From contig JAISMH010000180.1 of NCBI GenBank assembly GCA_031276855.1, forward strand, positions 1 to 35,114: 35,114 nt of DNA. The letters run 5' to 3'. The notes under the pieces are model-generated. The model had not been told where the DNA came from, ran no database searches, and was given only the letters and a program-made list of their open reading frames with translations. Each line of letters opens with the position of its first letter. Position 1 is the stretch's first letter. Source of the stretch: Synergistaceae bacterium (lineage in GTDB: Bacteria; Synergistota; Synergistia; Synergistales; Aminobacteriaceae). Below, one piece after another: positions 1 through 35,114 of this stretch. A program made the translations under genes and the position numbers.

Positions 1-69
1 CAGTCCGGCACGGCAATGACCGCCCAAGCCAACGCCCTCCCTCAGAACGTCCTTTCGCTGCTGAGGTGA
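1..69 (+). CDS. Flagellin, C-terminal fragment (partial)
   Basis: The window opens inside a reading frame that encodes 22 residues and ends at TGA 67-69. The peptide contains TAMTAQANALPQNVLSLLR, which matches the well-known flagellin C-terminus (AMLAQANQxPQxVLxLL). This D0 helix packs inside the flagellar filament and is needed for export and polymerisation. The rest of the gene lies upstream of the window. It implies a motile organism. The match is short but characteristic. Confidence 0.8.
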   Translation, partial: QSGTAMTAQANALPQNVLSLLR

Positions 70-115
70 GCCGGGGGCGAAGACCATTTGCGGTAGCGAA
101 GTTGTACATCGAGAT

Positions 116-142
116 TGACATCCTCACCAAATGTCATTTTTT
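116..142 (+). terminator. Probable intrinsic terminator of the flagellin gene
   Basis: A 6-bp stem (TGACAT 116-121 pairing with ATGTCA 131-136, 9-nt loop) is followed directly by six T (137-142). The stem is weak, but the T-tract and the place after the flagellin stop fit a Rho-independent terminator. The T-tract also begins a repeat shared with 19045-19068. Confidence 0.45.
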
Positions 143-160
143 AAGCTGATTCACTGTCTC
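137..160 (+). repeat. Dispersed 24-bp repeat, copy 1
   Basis: The 24 bases starting TTTTTTAAGCTGATT and ending ACTGTCTC recur at 19045-19068 with two mismatches. Both copies follow the 3' end of a plus-strand gene. A separate 8-bp hairpin (CAGCCCGG 191-198 with CCGGGCTG 210-217) lies downstream, without a T-tract. Apart from these and the promoter at 263-290 I see nothing in 70-327. Confidence 0.5.
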
Positions 161-262
161 CAAAGTGTTGATGAAATAATTGTACGCGGGCAGCCCGGCA
201 GAAAACCGTCCGGGCTGTCCGTCCGTGGCCGCAGCCTGCTGATTGGGGTCGAAGATTCGCCC

Positions 263-290
263 TTGCCAATAAAAATGCCTGGTCTATAAT
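263..290 (+). promoter_or_regulatory. Promoter for the buk-ptb-buk cluster
   Basis: TTGCCA (263-268), a 16-bp spacer and a perfect TATAAT (285-290) make a good sigma-70-type promoter. It would place the transcript start near 297, about 30 nt before the ATG at 328, which has an AGGAGG site at 314-319. Confidence 0.6.
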
Positions 291-327
291 CAGGAATATT
301 ACAAAATTTTTTCAGGAGGCTGACTCT

Positions 328-1419
328 ATGGCGTACTCCATTTTGACTGTCAATCCCGGTTCGACCAGCACGAAAGTCGCGGTTTTCCGCGGCGAGGAGG
401 AGGTATGGAACGAGACGCTCCGGCATCCCGCCGACGATCTGGCGGCTTTCGGATCCGTGACGGAGCAGTTCGGCTTTCGGCTGGGGACGATACGGACCCT
501 CGTCGAAAAGTACGGCGGAGGAAAATTCGACGCCGTCGTCGGGCGTGGGGGAGTTATCGATCCGCTGCCCGGCGGGACGTTTCATGTGGACAGGCTCCTC
601 GTCGAGCGGCTGAAGCTCGGCAAGCCCTGGGAACACGCTTCGAACCTCGGCGGCATTCTGGCGGAGGCGCTCGCCTCCGAATGGGATGTCCCCGCGTTCA
701 TCGTGGATCCGGTCTGCGTCGACGAGATGGTGCCGGAGGCGAAAATCACGGGCCTGCCGGAACTGCCGAAATCCTCGTTCTCCCACGCGCTCAACACCAA
801 GGCGACGGTGCGCCGCGCCGCCCGCGAAATGGGCAGGGCCTGGGACGACCTTTGCTGCATCGTCGTTCATCTGGGCGGCGGTGTCAGCATCTCCGCCCAC
901 CGCCGCGGCCGCATCGCCGACACGAACAACGTGAACGAATGCGGCCCGTTTTCGCCCGAACGCGCGGGCGGGGCACCCGTCGGGGCGCTGGCGCGTCTCT
1001 GTTTCAGCGGACGGTGCGGCGAAAAGGAGATACGGCGCAAGATCGCGGGGATGGGAGGGCTGAGAGCCCATCTCGGCACCAGCGACATGCGCGAGGTCCT
1101 GAAAATAATGGCGGAGGGAGGGGAAAAAGGGGAAAAAGCCGCTCTGCTCTACCGCGCGATGGCGTGGCATATCGCGAAGGAAGTCGGGGCTCAGGCCGTG
1201 TCCATGGGAGAGAAGACCGACGCGATTCTCTTCACCGGCGGAATCGCGTACGATTCGGGGTTCGTCCGCCTGATTCAGGAGCGCGTGCAGTGGATCGCCC
1301 CCTGCCTCGTCTATCCGGGAGAGGACGAAATGCTGGCGCTGGCGCAGGGCGCGCTCCGCGTCCTGTCCGGAGAGGAGGAGGCAAAGCGATACGGCGACTA
1401 CGCGCTGAAAGATTGCTGA
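328..1419 (+). CDS. buk: Butyrate kinase (first copy)
   Basis: This 363-residue cytoplasmic protein is a member of the acetokinase/ASKHA family. It interconverts acyl phosphate plus ADP with carboxylate plus ATP, the ATP-yielding last step of butyrate or branched-chain acid formation. Visible motifs are the N-terminal phosphate loop NPGSTSTKVAVF (about residues 9-20), GRGG near 72, the HLGGGVS loop, the ERAGG segment and the late FTGGIAY adenosine loop. The length is normal for butyrate kinase (about 355-365). The ATG follows AGGAGG by 8 nt. It is the first gene of a cluster with phosphate butyryltransferase and a second kinase. Whether the true substrate is butyryl, isobutyryl or isovaleryl phosphate cannot be read from sequence; amino-acid fermenters often use the branched ones. 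Confidence 0.93.
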   Translation: MAYSILTVNPGSTSTKVAVFRGEEEVWNETLRHPADDLAAFGSVTEQFGFRLGTIRTLVEKYGGGKFDAVVGRGGVIDPLPGGTFHVDRLLVERLKLGKPWEHASNLGGILAEALASEWDVPAFIVDPVCVDEMVPEAKITGLPELPKSSFSHALNTKATVRRAAREMGRAWDDLCCIVVHLGGGVSISAHRRGRIADTNNVNECGPFSPERAGGAPVGALARLCFSGRCGEKEIRRKIAGMGGLRAHLGTSDMREVLKIMAEGGEKGEKAALLYRAMAWHIAKEVGAQAVSMGEKTDAILFTGGIAYDSGFVRLIQERVQWIAPCLVYPGEDEMLALAQGALRVLSGEEEAKRYGDYALKDC

Positions 1420-1460
1420 TTATGTAAAATCAAATATAGAAATATAGGAGGCTGTTGAGG

Positions 1461-2384
1461 ATGGAACAGATTCGTTCGCTCTCGCATATGATTGAAGAGG
1501 CAAAAAAACTTTGTTCTGTTGTAGGCAAAAAACGTCTTGCCGTCGCGATGGCGGAGGACGCGGGGCTGATTGCGGCCATCGAGGAAGCCCGCAGGGACGG
1601 GCTCGTCGAGGCCACGCTGGTCGGCAGCGTTCCGACGATGAAGGCGGCCATCGCCGAGGCCGGGGCAAATGAAAACGACTATGTGCTTATCGACGAAAAG
1701 AACGAGGCCCGGTGCGGGCTCGTCGCCGTCGCGGAGGTTTCCTCGAAGCGCGCCGATATTTATATGAAGGGGCAGCTCCACACGGATCATTTTCTGCGCG
1801 GAATGCTGAACAAGGAGGTCGGCCTGCGGAGCGGCAGGGTCATCTCGCATTGCTATTTCCATGAAATCGAGGGCTACGACCGCATCATATTCATCGCCGA
1901 CGCCGCGTTCAACACCTATCCCAGTCTGAGGCAGAAGGCCGACATTCTGCAGAACACCGTCAACTTCGCCCGCGCCCTCGGCGTGCAGTGCCCGAAGGTC
2001 GCCTGCCTCGCCGCCGTCGAGGTCGTGAACCCCGACATGCCCTGCACGATAGACGCGGCGGCGCTCACCCTGATGGGGCAGAGGGGACAGCTCAAAAACT
2101 GCGTCGTGGACGGGCCTTTGGCGCTCGACAACGCCATCAACGAAGAGGCGTCGAGAATCAAGAAGATCACGTCTCCCGTGGCCGGCAAGGCCGACATCCT
2201 TCTGGTTCCGACTATCGACGACGGCAACATGCTGGCGAAATCGGTCGTCTATTTCTCCAAAAACGAGACGGCCGGCCTCATGGTCGGCGCCGCCGCGCCC
2301 GTCATCCTGACAAGCCGGTCGGACTCCCCGCGCACGAAAATGCTCTCCATCGCCGCGGCTATCATGATGGCCGCGCACTCTTAG
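1461..2384 (+). CDS. ptb: Phosphate butyryltransferase
   Basis: This 307-residue cytoplasmic enzyme of the phosphate acetyl/butyryltransferase family transfers the acyl group from CoA to phosphate and so feeds the adjacent kinases. Family features are the early MAEDAGLIAAIEEA segment, NPDMPCTIDAAAL in the middle, and the C-terminal GAAAPVILTSRSDS signature. The ATG at 1461 lies 9 nt after AGGAGG (1446-1451); an in-frame TTG at 1455 is too close to that site. Only 41 bp separate it from the upstream buk and 32 bp from the downstream one, so one operon is likely. Confidence 0.93.
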   Translation: MEQIRSLSHMIEEAKKLCSVVGKKRLAVAMAEDAGLIAAIEEARRDGLVEATLVGSVPTMKAAIAEAGANENDYVLIDEKNEARCGLVAVAEVSSKRADIYMKGQLHTDHFLRGMLNKEVGLRSGRVISHCYFHEIEGYDRIIFIADAAFNTYPSLRQKADILQNTVNFARALGVQCPKVACLAAVEVVNPDMPCTIDAAALTLMGQRGQLKNCVVDGPLALDNAINEEASRIKKITSPVAGKADILLVPTIDDGNMLAKSVVYFSKNETAGLMVGAAAPVILTSRSDSPRTKMLSIAAAIMMAAHS

Positions 2385-2416
2385 GGCGGGATTCCTTCGC
2401 CTGAGGACTTTTACGA

Positions 2417-3508
2417 ATGAAAATCTTTGTCGTCAACCCCGGTTCGACCAGTACGAAAATCGCCCTCTGCGAGGACGAAAAATGCCTCTGGGCGGACACG
2501 CAGCGCTATGACGCGGCCGTGATAGAGCGGTTCGGTTCGGTCATGGAACAGGAAGGGTTCCGTTTCGACGCCATCATGAAGGCGCTGGAATCCAAAAACG
2601 TCAGCCCCGGGGATTTTGCCGCCGTCGTGGGGCGGGGCGGGCTCATGAAGCCCGCCCGCGGCGGAACTTACATCGTCAACCAACTCATGCTGGACGACCT
2701 GCGGAACGGCACGCACGCCAGCAACCTGGGAGCGCCTCTGGCCGTCCGCTTCGCCCGGGCCGCCGGGAACATTCCCGCCTTCATCGTCGATCCCGTCGTG
2801 GTGGACGAACTGGCCGACGAAGCGCGCCTGTCGGGCCTGCCGGAGATGCCGCGGGTTTCCATCTTCCACGCCCTCAATCAGAAGGCCGTGGCGCGCCGCG
2901 CCGCCGCCGAGCTGAAAAAACCCCTGACGGAGTGCGGCTTCGTCGTCGCCCACATGGGCGGGGGGGTTTCGGTCGGGGCTCACGAAAGGGGGCGCGTCAT
3001 CGACGTCAACAACGCGCTGGACGGGGACGGCCCGATGTCGCCGGAGCGCTCGGGAAGCCTGCCCTCGGGCGGGCTGATTTCCCTCTGTTTCAGCGGCCGC
3101 TGCACTCTGGAGGAGGTCGAGAAGAAGATCAACGGCAGGGGCGGGCTCGTCGCGCACCTCGGCACCAACGACCTCCGAGAAGTCGAGAAGCGGATCGAGG
3201 CGGGCGATTCTCACGCGGCCCTCGTTTTCGAGGCCCTGTGCCTCCAGTGCGCGAAAGAAATCGGAAGGTGCGCCGCCGTCCTGAAGGGCCGGGTCGACGC
3301 CATAGTCCTGACGGGCGGACTGGCGTACAGCGACAGGCTCTGCGCGTTCCTGACCTCCCGTACGGAATTCATCGCTCCCGTCCTGCGCTATCCCGGAGAG
3401 GACGAAATGCGGGCCCTTGCCGAGGGGGCGCTCCGTGTGCTCCGCGGCGAAGAGCCTTCTCTGGAATATGGGGCCGAGGGAATTCGGGCCGGCGAAAAAA
3501 TAAAATAA
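2417..3508 (+). CDS. buk: Butyrate kinase (second, diverged copy)
   Basis: This 363-residue protein has the same length and motif order as the gene at 328: NPGSTSTKIAL, GRGG, HMGGGVSVGAH, ERSGSLPSGG, LTGGLAY and a PGEDEMRALAEGALRV tail. By eye roughly half the residues differ between the two copies, so this is not a recent duplication. The diverged positions include the loop after ERAGG/ERSGS, which may reflect a different acyl preference. The SD is weaker (GAGGA, about 8-10 nt before ATG). It most likely forms acyl phosphate-derived ATP with ptb in branched-chain amino acid catabolism, but substrate specificity is inferred. Confidence 0.9.
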   Translation: MKIFVVNPGSTSTKIALCEDEKCLWADTQRYDAAVIERFGSVMEQEGFRFDAIMKALESKNVSPGDFAAVVGRGGLMKPARGGTYIVNQLMLDDLRNGTHASNLGAPLAVRFARAAGNIPAFIVDPVVVDELADEARLSGLPEMPRVSIFHALNQKAVARRAAAELKKPLTECGFVVAHMGGGVSVGAHERGRVIDVNNALDGDGPMSPERSGSLPSGGLISLCFSGRCTLEEVEKKINGRGGLVAHLGTNDLREVEKRIEAGDSHAALVFEALCLQCAKEIGRCAAVLKGRVDAIVLTGGLAYSDRLCAFLTSRTEFIAPVLRYPGEDEMRALAEGALRVLRGEEPSLEYGAEGIRAGEKIK

Positions 3509-3533
3509 ATAAAAGGGCGGTGCTCATATTCTT

Positions 3534-4613
3534 ATGGAACGAACGACGATTGCTTACGACAAGCTCTGCGCTTACATGGCGGACATGCTGGAAAAGGGTC
3601 TGAAATACCCGAAAGAGAGCGCGGAGATCACGGCGAAGGCCTTGGTCGAGGCCGACGCGCGCGGGCATTCCTCGCACGGCGTGGCCCGCATCAAGCTCTA
3701 CCATGACGAAGTCCACGACGGAAGGAGCCACCCCGAGGCGGTCGCGGAGATCGTTCACGAGACGCCCGTCTCTCTGGTCATTCAGGGCAACGCCGCGCCG
3801 GGGTTTCCCGTCTCCCGGACGGCCGTGGATCGGACCCTCGAAAAGGCGGAAGCGTCCGGCATCTGCATGACGGCCGTCCGGGACTCCTGCCATTTCGGTA
3901 TGGCGGGGTACTGGGCGGAACAGATAGCGGATCGGGGCATGATCGGATGGGTCTTCACCAACACGCTGCGCGCGAGCATTCCGACCTTCGGGCGGGAGCG
4001 GCTTTTGGGCACCAACCCGATCTGCGTGGCCGTCCCCATCGGGCGCAGGCCGCATTTCATGCTGGACATGGCGACGACGACCGTGCCTCTCGGCAAGATC
4101 GAGGTCGCGGCGCGGCGCGGCGGCGTCATGCCGGTGGGCTGGGCCGTGGACGTCGACGGAAAGGACACGACCGACGCGGTCAGCGTCGCGGAGGCCAACC
4201 GCTTCGACAAGAACCCCATGGGCGGCCAGCTCTTCCTGGGCGGGGCTACGGAGACGCTCGGCGGGCACAAAGGCTACGGGCTCGGCCTTCTGGTGGAAAT
4301 ATTCACCGCCGGACTGTCCCTGGGTACGGCGTCCTTCGACACGTACAAAGAACACTGCGGCATATGCCACTACTTCCAGGCGACGCGCCTCGACCTCTTC
4401 GGGGACCCGGAACGCCTTCGGAGCCACATCGCCGGAATGCTCGACCGCATCAAAAACAGCCGAAAAGCCGAAGGTCAGGAGCGCGTCTACATTCACGGCG
4501 AAAAAGAATTCGAGCGGCGGGAGAAGTCTCTGAAAGAAGGCGTCTGGCTCGACCCCGCCACATGGAAACGCCTCGACGACTACGCCGACCTCTTCAAACT
4601 CGAACGCTTATGA
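3534..4613 (+). CDS. Ldh_2 family NAD(P)-dependent dehydrogenase (malate/lactate/sulfolactate type)
   Basis: This 359-residue protein belongs to the Ldh_2 family, which has a novel NAD(P) fold and is not a classical Rossmann malate dehydrogenase. Family marks are ARGHSSHGVARIK near residue 45, the SCHFGMAGYWA segment near 122, LGTNPICVAVP near 159, LDMATTTVPLGKI and GGHKGYGLGLLVEI near 245. Members reduce 2-oxoacids such as oxaloacetate, pyruvate, ureidoglycolate or sulfopyruvate, so the substrate is open. It starts 25 bp after the second buk, suggesting co-transcription. In this setting it may reduce a 2-oxo acid derived from amino acids and recycle NAD, which is inference. Confidence 0.85.
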   Translation: MERTTIAYDKLCAYMADMLEKGLKYPKESAEITAKALVEADARGHSSHGVARIKLYHDEVHDGRSHPEAVAEIVHETPVSLVIQGNAAPGFPVSRTAVDRTLEKAEASGICMTAVRDSCHFGMAGYWAEQIADRGMIGWVFTNTLRASIPTFGRERLLGTNPICVAVPIGRRPHFMLDMATTTVPLGKIEVAARRGGVMPVGWAVDVDGKDTTDAVSVAEANRFDKNPMGGQLFLGGATETLGGHKGYGLGLLVEIFTAGLSLGTASFDTYKEHCGICHYFQATRLDLFGDPERLRSHIAGMLDRIKNSRKAEGQERVYIHGEKEFERREKSLKEGVWLDPATWKRLDDYADLFKLERL

Positions 4614-4623
4614 AGTTTCGATT

Positions 4624-4632
4624 TGGTATAAT
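4624..4632 (+). promoter_or_regulatory. Extended -10 promoter element
   Basis: TGGTATAAT is a perfect extended -10 (TGnTATAAT), 11 bp after the stop of the dehydrogenase gene. No good -35 is visible, as is common for extended -10 promoters. It would drive the exported coiled-coil protein starting at 4721, with a leader of about 80 nt. Confidence 0.5.
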
Positions 4633-4649
4633 ACTTCGCGATGAGACTC

Positions 4650-4681
4650 GAAAATAAGATTTGAAAATAAGATTTGAAAAT
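4650..4681 (+). repeat. 13-bp tandem duplication in the leader of the coiled-coil gene
   Basis: GAAAATAAGATTT occurs at 4650-4662 and 4663-4675, followed by a partial third copy GAAAAT (4676-4681). The array is AT-rich in a GC-rich setting and lies between the extended -10 element and the chosen ATG at 4721. Confidence 0.75.
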
Positions 4682-4720
4682 GAAAGGTCGGCTTCGCTGC
4701 GAAAGGGGTATTTTACGCGA

Positions 4721-5539
4721 ATGACGGAAAAGAGAAAAAAGAAGAAAACGATCGAAGGCCGCGCGTTCCGTCTTTTGGCGGTTTTGGCGTTCATCGGTTT
4801 TTGGGGAGCGTTCGGTTTCTGGGGAACGCGGGGAACGCCCGCCGAGGCGGCGGGAATCGAGGAACGGATTCTCAAAGCCTGGACGCGCTCCGAGGAGCGT
4901 TCCGAGGGCAGCGGGATTCAGACGGTGGAGATCGAGGTGACGTACTACTCGGCCGAATACATCGAGGCCCTCGTCCGCGCGGAGGCCGAAAAGAACCTCT
5001 GGACCAAGGACGAAGAGGAACGCTACCGCTACAACCTCCTGAAGGTCCTCAACCTCGACGAGCGAATCGCGTTCCACGTGAGCTTCAACACGACGGGGAC
5101 GCCGGTCTATTTGCAGCCCTTCGACAAACACCTCAGGCTTTACGTCGGAAAAAGGACTCTGGAACCCGTCGATTACGACAAACGTTTCAATTTCAAATTG
5201 CAGGGGCGGCGCGACGGAATGATCTGGTTTCCCCGTTACGACGAAAAGACGGGCAAAAATCTTCTGGAGGGCGTCAAAGACCTGCGTCTTTCCGTCAGCG
5301 GCTCCATCAGCCAGGCGACGACGAGGGCGGGCAATCTCCTTTTCGTGTGGGACATCACCGGGGACGACCCCTCCATCCTGAACAAAGGGACGGCCGCGGC
5401 ACGGTTGGAGCTGGATCGCCTCATCAGGCGTCTTGAAAAGCTGAACGCGGACCGAGCCGGACTCCAGAAGCAGATCGACGCTCTGGACGAGGAACTGGCC
5501 GCTATCGACGCCCGCGTGGACGAGCTGCAGCGGCAGTAG
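4721..5539 (+). CDS. Exported or membrane-anchored coiled-coil protein of unknown function
   Basis: I do not recognise a family. The 272-residue protein begins with a strongly basic stretch (MTEKRKKKK), then a hydrophobic segment around residues 17-35 and an AEAAG site that could be cleaved by signal peptidase, so most of it should lie outside the cytoplasm. The middle is charged and likely beta-rich. The last 50 residues form a clear coiled coil (LDRLIRRLEKLNADRAGLQK and on to DELQRQ). The frame stays open upstream to a TTG at 4661, but ATG 4721 is preferred because it gives a normal signal peptide and follows GAAAGGGG (4701-4708). It has its own promoter and stands alone before pfkA. Confidence 0.65.
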   Translation: MTEKRKKKKTIEGRAFRLLAVLAFIGFWGAFGFWGTRGTPAEAAGIEERILKAWTRSEERSEGSGIQTVEIEVTYYSAEYIEALVRAEAEKNLWTKDEEERYRYNLLKVLNLDERIAFHVSFNTTGTPVYLQPFDKHLRLYVGKRTLEPVDYDKRFNFKLQGRRDGMIWFPRYDEKTGKNLLEGVKDLRLSVSGSISQATTRAGNLLFVWDITGDDPSILNKGTAAARLELDRLIRRLEKLNADRAGLQKQIDALDEELAAIDARVDELQRQ

Positions 5540-5550
5540 GGTTCTCGGAC

Positions 5551-5578
5551 GAGGGCGTGTGTTCCGTTTCGCGCCCTC
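5551..5578 (+). terminator. Hairpin after the coiled-coil gene, possible terminator
   Basis: GAGGGCG (5551-5557) pairs with CGCCCTC (5572-5578) across a 14-nt loop. It starts 11 bp after the stop codon. The following ACTATTTCTCGTT is only weakly T-rich, so termination is uncertain. Confidence 0.35.
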
Positions 5579-5610
5579 CACTATTTCTCGTTAGGGGAGG
5601 CTACATCAGA

Positions 5611-6567
5611 ATGAAACGCATCGCGGTGTTGACCAGCGGAGGGGATTCTCCGGGCATGAACGCGGCTATCCGGGCCGTCGTGAGGACGTCTATTTTCAAC
5701 GATAAGGAGTGCATCGGCGTGATGCGGGGATACGAGGGCCTCATCGACGGGGAATACGTCTCGCTGAACCGGGCCTCCGTGGGCGGAATCCTCCACCGGG
5801 GCGGGACGATTCTGAAAACGGCGCGCAGCGAACGCTTCAAAACCGAGGAAGGCCGCGGCACCGCCATCGCGAAAATGCGGGAGGCCGGCATAGAGGGCCT
5901 GGTCGTGGTCGGCGGGGACGGCTCTTTTCACGGGGCCAAGCTGTTGCACGAAATGGGAATGCCCACCATCGGGATTCCGGGAACGATCGACAACGACGTG
6001 GCGGGCACGGACGAGACCATCGGCTTCGACACGGCGGTCAACACGGCCCTCGAAGCCGTGATGCGGCTTCGGGACACGGCTTCGAGTCACGACCGCCTCT
6101 TCATCGTCGAGGTCATGGGGCGGAACGCGGGTTTTCTGGCCCTGGAGGTCGCCGTGGCCGCGGGCGCCGAGTACGTCGTGGTGCCGGAACTGCCCCTCTC
6201 CATCGGGAACCTTTGCCAGAAACTCCGGGCGTCGCATGAAATCAGAAAAAGCCACACCCTGATTATCCTGGCCGAGGGCGTCATGACGGCCAACGAAATG
6301 AAGAGCAAGCTGCAGGACACGGGCGGCTACGACGCGCGCGTTACGGTGCTGGGCTATATCCAGAGGGGAGGGAGCCCCACCTCTTTCGACACGATCCTCG
6401 CCTCCCGCATGGGCGCTTACGCGACGGAATCCCTTCTGATCGGGAAGTCGGGCGTGATGGTCGGAAACGTGAATCACCGGATGACCCTGAGCGATCTCGA
6501 GCGCTCCTGGACAGAGCAGAAATTCCTCAGCCCGGAGCTTTTGGGTCTCATGGAAAAACTGAACTGA
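5611..6567 (+). CDS. pfkA: 6-phosphofructokinase (ATP-dependent)
   Basis: This 318-residue enzyme is close to the usual 320. It phosphorylates fructose 6-phosphate to the 1,6-bisphosphate in glycolysis. Motifs are TSGGDSPGMNAAIR at the N-terminus, VVGGDGSFHGA (the GGDGS form typical of ATP-using rather than PPi-using enzymes), PGTIDNDVAGTDETIGFDTA with the catalytic aspartates, EVMGRNAGFLAL and a late GYIQRGGSPTSFD. The frame is open to 5557, but ATG 5611 is chosen because it follows AGGGGAGG (5593-5600) and begins with the family's MKRIAVLTSGGD. Confidence 0.95.
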   Translation: MKRIAVLTSGGDSPGMNAAIRAVVRTSIFNDKECIGVMRGYEGLIDGEYVSLNRASVGGILHRGGTILKTARSERFKTEEGRGTAIAKMREAGIEGLVVVGGDGSFHGAKLLHEMGMPTIGIPGTIDNDVAGTDETIGFDTAVNTALEAVMRLRDTASSHDRLFIVEVMGRNAGFLALEVAVAAGAEYVVVPELPLSIGNLCQKLRASHEIRKSHTLIILAEGVMTANEMKSKLQDTGGYDARVTVLGYIQRGGSPTSFDTILASRMGAYATESLLIGKSGVMVGNVNHRMTLSDLERSWTEQKFLSPELLGLMEKLN

Positions 6568-6571
6568 AGCG

Positions 6572-6627
6572 GCGCATGTAAAAACATGAGGCGCATGTAA
6601 GACATGAGGCGAATGTAAAGACATGAA
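6572..6627 (+). repeat. Three tandem 18-19 bp units carrying ATG-TAA, before a start codon
   Basis: The units are GCGCATGTAAAAACATGAG (6572-6590), GCGCATGTAAGACATGAG (6591-6608) and GCGAATGTAAAGACATGAA (6609-6627). Each contains ATGTAA, a start directly followed by a stop. The ATG of the third ACATGA is the real start of the next gene at 6623. The first two ACATGA sites open four-codon frames ending in the next unit's TAA. Confidence 0.85.
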
Positions 6628-7501
6628 TTTTGCCGCGCTGCAGAGTATCGTCGCGTCCGACTCCCGATCGCGCGGTGCGCCGGCTCTGTGCCGGCCGGAG
6701 TTTTTGCGCGGCGCCCTCCGCCTTTTGACCGAATCCTCCCGAATTGTCATCATCACCGGTTTTTACGTTCAGGACGCCGGCGCTCCGGAGACGGACGGAC
6801 CGCCGGGCGCCGTCGTTTTGGGACGCGCTCTGGAGCGGGCGGGCAAAAGCGCAGTCCTGCTGACCGACGGCCTCAATTACGACGCGCTCGCCGCCTGCTC
6901 GCGAAGCGTCGGAGGCCCCGCCGCCGTCCGCGCGGACAGTCCCGGCGAGGTCGATAAAGCGGCGGCAGGCGGCGCGGAATTCGGAGAGGCGGAAGCCGGC
7001 GGGGCGCTCCTGGTCTTTATCGAGCGCCCGGGACACGCGGCCGACGGGCGCTATTACCACATGAGGGGCCGTGACATCAGCGCCGTCGCCGCGCCGCTGG
7101 ACCGGGCGGCGGACTCCGCCCTCGCCCGGGGCGTTCCCGTGCTGGGCGTGGGCGACGGCGGAAACGAAGCCGGAATGGGCGCTTTGTACGAGGGGCTGGC
7201 CGAAAAAATGCCGGGCTACGCGTGCTGCCTCTCCAGGGTGCCCGCCACCGTCTGCCTTCCCGCGGATGTCTCGAACTGGGGGGCTTATGCCCTCGCGGCG
7301 CTTCTGTCGGCCTCTGGGCGCCGATGGCTGGGGCTCGGCGACGGCGAAGAGGCCGCGATGCTGGAGGCGCTTTTGCGCGCCGGGGCGGTAGACGGCACTT
7401 CCGGAACGCCCGCGATGTCGGTGGACGGCGTTTCCTTATCCGAGCTGAACGAAAAAAATATTCAGATCAAAAATTGGTATTTGGAGAATTTTCGGGTATA
7501 A
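6623..7501 (+). CDS. D-glutamate cyclase-like (DUF4392) protein
   Basis: This 292-residue protein resembles the DUF4392 / D-glutamate cyclase family, which in characterised members converts D-glutamate to 5-oxo-D-proline. Supporting segments are RIVIITGFYV near residue 40, ETDGPPGAVVLGRALERAGK with the typical TDGPPGA, the paired KSAVLLTDGLNYDAL strand, FIERPGHAADGRYYHMRG, VGDGGNEAGMGAL and the late ADVSNWGAYALAALL. The function is inferred from family resemblance. The start is ATG 6623; GAGG at 6606-6609 is 13 nt away, so the SD is poor and the triplicated leader may matter for translation. Its stop TAA overlaps the next gene's ATG by one base. Confidence 0.72.
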   Translation: MNFAALQSIVASDSRSRGAPALCRPEFLRGALRLLTESSRIVIITGFYVQDAGAPETDGPPGAVVLGRALERAGKSAVLLTDGLNYDALAACSRSVGGPAAVRADSPGEVDKAAAGGAEFGEAEAGGALLVFIERPGHAADGRYYHMRGRDISAVAAPLDRAADSALARGVPVLGVGDGGNEAGMGALYEGLAEKMPGYACCLSRVPATVCLPADVSNWGAYALAALLSASGRRWLGLGDGEEAAMLEALLRAGAVDGTSGTPAMSVDGVSLSELNEKNIQIKNWYLENFRV

Positions 7502-7502
7502 T
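7474..7502 (+). promoter_or_regulatory. Possible internal promoter at the cyclase/membrane-protein junction
   Basis: TTGGTA (7474-7479), 17 bp, TATAAT (7497-7502) fits a sigma-70 promoter. The -10 overlaps the stop and start codons at 7499-7503, so a transcript from it would begin inside the next gene. It may be chance in a stop-start TATAATG string. Confidence 0.3.
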
Positions 7503-7989
7503 GGCGCCGGAAAGAGAGACAGGGCCGAATACAAAAGAGGCAGTGCCGGAGAGAAGAACGAAAAGAACACCTTTTTTGCTGCTGGTCGTGTTGTTTGCTA
7601 CGGTTTTGTTGTTCCTTTCTTTTTGGATTATTCGTCAAAACAGCAGTAAACCGGGAGGTTCTCTGGAAATCTATCACGTGACGATCTCCACGGAGACGGA
7701 CGACAGGCGGCGCCTGACGGGGGTCGTTTCTCGGTTCCCTTACGGGGCGAGGCAGGTTTGCCTCTATTTCGATTACGGTAAAATCACGAGAGACAGCAAG
7801 GTCGAGATTCTTTGGTCCATAGGGGACAAAATCGTGCAGTCGGGCTCTTACGTCTTGTCCCCGCCGTCGGGCTCCAGAATATACGGGCTCGTGCTGGAGG
7901 ACGGGCGCCCTTTGCCCAAAGGGCCCTATTCCGTGCGTTTGATTTTCGGGAAGGACTTTTTTTCCGATTTCAGATTTGAGATTTACTAG
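7501..7989 (+). CDS. Small membrane-anchored protein of unknown function
   Basis: I do not recognise the family. The 162-residue protein has a short basic N-terminus (ERRTKRT), one transmembrane helix at about residues 21-38 (FLLLVVLFATVLLFLSFWII) and a soluble C-terminal part of about 120 residues, probably outside the membrane, rich in beta-type alternation, with KITRDSKVEILWSIGDKIV in the middle and a GPYSVRLIFG ending. The ATG shares its A with the stop of the upstream gene (TAATG), which implies translational coupling. A GTG at 7543 is an alternative start. Confidence 0.6.
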   Translation: MAPERETGPNTKEAVPERRTKRTPFLLLVVLFATVLLFLSFWIIRQNSSKPGGSLEIYHVTISTETDDRRRLTGVVSRFPYGARQVCLYFDYGKITRDSKVEILWSIGDKIVQSGSYVLSPPSGSRIYGLVLEDGRPLPKGPYSVRLIFGKDFFSDFRFEIY

Positions 7990-8073
7990 ACGCGGGTTTG
8001 TTCCCGGCCTTAAATTTGGGACTCGATGGTTCGTTTCGGTTTTCACGTTTCGGCATTCGATATTGTTCCGAAA

Positions 8074-8100
8074 GGCGGCCGCTTTTTCTGTCGTGCCGCC
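8074..8100 (+). promoter_or_regulatory. Hairpin in the rho leader
   Basis: GGCGGC (8074-8079) pairs with GCCGCC (8095-8100). The left arm is also part of GCGGCCGC (8075-8082) next to a five-T run (8083-8087), so alternative pairings are possible. The 147 bp between 7989 and the mini-ORF at 8137 hold this hairpin, and I see no convincing promoter there. Confidence 0.35.
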
Positions 8101-8136
8101 GCTCCAAATTACATGTTTTATGAGGTGGAAAGATTC

Positions 8137-8172
8137 ATGATGGCATATTTTTGTAAAGGATTCACGTTGTGA
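8137..8172 (+). CDS. Putative 11-codon leader peptide upstream of rho
   Basis: An ATG at 8137 (and a second at 8140) opens MMAYFCKGFTL and stops at TGA 8170-8172, which shares its last base with rho's ATG at 8172 (TGATG). It has a good SD, GAGGTGGA at 8122-8129, seven nt before the ATG, better than the one directly before rho. This looks like a translated leader coupled to rho. E. coli rho also has a leader peptide gene (rhoL) and autoregulation in its leader; any regulatory role here is inference. Confidence 0.45.
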   Translation: MMAYFCKGFTL

Positions 8173-9968
8173 TGGCCAAGTTGCAGGCGGAGGCAGCGGT
8201 CCCGCGGAGGCGCGGAAGGCCGCCCACGGTTAAAACGCCCGCGGCGGACGAGTCGGAGAACCAGGCGGAGGGCTCTATCGTCGGAAGACGGAGGCGGAAA
8301 ACCGCGGAGGAAACGGCTCAAATCCTCACGGACGGAACCGTCGCGGACGGGACCGCCGCGGGCGGCTCCGTTGCGGAGACGAGGAGACCCAGAACCTACC
8401 GTTCGCGGACGAAGATAGCGGAAACGCCGCTTCTTCCCCTGCCGGAGCTGGATCTGCCTGAACTGGAGCTGCCTGAGCTGGAATCGGTTCGGGAGAGGGA
8501 AGCCGACAGAGAGGTTCGGCGCGAAATCAGGCCCGAAACGGAGGCCGAGGGGGCGGAGATGACGAACACTCCCGACCGGGAGGCGTCCGCGGAGGAGCCG
8601 GTTCCCGAAGAACCCGCTCCGGAACCGGCCGAGCCGGAAGCCGCTTTGCCCGCACCCGCACCGGCACCCTCGCTTCCGGTGATCGTTCACTCCGCGCCGG
8701 AGCTCTACGTTCCGCCCAAGCCCAAGCACTCTTACGGTTACCTCGCCGCCCAGACGCTGGTGGATCTTCGCAAGATCGGAAGAGAACTGAACGTTCCCGG
8801 CGCGACGACGCTCCGTAAAGACGACCTCGTCATCTCCGTCCTGAAGGCTCAAGCCGAGAGCATGAACTACAAATTCGGCGGCGGGACGCTGGAGATCTTG
8901 CCCGAAGGGTTCGGCTTTCTGCGGCCTAAGGGGATGCTGCCCACGGACAGCGACGTTTACCTGTCGGTCTCGCAGATTCGGCGTTTCGGGCTGCGCAACG
9001 GAGACGTGATCTGGGGCCTGATCCGCCCGCCGCGCGAGCAGGAGCATTACGAGGCGCTGCTTCGCGTGGAGACGGTCAACTTCTCGGATCCCGAACAATC
9101 CCGCCGGCGCGCGCAGTTCAACCAGTTCACGCCCATATTTCCCAACATGAAAATGAGCCTCGAAACCGGTCCCGGAGACCTGGCGACGCGTCTGGTCGAT
9201 ATGTTCGCGCCCATCGGCATGGGGCAGCGCGCCCTGATCGTCTCCCCCCCCAAGGCGGGGAAGACGACCCTGCTGAAGCGCATCGCGGGCGCGATTTCGA
9301 TCAACTGCCCCGACGTCATCCTGATGGCCCTCCTGATCGACGAGCGCCCGGAGGAGGTCACGGACATCTCTCGGTCCGTGGACGGGGAGGTCATCGCCTC
9401 CACCTTCGACCGCCCGGCGGACGAGCACATCCGCGTGGCCAACCTGGCCTTGGAAAAGGCCAAACGCCTGGTGGAGGCCAAGCGGGACGTGGTCATTCTG
9501 CTGGACTCCATCACACGGCTGGCGCGGGCGTCGAACCTCACGGTCCCGCCCTCGGGCCGGACGCTTTCGGGCGGTCTCGACCCCTCGGGCCTGTACTTTC
9601 CGAAACGCTTTTTCGGGGCGGCACGCAACTTCGAAGAGGGAGGCAGTCTCACCATCATCGGCACGGCCCTGACGGACACGGGCAGCCGCATGGACGACGT
9701 CATCTACGAGGAGTTCAAAGGCACGGGAAACATGGAGCTCCACCTGTCTCGCAAGCTGGCCGAACAGAGGATTTTCCCCGCCATCGACATCACCCGCTCC
9801 GGCACGCGGCGCGAGGAACTCCTGATCCCCGACGACGAACTCGCGCGGCTGTGGGTGCTCCGCAAACGCATCGTGGGCGTCGACGAGGCCGGGGCCTTGA
9901 ACCTGATCCTCGACAAGCTCAAGCAAACTCCGACCAACAGAGAATTCCTGATGTCAATCAAGCTCTAG
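8172..9968 (+). CDS. rho: Transcription termination factor Rho with long acidic N-terminal extension
   Basis: Rho is the hexameric RNA-dependent ATPase that ends transcription. The C-terminal 400 or so residues are canonical: N-terminal helical domain near LRKIGRELNVPGA (about 200), cold-shock RNA-binding domain with EGFGFLRPKG (about 245), Walker A SPPKAGKTTLLKRI (about 355-368), LLIDERPEEVTDI, Walker B VVILLDSITRLAR (about 440) and the late GTGNMELHLSR. Ahead of these lies about 190 residues of low-complexity sequence: basic RRRGRPP/GRRRRK stretches, then Glu/Pro-rich repeats. At 598 residues it is far longer than E. coli Rho (419). Such inserts occur in several phyla and are disordered. 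ATG 8172 or GTG 8169 are both possible starts after AAAGGA (8155-8160). Confidence 0.95.
   Translation: MAKLQAEAAVPRRRGRPPTVKTPAADESENQAEGSIVGRRRRKTAEETAQILTDGTVADGTAAGGSVAETRRPRTYRSRTKIAETPLLPLPELDLPELELPELESVREREADREVRREIRPETEAEGAEMTNTPDREASAEEPVPEEPAPEPAEPEAALPAPAPAPSLPVIVHSAPELYVPPKPKHSYGYLAAQTLVDLRKIGRELNVPGATTLRKDDLVISVLKAQAESMNYKFGGGTLEILPEGFGFLRPKGMLPTDSDVYLSVSQIRRFGLRNGDVIWGLIRPPREQEHYEALLRVETVNFSDPEQSRRRAQFNQFTPIFPNMKMSLETGPGDLATRLVDMFAPIGMGQRALIVSPPKAGKTTLLKRIAGAISINCPDVILMALLIDERPEEVTDISRSVDGEVIASTFDRPADEHIRVANLALEKAKRLVEAKRDVVILLDSITRLARASNLTVPPSGRTLSGGLDPSGLYFPKRFFGAARNFEEGGSLTIIGTALTDTGSRMDDVIYEEFKGTGNMELHLSRKLAEQRIFPAIDITRSGTRREELLIPDDELARLWVLRKRIVGVDEAGALNLILDKLKQTPTNREFLMSIKL
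8439..8483 (+). repeat. 15-bp tandem repeat in rho coding LPEL(D/E)
   Basis: Three consecutive 15-nt units (8439-8453, 8454-8468, 8469-8483) begin CTGCC or CTGCCT and encode LPELD, LPELE and LPELE in the disordered N-terminal extension of Rho. Confidence 0.7.
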
Positions 9969-10036
9969 CCAGGGTGTCACCCGTCCGTGATAACGTCCGT
10001 GAGACGGGAGCGAGCGGCTGGCCGAAACGGCCTGAG

Positions 10037-10076
10037 AAAACAGGAGGCTCCCCCTTTGGGGGGAGCCTCCTGTTTC
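10037..10076. terminator. Strong hairpin terminator between convergent rho and rimO
   Basis: Bases 10037-10054 pair with 10059-10076 to form an 18-bp uninterrupted stem with a four-base loop; the arms read GAAAACAGGAGGCTCCCC and its complement. Downstream on plus comes a T-rich TGATTTTTCC; on the minus side the stem's own A/T edge ends in T's. It lies 68 bp after rho's stop and 25 bp from the end of rimO, so it can serve both strands. Confidence 0.85.
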
Positions 10077-10100
10077 ATGATTTTTCCTTATTTTCCCCGG

Positions 10101-11420
10101 CTACCCTCGGGCCGCAACGGTTTCTCCGAAGAGGTCGTACTCGGCCGCGTCGGTGATCTTCACGTCCGCGAACGAGCCGGGGACGAGAGTTTTCTCCCAA
10201 CCCTCGCCGCCCTCGACGCAGACCATGCCGTCGACCTCCGGCGCGTCGCGGTAAGAGCGCCCCCACGCCGAGCCCTCGCCGTCGGCCTCTTCGATCAGCA
10301 CCCGCAGCGTCTTTCCGACAAAAAGCGCGTTGCGTTCGCGCGAAAGAACGGCCTGCGCCGCCATCAGGCGATCGCGGCGCGCCTCCTTCACCGCGTCGGG
10401 GACCTGCGGCATGAGGGCGGCCTTCGTCCCCTCCTCGGGGGAGTAGACAAACGCTCCCACCCGGTCGATCTTCGCCTCTTCCAGAAAATCGACGAGCTTT
10501 TCAAACTGCTCGTCCGTCTCGCCGGGAAAACCCGTCATGACGGTCGTTCTCAGCGCGAACAGGGGATCCCTCTCCCGCGCGTACCGGACGGTATTCCTGA
10601 TGTGAAGGGAGGCGGGACGCCGATTCATCGCGGAAAGGATCGCGTCGTCGATGTGCTGTATGGGAATATCGAGATAAGGCAGGACTTTTTTCATTCCAAA
10701 GAGGAAATCCAGAAACTTGGGCGTGACGCGGTCGGGGTGCAGGTACAGGAGGCGGAGCCACGTCTCCTCGGGAAGGGCTTCGTCCAGCGCCGTCAGCAGT
10801 TTTTCGATGGAAGGCCCGCCGTAGAGGTCCCGGCCGTAGGCCGTGAGGTCCTGCCCGACGAGGCAGATCTCCCGCGCGCCCGAGGCGGCGAGAGAACGCG
10901 CCTCCTCCGTCAGCCGCGGAATCGGGACGCTGCGCAGGCGTCCGCGGATCAGGGGGATCGTGCAGTACGAACAGCAGGTGTCGCATCCTTCCCCCACCTT
11001 CAGGTAGCGCGACCAGGGAGAATTTTCCGCGAGGCGCCCCCGCGGAATGCAGTTGGTGGAAGCCCGATCCGGCGCCTCTTTGCCGAGAAAAGCCAGGACG
11101 GCGTCCCATTCCTCGGCCCGTGCCCAGAGGTCGACCGCGGGCAGTTCTTCCCTCAGCTCTTTTTCGCAGCGGTTGACGAGACATCCCGTGACGACGATTT
11201 TCTCCAGTTCGCCGCGCTCTTTCAGAAGCTCCAGATCCAGGATCGCGTCCACGTTCTCCCTGACGGCGTCCTGAATGAAGGCGCAGGTATTGATCAGCCC
11301 CACCCGCGCCTCTTTCACGTCGCCGACGATCGTGTGCCCCGCCGCGGCGAGCAGTCCCATCAGGTGTTCGCTGTCCACGCTGTTCTTGGCGCAACCCATG
11401 CTGACGAAAAACAGGTTCAA
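10101..11420 (-). CDS. rimO: Ribosomal protein S12 methylthiotransferase RimO
   Basis: This 439-residue radical-SAM enzyme adds a methylthio group to an aspartate of ribosomal protein S12. Cys10 (MGCAKNSVDSE), Cys46 and Cys80 can bind the auxiliary Fe-S cluster of the UPF0004 domain. The radical-SAM motif CxxxCxxC is Cys146, Cys150 and Cys153 in GEGCDTCCSYC. The C-terminus has the TRAM-like region with VPGSFADVKITDAAEYDLFG. The KNSVDSE start favours RimO over MiaB. It begins at TTG 11420, 8 nt after AGGAG, and lies 11 bp after the rodZ-like gene, in the same minus-strand run. Confidence 0.93.
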   Translation of the reverse strand: MNLFFVSMGCAKNSVDSEHLMGLLAAAGHTIVGDVKEARVGLINTCAFIQDAVRENVDAILDLELLKERGELEKIVVTGCLVNRCEKELREELPAVDLWARAEEWDAVLAFLGKEAPDRASTNCIPRGRLAENSPWSRYLKVGEGCDTCCSYCTIPLIRGRLRSVPIPRLTEEARSLAASGAREICLVGQDLTAYGRDLYGGPSIEKLLTALDEALPEETWLRLLYLHPDRVTPKFLDFLFGMKKVLPYLDIPIQHIDDAILSAMNRRPASLHIRNTVRYARERDPLFALRTTVMTGFPGETDEQFEKLVDFLEEAKIDRVGAFVYSPEEGTKAALMPQVPDAVKEARRDRLMAAQAVLSRERNALFVGKTLRVLIEEADGEGSAWGRSYRDAPEVDGMVCVEGGEGWEKTLVPGSFADVKITDAAEYDLFGETVAARG

Positions 11421-11431
11421 AGCACGCGCTC

Positions 11432-12328
11432 CTATTGCGGTTGCGGCTGCACTTTTTTGTAGGTCCCGTCCGGGTCGTAGATGTACGTCTCCGACGTTTT
11501 CGATCCCCTCGGGTTGGCCGGGCCCAGCGCCTTACCGTTCAGCACGACCTCCGCCATGTTCGGACGGCCGTAGGTCACCTTAGCCGCGGCGGTAAGGTCC
11601 CAAGAGACCTCCTCGCCGGATTTCATCGTTTTGGTGAAAACCACTTTTTCGCCGATCGTCACCCTCGTCCAGACGTCGCCTCTGGCCCGAATCAGGAGAG
11701 AGGGTTTTACCGGCTCCGGCTTCGGCGCCGGGCGGATGCTCTGAGAAGCCGGAAGAATCGAGAGAAAGGCGTCGTCGGCGGAGAGCGCGGCCGGCATATC
11801 CTTCGGCGGAAGGTCGGCGGAGGGGAGCTTTTTCTCCTTTTCTTTTTCCTTCTCGGTCACGGGTGCCGGAGTTTCTTCCGGAATTTGACGAAGATCGACA
11901 ATGAACAGATTGCTGTTCCAGGAATACCAAACGTAATAGCCCGAACCGGCCAGCGCCAAAAACAGCACCGCGAACAGCCAGAGGTGCGAAGCCGGCTTGA
12001 AGCCCTTCGTCGGCGACGTCCCGTTCCCGAGGACATTCGTCGGCGGAAGGCGCTGCTCCTTCACGGCCTCGCTTTTGTTCAGCCACGAAATAAACTCGTC
12101 TTTCAGGTCCTCGGCACCGATAACGCTCAGGTAAGTCCTGACGAATCCCTTGATGTACACAAGATCGGGAAACCCCCGGTAATTTCCGTCTTCAATGCCT
12201 TGAAGATATTCGAGACGCACTCGGGTTCTTTCGTAGATCTCCTCCAAAGAGAGGTTCGCGTCTTCTCGCTTTTCTCTGACCATACGCCCGAGCTCTTTCA
12301 AGGCTTCTTCTCTGCTGGAAGCGGGCAT
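11432..12328 (-). CDS. RodZ-like helix-turn-helix membrane protein
   Basis: This 298-residue protein has a cytoplasmic HTH_25 domain at the N-terminus (EALKELGRMVREKREDANLS, then RVRLEYLQGIEDGNYRGFPD and YIKGFVRTYLSVIG), one transmembrane helix around residues 116-138 (LWLFAVLFLALAGSGYYVWY), a Pro/Glu/Lys-rich linker, and a C-terminal beta domain of DUF4115 type (RARGDVWTRVTIGEKVVF). This is the architecture of RodZ, which links MreB to the cell wall machinery. The frame is open to ATG 12349, but ATG 12328 is better placed, 7 nt after AGGGGAG. It shares the minus-strand run with rpe and rimO. Confidence 0.82.
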   Translation of the reverse strand: MPASSREEALKELGRMVREKREDANLSLEEIYERTRVRLEYLQGIEDGNYRGFPDLVYIKGFVRTYLSVIGAEDLKDEFISWLNKSEAVKEQRLPPTNVLGNGTSPTKGFKPASHLWLFAVLFLALAGSGYYVWYSWNSNLFIVDLRQIPEETPAPVTEKEKEKEKKLPSADLPPKDMPAALSADDAFLSILPASQSIRPAPKPEPVKPSLLIRARGDVWTRVTIGEKVVFTKTMKSGEEVSWDLTAAAKVTYGRPNMAEVVLNGKALGPANPRGSKTSETYIYDPDGTYKKVQPQPQ

Positions 12329-12397
12329 TGACAAGCTCCCCTTTCTCATTTGCCGCCTGGCGTCCCATCCGCGGACGGTTCCGGCGGGCTTTTCCGC

Positions 12398-12435
12398 AGT
12401 TTTTGTGAAATTCTTCAGCTTTTGTGAATTTCTTC
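12398..12435 (-). repeat. 19-bp tandem duplication across the rpe stop codon
   Basis: Plus-strand units are AGTTTTTGTGAAATTCTTC (12398-12416) and AGCTTTTGTGAATTTCTTC (12417-12435), 17 of 19 identical. On the minus strand one copy encodes the EEIHKS end of Rpe, and the TGA stop (12415-12417) is created at the join of the two copies. Confidence 0.75.
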
Positions 12436-13086
12436 TTTTATCCGCGCGATATACCCGGCGGGGTCGGGGCTGCCGAACAGCGCGCTGCCGACAACCAGAA
12501 CATCCGCGCCGGCCGCCGCCGTCCGCGCGGCGTTTTCCAACTTGATGCCCCCGTCCATTTGAATCAGGTAGCGGTAGTTTTCGACGGAACGCAGACGCAC
12601 GAGATCCCGCACCTTTTCGAGGGCGCTTTCGATCGGCGGCTGCCCGCCGAAACCGGGGGTCACGGACATCACCAGCACAATATCCGCGACGGGAAGCACG
12701 AAACGCACCTGCTCCACCGTCGTCGCGGGAGCGAGCACGACGCCCGCCCGCGCCCCCGCTTCCCGGATTTTCAGGAGGCGGCCGTAAAGCAACTGAGGCT
12801 CCGCCTCCGCGTGAACCGCGATCTGCGAAGCGCCGGCCCGGACGAACGCGGCCGAAAAGGCGTCGGGGTTGTCCAGCATCAGGTGAACATCGAGAAACGC
12901 CTCCGGGTAACGGCGGCGCAGCGCTTTCGCCATATCCGGCCCGAACGAGAGATTGCGGACGAAATGACCGTCCATGACATCCAGGTGAAGCCAGTCATAC
13001 CCCCCCGCCAGAGAATCGATGGCGGCTCCGACGGAGAGGGGGTCGGCCCCCAGAATGGACGGAGCGATCAAAACGCCGCGCGTCAT
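12415..13086 (-). CDS. rpe: Ribulose-phosphate 3-epimerase
   Basis: This 223-residue TIM-barrel enzyme interconverts ribulose 5-phosphate and xylulose 5-phosphate in the pentose phosphate pathway. Motifs are IAPSILGAD at the N-terminus, WLHLDVMDGHFVRNLSFGPD (metal-binding His and Asp), DVHLMLDNPD, VMSVTPGFGGQ and the phosphate-binding MDGGIKLENA / VVGSALFG. Its ATG follows immediately on the TAG stop of the PASTA gene with no gap, so translation is probably coupled. rpe normally closes the rsmB-prpC-pknB-rsgA-rpe run in many bacteria. Confidence 0.95.
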   Translation of the reverse strand: MTRGVLIAPSILGADPLSVGAAIDSLAGGYDWLHLDVMDGHFVRNLSFGPDMAKALRRRYPEAFLDVHLMLDNPDAFSAAFVRAGASQIAVHAEAEPQLLYGRLLKIREAGARAGVVLAPATTVEQVRFVLPVADIVLVMSVTPGFGGQPPIESALEKVRDLVRLRSVENYRYLIQMDGGIKLENAARTAAAGADVLVVGSALFGSPDPAGYIARIKEEIHKS

Positions 13087-14394
13087 CTACATGTACCGAT
13101 CCTGCCAGACGAACTCGCCGCCCAGATAGATCGTGACCGCGCACTCCCGCGAATAAGGCGCGTCGAGCGAGACGTACTCCCCGCTTTTCGCGGATCGGTC
13201 CAGCAGGACTTTTTTCCCCGAGGGGTCCACCATCTCTATTTTCAGATGCAGGGGACGGGCGAGAGGAGGAACCTGATACCGTATGCGCGCGATCTTTCCC
13301 CCCAACGGCTGCAGCGCGGGCACCGGAACCGGGGCCGTACCCTGAGAGGCCGGCGCGCCAGCCGCCCCGCCCGCTTCCGCGGCGGGGGGCGCCGCGGAAG
13401 TCGCGCCCGCGCCGGCGGCGAGAGCCGGGTTCTGAATGACGCGCGGGGACTGCGGCCCCACGCCGCCGGCCTGGGCCGCGCTTCCAGAAGGGGCTGCGCC
13501 CCCGGCACCGGCAGGGGCTGTGCCCCTCTGGGCCGACACGGAGCTTCTGGCGCTTTCCACGACGGAGACGATGGAGGCGGCCGCGGAAGCGGCGGGCGAA
13601 GACGCGGCGGACGAGGAAGCGGTGGACAAAGAAGCCGGCTGCACGGGGGCAGGAGGTTCCTGAAGCCCTTCGGGCTTTTTGGCCGTGGCAACCTTCAGGC
13701 GGACTCCCTCTCCCGCGCGCGCCGACGCTCCGGCGGAGGGACGCGTGCCGATGACCCGCCCCTCCGCCGCGTTGGGGCTGTAGACGTAATCCACGGCCGG
13801 GATCCTGAAACCGCCGGCCGTCAGAAGATCCCGCGCCTGGCGCTCCGTCATCTGCGCCACGTCGGGGACCACGACTTTGCCGTCGGAGCCCGCGCCTCCC
13901 TGGTTGACGAGAAGGTCTATTTTCCTGTCCGCGGGGACGCTGGCGGGCGTTGCGGGACTTTGGGCGATGACGAAGCCGGCCGCGTGGGAGTCGTCCTTGA
14001 TATAGAGAATATCCCCCACTTCGAAACCCTGTTCGCGGATGAGGGCCTGCGCCCGCGCGACGTCGAGATTGCGCACGTCGGGCACGGCGCGGCGCGCTCC
14101 TCCTCTGCTGATCTGGAAAATAACGATCCTGTTTCCGGGTATCCCGCGTCCCGGTTCCGGGGTTTGCGCCAAGACCGTTCCCCGGGGCAGAGAGGAGACG
14201 ACCTGCTCTACCTTGACGGACAGCCCCAGACGCCGGGCCTCTTCAGCCGCTTCGGCAATGGATTTTTCCCGGAATGACGGCATCGGCGCGTCATTGGGGA
14301 CGCTCTTGAAAAAAACGGTGTAAACCGCCACGGCGCCCGAGGAAAAAATCACCAAAACGACAAATAGCATGGTCCAGCGCAACATTTTATCCAT
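13087..14394 (-). CDS. Membrane-anchored PASTA-domain protein without a kinase domain
   Basis: The 435-residue protein starts with a transmembrane helix at about residues 8-30, so the rest faces outward. Three PASTA domains follow (about 34-100, 102-168, 174-242), with VPDVRNLDVARAQALI and VPDVAQMTERQARDLL as clear starts. PASTA domains bind muropeptides or beta-lactams. Next is about 120 residues of Ala/Pro/Ser-rich linker, then a C-terminal domain of about 75 residues (ARIRYQVPPLARPLHLKIEM). In PknB-type kinases the same helix and PASTA array follow a cytosolic Ser/Thr kinase; here that part is absent. ATG 14394 follows GGAGGC by 6 nt; the open frame extends only to GTG 14418. The gene sits between rsmB and rpe, the usual pknB slot. 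Confidence 0.85.
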   Translation of the reverse strand: MDKMLRWTMLFVVLVIFSSGAVAVYTVFFKSVPNDAPMPSFREKSIAEAAEEARRLGLSVKVEQVVSSLPRGTVLAQTPEPGRGIPGNRIVIFQISRGGARRAVPDVRNLDVARAQALIREQGFEVGDILYIKDDSHAAGFVIAQSPATPASVPADRKIDLLVNQGGAGSDGKVVVPDVAQMTERQARDLLTAGGFRIPAVDYVYSPNAAEGRVIGTRPSAGASARAGEGVRLKVATAKKPEGLQEPPAPVQPASLSTASSSAASSPAASAAASIVSVVESARSSVSAQRGTAPAGAGGAAPSGSAAQAGGVGPQSPRVIQNPALAAGAGATSAAPPAAEAGGAAGAPASQGTAPVPVPALQPLGGKIARIRYQVPPLARPLHLKIEMVDPSGKKVLLDRSAKSGEYVSLDAPYSRECAVTIYLGGEFVWQDRYM

Positions 14395-14431
14395 CTGCAA
14401 GCCTCCACTCGAGCCCACGCGTCTTTCGCAT

Positions 14432-14457
14432 CCGGCTTTTTTCGGCCGGCTTTTTTC
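14432..14457. repeat. Direct repeat of CCGGCTTTTTTC
   Basis: CCGGCTTTTTTC occurs at 14432-14443 and 14446-14457, separated by GG, just upstream of the PASTA gene on its own strand. Nothing else is visible between 14395 and the repeat element starting at 14462. Confidence 0.6.
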
Positions 14458-14461
14458 AAAC

Positions 14462-14584
14462 GTTCAAACTCAGGGGGGCAGAACTCGTTCAGTCGCTGCG
14501 CTCCTTCACTGACTCCCCCCCCGAGACCCCCTATGATAAACGCCTGTCTTGACTGAACAGGGTATACGGAGCTTGAACGGTTAC
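14462..14584. repeat. Intergenic G-run/C-run repeat element, copy A
   Basis: This element of about 123 bp begins GTTCAAACTCAGGGGGGC and ends GAGCTTGAACGGTTAC. The first ten bases and the inverse of 14569-14578 match at 9 of 10, so it has inverted ends. CAGGGGGG near the left end can pair with the CCCCCCCC run at 14513-14522. It fills the space between the PASTA gene and rsmB and overlaps the rsmB stop codon (14581-14583). Related copies are at 17317-17507 and 26040-26268. Confidence 0.65.
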
Positions 14585-15969
14585 GCTTTTTTCAACATGA
14601 CGGCCGCGTAAAAACCATCCAGCCAAGGCAGCGAGGGCCAAATGTAAGTTCCCCACGGGCGTCCCCGGCGCAGATGCCGTCCTGTCCACGGAACGTCCAG
14701 CACGACGCAGTCCGTTCTCTCGGAAAGAACCTCCGCCACGATATTTTCATTCTCCTGACGCAGAAGGCTGCACGTCACGTAGACTATAATACCACCGGTT
14801 TTGGCAAGAGATAACGCCTTTTTCAGCAAATTTTTCTGTACCGCGCATATTTTATCCAATTTTGCCCAATTGAGCTTCCATTTGAACTCGGGCTTTCGGT
14901 TCCACGTCCCGCTGCCCGTGCAGGGCGCGTCCAGAAGCACAACCTCCGGCGGTTCGAGCGGTTCGAGCGACAGGGCGTCTCCCGCCCTCAGCCTGACGCG
15001 CCCGCCGGCGCCCAGACGTTCCATTTCATGCGCCGCGGCCAGGTGACGGCCGGGCGAGATTTCCCAGCACTCCAGCGGAGCGGCGGGCAAAGCCTGCGCA
15101 ATCTGCCCCGCCTTGACGCCCCGCCCCGAACACATGTCGAGGACGGGGCCGCCCCGCCAAAAATCTTTCACCAGCGACGCCGCGAGCATGGAGCTCTCCG
15201 TCTGCAACGTCACTCTCCCCTCCCCGAAGCCCGGGAGAAGGGTCGGCAGGACGGTGGACGCGAGACGGATGGAATCCGGGAAGAGGTCCGAGGGCTCCGC
15301 CCCCGCGAGGTCCGTGTCCCCCGTCTGGCCCTTCTGCCTGAGCGACACCAGCACCCCCTCCCTTTCGCCCGGGGGCGTGCGCAGCGACGCGCGCGGGGAA
15401 ATCTGCGCCAGGCCGAACAGCTCGTTCAGCTCATCCCCGCTCCACGTCTTTTTCCAGGCCGGCAAAGTCCATCCGGGAATCCCCGCCCACATCGCGCGCT
15501 CCTCCAGTCGGGGACTGCGGCGGAATTTTTCGAGAATCCCAGCGCCGTCCCGGCTCACGCTGCGAAGAATGGCGTTTGCCGCCGGCACGGCCTTCTCCTG
15601 CCCTCTTTCCTTCAGAATTTCCAGCAGGCCGTTGACGAGAACCCCTCCGGCGAAGTTACGGAGCTCCAGAAGGCCCGCCGTCCCCACGAGGAGGCAGTCC
15701 GAGACCAGAGGGGAGAATTTTTGGTTTTTTTTCATGCCCGCGCCCGCGCTCTTTCCTTCCTTCTTTCCTTCCCTCTTCCTCTCCACCGCGCAGGTTTCAA
15801 ACACCGTTCTCCAGAGGGATTCGCGCCGCAGAGCGGCGTAGGCGAGGGACGAGGCCAGCGAAAGCTCTTTCACGGGCATTTCGTTTCCCAGAGAACGCAG
15901 CGCCGAGCCGATGAAGCGTCCGTCCCTCACGCTTTGCAGGGCCAAAAGCGCCCCCTTTATTCCGCGCAT
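14581..15969 (-). CDS. rsmB: RsmB/NOP2-family 16S rRNA (cytosine-C5) methyltransferase
   Basis: This 462-residue protein has an N-terminal NusB-like helical region (residues 1-150, with AYAALRRESLWRTVFE) and a C-terminal SAM-dependent methyltransferase domain. SAM-binding motif I is VLDMCSGRGVKAGQIA near residue 277. The two conserved cysteines are visible: DAPCTGSGTW near 347 and YVTCSLLRQENE near 397, the second being the usual catalytic nucleophile. RsmB methylates C967 of 16S rRNA; family members differ in target, so the exact base is inferred. A basic insertion (KREGKKEGK) interrupts the NusB region. The start at 15969 has no clear SD. The upstream peptidase ends 31 bp away. Confidence 0.85.
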   Translation of the reverse strand: MRGIKGALLALQSVRDGRFIGSALRSLGNEMPVKELSLASSLAYAALRRESLWRTVFETCAVERKREGKKEGKSAGAGMKKNQKFSPLVSDCLLVGTAGLLELRNFAGGVLVNGLLEILKERGQEKAVPAANAILRSVSRDGAGILEKFRRSPRLEERAMWAGIPGWTLPAWKKTWSGDELNELFGLAQISPRASLRTPPGEREGVLVSLRQKGQTGDTDLAGAEPSDLFPDSIRLASTVLPTLLPGFGEGRVTLQTESSMLAASLVKDFWRGGPVLDMCSGRGVKAGQIAQALPAAPLECWEISPGRHLAAAHEMERLGAGGRVRLRAGDALSLEPLEPPEVVLLDAPCTGSGTWNRKPEFKWKLNWAKLDKICAVQKNLLKKALSLAKTGGIIVYVTCSLLRQENENIVAEVLSERTDCVVLDVPWTGRHLRRGRPWGTYIWPSLPWLDGFYAAVMLKKA

Positions 15970-16000
15970 CTCCCCGCATCCGTTCTCTAGGGCCGCAAAA

Positions 16001-17191
16001 TTATTTCAGGCGCTCCAGCATCATCAGGAGCTGTTTCAGGCCGATGACGAAGGTGTCGGCCTTGGCCCGCTCTTTCAGGGAGTGCCAGTTCTCCCCGTGA
16101 ACGATGCCGACGGAGACGGTCGGAATGCCCATCGCGATGCTGATGTTGCCGTCGGTCGCGCCGGAGTAGGTGATCTTCTGGTCTCCGTAGTTCAGTTTCT
16201 TCAAGACCTCGACCGCCGTCTGCACGACGCGGTGCTTGTCGAGGCCGGGCATCTGGGCGGCGGTGATGTCCGTGACGATCTCCCTGCGGAACGCCGCTCC
16301 GGAGGACGTGATCGCCTTTTCCATCGCGGGGAAGACCTTTTCCTCCAGCTTCTGCAGCGCGCCGGCGTCGGCGGAGCGCATGTCGAGCGTCACCCACGCC
16401 TCCTCGCAGATCGCGTTCTCGGTGGTGCCTCCCCCTATGACGCCCAGGTTGAGGTAGATGACCGGGTCCTGTTCCGTCTGGTATTTGTAGGCCTCGGTGA
16501 CGGCCAGGGCGAGGCTTTTGACGGCCGAGGGCCTGCCCGTGCTGTGCAGCGTGTGTCCCGCGGGGGTGTTCGCGTAGACTTTATGCCAGTGAATGCCCAG
16601 CCCGCCCGCGACGACATCTCCGAGCTGTCCGTCGACGGCGATCACCATGTCCGGCTTGCTTTTGGCGTTCGCCAGGTAGTGCTTCATCCCCTTCAGCCCG
16701 ATTTCCTCCTGCACCGTGGCCAGAAAAATCAGGTTGGCGGCGGGAGTCGTCTTCATCGCGTCCAGAGCCTTCTTTATCCAGACGAGAGCCAGAGGCGCGG
16801 GCACGTCGTCGCTTGCGCCGGGACAGTAGATCCAGCCGTCCCGAAGCTCCGGCTCAAGAGGCGTGTCGTCGGCGAAAACGCTGTCCATGTGGCCCGTGAC
16901 GAGGATCGTTTCCCTGCCGGGATTCCCCTTCATCGTCCCCCAGACGTTGCCGAGGTCGTCCGTCGTGACGCCCTCCAGTCCGGCCTCCTGAAATTTCGCC
17001 TTGAACCACTCGGTGCGCCGCTGTTCCTGGCGGGATTTGCCGGGGATGGCGATGATCTCCAGCCAGTCCTTGAGCATCGCGTCTCCGTTCCTGGCGGCGT
17101 ACTCGGCGATCGCCTCGTCCGAGGCCGCGGCCCGGCGGCAGGACATTCCGAAGAACACCGTAAAACTCAGCGCAAAAAGCAAAACGTACAT
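16001..17191 (-). CDS. Exported M20-family metallopeptidase
   Basis: The 396-residue protein begins with a signal peptide (MYVLLFALSFTVFFGMSC then RRAAAS), so it is exported; a lipoprotein is possible but the lipobox is poor. The M20 metal ligands are visible: VTGHMDSVF near residue 88, the GASDD bridging aspartates near 120, VQEEIGLKG near 158 with the catalytic and metal glutamates, and DMRSADAG later. A dimerisation domain follows, then SGATDGNISIAMGIPTVSVG and the final metal His in GENWHS. The family includes di/tripeptidases and carboxypeptidases. It fits peptide scavenging in an amino-acid fermenter. ATG 17191 is 9 nt after GAGGAGGAGG; the upstream TTG at 17194 is less likely. Confidence 0.87.
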   Translation of the reverse strand: MYVLLFALSFTVFFGMSCRRAAASDEAIAEYAARNGDAMLKDWLEIIAIPGKSRQEQRRTEWFKAKFQEAGLEGVTTDDLGNVWGTMKGNPGRETILVTGHMDSVFADDTPLEPELRDGWIYCPGASDDVPAPLALVWIKKALDAMKTTPAANLIFLATVQEEIGLKGMKHYLANAKSKPDMVIAVDGQLGDVVAGGLGIHWHKVYANTPAGHTLHSTGRPSAVKSLALAVTEAYKYQTEQDPVIYLNLGVIGGGTTENAICEEAWVTLDMRSADAGALQKLEEKVFPAMEKAITSSGAAFRREIVTDITAAQMPGLDKHRVVQTAVEVLKKLNYGDQKITYSGATDGNISIAMGIPTVSVGIVHGENWHSLKERAKADTFVIGLKQLLMMLERLK

Positions 17192-17295
17192 CAATATGAA
17201 CCTCCTCCTCGAGTGTCGTGCGTTATGAATATCGTGAATACCGCGCGTCAGGCGCGTCTGTCACGCGTTCCCGAACTGCCGCAAGGCGTTTCGAC

Positions 17296-17322
17296 ATCAT
17301 ATCATCTTTCGTAAACATTCAA
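17296..17322 (-). promoter_or_regulatory. Possible promoter for the M20 peptidase
   Basis: On the minus strand TTGAAT (17317-17322), a 15-bp spacer, and TGATATGAT, an extended -10 (17296-17304). The -35 hexamer is the very edge of repeat element B, so the repeat may have supplied it. The spacer is short, so confidence is limited. Confidence 0.4.
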
Positions 17323-17507
17323 GCTCAGGGGGGGCGGAGCTCGTTCGCCCAAAAGCGGGCTCACTTAAGCAGACGACCAATAAGCGAAGCGGATTGTGTC
17401 GGTCGCTTACCCGCGCGGCAGTTTGCGCGGAGCCTGCCCCCCCGAATCCCCTTGAGTGAAAGCCACTGTTCAGATGGAAATCGGATGTAGGGGGTTTGAA
17501 CGGTTAC
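17317..17507. repeat. Intergenic G-run/C-run repeat element, copy B
   Basis: It begins ATTCAAGCTCAGGGGGGG then CGGAGCTCGTTCG, matching copy A and the inverse of the 68-bp array units. It ends GGGGGTTTGAACGGTTACCA, matching the inverse of the sequence after gmk. CAGGGGGG pairs with CCCCCCC (17439-17445). The middle carries smaller hairpins (GCCC-AAAA-GCGGGC). It occupies most of the gap between the divergent peptidase and MATE genes. Confidence 0.65.
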
Positions 17508-17568
17508 CATCTTTCCCGAGCCGCCGTTTTCGCTGCCCCGGAGTTTTTCTGCCGTGCCGTGCCGGGCC

Positions 17569-17582
17569 GTTTAGTGCTAAAC
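17569..17582. promoter_or_regulatory. Palindrome upstream of the MATE gene, candidate operator
   Basis: GTTTAG-TG-CTAAAC is a perfect 6-bp inverted repeat with a 2-bp centre, AT-rich within GC-rich surroundings, about 60 bp before a TATAAA (17642-17647) and 79 bp before the MATE start. This is the size of a dimeric repressor site. No regulator gene is adjacent. Confidence 0.4.
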
Positions 17583-17660
17583 TAAGCTCCGTGCGCGGGA
17601 CCGTCCTATCCGTCCCCGTCAGGCCTTTAATTTCAATTCAGTATAAACGAGGTGTCGGTT

Positions 17661-19013
17661 TTGTCTCAGAACAGCAGCGTCAGCGCAGTAGACGAAAAAT
17701 TCATCCGCATGACCCAGGCGCCGGTGGAACGTCTGGTTTGCAGTTTGGCTGGGCCCTCGATCGCCATCATGGTCATCTCCGGCCTCTACAACATGGCCGA
17801 CACGTATTTCGTGGGGTCGCTCGGCACCCCCGCCACGGCCGGCGTGGGCGTGTCCTTCTCCCTGATGGCCATTATACAGGCTCTGGGCTTCTTTTTCGGG
17901 CAGGGGTCGGGAAGCTACATCTCGCGGCAGCTGGGCGCCCACGAATTAGAGAAGGCCAATATCATGGCCGCGACCGGCTTTGTGTCCTGCTTTCTCGCGG
18001 GGGCGGTCGTGACCGGCGCCGGGCTTCTCTTTCTGGAGCCCGTCGCCCGCTTCCTGGGCGCGACCGAGACCATCCTGCCCTACGCCTGCGACTACCTGTT
18101 CTATATCTTCATCGGCGCGCCGTGGATGGCGGCCTCGCTGGTGCTGAACAACCAGCTGCGCTTTCAGGGCAGCGCCTTTTACGGGATGCTGGGCATGGTG
18201 TCCGGCGCCGTGCTGAACGTCGGACTGGATCCCCTGTTCATCTTCGTGTTCGGCATGGGGGTCAAAGGAGCCTCCCTGGCCACGATGCTCAGTCAGCTCG
18301 TCAGCTGCTGCCTGCTCCTGGTCGGCTGCACCCGGAAGGGAAACATCAGTATCGACCTCAGGCTCTTTTCGCCCCGCTTCGCCCTCTACCGGGAAATCGT
18401 GAAGAGCGGATTTCCCTCCTTCTGCCGGCAGGGACTTTCGAGCGTGGCGACGATCTGCATCAACCAAATGGCGGGGGGCTTCGGAGACGCGGCGATCGCG
18501 GCCATGTCCGTCGTGCAGCGGGTCGCCATGTTCGCCAACTCGGCCCTTCTGGGGTTCGGCCAGGGTTTTCAGCCGGTCTGCGGCTTCAACTATGGAGCCG
18601 GGCTCTACGGCCGCGTCAGAAAGGCTTTCTGGTTCTGCGTGAAAACGTCCTTCGCCGTTCTGCTCGCCATCGCGGCATGCGGTTTCCTGTTCGCGCCGCA
18701 GATCGTCGAACTCTTCCGGAACGACGGCACCGTCATCCATATCGGAGCTCTGGCGCTTCGCCTGCGGTGCGTCACTTTCCCGCTGATGGGGTGGGTGATT
18801 CTGAACAACATGATGTCGCAGACGATCGGCAAAACGGGCACGGCGACGATTCTGTCCCTCGCGTGGCAGGGCCTGTTCCTGCTGCCGTGCCTTTTCGCCC
18901 TCACGCCCTGGCTGGGAGTCCTCGGCATCCAGTTGAGTCAGCCCGTCGCGGATCTCGCGACCTTCGCGCTCTCCGTTCCGCTGGGGATCAGAGTCCTGCG
19001 GGGGATGAAGTGA
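17661..19013 (+). CDS. MATE-family multidrug/cation antiporter
   Basis: This protein of about 450 residues has roughly twelve hydrophobic segments in two related halves. MATE features are PSIAIMVISGLYNMADTYFV in helix 1, VGVSFSLMAIIQALGFFFGQ with GSGSYISRQLGA at the helix 2-3 turn, and in the second half FGDAAIAAMSVVQRVAMFA and ALLGFGQGFQPVCGFNYGA. MATE proteins sit in the inner membrane and export drugs or metabolites using Na+ or H+. A GTG at 17652 is in frame, but TTG 17661 is 6 nt after AGGTG and is preferred; ATG 17709 is another possibility. It is monocistronic, with a candidate operator upstream. Confidence 0.9.
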   Translation: MSQNSSVSAVDEKFIRMTQAPVERLVCSLAGPSIAIMVISGLYNMADTYFVGSLGTPATAGVGVSFSLMAIIQALGFFFGQGSGSYISRQLGAHELEKANIMAATGFVSCFLAGAVVTGAGLLFLEPVARFLGATETILPYACDYLFYIFIGAPWMAASLVLNNQLRFQGSAFYGMLGMVSGAVLNVGLDPLFIFVFGMGVKGASLATMLSQLVSCCLLLVGCTRKGNISIDLRLFSPRFALYREIVKSGFPSFCRQGLSSVATICINQMAGGFGDAAIAAMSVVQRVAMFANSALLGFGQGFQPVCGFNYGAGLYGRVRKAFWFCVKTSFAVLLAIAACGFLFAPQIVELFRNDGTVIHIGALALRLRCVTFPLMGWVILNNMMSQTIGKTGTATILSLAWQGLFLLPCLFALTPWLGVLGIQLSQPVADLATFALSVPLGIRVLRGMK

Positions 19014-19044
19014 CGTAACCGCGTAACGTTTTTTTAAGTTGAAT

Positions 19045-19068
19045 TTTTTTAAGTTGATTGACTGTCTC
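19045..19068 (+). repeat. Dispersed 24-bp repeat, copy 2
   Basis: This matches 137-160 at 22 of 24 bases (TTTTTTAAGTTGATTG then ACTGTCTC). A partial extra copy TTTTTTTAAGTTGAA (19029-19043) precedes it. Read on the minus strand it encodes the final residues RDSQST and the TAA stop of the flavoprotein gene. It also forms the T-tract after the MATE gene. Confidence 0.6.
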
Positions 19069-19468
19069 TGCTATAACCGTTGTTCTTGCCTGTCATGTAT
19101 TCGATATCGAGCCGGGCGACCCACACCGCCGCCGCCATCCGGGGGTTTTCCCGGAGGTCGGTATGGGGTCCCCTGTATTGCTCCATGAGGATATTCAGAC
19201 CCGCGTTCTTTTCGTCGATGCCGGCGAGGGTCCGCACGACTCCGAAGCCCGTCACGCTGCGGTATTTCATGGTGAAAGCCTCGGCCTTTTCGGCCGTCAC
19301 CACCTCGGCGCCCTCCGTAACCTGAAAGCAGGCCTTCGGACTGGCGGCCAACAGGTCGGCCTTCAGCCCGACGGGCGCTCCGTGCAGGTAAAGCGCGTTG
19401 TCCCGGTACCCGTAGCAGAGCGCGACGACATAGGGCCAGCCGTCCGTTCCGTTCAGCCCGAGGTGCAC
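19049..19468 (-). CDS. Nim-like pyridoxamine 5'-phosphate oxidase family protein, 5' end uncertain or broken
   Basis: The 139 residues from GTG 19468 match the split-barrel flavin-binding family of NimA-type proteins: GWPYVVALCYGYRDNALYLHG, LLAASPKACFQV, and a late ARLDIEYMTGK. Such proteins bind FMN or related cofactors; the substrate is unknown. Recognisable sequence continues in frame upstream (KVLDDKKLYE before the GTG), but no start codon or SD is found there before a stop, and the usual first 15-20 residues (M-R-R-x-D-R) are missing. An ATG at 19578 opens MRKRQNR in another frame; a shift at the AAAA run next to it would join the frames. The gene may be decaying. Its C-terminus comes from a dispersed repeat. 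Confidence 0.6.
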   Translation of the reverse strand: MHLGLNGTDGWPYVVALCYGYRDNALYLHGAPVGLKADLLAASPKACFQVTEGAEVVTAEKAEAFTMKYRSVTGFGVVRTLAGIDEKNAGLNILMEQYRGPHTDLRENPRMAAAVWVARLDIEYMTGKNNGYSRDSQST

Positions 19469-19579
19469 TTCGTAAAGTTTTTTGTCGTCGAGAACCTTCG
19501 GTGTCCACGCTTCGCCCGAACGCGCCGGGGCACTTCGCGGGGAACGCGAAGCTCCGCCCTGTTTTGTCGTTTTCTCATA

Positions 19580-19590
19580 TGCTATACAAT
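19580..19590 (+). promoter_or_regulatory. Extended -10 promoter for the HEPN/MNT operon
   Basis: TGCTATACAAT contains TGn followed by TATACA (or TACAAT), with TTGTCG at 19564-19569 as a possible -35 at a short distance. It lies 38 bp before the ATG at 19628. On the opposite strand TTGTTT-16 bp-TATAGC is a weak promoter for the flavoprotein gene. Confidence 0.4.
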
Positions 19591-19627
19591 ATCAGGAGCT
19601 TAAAACAAAAGCCGGGAGGCGTTGCGC

Positions 19628-20065
19628 ATGGCAGGCAGGTACGTTCGATGGCGGCAGAGGTTCGAGAATTACAAAAAGGCGCTTGCCGCGCTTTCCCGCG
19701 TCATGGATCTGGCTTCGGCCCGAGCGCTGAACGAGGCGGAGCGGCAGGGCCTCATCAAAGCCTTCGAGTTCACTTTCGAGCTTGCGTGGAACGTGATGAA
19801 GGATTACCTCGAATATATGGGGATCGTGGGTATTGTCGGCAGCAAAGGAGCCGTGAGACAGGCTTTTCGGAACGGCCTGATTGCGGACGGGCAGACCTGG
19901 ATCGACATGATCGACGACCGCAATCTATCGGCGCACTCTTATGACGAGGCGACGGCGGACGGCCTGATTCGCAGGATCATGGACATCTATGGCAGTCGAT
20001 TTGCCGCTTTCGCGAAGAAAATGGAGAGCATGGCCTCCGAGGATTCCGCGCATGACGGGCTTTGA
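19628..20065 (+). CDS. HEPN-type toxin (HI0074 family nucleotidyltransferase partner)
   Basis: This 145-residue all-helical protein belongs to the HI0074-like 'nucleotidyltransferase substrate-binding' family, now grouped with HepT-type HEPN toxins. Family marks are KAFEFTFELAWNVMKDYLE near residues 45-62 and GAVRQAFRNGLI. The HEPN RNase signature R-x4-H is present as Arg98-Asn-Leu-Ser-Ala-His103 in DDRNLSAHSYDE. ATG 19628 is 8 nt after GGGAGG; an in-frame TTG at 19622 is too close. It overlaps the MNT gene by 14 bp. In characterised MNT/HEPN pairs the HEPN protein is an RNase blocked by AMPylation from its partner; activity here is inferred. Confidence 0.85.
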   Translation: MAGRYVRWRQRFENYKKALAALSRVMDLASARALNEAERQGLIKAFEFTFELAWNVMKDYLEYMGIVGIVGSKGAVRQAFRNGLIADGQTWIDMIDDRNLSAHSYDEATADGLIRRIMDIYGSRFAAFAKKMESMASEDSAHDGL

Positions 20066-20387
20066 CCACGGCCTTTCCGAAAGGACTCTGGACACGCTTG
20101 CCTCGCTGTTCGGCAAATATTCCGGCATACGGCGGGCCGTCCTGTACGGCAGCCGGGCGGCGGGCGCCGCGCGGGACGCTTCGGACATCGACGTAACCTT
20201 ATTCACGGACGGCGCTTTCACGGAAAGCGACCTCATTCGGCTTTACGGCGACCTGGACGATTCCGATATTCCTTACGCGGTCGATATTTCCATGTACGAC
20301 AACCTGCGCGATTCCGGGCTGAGGCGGCATATTCAGTCTGCCGGCAAGGTTCTGTTCGCGCGGGAACAGGAGGAGGCACAGCGATGA
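20052..20387 (+). CDS. MNT-type minimal nucleotidyltransferase (antitoxin)
   Basis: This 111-residue protein has the exact minimal nucleotidyltransferase motif GSx10DxD: Gly33-Ser34 and Asp45-Ile-Asp47 in LYGSRAAGAARDASDID, so the active site looks intact. MNT antitoxins transfer AMP to a tyrosine near the HEPN active site of their partner. The ATG is 8 nt after GAGGA. It overlaps the HEPN gene by 14 bp upstream and the nif3 ATG by 4 bp downstream (ATGA), so all three are translationally linked. Confidence 0.87.
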   Translation: MTGFDHGLSERTLDTLASLFGKYSGIRRAVLYGSRAAGAARDASDIDVTLFTDGAFTESDLIRLYGDLDDSDIPYAVDISMYDNLRDSGLRRHIQSAGKVLFAREQEEAQR

Positions 20388-21166
20388 AAGTGAAGGACAT
20401 TCTCGCCGCGATAGACTCTTTCGCCCCGTTCCGGTTGGCGGAGGGGTGGGACAACGTCGGCCTGATGATCGGGGACCCCGAGTGGGACGTCCGGCGTCTG
20501 GGGATCTCTCTGGACCCTCTGCCCGAGGCGCTGGATGAGGCTCTTCAAAGGGGCTGTCAGGGGCTGCTTTCTCACCATCCCCTTTTTTTCAAGCCGCTTC
20601 GGAACGTGGACCTCTCCTCGCCCGAGGGCCGCGTGATCCGGAAAGCGGTGAAGGCGGATATGGCGGTCATCGCGGCGCACACGAACTGGGACGGCGCGGA
20701 GAGGGGGGTGAACCGTACCCTGGCGGGGAGGATAGGGCTGGGGCCGGCCGCCTCTCTCGTTCCGACCGAAACGGGCGAGGGCGGCCTGGGCGCGGTGGGG
20801 AATCTGCCCGCCGCGGTCCCCGTCCGGGAACTCCTCGGCACAATGAAACGGGCGTGGAACCTGACGCGAATCGACTACTACGGGGACCCCGCCTGTAGTA
20901 TACTGCGGGTGGCTCTCTGCGGCGGCTCCGGCGGAAGCCTGTGGCCCGCCGCCCTTGCCGCGGGGGCGGACCTGTACGTCACGGCGGACATGAAGTATCA
21001 CGACATTCTGGACTGCACGCGGGCGAACCTTCCCGTCGCCGCCGCCGATCACGGCGAAATGGAAAGCGCGGCGACGGACGAACTTGCGCGGTGCCTCGCG
21101 GCCGGGGGGGGGCTGGAGACCGTGCCGCTCGGATACAGGGCGCTCGGAGCGCCCTTGCGCCTTTAG
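20384..21166 (+). CDS. Nif3-like dinuclear metal centre protein
   Basis: This 260-residue protein belongs to the Nif3/YbgI (NIF3L1) family, which forms toroidal hexamers with two metals per subunit; it was annotated as GTP cyclohydrolase I type 2 without secure function. Visible motifs are GWDNVGLMIG near residue 22, SHHPLFFKPL near 62 with metal His residues, AHTNWDGAERGVN near 98, the VTADMKYHDILDC segment and the metal-binding ADHGEMES near 225. Its ATG overlaps the MNT stop and follows AGGAGG by about 7 nt. A GC-rich hairpin overlaps its stop. Confidence 0.9.
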   Translation: MKVKDILAAIDSFAPFRLAEGWDNVGLMIGDPEWDVRRLGISLDPLPEALDEALQRGCQGLLSHHPLFFKPLRNVDLSSPEGRVIRKAVKADMAVIAAHTNWDGAERGVNRTLAGRIGLGPAASLVPTETGEGGLGAVGNLPAAVPVRELLGTMKRAWNLTRIDYYGDPACSILRVALCGGSGGSLWPAALAAGADLYVTADMKYHDILDCTRANLPVAAADHGEMESAATDELARCLAAGGGLETVPLGYRALGAPLRL

Positions 21167-21185
21167 GGCGCGGCAGAATTTTTTT
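21149..21185 (+). terminator. Hairpin with T-run between nif3 and trpS
   Basis: GCGCCC (21149-21154) pairs with GGGCGC (21166-21171). Seven T's follow at 21179-21185 after a short gap. The stem overlaps the nif3 stop codon. The 7-nt gap between stem and T-run makes it less than ideal. Confidence 0.45.
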
Positions 21186-21207
21186 CTGAACAAGGTGGTT
21201 GTAGCTG

Positions 21208-22218
21208 ATGAAGAAGATCAGAATTTTCAGCGGAATGAGGCCGACGGGGCAGCTGCACCTGGGGCACCTGGCGGGGGCGCTGACCAACTGGGTGGCGCTT
21301 CAGGAGGATCACGACTGTTTTTACGGTATCGTCGACTGGCACGCGTTGATGTCGAACTACGCGGAGTCGGAAAACACGCGGCAGCTCTGTATGGATGTCC
21401 TTCTGGACTGGCTTTCGGTCGGGCTGGACCCCGAAAAAAGCTGCATTTTCATCCAGTCTCACGTGCCCCAGCACGCGGAGCTTTTCCTGGCCCTCTCCAT
21501 GATCACCCCGCTGGGCTGGCTTTACAGAAACCCCACGTACAAGGAGCAGATACAGAACCTTCAGAACAAGGACCTCGGCACCTTCGCGTTCCTGGGTTAT
21601 CCCGTGCTGATGGCCGCGGACATTCTGCTTTACAAGGCGGAAAAAGTCCCCGTCGGGGAGGATCAGAACGCCCACATGGAGCTGTCCCGCGAGCTCGTGC
21701 GCCGCTTCAACCACTTCTTCGGCGAAAACCTGCTGCCCGAGCCCCAGACTCTTCTGACCCCGACCCCGAAGGTTCCCGGGACGGACGGACGGAAGATGAG
21801 CAAGTCCTACGGCAACTCGCTCTATATCTCGGAGAGCCCCGAGTCCATGTGGGACAAGCTGCGCACCATGATGACGGATCCCGCGCGGGAGAGGCGCACG
21901 GACGCGGGCGACCCCGACAAGTGCCCGGTCTGGGACATTCAGAAGGTGTTCAACCGGGACCCCGGTCAGATGGCGGAGATCGATAAAGGCTGCCGGACGG
22001 CGGGGATAGGCTGTATCGACTGCAAGAAGGCGCTGAACGCCCATATCGCCGAGATGATGGAGCCGTTCCGCGAGAGGCGCGCCCGCTACGCGAAGGACCC
22101 GGCGCTCCTCTCCGACGTGCTCGCGGAGGGCGCCAGGCGCGCGGAGGCCGCGGCCCGGGAGACTATGGCGCAGATTTACCCCGCGATGGGCCTGATCACG
22201 CGCGCCGACCGCGTCTGA
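21208..22218 (+). CDS. trpS: Tryptophanyl-tRNA synthetase
   Basis: This 336-residue class I synthetase charges tRNA-Trp. The HIGH-like motif is in RPTGQLHLGHLAGAL (residues 11-25), the specificity region includes FLGYPVLMAADILLY and VGEDQNAHMELSRELVRRFN, and the KMSKS loop is GRKMSKSYGNS near residue 194. The length is typical. ATG 21208 follows AAGGTGG by about 10 nt. The leader is too short for a T-box. It is followed 16 bp later by scpA. Confidence 0.96.
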   Translation: MKKIRIFSGMRPTGQLHLGHLAGALTNWVALQEDHDCFYGIVDWHALMSNYAESENTRQLCMDVLLDWLSVGLDPEKSCIFIQSHVPQHAELFLALSMITPLGWLYRNPTYKEQIQNLQNKDLGTFAFLGYPVLMAADILLYKAEKVPVGEDQNAHMELSRELVRRFNHFFGENLLPEPQTLLTPTPKVPGTDGRKMSKSYGNSLYISESPESMWDKLRTMMTDPARERRTDAGDPDKCPVWDIQKVFNRDPGQMAEIDKGCRTAGIGCIDCKKALNAHIAEMMEPFRERRARYAKDPALLSDVLAEGARRAEAAARETMAQIYPAMGLITRADRV

Positions 22219-22234
22219 GGCCCCTTGAAAGCGG

Positions 22235-23041
22235 ATGCCGGAAGAGCGCGCCGGAAACGTTGAAATCACGATAGACGGCTTTTCCGGCCCTCTGGATCTG
22301 CTGTGCCACCTCGTCGAAAGCCGGCAGATGCAGGCCGCCAAAATCAAGGTGGCGCAGCTGGTGCGCATTTACGGCGCGTACCTCGCCAAGACGCGGAAGG
22401 CCTCGGCGGAAACCCTGGTGGAGTTTTTTTTCATGGCGGCGGAACTGCTTCTGCAAAAGACGCTCTCTCTGCTGCCCTCCGCGCCCGAGGAGCCTCCCCT
22501 GGACGAGGAGCCGGAGGACACCGCCGGCGAGGAGGAACTCATGGCGCGCCTGGCGCGCTACCGCCCTTACCGGGCGGCCACGACCTGCCTGGAGGAGCGG
22601 AAGGCGCGGCAGGATCGCTGTTTCAGGCGTATCCCGGGCGAAAACGCGCCGGACGGGGCAAAGGAAGAGTTTCCGGAGGAACCGAGCTACGACATCGGGG
22701 ATCTCTACTTTTTGAGCCGCATCTGGTGGGGGCTCATCGAGAGGGCCTCCCGGAAGGAGCGCCGCGCCGAGGAATTTTTGGATTCGGACGCGGAGGACGC
22801 GTGGGACGGGATGCCGGAAGCCCTGCCGGAGGAGTCTCAGATTCAGAGCCGCATCGAGGAACTGGAGGAGAAGCTGGCCGTGAATCCGGTGCTGTCGCTG
22901 AACGTGCTGTGGGCTGTGTCTCCCTCCATCAAGACGCTGGTCGTGACGCTTTTGGCCGTTTTGGAGATGTGCCGCATGGGCAAGGCCGCTATAGAGCAGG
23001 AGACGCTTTTTTCCGATGTCAGAATCCGCGCGAAAGGCTAG
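22235..23041 (+). CDS. scpA: Segregation and condensation protein A
   Basis: This 268-residue kleisin bridges the heads of an SMC dimer for chromosome segregation. The N-terminal signature is ITIDGFSGPLDLLCHLVESR (about residues 8-27), then MQAAKIKVAQLVRIY and ETLVEFFFMAAELLLQKTLS. The middle is acidic and variable; the C-terminal winged-helix part is short. It overlaps scpB by 26 bp, the usual scpAB arrangement. Confidence 0.93.
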   Translation: MPEERAGNVEITIDGFSGPLDLLCHLVESRQMQAAKIKVAQLVRIYGAYLAKTRKASAETLVEFFFMAAELLLQKTLSLLPSAPEEPPLDEEPEDTAGEEELMARLARYRPYRAATTCLEERKARQDRCFRRIPGENAPDGAKEEFPEEPSYDIGDLYFLSRIWWGLIERASRKERRAEEFLDSDAEDAWDGMPEALPEESQIQSRIEELEEKLAVNPVLSLNVLWAVSPSIKTLVVTLLAVLEMCRMGKAAIEQETLFSDVRIRAKG

Positions 23042-23744
23042 CGGCGCCGGGGCTTCCGGCCCCGCGGCTTCGTTGTCCGTTTTGGCCGCTCAAATCGAGG
23101 CCGTGCTTTTCCTGTCCGCCTCCCCGGTGTCGGAGGACGAGCTGAAAGCCGTGTTCGGCCTCTCGGGACGGGAGATCGCCGCCGCGCTCGAAGAGCTGGG
23201 GGCGCACCTCGAAAAGGGGCACGGACTCATTCTCCGCTCCGCGGCGGCCGGGTGGGTGCTGGAGACCAACCCGCATTTCGCGGAGGTTCTGGCGCTTTTC
23301 CGCGACACCGCCCGGAAGAGGCACATCCGGCTCAGCAAGGCGGCTGTTGAAACGCTTGCCGTGGTCTCCTACAATCAGCCTGTCACACGGGGCGAGATCG
23401 AGGATCTGCGCGGCGTGCGCTGCGAGAGGGTCATCGAAAGGCTTCTGTCGTACGGGCTCGTCCGAATATCGGGACGCAAGAAAACCAGCGGTTCCCCGCT
23501 TCTTTACCGCACCACCAACCGCTTCCTCGACCTGTTCGGCCTGGAGGCCATCGCCGACCTGCCCACCTTGGCGGAACTGGAGGAATTGACCGCCGTCCCC
23601 GTGAACGCGGAGGAGGACCGCGGCTTCTCGGAGGAGGAAGCCGGGGAGGCCGAAACCGGGCCGGCGGAGGGCATGACGGCAGAGGACGGCGCGGAGAGCG
23701 AATCGGGCGAAGCGGACGAATCGGAGGCCGGCGATGCGCCTTAA
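23016..23744 (+). CDS. scpB: Segregation and condensation protein B
   Basis: This 242-residue partner of ScpA in the SMC complex has two winged-helix domains. Markers are LAAQIEAVLFLSASPVSEDEL, then LSKAAVETLAVVSYNQPVTR, GEIEDLRGVRCERVIERLL and the RTTNRFLDLFGLEAIADLP ending. After the folded part comes an unusually long acidic tail of about 45 residues rich in Glu, Ala and Gly. AGGAG lies 12 nt before the ATG, inside scpA. The stop overlaps the next gene's ATG by 11 bp. Confidence 0.93.
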   Translation: MSESARKASGAGASGPAASLSVLAAQIEAVLFLSASPVSEDELKAVFGLSGREIAAALEELGAHLEKGHGLILRSAAAGWVLETNPHFAEVLALFRDTARKRHIRLSKAAVETLAVVSYNQPVTRGEIEDLRGVRCERVIERLLSYGLVRISGRKKTSGSPLLYRTTNRFLDLFGLEAIADLPTLAELEELTAVPVNAEEDRGFSEEEAGEAETGPAEGMTAEDGAESESGEADESEAGDAP

Positions 23745-24453
23745 CGCTTTTCTGGCCGAGTGCGGCCTGGCCTCCAGACGCAAGGGGGAGTCGCTGATTC
23801 TGGACGGCCGCGTGAAGGTCAACGGCAAAATCGTTCTCGCCCCCTATTTCGACGTCGCGCCGGAGACGGACGCCGTGGAGTGCGGCGGCGCGCGCGTGAC
23901 GCCCGTTCCGAAGGTCTACGTCGTTATGAACAAGCCGGCGGGGGTGGTCTGCGCCGTCACGGACAAGTACGACCCCGTCGTCGTGGACCTGCTGCCTCCG
24001 GCGGTGCGGGAGAAGCGCGTGTTCCCGGTCGGCAGGCTGGACAGGGACAGCGAGGGGCTCCTGCTCCTGACGAACGACGGCATGTTCGCGCAAAGCGTCC
24101 AGCACCCCTCGAAGGGCGTGACGAAGGAGTACGAGGCGCTGCTGAACATCGAGATCCACCCCGGACAGCTGGAACGCTGGCGGAGGGGATTTGAAATAGA
24201 GGGGAAGTTCGTCCGCCCTCTTTCGGTCGAGGTGATGGAGAAGGAGCCGCGGGCGCGCTGGCTTCGCGTGACGGTGGGGGAAGGGCTGAAGCGCGAGGTG
24301 CGGACGATGGCGAATTTGGCGGGTTTCAGCGTGACGGCTCTTCTGCGGCGCAGGATAGGCCGCCTGACCTTGAAAAATCTCCGCGCTGGGCAATTTGTAG
24401 AATTGTCTTTTTCCGACGTGTACACTAAAATAATTGAAGGCGGTTCAGTTTAG
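23734..24453 (+). CDS. Pseudouridine synthase, RsuA/RluB family
   Basis: This 239-residue protein has an N-terminal S4 RNA-binding domain (MRLNAFLAECGLASRRKGES and GRVKVNGK) and a pseudouridine synthase domain with the catalytic aspartate in GRLDRDSEGLLLLTND (near residue 103). The KPAGVVCAV segment and the C-terminal GLKREVRTMANLAGFSV fit RluB, which modifies 23S rRNA, but RsuA/RluE cannot be excluded. scpA-scpB-rluB is a standard order. It overlaps scpB. Confidence 0.88.
   Translation: MRLNAFLAECGLASRRKGESLILDGRVKVNGKIVLAPYFDVAPETDAVECGGARVTPVPKVYVVMNKPAGVVCAVTDKYDPVVVDLLPPAVREKRVFPVGRLDRDSEGLLLLTNDGMFAQSVQHPSKGVTKEYEALLNIEIHPGQLERWRRGFEIEGKFVRPLSVEVMEKEPRARWLRVTVGEGLKREVRTMANLAGFSVTALLRRRIGRLTLKNLRAGQFVELSFSDVYTKIIEGGSV
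24403..24431 (+). promoter_or_regulatory. Promoter for the HDOD gene
   Basis: TTGTCT (24403-24408), 17-bp spacer, TAAAAT (24426-24431), lying in the 3' end of the pseudouridine synthase gene. It precedes the AAGGAGGA site (24463-24470) and GTG start at 24478, giving a leader of about 40 nt. Confidence 0.5.
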
Positions 24454-24477
24454 CCCGTGCGCAAGGAGGATACATCG

Positions 24478-25368
24478 GTGAGTGACATAGACGAGCGCTC
24501 AAGAGAACTGATTAAAACACGTATTATAAGCAAATTGAAGGAAATGAAGTCTTTTCCGCAATTTGTTGTCGAAACGCTGCGTAAGCTCAACGATCCGACC
24601 AGCAACGCCTCCGATGTGGCCGCGAGCTTGTCCCGCGACGAAGGGTTGGTTCTGCGGACTCTGAAACTGGCCAATTCCGCCGCGTACGGCATACCCCGCA
24701 ACATCCCCGACGTTTCCGAGGCGATCGCGCTTCTGGGTTACAAGAATATCAGCAATATCGTCCTGTCCGCCACGGTCTACTCCGTCATGGACAAGGGCCT
24801 TTCGGGTTACGCCTTGGACCGGGGAGAGATGTGGCGGCACTCCCTGACCACGGCCTACGCGGCGCGGCACATCGCCAGCATGACGCGGAAAGTCCCGCCG
24901 GAGGAGGCCTATGTCGGCGGACTGCTGCACGACATCGGCAAGGTCGTCCTGAACGACTACGTCCGCTTCGGCTACGGCATCATCGTGAAGCTCGTGGAAG
25001 AGGAACACATTCCCTTCACGGACGCCGAGCTCAAGGTGCTGGGTTTCGACCACTCCGCGGTGGGGGCGCTCCTGATCGAGCGGTGGGACCTGCCCAAAGC
25101 CTATCACTATTCGACGCTCTATCACCACAGACCCAACGATCTGGATTCCGAGTGCAAGCAGTTCCAGCCTCTGGTGGACATCATCAGCGTCGCCAACTCC
25201 ATATGCCTGATGATGGGTATCGGGCTCGGGACGGACAGCCTTCAGAATTACATGTACCCGGAGCCCCTCGAACGCCTGAAGATCGGGGACTATGAGACTC
25301 TCATGTCGGAACTGGTGGACTTCGCCGGGCAGGCCTCCTCGGATATGGAAGAAATGAAGGAGTTTTAA
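24478..25368 (+). CDS. HDOD-domain signalling protein
   Basis: This 296-residue protein consists almost entirely of an HDOD domain, a relative of HD phosphohydrolases found in bacterial signalling. Markers are FPQFVVETLRKLNDPTSNAS, LSRDEGLVLRTLKLANSAAY, AIALLGYKNISNIVLS, then an HD-like region WRHSLTTAYAARHIA and YVGGLLHDIGKVVLNDY and a HSAVGALLIERWDLP segment. HDOD proteins usually act as non-catalytic effectors, but here the HD pair and some histidines are retained, so activity is open. The start is GTG 24478, 7 nt after a strong AAGGAGGA. cmk follows 4 bp later. Confidence 0.87.
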   Translation: MSDIDERSRELIKTRIISKLKEMKSFPQFVVETLRKLNDPTSNASDVAASLSRDEGLVLRTLKLANSAAYGIPRNIPDVSEAIALLGYKNISNIVLSATVYSVMDKGLSGYALDRGEMWRHSLTTAYAARHIASMTRKVPPEEAYVGGLLHDIGKVVLNDYVRFGYGIIVKLVEEEHIPFTDAELKVLGFDHSAVGALLIERWDLPKAYHYSTLYHHRPNDLDSECKQFQPLVDIISVANSICLMMGIGLGTDSLQNYMYPEPLERLKIGDYETLMSELVDFAGQASSDMEEMKEF

Positions 25369-25372
25369 CGCC

Positions 25373-26041
25373 GTGGGCTTCGTCGTCACCCTGGACGGGC
25401 CGGCGGGAGCGGGGAAAAGCTCCGTGGCCAGGCGTTTGGCGGAGAGTCTGGGGATTCGTTACCTGGACACCGGCGCCATTTACCGGGCGGTGGCGTACCG
25501 TCTGGACGGTGAGGGAATTTCCTCTCAGGAAGAGGAGAAGATGGCCGAATCCCTGGCGTCGATCAAAATACGCATCGAAAAGGAAGGTATCTTTGTCAAT
25601 GACGAGAATGTGACCGGGTCGATACGTTCCGCGCGTATCGACCGTATTGTTTCCGGCTACGCGGCATCGAAAGCCGTCCGCGGGGCGCTGCTGGGCCTGC
25701 AGCGGGCCCAGGCGGACTACGGCGATCTGATCGCGGACGGCCGGGATACGGGCAGCGTCGTATTTCCCGGCGCGGATATCAAGTTCTTCCTGACGGCCAC
25801 CCCTCAGGCGCGGGCGGAGCGGCGCTATAAGGAGCTTTTGCGGAAGGGCGAGGCGGCCGTCTACGAAGAGGTGCTGGCCCGGATACACGAGAGGGACGAC
25901 GCCGACAGCCGCCGCGAGATCGCGCCCCTTCTGGAGCCGCCGGACTCCATCCGCGTCGATACGTCCCCGATGAGCGAAGACGAGGTCGTGCATCGGCTGC
26001 TTTCCCTGATTAAACGCCGAATGACGCAGGACATCGACTGA
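25373..26041 (+). CDS. cmk: Cytidylate kinase
   Basis: This 222-residue enzyme phosphorylates CMP and dCMP. The P-loop is GPAGAGKSSVARRLA (residues 8-22), followed by LDTGAIYRAVAYRL for CMP binding, IADGRDTGSVVFPGADIKFF with the Arg-Asp pair, and a RIHERDDADSRREIAPL lid. The start is GTG 25373, about 10 nt after AAGGAG in the HDOD gene's end. Its stop codon lies at the beginning of the 68-bp tandem array. Confidence 0.94.
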   Translation: MGFVVTLDGPAGAGKSSVARRLAESLGIRYLDTGAIYRAVAYRLDGEGISSQEEEKMAESLASIKIRIEKEGIFVNDENVTGSIRSARIDRIVSGYAASKAVRGALLGLQRAQADYGDLIADGRDTGSVVFPGADIKFFLTATPQARAERRYKELLRKGEAAVYEEVLARIHERDDADSRREIAPLLEPPDSIRVDTSPMSEDEVVHRLLSLIKRRMTQDID

Positions 26042-26268
26042 GCCCCGCCCCCCCGAGTTGCAATCAGGGGTTTCAGGGGGGCCAGCGAGGCTCCGCAGGA
26101 ACCGAGCGAGCCCTGCCCCCCTGAGCTTCAATCAGGGGTTTCAGGGGGGCCAGCGAGGCCCCGCAGGGACCGAGCGAGCTCCGCCCCTCTGAGCTTCAAT
26201 CAGGGGTTTCAGGGGGGCCAGCGAGGTTCCGCAGGGACCGAGCGAGCTCCGCCCCCCTGAGTTTCAAT
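26040..26268 (+). repeat. 68-bp tandem repeat array, 3.4 units
   Basis: Units start at 26040, 26108, 26176 and 26244, each exactly 68 bp apart, with the fourth cut after about 25 bp. Each begins GAG-CCCGCC or GAGCTCCGCC, then CCCCTGAGCTTCAATCAGGG, and continues to TTTCAGGGGGGCCAGCGAGG. CCCCCCTGA pairs with TCAGGGGGG, so each unit forms a hairpin. The unit is the inverse of the core of elements A and B. It fills the cmk-plsC gap and overlaps the cmk stop. Confidence 0.9.
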
Positions 26269-26287
26269 GTCAGAAAGGATATGGTGT

Positions 26288-26941
26288 TTGTTGCTTTTCG
26301 AGAGGATTTTTTACAGCGTGGTGCGGGCGTTCTTTGCCGTTTTTTTCACCCTCTACAACCGCCTGTCCGTGCGGTGGGCGGAACCCCTTCCCCGCGGCGG
26401 CCGCGTGATCGTCGCCTCCAATCATTGCAGCAACTTGGACCCCATTCTCGTGGGTATCGCGTTTCCGCGCCGTCTGCGTTATTTCGCCAAAGAAGAGCTT
26501 TTCCGGCCCATTCTCTTCGGGAGGATCATCCGTCTTTTGGGGGCCGTCCCCGTTTCCCGCGCCGACAGCGCCTCCGCCGCGAGCGCGCTCAAAGGCTTTT
26601 TCCGGCTGCTGGAGGAGGGGAACGACGTCCTCATCTTCCCGGAGGGCTCACGCTCACCGGACGGAAACCTGCTTCCGCTGGAGGGGGGCGTCGGGCTGAT
26701 CGCGGTCCACTCGAAAGCCGATATCCTGCCCGTCTTCATCCGGGGTTCTTACGACGCCATGCCGCCCGGAGCCGTTCTGATCAAGCCCCGCAAGATCACC
26801 GTGACCTTCGGCAGACGGATCGTCTTCGACCCCGAGCTCCGCGGGGGAAAAGACGCCCGCGAAAAGATAATGGCGGAGCTGACGCGGTCCCTGAAGGCTC
26901 TGGAGCAGGGCGAAGAGCAGCGGAGGGCGTCATGTTCCTGA
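26288..26941 (+). CDS. plsC: 1-acyl-sn-glycerol-3-phosphate acyltransferase
   Basis: This enzyme of about 217 residues acylates lysophosphatidate at the inner membrane. The catalytic H-x4-D is in ASNHCSNLDPIL (near residue 47), motif III is FPEGSRSPDG near 122, and a hydrophobic N-terminal stretch (IFYSVVRAFFAVFFTLY) anchors it. The start is uncertain: ATG 26267 lies in the 68-bp array and has no SD, while TTG 26288 is 9 nt after AAAGGA (26273-26278) and is preferred; GTG 26318 is also possible. cmk-plsC neighbourhood is common. It overlaps yicC by 10 bp. Confidence 0.9.
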   Translation: MLLFERIFYSVVRAFFAVFFTLYNRLSVRWAEPLPRGGRVIVASNHCSNLDPILVGIAFPRRLRYFAKEELFRPILFGRIIRLLGAVPVSRADSASAASALKGFFRLLEEGNDVLIFPEGSRSPDGNLLPLEGGVGLIAVHSKADILPVFIRGSYDAMPPGAVLIKPRKITVTFGRRIVFDPELRGGKDAREKIMAELTRSLKALEQGEEQRRASCS

Positions 26942-27810
26942 GCATGACGGGCTTCGGCCGCGCCTCCCGCAATTTCCCGTGGGGGACGGCCGCGTTTGAA
27001 ATCACGTCGGTCAACCATCGCTATCAGGAGAGCGCCATCCGCCTTCCGAAGGAACTGGCCTCCCTCGAAAGCCGCATTGCCGCGTCGCTGCGCTCGGCCC
27101 TGAGGCGGGGCAAGGTTCGCTTCTCCGCGGAAATCGCCTGGGCTCCCGGTTTCAACGCCGCGAAGCTGAACGAGGACGCGATCTTTTCTTACTGCACTCA
27201 ATTGAAGGGCCTTTCCGACCGTCTCGGCATCCCGGCCGCGGCGGACTTGGCGTCTCTTTTGGTTCTGCCCGGGGTCTGCGATTTTCCGAACGCGCCCGGG
27301 GAAGGCGAGGACGAGGAGGTCTGGGACGCCCTGCTGGGCGAGGCGGTGAGCGCCCTGATGGAGATGAAAAAGTCCGAGGGGGCCAAGCTGGCGGAGGCCG
27401 TCGAGTCGGATCTGGCGGAGTTCGCGCGGCTGGTCGGGCTTCTCTCGGCACGGTGGGACATCGCCGCGCCGGAGGCGCTGGACGCCCTGAAGATCCGGGT
27501 CGAGAAGGTCATGGAGCGTTTCGGCGCGGACATCGACCCGAACCGCGCCGCGCAGGAGGTCTCCCTGCTGGCGGACAAGTGGGACGTCTCGGAGGAGCTG
27601 ACCCGCCTTTCGGCCCATATCGCGAAGTTCCGGGAGATAGCGTCGGGGAAGGAGTCCGAGGGCCGCAAGCTCGACTTCCTCATCCAGGAGATGAACAGGG
27701 AGGTCAACACCATGGGCTCCAAGGTGAACGACGCGGAGTTCCGCTGGATGGTCGTCGAGGCGAAGTCGTGCCTCGAACGGATACGGGAACAGATCCAGAA
27801 CGTGGAGTGA
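26932..27810 (+). CDS. YicC-family endoribonuclease
   Basis: This 292-residue protein belongs to the YicC/YloC family, which has been reported to be an endoribonuclease. Markers are the N-terminal MTGFGRASRNFPWGTAAFEI, SVNHRYQESAIRLP, ALRRGKVRFSAEI, and the highly conserved C-terminal EGRKLDFLIQEMNREVNTMG with NDAEFRWMVVEAKSCLERIREQ. ATG 26932 overlaps the plsC end and follows GGAGGG. It precedes gmk, the standard yicC-gmk-rpoZ order. Its stop lies in a 17-bp duplication. Confidence 0.92.
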   Translation: MFLSMTGFGRASRNFPWGTAAFEITSVNHRYQESAIRLPKELASLESRIAASLRSALRRGKVRFSAEIAWAPGFNAAKLNEDAIFSYCTQLKGLSDRLGIPAAADLASLLVLPGVCDFPNAPGEGEDEEVWDALLGEAVSALMEMKKSEGAKLAEAVESDLAEFARLVGLLSARWDIAAPEALDALKIRVEKVMERFGADIDPNRAAQEVSLLADKWDVSEELTRLSAHIAKFREIASGKESEGRKLDFLIQEMNREVNTMGSKVNDAEFRWMVVEAKSCLERIREQIQNVE

Positions 27811-27835
27811 GCGCATGAGTGGAGTGAGCGGATGA
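27802..27835 (+). repeat. 17-bp tandem duplication at the yicC/gmk junction
   Basis: GTGGAGTGAGCGCATGA (27802-27818) is followed by GTGGAGTGAGCGGATGA (27819-27835), one mismatch. The first copy contains the yicC stop TGA and an ATG at 27815 that opens a six-codon frame (MSGVSG) ending at TGA 27833-27835, overlapping the gmk start ATG in the second copy. Confidence 0.85.
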
Positions 27836-28428
27836 TGGGAAGCGCGGGGGCGGACAATGTCAGGAAGGGAAGACTTTTCATTCTCGCCGGTCCCAGCGGG
27901 GCGGGCAAAGGGACGCTGAGGACCCGGGCCCTTTCGGACATCGAGGATCTGACCTACTCCATATCCTGTACCACGCGGGCGCCGCGCCCGGGCGAGCGCG
28001 AGGGGGCGGACTACCGCTTTCTCTCCAGAGAGGATTTCGAGGACAGGGTGAAGCGCGGGCTGTTTCTGGAACACGCCCTCGTTCACGGCAACCTTTACGG
28101 CACTCTGCGCGGGGATGTCGAGCGGGAAACGGCCGCGGGGCGCGACGTTCTGCTGGAAATCGACGTGCAGGGGGCCGAGTGCGTCCGCCGTCTCGTCCCG
28201 GATTGTGTTATGCTTTTCATCGCGCCGCCGTCGCTGGAAGTCTTGGAGGCGCGTCTGCGCGGCCGGGGGACGGAGTCCGAGGAAACGATCGGGCTTAGGC
28301 TCGAAAACGCGAAAAAGGAAATGGCGCGGGCCGCGGAGTACGACCGCGTCATCGTCAACGACGATCTGGAGCGCGCCGCCGGGGAACTGCGCAGCGTCAT
28401 TTTGAGTTGCAGGGAAAAAAACTGGTAA
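27832..28428 (+). CDS. gmk: Guanylate kinase
   Basis: This 198-residue enzyme converts GMP to GDP. The P-loop is AGPSGAGKGTLRTRAL (about residues 18-33), followed by ISCTTRAPRPGEREGADYRF for GMP binding, then HGNLYGT, LLEIDVQGAECVRRL and FIAPPSLEVLEARLRGRGTE. Two adjacent ATGs (27832, 27835) are possible starts; both lie in the 17-bp duplication and have no strong SD, so coupling to upstream translation seems likely. It is followed by rpoZ after a gap of about 100 bp. Confidence 0.95.
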   Translation: MMGSAGADNVRKGRLFILAGPSGAGKGTLRTRALSDIEDLTYSISCTTRAPRPGEREGADYRFLSREDFEDRVKRGLFLEHALVHGNLYGTLRGDVERETAAGRDVLLEIDVQGAECVRRLVPDCVMLFIAPPSLEVLEARLRGRGTESEETIGLRLENAKKEMARAAEYDRVIVNDDLERAAGELRSVILSCREKNW

Positions 28429-28500
28429 CCGTTCAAATCAAACCCCATATTGGGTATGAAATAGTAAGCTTGACGCTTACCATGATGCAAAAGTTATGAA
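28426..28500. repeat. Intergenic sequence with shared TAACCGTTCAAA end (element C)
   Basis: TGGTAACCGTTCAAA starts at the gmk stop codon and is the exact inverse of the end of element B; the same GTAACCGTTCAA occurs at the rsmB stop in element A. The rest (CCCCATATTGGG, a small palindrome, and AGTAAGCTTGACGCTTACCA, with GTAAGC/GCTTAC inverted) forms two hairpins before the rpoZ SD. No promoter is clear. Confidence 0.5.
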
Positions 28501-28530
28501 AAAAAGCTGCGGGGAAAAGGGAGAGAAGGC

Positions 28531-28800
28531 ATGAAGTTTTACGACATTGACGTTCTCGAAAACAAGTGCGGCATCGACAACAAGTACAAGATCACGGCGC
28601 TGGTGGCGGCCCGGGCGCGGTGGCTCTCCGAGCAGAAGACGATCCTCGACGCGAGGCCGGAGAACGAAAAATACCTGACGATGGCGCTTCTGGAGGTCGA
28701 GGAGGAGAAACTGCCGGACGAGTGGGTCGCGGAGCTGTGGGACGAGCCGCGTCCGGTTAAAAAAGGAACGAAAGCGAAAAAGCCGAAAGGCTCCCGCTGA
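28531..28800 (+). CDS. rpoZ: RNA polymerase omega subunit
   Basis: This 89-residue protein matches omega: IDNKYKITALVAARARWLSE corresponds to the conserved core (NRFxLVxxAAxRAR), followed by the helix EKYLTMALLEVEEEKLP. Omega helps fold the beta-prime subunit. The tail is short and basic (KKGTKAKKPKGSR). Its place between gmk and coaBC supports the call. The ATG follows GGGAGAG. Confidence 0.88.
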   Translation: MKFYDIDVLENKCGIDNKYKITALVAARARWLSEQKTILDARPENEKYLTMALLEVEEEKLPDEWVAELWDEPRPVKKGTKAKKPKGSR

Positions 28801-28814
28801 GGAGGAGATTTCAA

Positions 28815-30026
28815 TTGCTGGGGTGGAAGCGCTCCCGTAAGGTGCTCCTGTGCGTCACGGGCGGCATCGCCGCCTATAAGATTCCCGAGCTCGTCAGCCG
28901 GCTGAGGAAGCTGGCCTGCGAGGTCGAGACGGTCATGACCAAAACGGCGGAGACGCTGGTCAGCCCTCTGACCCTGTCCACCCTTTCGGGACGGCGGACG
29001 TGGCTGCAGGACGATTTTTTCGCGTCGTCCCGCGGCTTCGAGATCCCGCATATCCGTCTGGCCGACTGGGCGGAGGTCGTCGTCGTCGCGCCCTGTTCCG
29101 CCAACACCGCCTCCGGCGCCGCCCACGGGCGGGCCGCCAGTATCGTGGAGGCCGCTCTTCTGGCGACGCGCGCGCCCGTCGTCCTTTTCCCCGCGATGAA
29201 TGTCCACATGTTCGAGCACCCGGCGACGCGGCAGAACCTGCGCGTTCTGGCGGATCGCGGCGTGCGCGTCGTGGACCCCGAATTCGGCTCTCTGGCCTGC
29301 GGGTACGAGGGCAAGGGGCGCCTGCCGGAGACCGATCTGATCCTCGAGGAGATCGCCTTCGCCCTTTCCCCGAAACGCGATCTCGCGGGGAAGCACGTTC
29401 TGGTCACGGCCGGGCCGACGCAGGAATATCTGGACCCCGTGCGCTTCATCTCCAACCCGAGCAGCGGCAAAATGGGGCTCGCCATGGCGAGGACGGCGTG
29501 GTATCGGGGCGCGGAGGTGCGCGTGATTCTGGGCCCGGTCCCCGCCGGAAACACGCACGGACTGGAGATTCACAATGTCGTCTCGGCGTTGGAGATGCGC
29601 GACGCCGTCATGCGCCATCTGGATTGGGCGGACTACATCGTCAAGGCGGCGGCGGTCGGCGACTACCGCGCGAAGGACAGGGCCGGCCATAAAATCAAAC
29701 GCGAAAAACAGGCCGAACTCACCTTGGAGCTGACCCGGAACCCGGACATCGCGGCGGAGGCCGGCGCGGCCAAAAGGGCCGGCCAGTTCCTGATCGGGTT
29801 CGCCGCGGAGACCGACTCCGTCGCGGAAAACGCGCGCGCGAAGATGGAGCGCAAGGGACTGGACGTCATTCTGGCCAACGACGTGTCCGCGCCCGGCATC
29901 GGGTTCGGAAGCGACTCCAACGCCGTTCGGATGATCTCCCGCGAGAGCGAGAGCGCGATCTCCGGCAGCAAGGAAGAGGTCGCCGACGCCGTTTGGGAAA
30001 ACCTGCTCGCCGGCGGGGCGCAATAA
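28815..30026 (+). CDS. coaBC: Bifunctional phosphopantothenoylcysteine decarboxylase / phosphopantothenate-cysteine ligase
   Basis: This 403-residue coenzyme A biosynthesis enzyme carries the FMN-dependent decarboxylase (CoaC) first and the ligase (CoaB) second. CoaC: VTGGIAAYKIPELVSRL near residue 15, active-site His in EIPHIRLADWAE near 79, PAMNVHMFEHPAT near 127, and the substrate-lid Cys in LACGYEGKGRLPE near 162. CoaB: VTAGPTQEYLDPVRFISNPS, SSGKMGLAMA, KAAAVGDYR near 277 and IGFAAETD. The start is TTG 28815, 7 nt after GGAGGAGA. It closely follows rpoZ. Confidence 0.95.
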   Translation: MLGWKRSRKVLLCVTGGIAAYKIPELVSRLRKLACEVETVMTKTAETLVSPLTLSTLSGRRTWLQDDFFASSRGFEIPHIRLADWAEVVVVAPCSANTASGAAHGRAASIVEAALLATRAPVVLFPAMNVHMFEHPATRQNLRVLADRGVRVVDPEFGSLACGYEGKGRLPETDLILEEIAFALSPKRDLAGKHVLVTAGPTQEYLDPVRFISNPSSGKMGLAMARTAWYRGAEVRVILGPVPAGNTHGLEIHNVVSALEMRDAVMRHLDWADYIVKAAAVGDYRAKDRAGHKIKREKQAELTLELTRNPDIAAEAGAAKRAGQFLIGFAAETDSVAENARAKMERKGLDVILANDVSAPGIGFGSDSNAVRMISRESESAISGSKEEVADAVWENLLAGGAQ

Positions 30027-30033
30027 AAAATGA

Positions 30034-30054
30034 AAAAGGCGAAAAACGCCTTTT
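30034..30054 (+). terminator. Hairpin terminator after coaBC
   Basis: AAAAGGCG (30034-30041) pairs with CGCCTTTT (30047-30054) around five A's, 8 bp after the coaBC stop. The T's are within the stem arm, so it may terminate only partly. priA begins 18 bp further on. Confidence 0.5.
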
Positions 30055-30071
30055 GACCTGGGGGCCTGAGC

Positions 30072-31979
30072 TTGCTTCCGCGCGTCGAGGTTCTCGTTCC
30101 GGGGCCCTGGTGGAACTCTCTTTCCTACACTTGGAACTCCCTTTCCTGCGCCCGCGGTCTGGATCGCGCTCCGACGGAAGGCGCACGGGTTCGTGTTCCT
30201 TTGGGAAGGGGGCAGCGGGTGGGCTTCATTCTGAGCGTGTCCGCTCCGCCGAAAGAGATCGGGACCGTCAGGGAAATTCTGGAAGTTCTGGATGACGGAT
30301 GCGTCCTGGGAGACGACCTCTGGGGCCTCGCCGGCTGGATGGGAAAAACTTTCCTGTGCGGCATGGGCGAGGCCCTTCAGGTTATCTGTCCCCAACCTCT
30401 GCTGAAGGGCGAGCCCTTCCGGGAGGGCAAATTCTTCCCGGAAGGCAAGCCTTCGCTGAATGGCAAGCCTTCTCTGAATGACAAGCCTTCTCCGAATGGC
30501 GGGGCTTCTTCGGGGAGCGGGGAGTTTCGGGAGGTGTCGTTTTACCACCCCCTGGACGGGGAGCGTTTCGCGCGTTACCGCGAGATTCTTTCGTCCGCCG
30601 CGGGGCGTGTTTTGGTGTTGTTCCCGGAGACGCGGAGCGCCTCCTCTTTTTTTGCCGCCCTGCCGCCCGCCGTCAAAAAGGATTCGCTTCTGTGGCCGGG
30701 CTCGGGGGGAAAAAAGCTCTGGGACGCCTGGAAGGCGGCGGCGGGCGGGGTACGCGTCGTGGTCGGCGCTCCCGGCGCGGTGTTCGCTCCCTCGGCCTCA
30801 GGGGCGGTCTCAGAGACGGCTTTCGAGACGGTCATCGTGGACGACGAGTCCAACCCCGGCTATGTCTTTCTGCGCGCGCCCCGCGTTTCGGCGCGGAGCC
30901 TGGCGGGGCGGCGCGCCCTCCGCGCGAAGGCGTGCCTCGTTCTGGGCGGCCGGATGCCGGGGGCGAAAAGCTATCTGCGCTCCCGTCCCACACCCTCCTT
31001 TCTGCCCCGGCGCGACCGTTTCGTCTTCGTGGACATGGGGCGCTCCGTCAGAGCGGAGGTTCGGGGAGTGGAGGGAGAGCTTCCGCTCACCCGAGCTCTG
31101 CTGGAGCGCACCCGCGAGACTCTGGCGGGGGGGCGTCACGCGCTCTGGATCATGGATCGCAAGGGGCAGGCGGGGGAGGTGTACTGTTCCGACTGCGGGG
31201 CATCGCTCTTCTGCGGCCGCTGCGGGGCCCTCATGAGGAGCGAGGACGTGTCGGGCGCTTTGCGCTGTCTCAAATGCGGCGCGCGCGAGGTTCTTCCTCT
31301 CCACTGCCCGGTGTGCCGCGGCACGCTCTTGCGGGGGAAGCGGCCGGGATTGGAGGCGCTGCTTCCCTGGGCGGTCCGGTATATAAAAGGGTACGGGGTG
31401 CGCCTGGACGGGGCCGGCGGGGACCGGAAGCCCGTGAAACGCGGGGACCCTCCGTCTCTGGTTTTGGGGACCCGGAAGGTTCTGTCTCTCTGCGACTCCC
31501 TTGACGTGGGGCTTGCGGCGTGGCTGGATCTGGACGCCGAGGCGCGCAAGGTCGAGTACAACGCGAGGTTCCAGACGTTCAGCATGGTCTGGGAATCGTA
31601 TTGGCGGGGCAGCCGGGGCGAGGCGGAGGAGTCCGGGAGGACCGTCCTTCTGCAGACCCGCAGGCCGGGCGGGGGATGGCTGAACTCCTTCCGGCTGGGG
31701 TGGGGGCGTTTCTGGGACTCCGAGCTGAAGGAGCGCAAAGAGCTGGGCCTGCCTCCCTACGAGCTTCTGGTGCAGGTGGATCTGCCCGAAAACGAGGACC
31801 GGGAGGCTCTGACGCGTCTTCTGGAGCGCGCGAACTTTTCGGTGTCGAGCGGCGGGGACTCGTCCCCTCTGTGGCTGAGCGTGAAATCGACGGATTCTCT
31901 GGGGGCGGCCCTGGCTCCCCGCTTTGAAATCCGCCATTCCCGCTCCGGCTTCCCGGTCGTAACCGTCTGGACGGAATAA
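30072..31979 (+). CDS. priA: PriA-like primosomal protein with degenerate helicase domain
   Basis: The 635-residue protein has PriA layout: N-terminal 3'-DNA-binding domain (VEVLVPGPWWNSLSYTW, GARVRVPLGRGQRVGFILSV), motor region, zinc region and C-terminal domain (LGLPPYELLVQVDL). All eight zinc cysteines are kept, in four CxxC pairs at about residues 371-411. The motor is degenerate. The GVTGSGKTE Walker A is replaced by HPLDGERFA (about 157); the DEEH box reads VIVDDESNPGY (about 255); GSATP reads GGRMP; the GTQMIAKGLDF segment reads GTRKVLSLCDS; and QVAGRAGR reads ESYWRGSRG. ATPase activity is unlikely. Mycobacterial PriA also lacks helicase motifs. Tandem repeats lie near residues 14-27 and 113-142. 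The start is TTG 30072, with a weak SD. Confidence 0.87.
   Translation: MLPRVEVLVPGPWWNSLSYTWNSLSCARGLDRAPTEGARVRVPLGRGQRVGFILSVSAPPKEIGTVREILEVLDDGCVLGDDLWGLAGWMGKTFLCGMGEALQVICPQPLLKGEPFREGKFFPEGKPSLNGKPSLNDKPSPNGGASSGSGEFREVSFYHPLDGERFARYREILSSAAGRVLVLFPETRSASSFFAALPPAVKKDSLLWPGSGGKKLWDAWKAAAGGVRVVVGAPGAVFAPSASGAVSETAFETVIVDDESNPGYVFLRAPRVSARSLAGRRALRAKACLVLGGRMPGAKSYLRSRPTPSFLPRRDRFVFVDMGRSVRAEVRGVEGELPLTRALLERTRETLAGGRHALWIMDRKGQAGEVYCSDCGASLFCGRCGALMRSEDVSGALRCLKCGAREVLPLHCPVCRGTLLRGKRPGLEALLPWAVRYIKGYGVRLDGAGGDRKPVKRGDPPSLVLGTRKVLSLCDSLDVGLAAWLDLDAEARKVEYNARFQTFSMVWESYWRGSRGEAEESGRTVLLQTRRPGGGWLNSFRLGWGRFWDSELKERKELGLPPYELLVQVDLPENEDREALTRLLERANFSVSSGGDSSPLWLSVKSTDSLGAALAPRFEIRHSRSGFPVVTVWTE
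30111..30152 (+). repeat. 21-bp tandem duplication in priA
   Basis: Units 30111-30131 and 30132-30152 begin TGGAACTC and share TTTCCT; they encode WNSLSYT and WNSLSCA in the N-terminal DNA-binding domain. Confidence 0.7.
30408..30497 (+). repeat. 18-bp tandem repeats in priA linker
   Basis: Five in-frame 18-nt units (30408, 30426, 30444, 30462, 30480) encode GEPFRE, GKFFPE, GKPSLN, GKPSLN and DKPSPN, with a degenerate GGASSG after. The third and fourth units differ at one base, so expansion is recent. They lie between the DNA-binding domain and the motor region. Confidence 0.85.
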
Positions 31980-32007
31980 AAACAATATGAGGGATAATAA
32001 AGGGGGT

Positions 32008-32059
32008 GCAGGGGCCTGCGGTCCCTGCCGGGGTTCGGGGCGGAGCCCTGAGTTTTTTT
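32008..32059 (+). terminator. GC-rich double hairpin with T-run after priA
   Basis: GCAGGG (32008-32013) pairs with CCCTGC (32023-32028); GGGC (32038-32041) pairs with GCCC (32045-32048); seven T's follow at 32053-32059. The GGGGTTCGGGGCGGAGCCC wording resembles dispersed palindromic intergenic repeats of other bacteria, so it may be both repeat and terminator. Confidence 0.6.
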
Positions 32060-32084
32060 ATTTTGTTTCTATGGAGGTTTGGTA

Positions 32085-32723
32085 ATGGCGCGGGCATGGC
32101 AGTCAGAGGCAGCCGATATGGTGGAGGAGCAGATCGTCGGGCGCGACGTCAGGGACGCCCGCATTCTGGAGGCTTTCGTCTCCGTCCCGCGGCACCTTTT
32201 CGTTCCGCCGGAGTACGCGGGGACGGCCTATGTCGACCGTCCTCTGCCCATCGGGGAGCGGCAGACGATATCGCAGCCCTACATGGTCGCCAAGATGACG
32301 GAGCTTCTGCTGACGGAGCCGGGCATGAAGGTTCTGGAGATCGGGACGGGTTCCGGCTATCAGTCCGCCGTCCTCGCGTCGCTGGGGCTTCGCGTCTGGT
32401 CGGTGGAGCGGCTCGAAAGCCTGGCGATGGAGGCCCAAAAGAGGTTGAGCGACCTGAATTTCGACGTGAAGGTCATCTACGGCGACGGGCGCGGAGGCTT
32501 TCCCGAGGAGGCCCCTTACGACCGGATCATCGTCACGGCGGCCTCTCCCCGCGTCGAGGCCGCGTGGGACAGCCAACTGGCCCTGAACGGCCGCCTGGTC
32601 GCCCCCCTGAACGTCATGACCGGCAACCAGCGCCTTCTGGTGCGGGAAAACCTGGCGCAGGGGTTCCGCAATACATGGTATGATTACTGCCGTTTCGTCC
32701 CCCTGCTGCAAGGCACAGAATGA
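32085..32723 (+). CDS. pcm: Protein-L-isoaspartate O-methyltransferase
   Basis: This 212-residue cytoplasmic enzyme methylates isoaspartyl residues in damaged proteins, using SAM. Markers are SVPRHLFVPPEYAGTAY, IGERQTISQPYMVAKMTELL with the family's S-Q-P, SAM motif I VLEIGTGSGYQSAVLAS near residue 84, and YDRIIVTAASPRV. The open frame starts at TTG 32079, but ATG 32085 is 7 nt after GGAGG (32073-32077). It is set off from priA by the hairpin terminator. Confidence 0.93.
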   Translation: MARAWQSEAADMVEEQIVGRDVRDARILEAFVSVPRHLFVPPEYAGTAYVDRPLPIGERQTISQPYMVAKMTELLLTEPGMKVLEIGTGSGYQSAVLASLGLRVWSVERLESLAMEAQKRLSDLNFDVKVIYGDGRGGFPEEAPYDRIIVTAASPRVEAAWDSQLALNGRLVAPLNVMTGNQRLLVRENLAQGFRNTWYDYCRFVPLLQGTE

Positions 32724-32797
32724 TGTTTGTTTTAGATTATAGTTTCAGACCATAGAATAAAAACGACGAAAATTTTTCGCAACGGGAAGTGAACGAA

Positions 32798-33445
32798 ATG
32801 GGAACGACAGCGCGCGAACCGGAAATGGGCTTGACCTTTGAAAAAGTCTGGGCGATGTTCCAGGAGTCGGATCGGCGTATGCAAAAAATGAATGAAGAGT
32901 TGGATCGGCGTATTCAGAAAATAAATGAAGAAACGGCCCAACAAATGCAAGAAACCGACCGAAAGATACAGGAGGTCGCCCGGCAGATGAAAGCGACTGA
33001 CGAGCGATTCGGGAAGCTGGGTCATCGTTTCGGGGAACTGGCGGAACATTTGGCAGCGCCCAACATCATACAGAAGTTCAACGCCCTCGGCTTCCACTTC
33101 GATGATATTTCCGGGCTGCGCCGAATTATCAAGGACGAGGGCAGCGGACAAAAAATTGCGGAGTTCGATATTCTCCTGGAAAACGGGGAGTCCATCATCG
33201 GTGTGGAGGTGAAGTCGAGGCCCTCCGAACGTGACGTGGAAGACCACGTGCGGCGGTTGGAGATACTTCGCCTCAACAAAGACAAGAAAGGCGACAAGCG
33301 GAAAATTTACGGCGCTCTGGCGGGAGCCATCATGCTTGAAGGGGTTAAAACCTCCATCCTCAAAGCAGGGCTTTACGTCGTCACACAGACCGGGGACACT
33401 GTGAAGATCGATGTTCCGGAGGGCTTCACCCCTAAAGCCTGGTAA
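32798..33445 (+). CDS. Coiled-coil protein with PD-(D/E)XK nuclease-like C-terminus
   Basis: The 215-residue protein resembles the DUF3782-type proteins common in bacteria with many paralogues. Residues 10-90 form a coiled coil built from 11-residue repeats (SDRRMQKMNEE, LDRRIQKINEE, then less exact ones). The C-terminal half has a restriction-nuclease-like core: IAEFDILLENGESIIGVEVK, with the Asp and the ExK of PD-(D/E)XK, near residues 122-141. Function is unknown; DNA or RNA cleavage is a guess. ATG 32798 is preferred over GTG 32789. The 74-bp upstream gap is AT-rich with a CGAAAATTTTTCG palindrome. Base composition is lower in GC than neighbours, which may point to transfer. Confidence 0.72.
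   Translation: MGTTAREPEMGLTFEKVWAMFQESDRRMQKMNEELDRRIQKINEETAQQMQETDRKIQEVARQMKATDERFGKLGHRFGELAEHLAAPNIIQKFNALGFHFDDISGLRRIIKDEGSGQKIAEFDILLENGESIIGVEVKSRPSERDVEDHVRRLEILRLNKDKKGDKRKIYGALAGAIMLEGVKTSILKAGLYVVTQTGDTVKIDVPEGFTPKAW
32867..32932 (+). repeat. 33-bp tandem repeat coding coiled-coil hendecads
   Basis: Units 32867-32899 and 32900-32932 both contain GGATCGGCGTAT and AATGAAGA, differ at few bases, and encode SDRRMQKMNEE and LDRRIQKINEE. Confidence 0.8.
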
Positions 33446-33602
33446 TCGCCGCTCCCCTGCCGTAACCGCGGGCCTTTCGACGGCCGTACGCCCTTTAAGG
33501 CGGCCCTCATGTGAAATTTCTTCCAGTCAGCATGGTTTATATGAGATGTATTGTCGTTTTCTGGCGATTATTGAATGCAGGTTTTTATACTTATCAACTC
33601 CG

Positions 33603-33638
33603 TATAAATAAGGACTCGGCGGGGCGAACTCCGCCGGG
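33603..33638 (+). promoter_or_regulatory. cysS leader: TATAAA box and 5' hairpin
   Basis: TATAAA (33603-33608) could be a -10, though no good -35 is seen. The transcript would begin near CTCGGCGG (33615-33622), which pairs with CCGCCGGG (33631-33638), giving an 8-bp stem 11 nt before GGAGGTG. The 217-bp gap 33446-33662 also holds a GC-rich inverted stretch (GGGCC...GGCGGCCC, 33467-33511) and AT-rich DNA; no T-box motif is present. Confidence 0.4.
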
Positions 33639-33662
33639 CCTCAATTCTGGAGGTGTGTCGCT

Positions 33663-35099
33663 TTGAGTCTTACGCTGTACAACGATCTGAGCCGGGAGAA
33701 GGAAAAATTCGTCCCCGTCCGCGAAGGGCGCGTCTCTTTCTACAGCTGCGGCCCCACGGTGTACGATTATTTTCACATCGGCAACGCGCGGCCCTTCATC
33801 GTCTTCGACGTGCTGCGGCGCTACATGGAGCATATCGGCTACGAGGTGACGTTCGTCCAGAACTTCACGGACATCGACGACAAAATGATCAACCGCGCGA
33901 ACGCCGAAGGGATCACGGTCGCTCAGCTGGCCGAGCGTTTCATCGAGGAATACCGCCGGGACGCCGACGCTCTGGGCATCCGGCGGCCGACGGTCGCCCC
34001 CCGCGCCACGGAGCATATCCCGGAAATCGTCGCCGTCATCGAAAAGATCATCGAAAAGGGCCACGCCTACGAGGCCGAGGCCGCCGGGGGAGGCAGGGAC
34101 GTCTACTTCGACGTCCGCAGCTACGCGCCTTACGGCAAGCTCTCCAAACAGAGCCTCGACGAGCTGGAGGCGGGCGCCCGCGTGGAGCCGGGAGAGGCCA
34201 AACGCCACCCGCTGGACTTCGCGCTATGGAAGGCCGAGAAGCCCGGCGAGCCGTCGTGGGACAGTCCGTGGGGCAAAGGGCGTCCGGGCTGGCACATCGA
34301 GTGCAGCGCCATGTCGTCGAAATACCTGGGGGAGACGATCGACATCCACTCGGGCGGGGCGGACCTGATCTTTCCTCACCACGAGAACGAGGTGGCCCAG
34401 ACGGAGGCCGCGACGGGCAAGCCCTTCGTGAACTTCTGGCTGCACAACGGGTTTCTGCTGATCGACAGGGAGAAGATGTCGAAGTCCCTGGGCAACTTCA
34501 TGACCGCGCGGGCGGCACGCGAAAAATATCCGCCCCTGGCCATACGCCTCTTCATGCTGAGCGCCCACTACCGGTCCCCGATCAACTTCGCGCCGGACGG
34601 GCTGGAGCAGGCCGCGGGCGGCGTGACGCGCCTGCGCAACTGCTGGGCGGATCTCACGCACGCCCGCGAAAAGCGCCTCGGCGGTTCGGTCGATGCCGCG
34701 CCGTTCGCCGCAAGCCTCAAGGATCTGGACGCGCGCTTTTACGAGGCCATGAACGACGACTTCAACACGGCGGCGGCGACAGGGGTGCTGTTCGAGACGG
34801 TGAAGCTCATCAACACGTGGCTCAAGGAACACGACACCCTCCCCGCGGCCTTTTTCGACGCGGCGGAGGCGGCGATGCGCAAGTTCGACGACATCCTGGG
34901 CGTCATCGGAATCGGCGCGGCGGGGGAAGAAGACGCCCAGGCGGCCGAGATCGAACGCCTGATCGAGGAACGGGACGCGGCGCGCGGGGCCAAAAACTTC
35001 GCGCGCTCCGACGAGATTCGGAACGATCTGCTCGCCCGCGGCATCGTGCTGGAGGACACTTCGCACGGCACGAAATGGAAACGGAAGCTCGGGGCATAG
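33663..35099 (+). CDS. cysS: Cysteinyl-tRNA synthetase
   Basis: This 478-residue class I synthetase charges tRNA-Cys. Visible are the zinc-binding cysteine in SCGPTVYDY (Cys28), the HIGH-like YFHIGNARPF, WHIECSAMS (second Zn Cys, near 214), HHENEVAQTEA (Zn His, near 239), and KMSKSLGNF near residue 270. The C-terminus has the anticodon-binding IERLIEERDAARGAKNFARS. The start is TTG 33663, 7 nt after GGAGGTG; it begins MSLTLYNDLSREKE as in the family. The gene ends 15 bp before the window does. Confidence 0.96.
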   Translation: MSLTLYNDLSREKEKFVPVREGRVSFYSCGPTVYDYFHIGNARPFIVFDVLRRYMEHIGYEVTFVQNFTDIDDKMINRANAEGITVAQLAERFIEEYRRDADALGIRRPTVAPRATEHIPEIVAVIEKIIEKGHAYEAEAAGGGRDVYFDVRSYAPYGKLSKQSLDELEAGARVEPGEAKRHPLDFALWKAEKPGEPSWDSPWGKGRPGWHIECSAMSSKYLGETIDIHSGGADLIFPHHENEVAQTEAATGKPFVNFWLHNGFLLIDREKMSKSLGNFMTARAAREKYPPLAIRLFMLSAHYRSPINFAPDGLEQAAGGVTRLRNCWADLTHAREKRLGGSVDAAPFAASLKDLDARFYEAMNDDFNTAAATGVLFETVKLINTWLKEHDTLPAAFFDAAEAAMRKFDDILGVIGIGAAGEEDAQAAEIERLIEERDAARGAKNFARSDEIRNDLLARGIVLEDTSHGTKWKRKLGA

Positions 35100-35114
35100 A
35101 ATCAGAAGGGGTCT

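Follow-up and report, generated by a model that had tools for sequence, protein, structure and literature searches.

The priA Locus and the Domains of Its Product

The window, a stretch of 35,114 nucleotides from a Synergistaceae bacterium, carries on its forward strand a priA gene (30072..31979) that begins with TTG and encodes a protein of 635 amino acids, assigned from its open frame, from matches to PriA family models, and from alignment with PriA chains of the PDB. The original prediction, made from the letters of this stretch, had claimed an open frame at this position, and all 635 codons bear it out. Placement of the host in Synergistota, on which part of that prediction depended, is likewise upheld by the relatives found, which are Synergistaceae MAGs and Fretibacterium fastidiosum. 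Directly upstream of priA on the same strand lies coaBC (28815..30026; Pfam DFP and Flavoprotein), a conserved neighbor present in 102 of 106 Synergistota loci and placed in the same order in Bacillus, Listeria, and Monoglobus. This arrangement, shared across the phylum and with these three genera, identifies the window gene as the priA ortholog of a Synergistales bacterium. The genes leading up to it follow the order cmk - acyltransferase - yicC - gmk - coaBC (25373-30026; Pfam). At 32789-33442, between pcm and cysS, a 218-residue coiled-coil protein is encoded that scores 23.5 bits against a DUF3782 cut-off of 24.4.

The protein retains the 3'-DNA-binding domain (3'BD; residues 6-107, 30087..30392, forward strand; Pfam PF17764, PriA_3primeBD, E 3.8e-16). 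Loss of the binding pocket of this domain through replacement of D17 by Thr or Ser was considered and rejected, as canonical PriAs also vary at D17. The N terminus had been predicted to be intact, which holds for the 3'BD and fails for what follows: neither the winged-helix domain nor the start of helicase domain 1 is left, and a short linker (30393..30521, forward strand) stands in their place. The distance from the 3'BD to the Walker position is 58 residues in the window protein and 30-55 in other Synergistota, as against 120-210 in canonical PriAs, and the missing region is absent phylum-wide in the sampled Synergistota PriAs. Within the linker, an 18-bp tandem repeat (30444-30500; 3.2 copies, unit GGCAAGCCTTCTCTGAAT) encodes a GKPSLN/DKPSPN-like peptide; the seven aligned named relatives are without it. 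Two short insertions, at residues 22-28 (30135-30155) and 241-248 (30792-30815), are likewise absent from seven aligned relatives.

The cysteine-rich region (31185..31316, forward strand) sits within lobe 2, as in PriA orthologs, and its eight zinc cysteines (C372, C375, C381, C384, C399, C402, C412, and C415) are not only all kept, as had been predicted, but are invariant in 93 of 93 Synergistales sequences in a MAFFT alignment. The claim that the C terminus remains also stands: the C-terminal domain (CTD; 31659..31976, forward strand) is covered by HHalign and keeps its R..LPP stretch, while having diverged too far to be matched by the Pfam model PF18074 (PriA_C).

A Pfam scan of the window protein returned no match to DEAD, ResIII, or Helicase_C, whereas a canonical control, the Bacillus PriA, matches these three and the 3'BD in the same library. 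NCBIfam PriA models do match the window protein, but with scores far under their cut-offs; at 107 bits against a TIGR00595 cut-off of 230, it falls outside that priA equivalog. Residues 36-602 align to solved PriA chains (phmmer; 6dcr/8fak), and an HHalign comparison of its lobes with PriA gives 100% probability over 610 columns. An AlphaFold model built from 8 sequences is weak (mean pLDDT 62, pTM 0.41); its top PDB matches in a Foldseek search are PriA, the first of them being an E. coli winged-helix deletion.

Motor Motifs and Their Replacements Across Synergistota

The former helicase motifs were placed by MAFFT alignment with canonical references and by an independent HHalign profile-profile alignment, and the two agree. 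All six lie on the forward strand. The Walker A element, motif I, now reads PLDGERFAR (30549..30575; both methods), with LDGERF falling on GSGKT and R165 on the lysine that is K230 in E. coli. Motif II, DEEH, has become DDES (30840..30851; both methods), and motif III, GSATP, has become GGRMP (30945..30959; both methods). Motif IV is now WIMDRKG (31146..31166; both methods), in which W359 (93 of 93 Synergistales) and D362 (90 of 93) are newly fixed. Motifs V/Va are replaced by GTRKVLSLCDSLDVGLAAWLDLDAE (31467..31541; both methods), with R468 and W484 newly fixed, and motif VI, QVAGRAGR, reads ESYWRGSR in both methods (ESYWRG at 31593..31610), with S509 in 93 of 93 sequences and G513 in 92 of 93. 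The prediction that every motor motif had been changed is thus correct for the four replacements that it named, and it overstates the case for single residues, as E259 (the second Glu of DEEH, 93 of 93), the motif VI arginine R512, and D486/D488 persist.

Of 16 catalytic positions scored, the expected residue is present at 14-16 in seven canonical PriAs and at 4 in the window protein; the range is 1-6 in 93 Synergistales, 2-4 in five sequences from two deeper families, and 0 in two actinobacterial PriAs. All 98 aligned Synergistota PriAs (93/93 Synergistales and 5/5 deeper) have arginine in place of the Walker lysine, and none of them has the Walker A signature or the QVAGRAGR arginine-finger signature of motif VI. 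Other positions lost in these proteins include the G-G-K-T of Walker A, the Thr of motif III, the Gly of motif V, and further positions of motif VI, and gaps stand opposite part of the Walker loop in 4 of the 5 deeper sequences. One mark of a PriA pseudohelicase of the Deinococcus kind is a degenerate Walker A/B in a PriA ortholog, and the window protein is such an ortholog. In E. coli, the K230R change abolishes the ATPase and helicase activities of PriA (PMC4504706 and references there). Judged from these replacements, the Synergistota PriAs are inferred neither to hydrolyze ATP nor to unwind DNA; nucleotide binding without hydrolysis, by way of the retained acidic residues and R512, is possible.

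The aligned set comprises 93 Synergistales PriAs and 5 from two deeper families. A protein search found a PriA homolog in 175 of 188 genomes of the phylum, and many of the 13 others are incomplete or fragmented assemblies. The TIGR00595 cut-off is passed in only 4 of the 188, all from the two deeper families, and Walker A and motif VI are lacking from these four sequences too. No sampled genome therefore showed a motor-bearing PriA, and the motor-free form appears from these comparisons to be a phylum-wide state, not a peculiarity of one organism. In the deepest family (L035, genome G005), PriA is an intermediate form: it shares 33% identity with Bacillus PriA across 97% of the query and has kept its matches to Helicase_C and PriA_C, from which it follows that decay is graded within the phylum. 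The PriAs of the second deeper family (L036-L039, genomes G001-G004) are also intermediate, their Walker loop lying partly opposite gaps in the alignment, and the intermediates of both families should be useful for dating the loss of the motor. Two findings had been named beforehand as counting against motor loss, a second full PriA and conserved motifs in close relatives. The window's genome contains no second PriA, its other TIGR00595 matches being RecG, UvrB, and Mfd, and the relatives show no intact motif set. Two motorless priA copies occur in one relative (genome G102, contigs C24 and C25; L009), each with 62-63% identity to the window protein; this MAG has 9% contamination, and its two copies possibly come from two organisms.

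Selection on the former motor was assessed as dN/dS by region over 12 non-overlapping close pairs. Values are 0.143 for lobe 1, 0.12-0.15 for lobe 2, 0.15 for the zinc region, 0.16 for the CTD, 0.19 for the 3'BD, and 0.31 for the linker. Among the Synergistales PriAs, whose median pairwise identity is 38%, 50 columns are at least 95% fixed, and 17 of these differ from canonical PriA. Former helicase motifs hold nine of these 17 newly fixed residues, among them R165, W359, and S509 (each 93/93), more than their share of columns would give (hypergeometric P 6e-4). Low dN/dS in the lobes and newly fixed motif residues despite such divergence argue that purifying selection acts on the former motor lobes, which have been rebuilt rather than left to drift. 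That the motor is lost from a protein still under selection, as the original prediction had proposed, thus draws support from the motif alignment and from the lobe dN/dS of 0.12-0.15.

Candidate Role as a Fork-binding Scaffold

Loss of the motor from a protein that is yet kept under selection points most readily to a scaffold that recognizes forks. The window PriA is quite probably a pseudohelicase of this kind, binding forks independently of ATP and recruiting DnaB, probably together with DciA. D-loops and abandoned forks would be recognized by the 3'BD together with the other parts of the scaffold, and DnaB, probably along with DciA, would be recruited to a docking platform made of the zinc region and remodeled lobes. 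DnaB would then be placed on lagging-strand DNA that is already single-stranded or that has been exposed by RecG, RecQ, or a UvrD-type enzyme. Studies of other PriAs offer precedents for these steps. In E. coli, a DnaB-loading assay uses the ATPase-inactive Lys230Ala PriA, and PriA-PriB restart in vivo does not require ATPase or helicase activity (PMC10175261). Fork binding rotates the zinc region of E. coli PriA, giving a pore for single-stranded DNA and exposing partner sites (PMC10175261, PMC13377028). The PriA of Deinococcus radiodurans has no ATPase or helicase activity but binds single-stranded DNA, forks, and DnaB (PMC4504706), and by analogy the Synergistota PriA is inferred to act likewise, its likely partners being DnaB and DciA.

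The complement of candidate partners is compatible with such steps. The window's genome encodes DnaB, DciA, RecG, and RecQ as well as UvrB and Mfd, and in the UvrD family it has two UvrD-type helicases, one split match, and one weak match. DciA in Synergistetes was reported earlier (PMC5109545). The search for DnaB/DnaI-type loaders that had been proposed at the outset recovers DnaB and DciA, but no evident DnaC/DnaI and no DnaD: two PF01695 matches in this genome resemble DnaA (a 481-residue frame) and a ClpB-like ATPase (an 897-residue frame), readings based on frame length and match position, and a DnaD/DnaB_2-type loader is absent from 31 genomes, the window's own included. Model searches of the window's genome likewise returned no DnaT. 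Counting against the scaffold explanation, DnaB or DciA is a presumed partner of the Synergistota PriA, and in control genomes from other phyla DciA coexists with an apparently canonical PriA as well.

Several other explanations for these sequences have been weighed. The window comes from an assembly of 182 contigs and its protein is unlike model PriAs at nearly every motif, as might be expected from a sequencing error, an assembly artifact, or local decay toward a pseudogene in a single MAG. This explanation is as good as refuted, as 93 Synergistales PriAs share these replacements, among them that of F. fastidiosum NC_021038, which is labeled "complete sequence," and those of single-contig genomes, and as the reading frames stay open and most pairs with dS <0.9 give a dN/dS of 0.11-0.28. 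Persistence of acidic residues in motif II and of one arginine in motif VI, along with strong fixation of new residues, could instead be taken to mean that the motor works, with ATP bound by unconventional residues (R165, E259, R512, and the new W, R, and D positions). It is very improbable given that K230R alone silences the E. coli enzyme, that the other Walker, motif III, motif V, and motif VI positions are lost too, and that the Walker loop is partly aligned to gaps in most of the deeper sequences. A further proposal, that the PriA fold has left replication restart for another zinc- and DNA-linked role, deserves somewhat more weight while still being improbable. The order-specific fixed residues, the missing winged-helix region, and a CTD beneath Pfam detection would all fit it, but the 3'BD and the entire zinc site are conserved, the genome has no other PriA, and the gene has kept its ancestral position.

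Likeness to Known PriAs and Origin of the Motorless State

Comparison with characterized PriAs illustrates both how much the Synergistota protein shares with known systems and where it departs from them. Like the canonical enzymes of E. coli and Bacillus, it has the order 3'BD, HD1, HD2 with zinc insert, and CTD, and in Bacillus also the coaBC neighbor; unlike it, they have a functional SF2 motor, a winged helix, and TIGR00595 scores above the cut-off. In the E. coli variants K230R and K230A the same lysine is changed, and these ATPase-dead proteins still assemble primosomes, but they carry one change in an intact motor and act with PriB, DnaT, and DnaC, whereas the window's genome has neither a DnaT match nor an evident match to DnaC/DnaI. 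The condition proposed for the Synergistota protein is the one that these laboratory variants imitate and that D. radiodurans PriA displays in nature. The Deinococcus-Thermus PriA (Lopper 2015, PMC4504706) is closer: it too keeps its DNA-binding parts, has lost motifs I and II, carries Arg for the Walker Lys, and occurs with no clear priB or dnaT. It differs in that the Deinococcus pseudohelicase has been proven experimentally and the Synergistota protein is known from its sequence, and in that winged-helix loss and the W/D/R/S/G signature of Synergistales are described for Synergistota only. Actinobacterial PriAs (Tsukamurella, Nonomuraea, and Microbacterium), which have been called "smaller and very divergent" (PMC1193525), likewise have a short linker instead of the winged helix. 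The two that were scored have lost the motor set as in Synergistota, but their replacements differ, with WDD for motif II and PRRGY for motif IV, and in Tsukamurella and Microbacterium priA stands behind metK and not behind coaBC.

The PriA pseudohelicase is therefore a known kind, of which D. radiodurans is the example, and Synergistota is a third lineage. Because no paper on a primosomal PriA in Synergistetes was found in the open-access full-text literature, the occurrence of this kind in Synergistota, its extent over the whole phylum, the loss of the winged helix, and the newly fixed residues are to that extent additions to it.

The suggestion that the window represents an independent case was not demonstrated. 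D. radiodurans is a precedent with the same Lys-to-Arg change (PMC4504706), and Deinococcota and Synergistota are placed together, with Thermotogota, in the proposed DST clade (PMC12640082). A single loss of the motor in an ancestor that Deinococcota and Synergistota had in common, hence no independent loss, would be consistent with this grouping, with arginine at the Walker lysine in both phyla, and with a tree of Synergistota, canonical, and actinobacterial PriAs in which Synergistota occupy one side of a 97/98 branch and the canonical and actinobacterial PriAs the other. One clade of Synergistota and actinobacterial PriAs is also not rejected (AU p 0.447), and a Lys-to-Arg change is common and could recur. 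Overall, a single loss is a possibility on the unlikely side; it is compatible with the scaffold explanation and competes only with the claim of independence. A fuller version, put forward more tentatively still, is that the motor was lost once before the two phyla split, with the Walker lysine replaced and the winged helix lost early, and that the lobes were then rebuilt in Synergistales as a new, fixed W-D-R-S-G surface for loading DnaB together with DciA. If this were true, ATP-free restart would be an ancient and stable mode across two phyla.

The PriA motor is, as far as is known, near-universal, even though E. coli survives its loss. A phylum that keeps PriA without the motor or the winged helix, and in which no DnaD and, in the window's genome, no DnaT was found, makes the purpose of the PriA ATPase testable by comparison. 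As the Synergistota PriAs score far under the family-model cut-offs, annotation may overlook them or wrongly label them helicases. Together, Synergistota, Deinococcus-Thermus, and Actinobacteria point to a recurring or ancient state in which PriA may serve as a scaffold, one able to coexist with a DciA loader.
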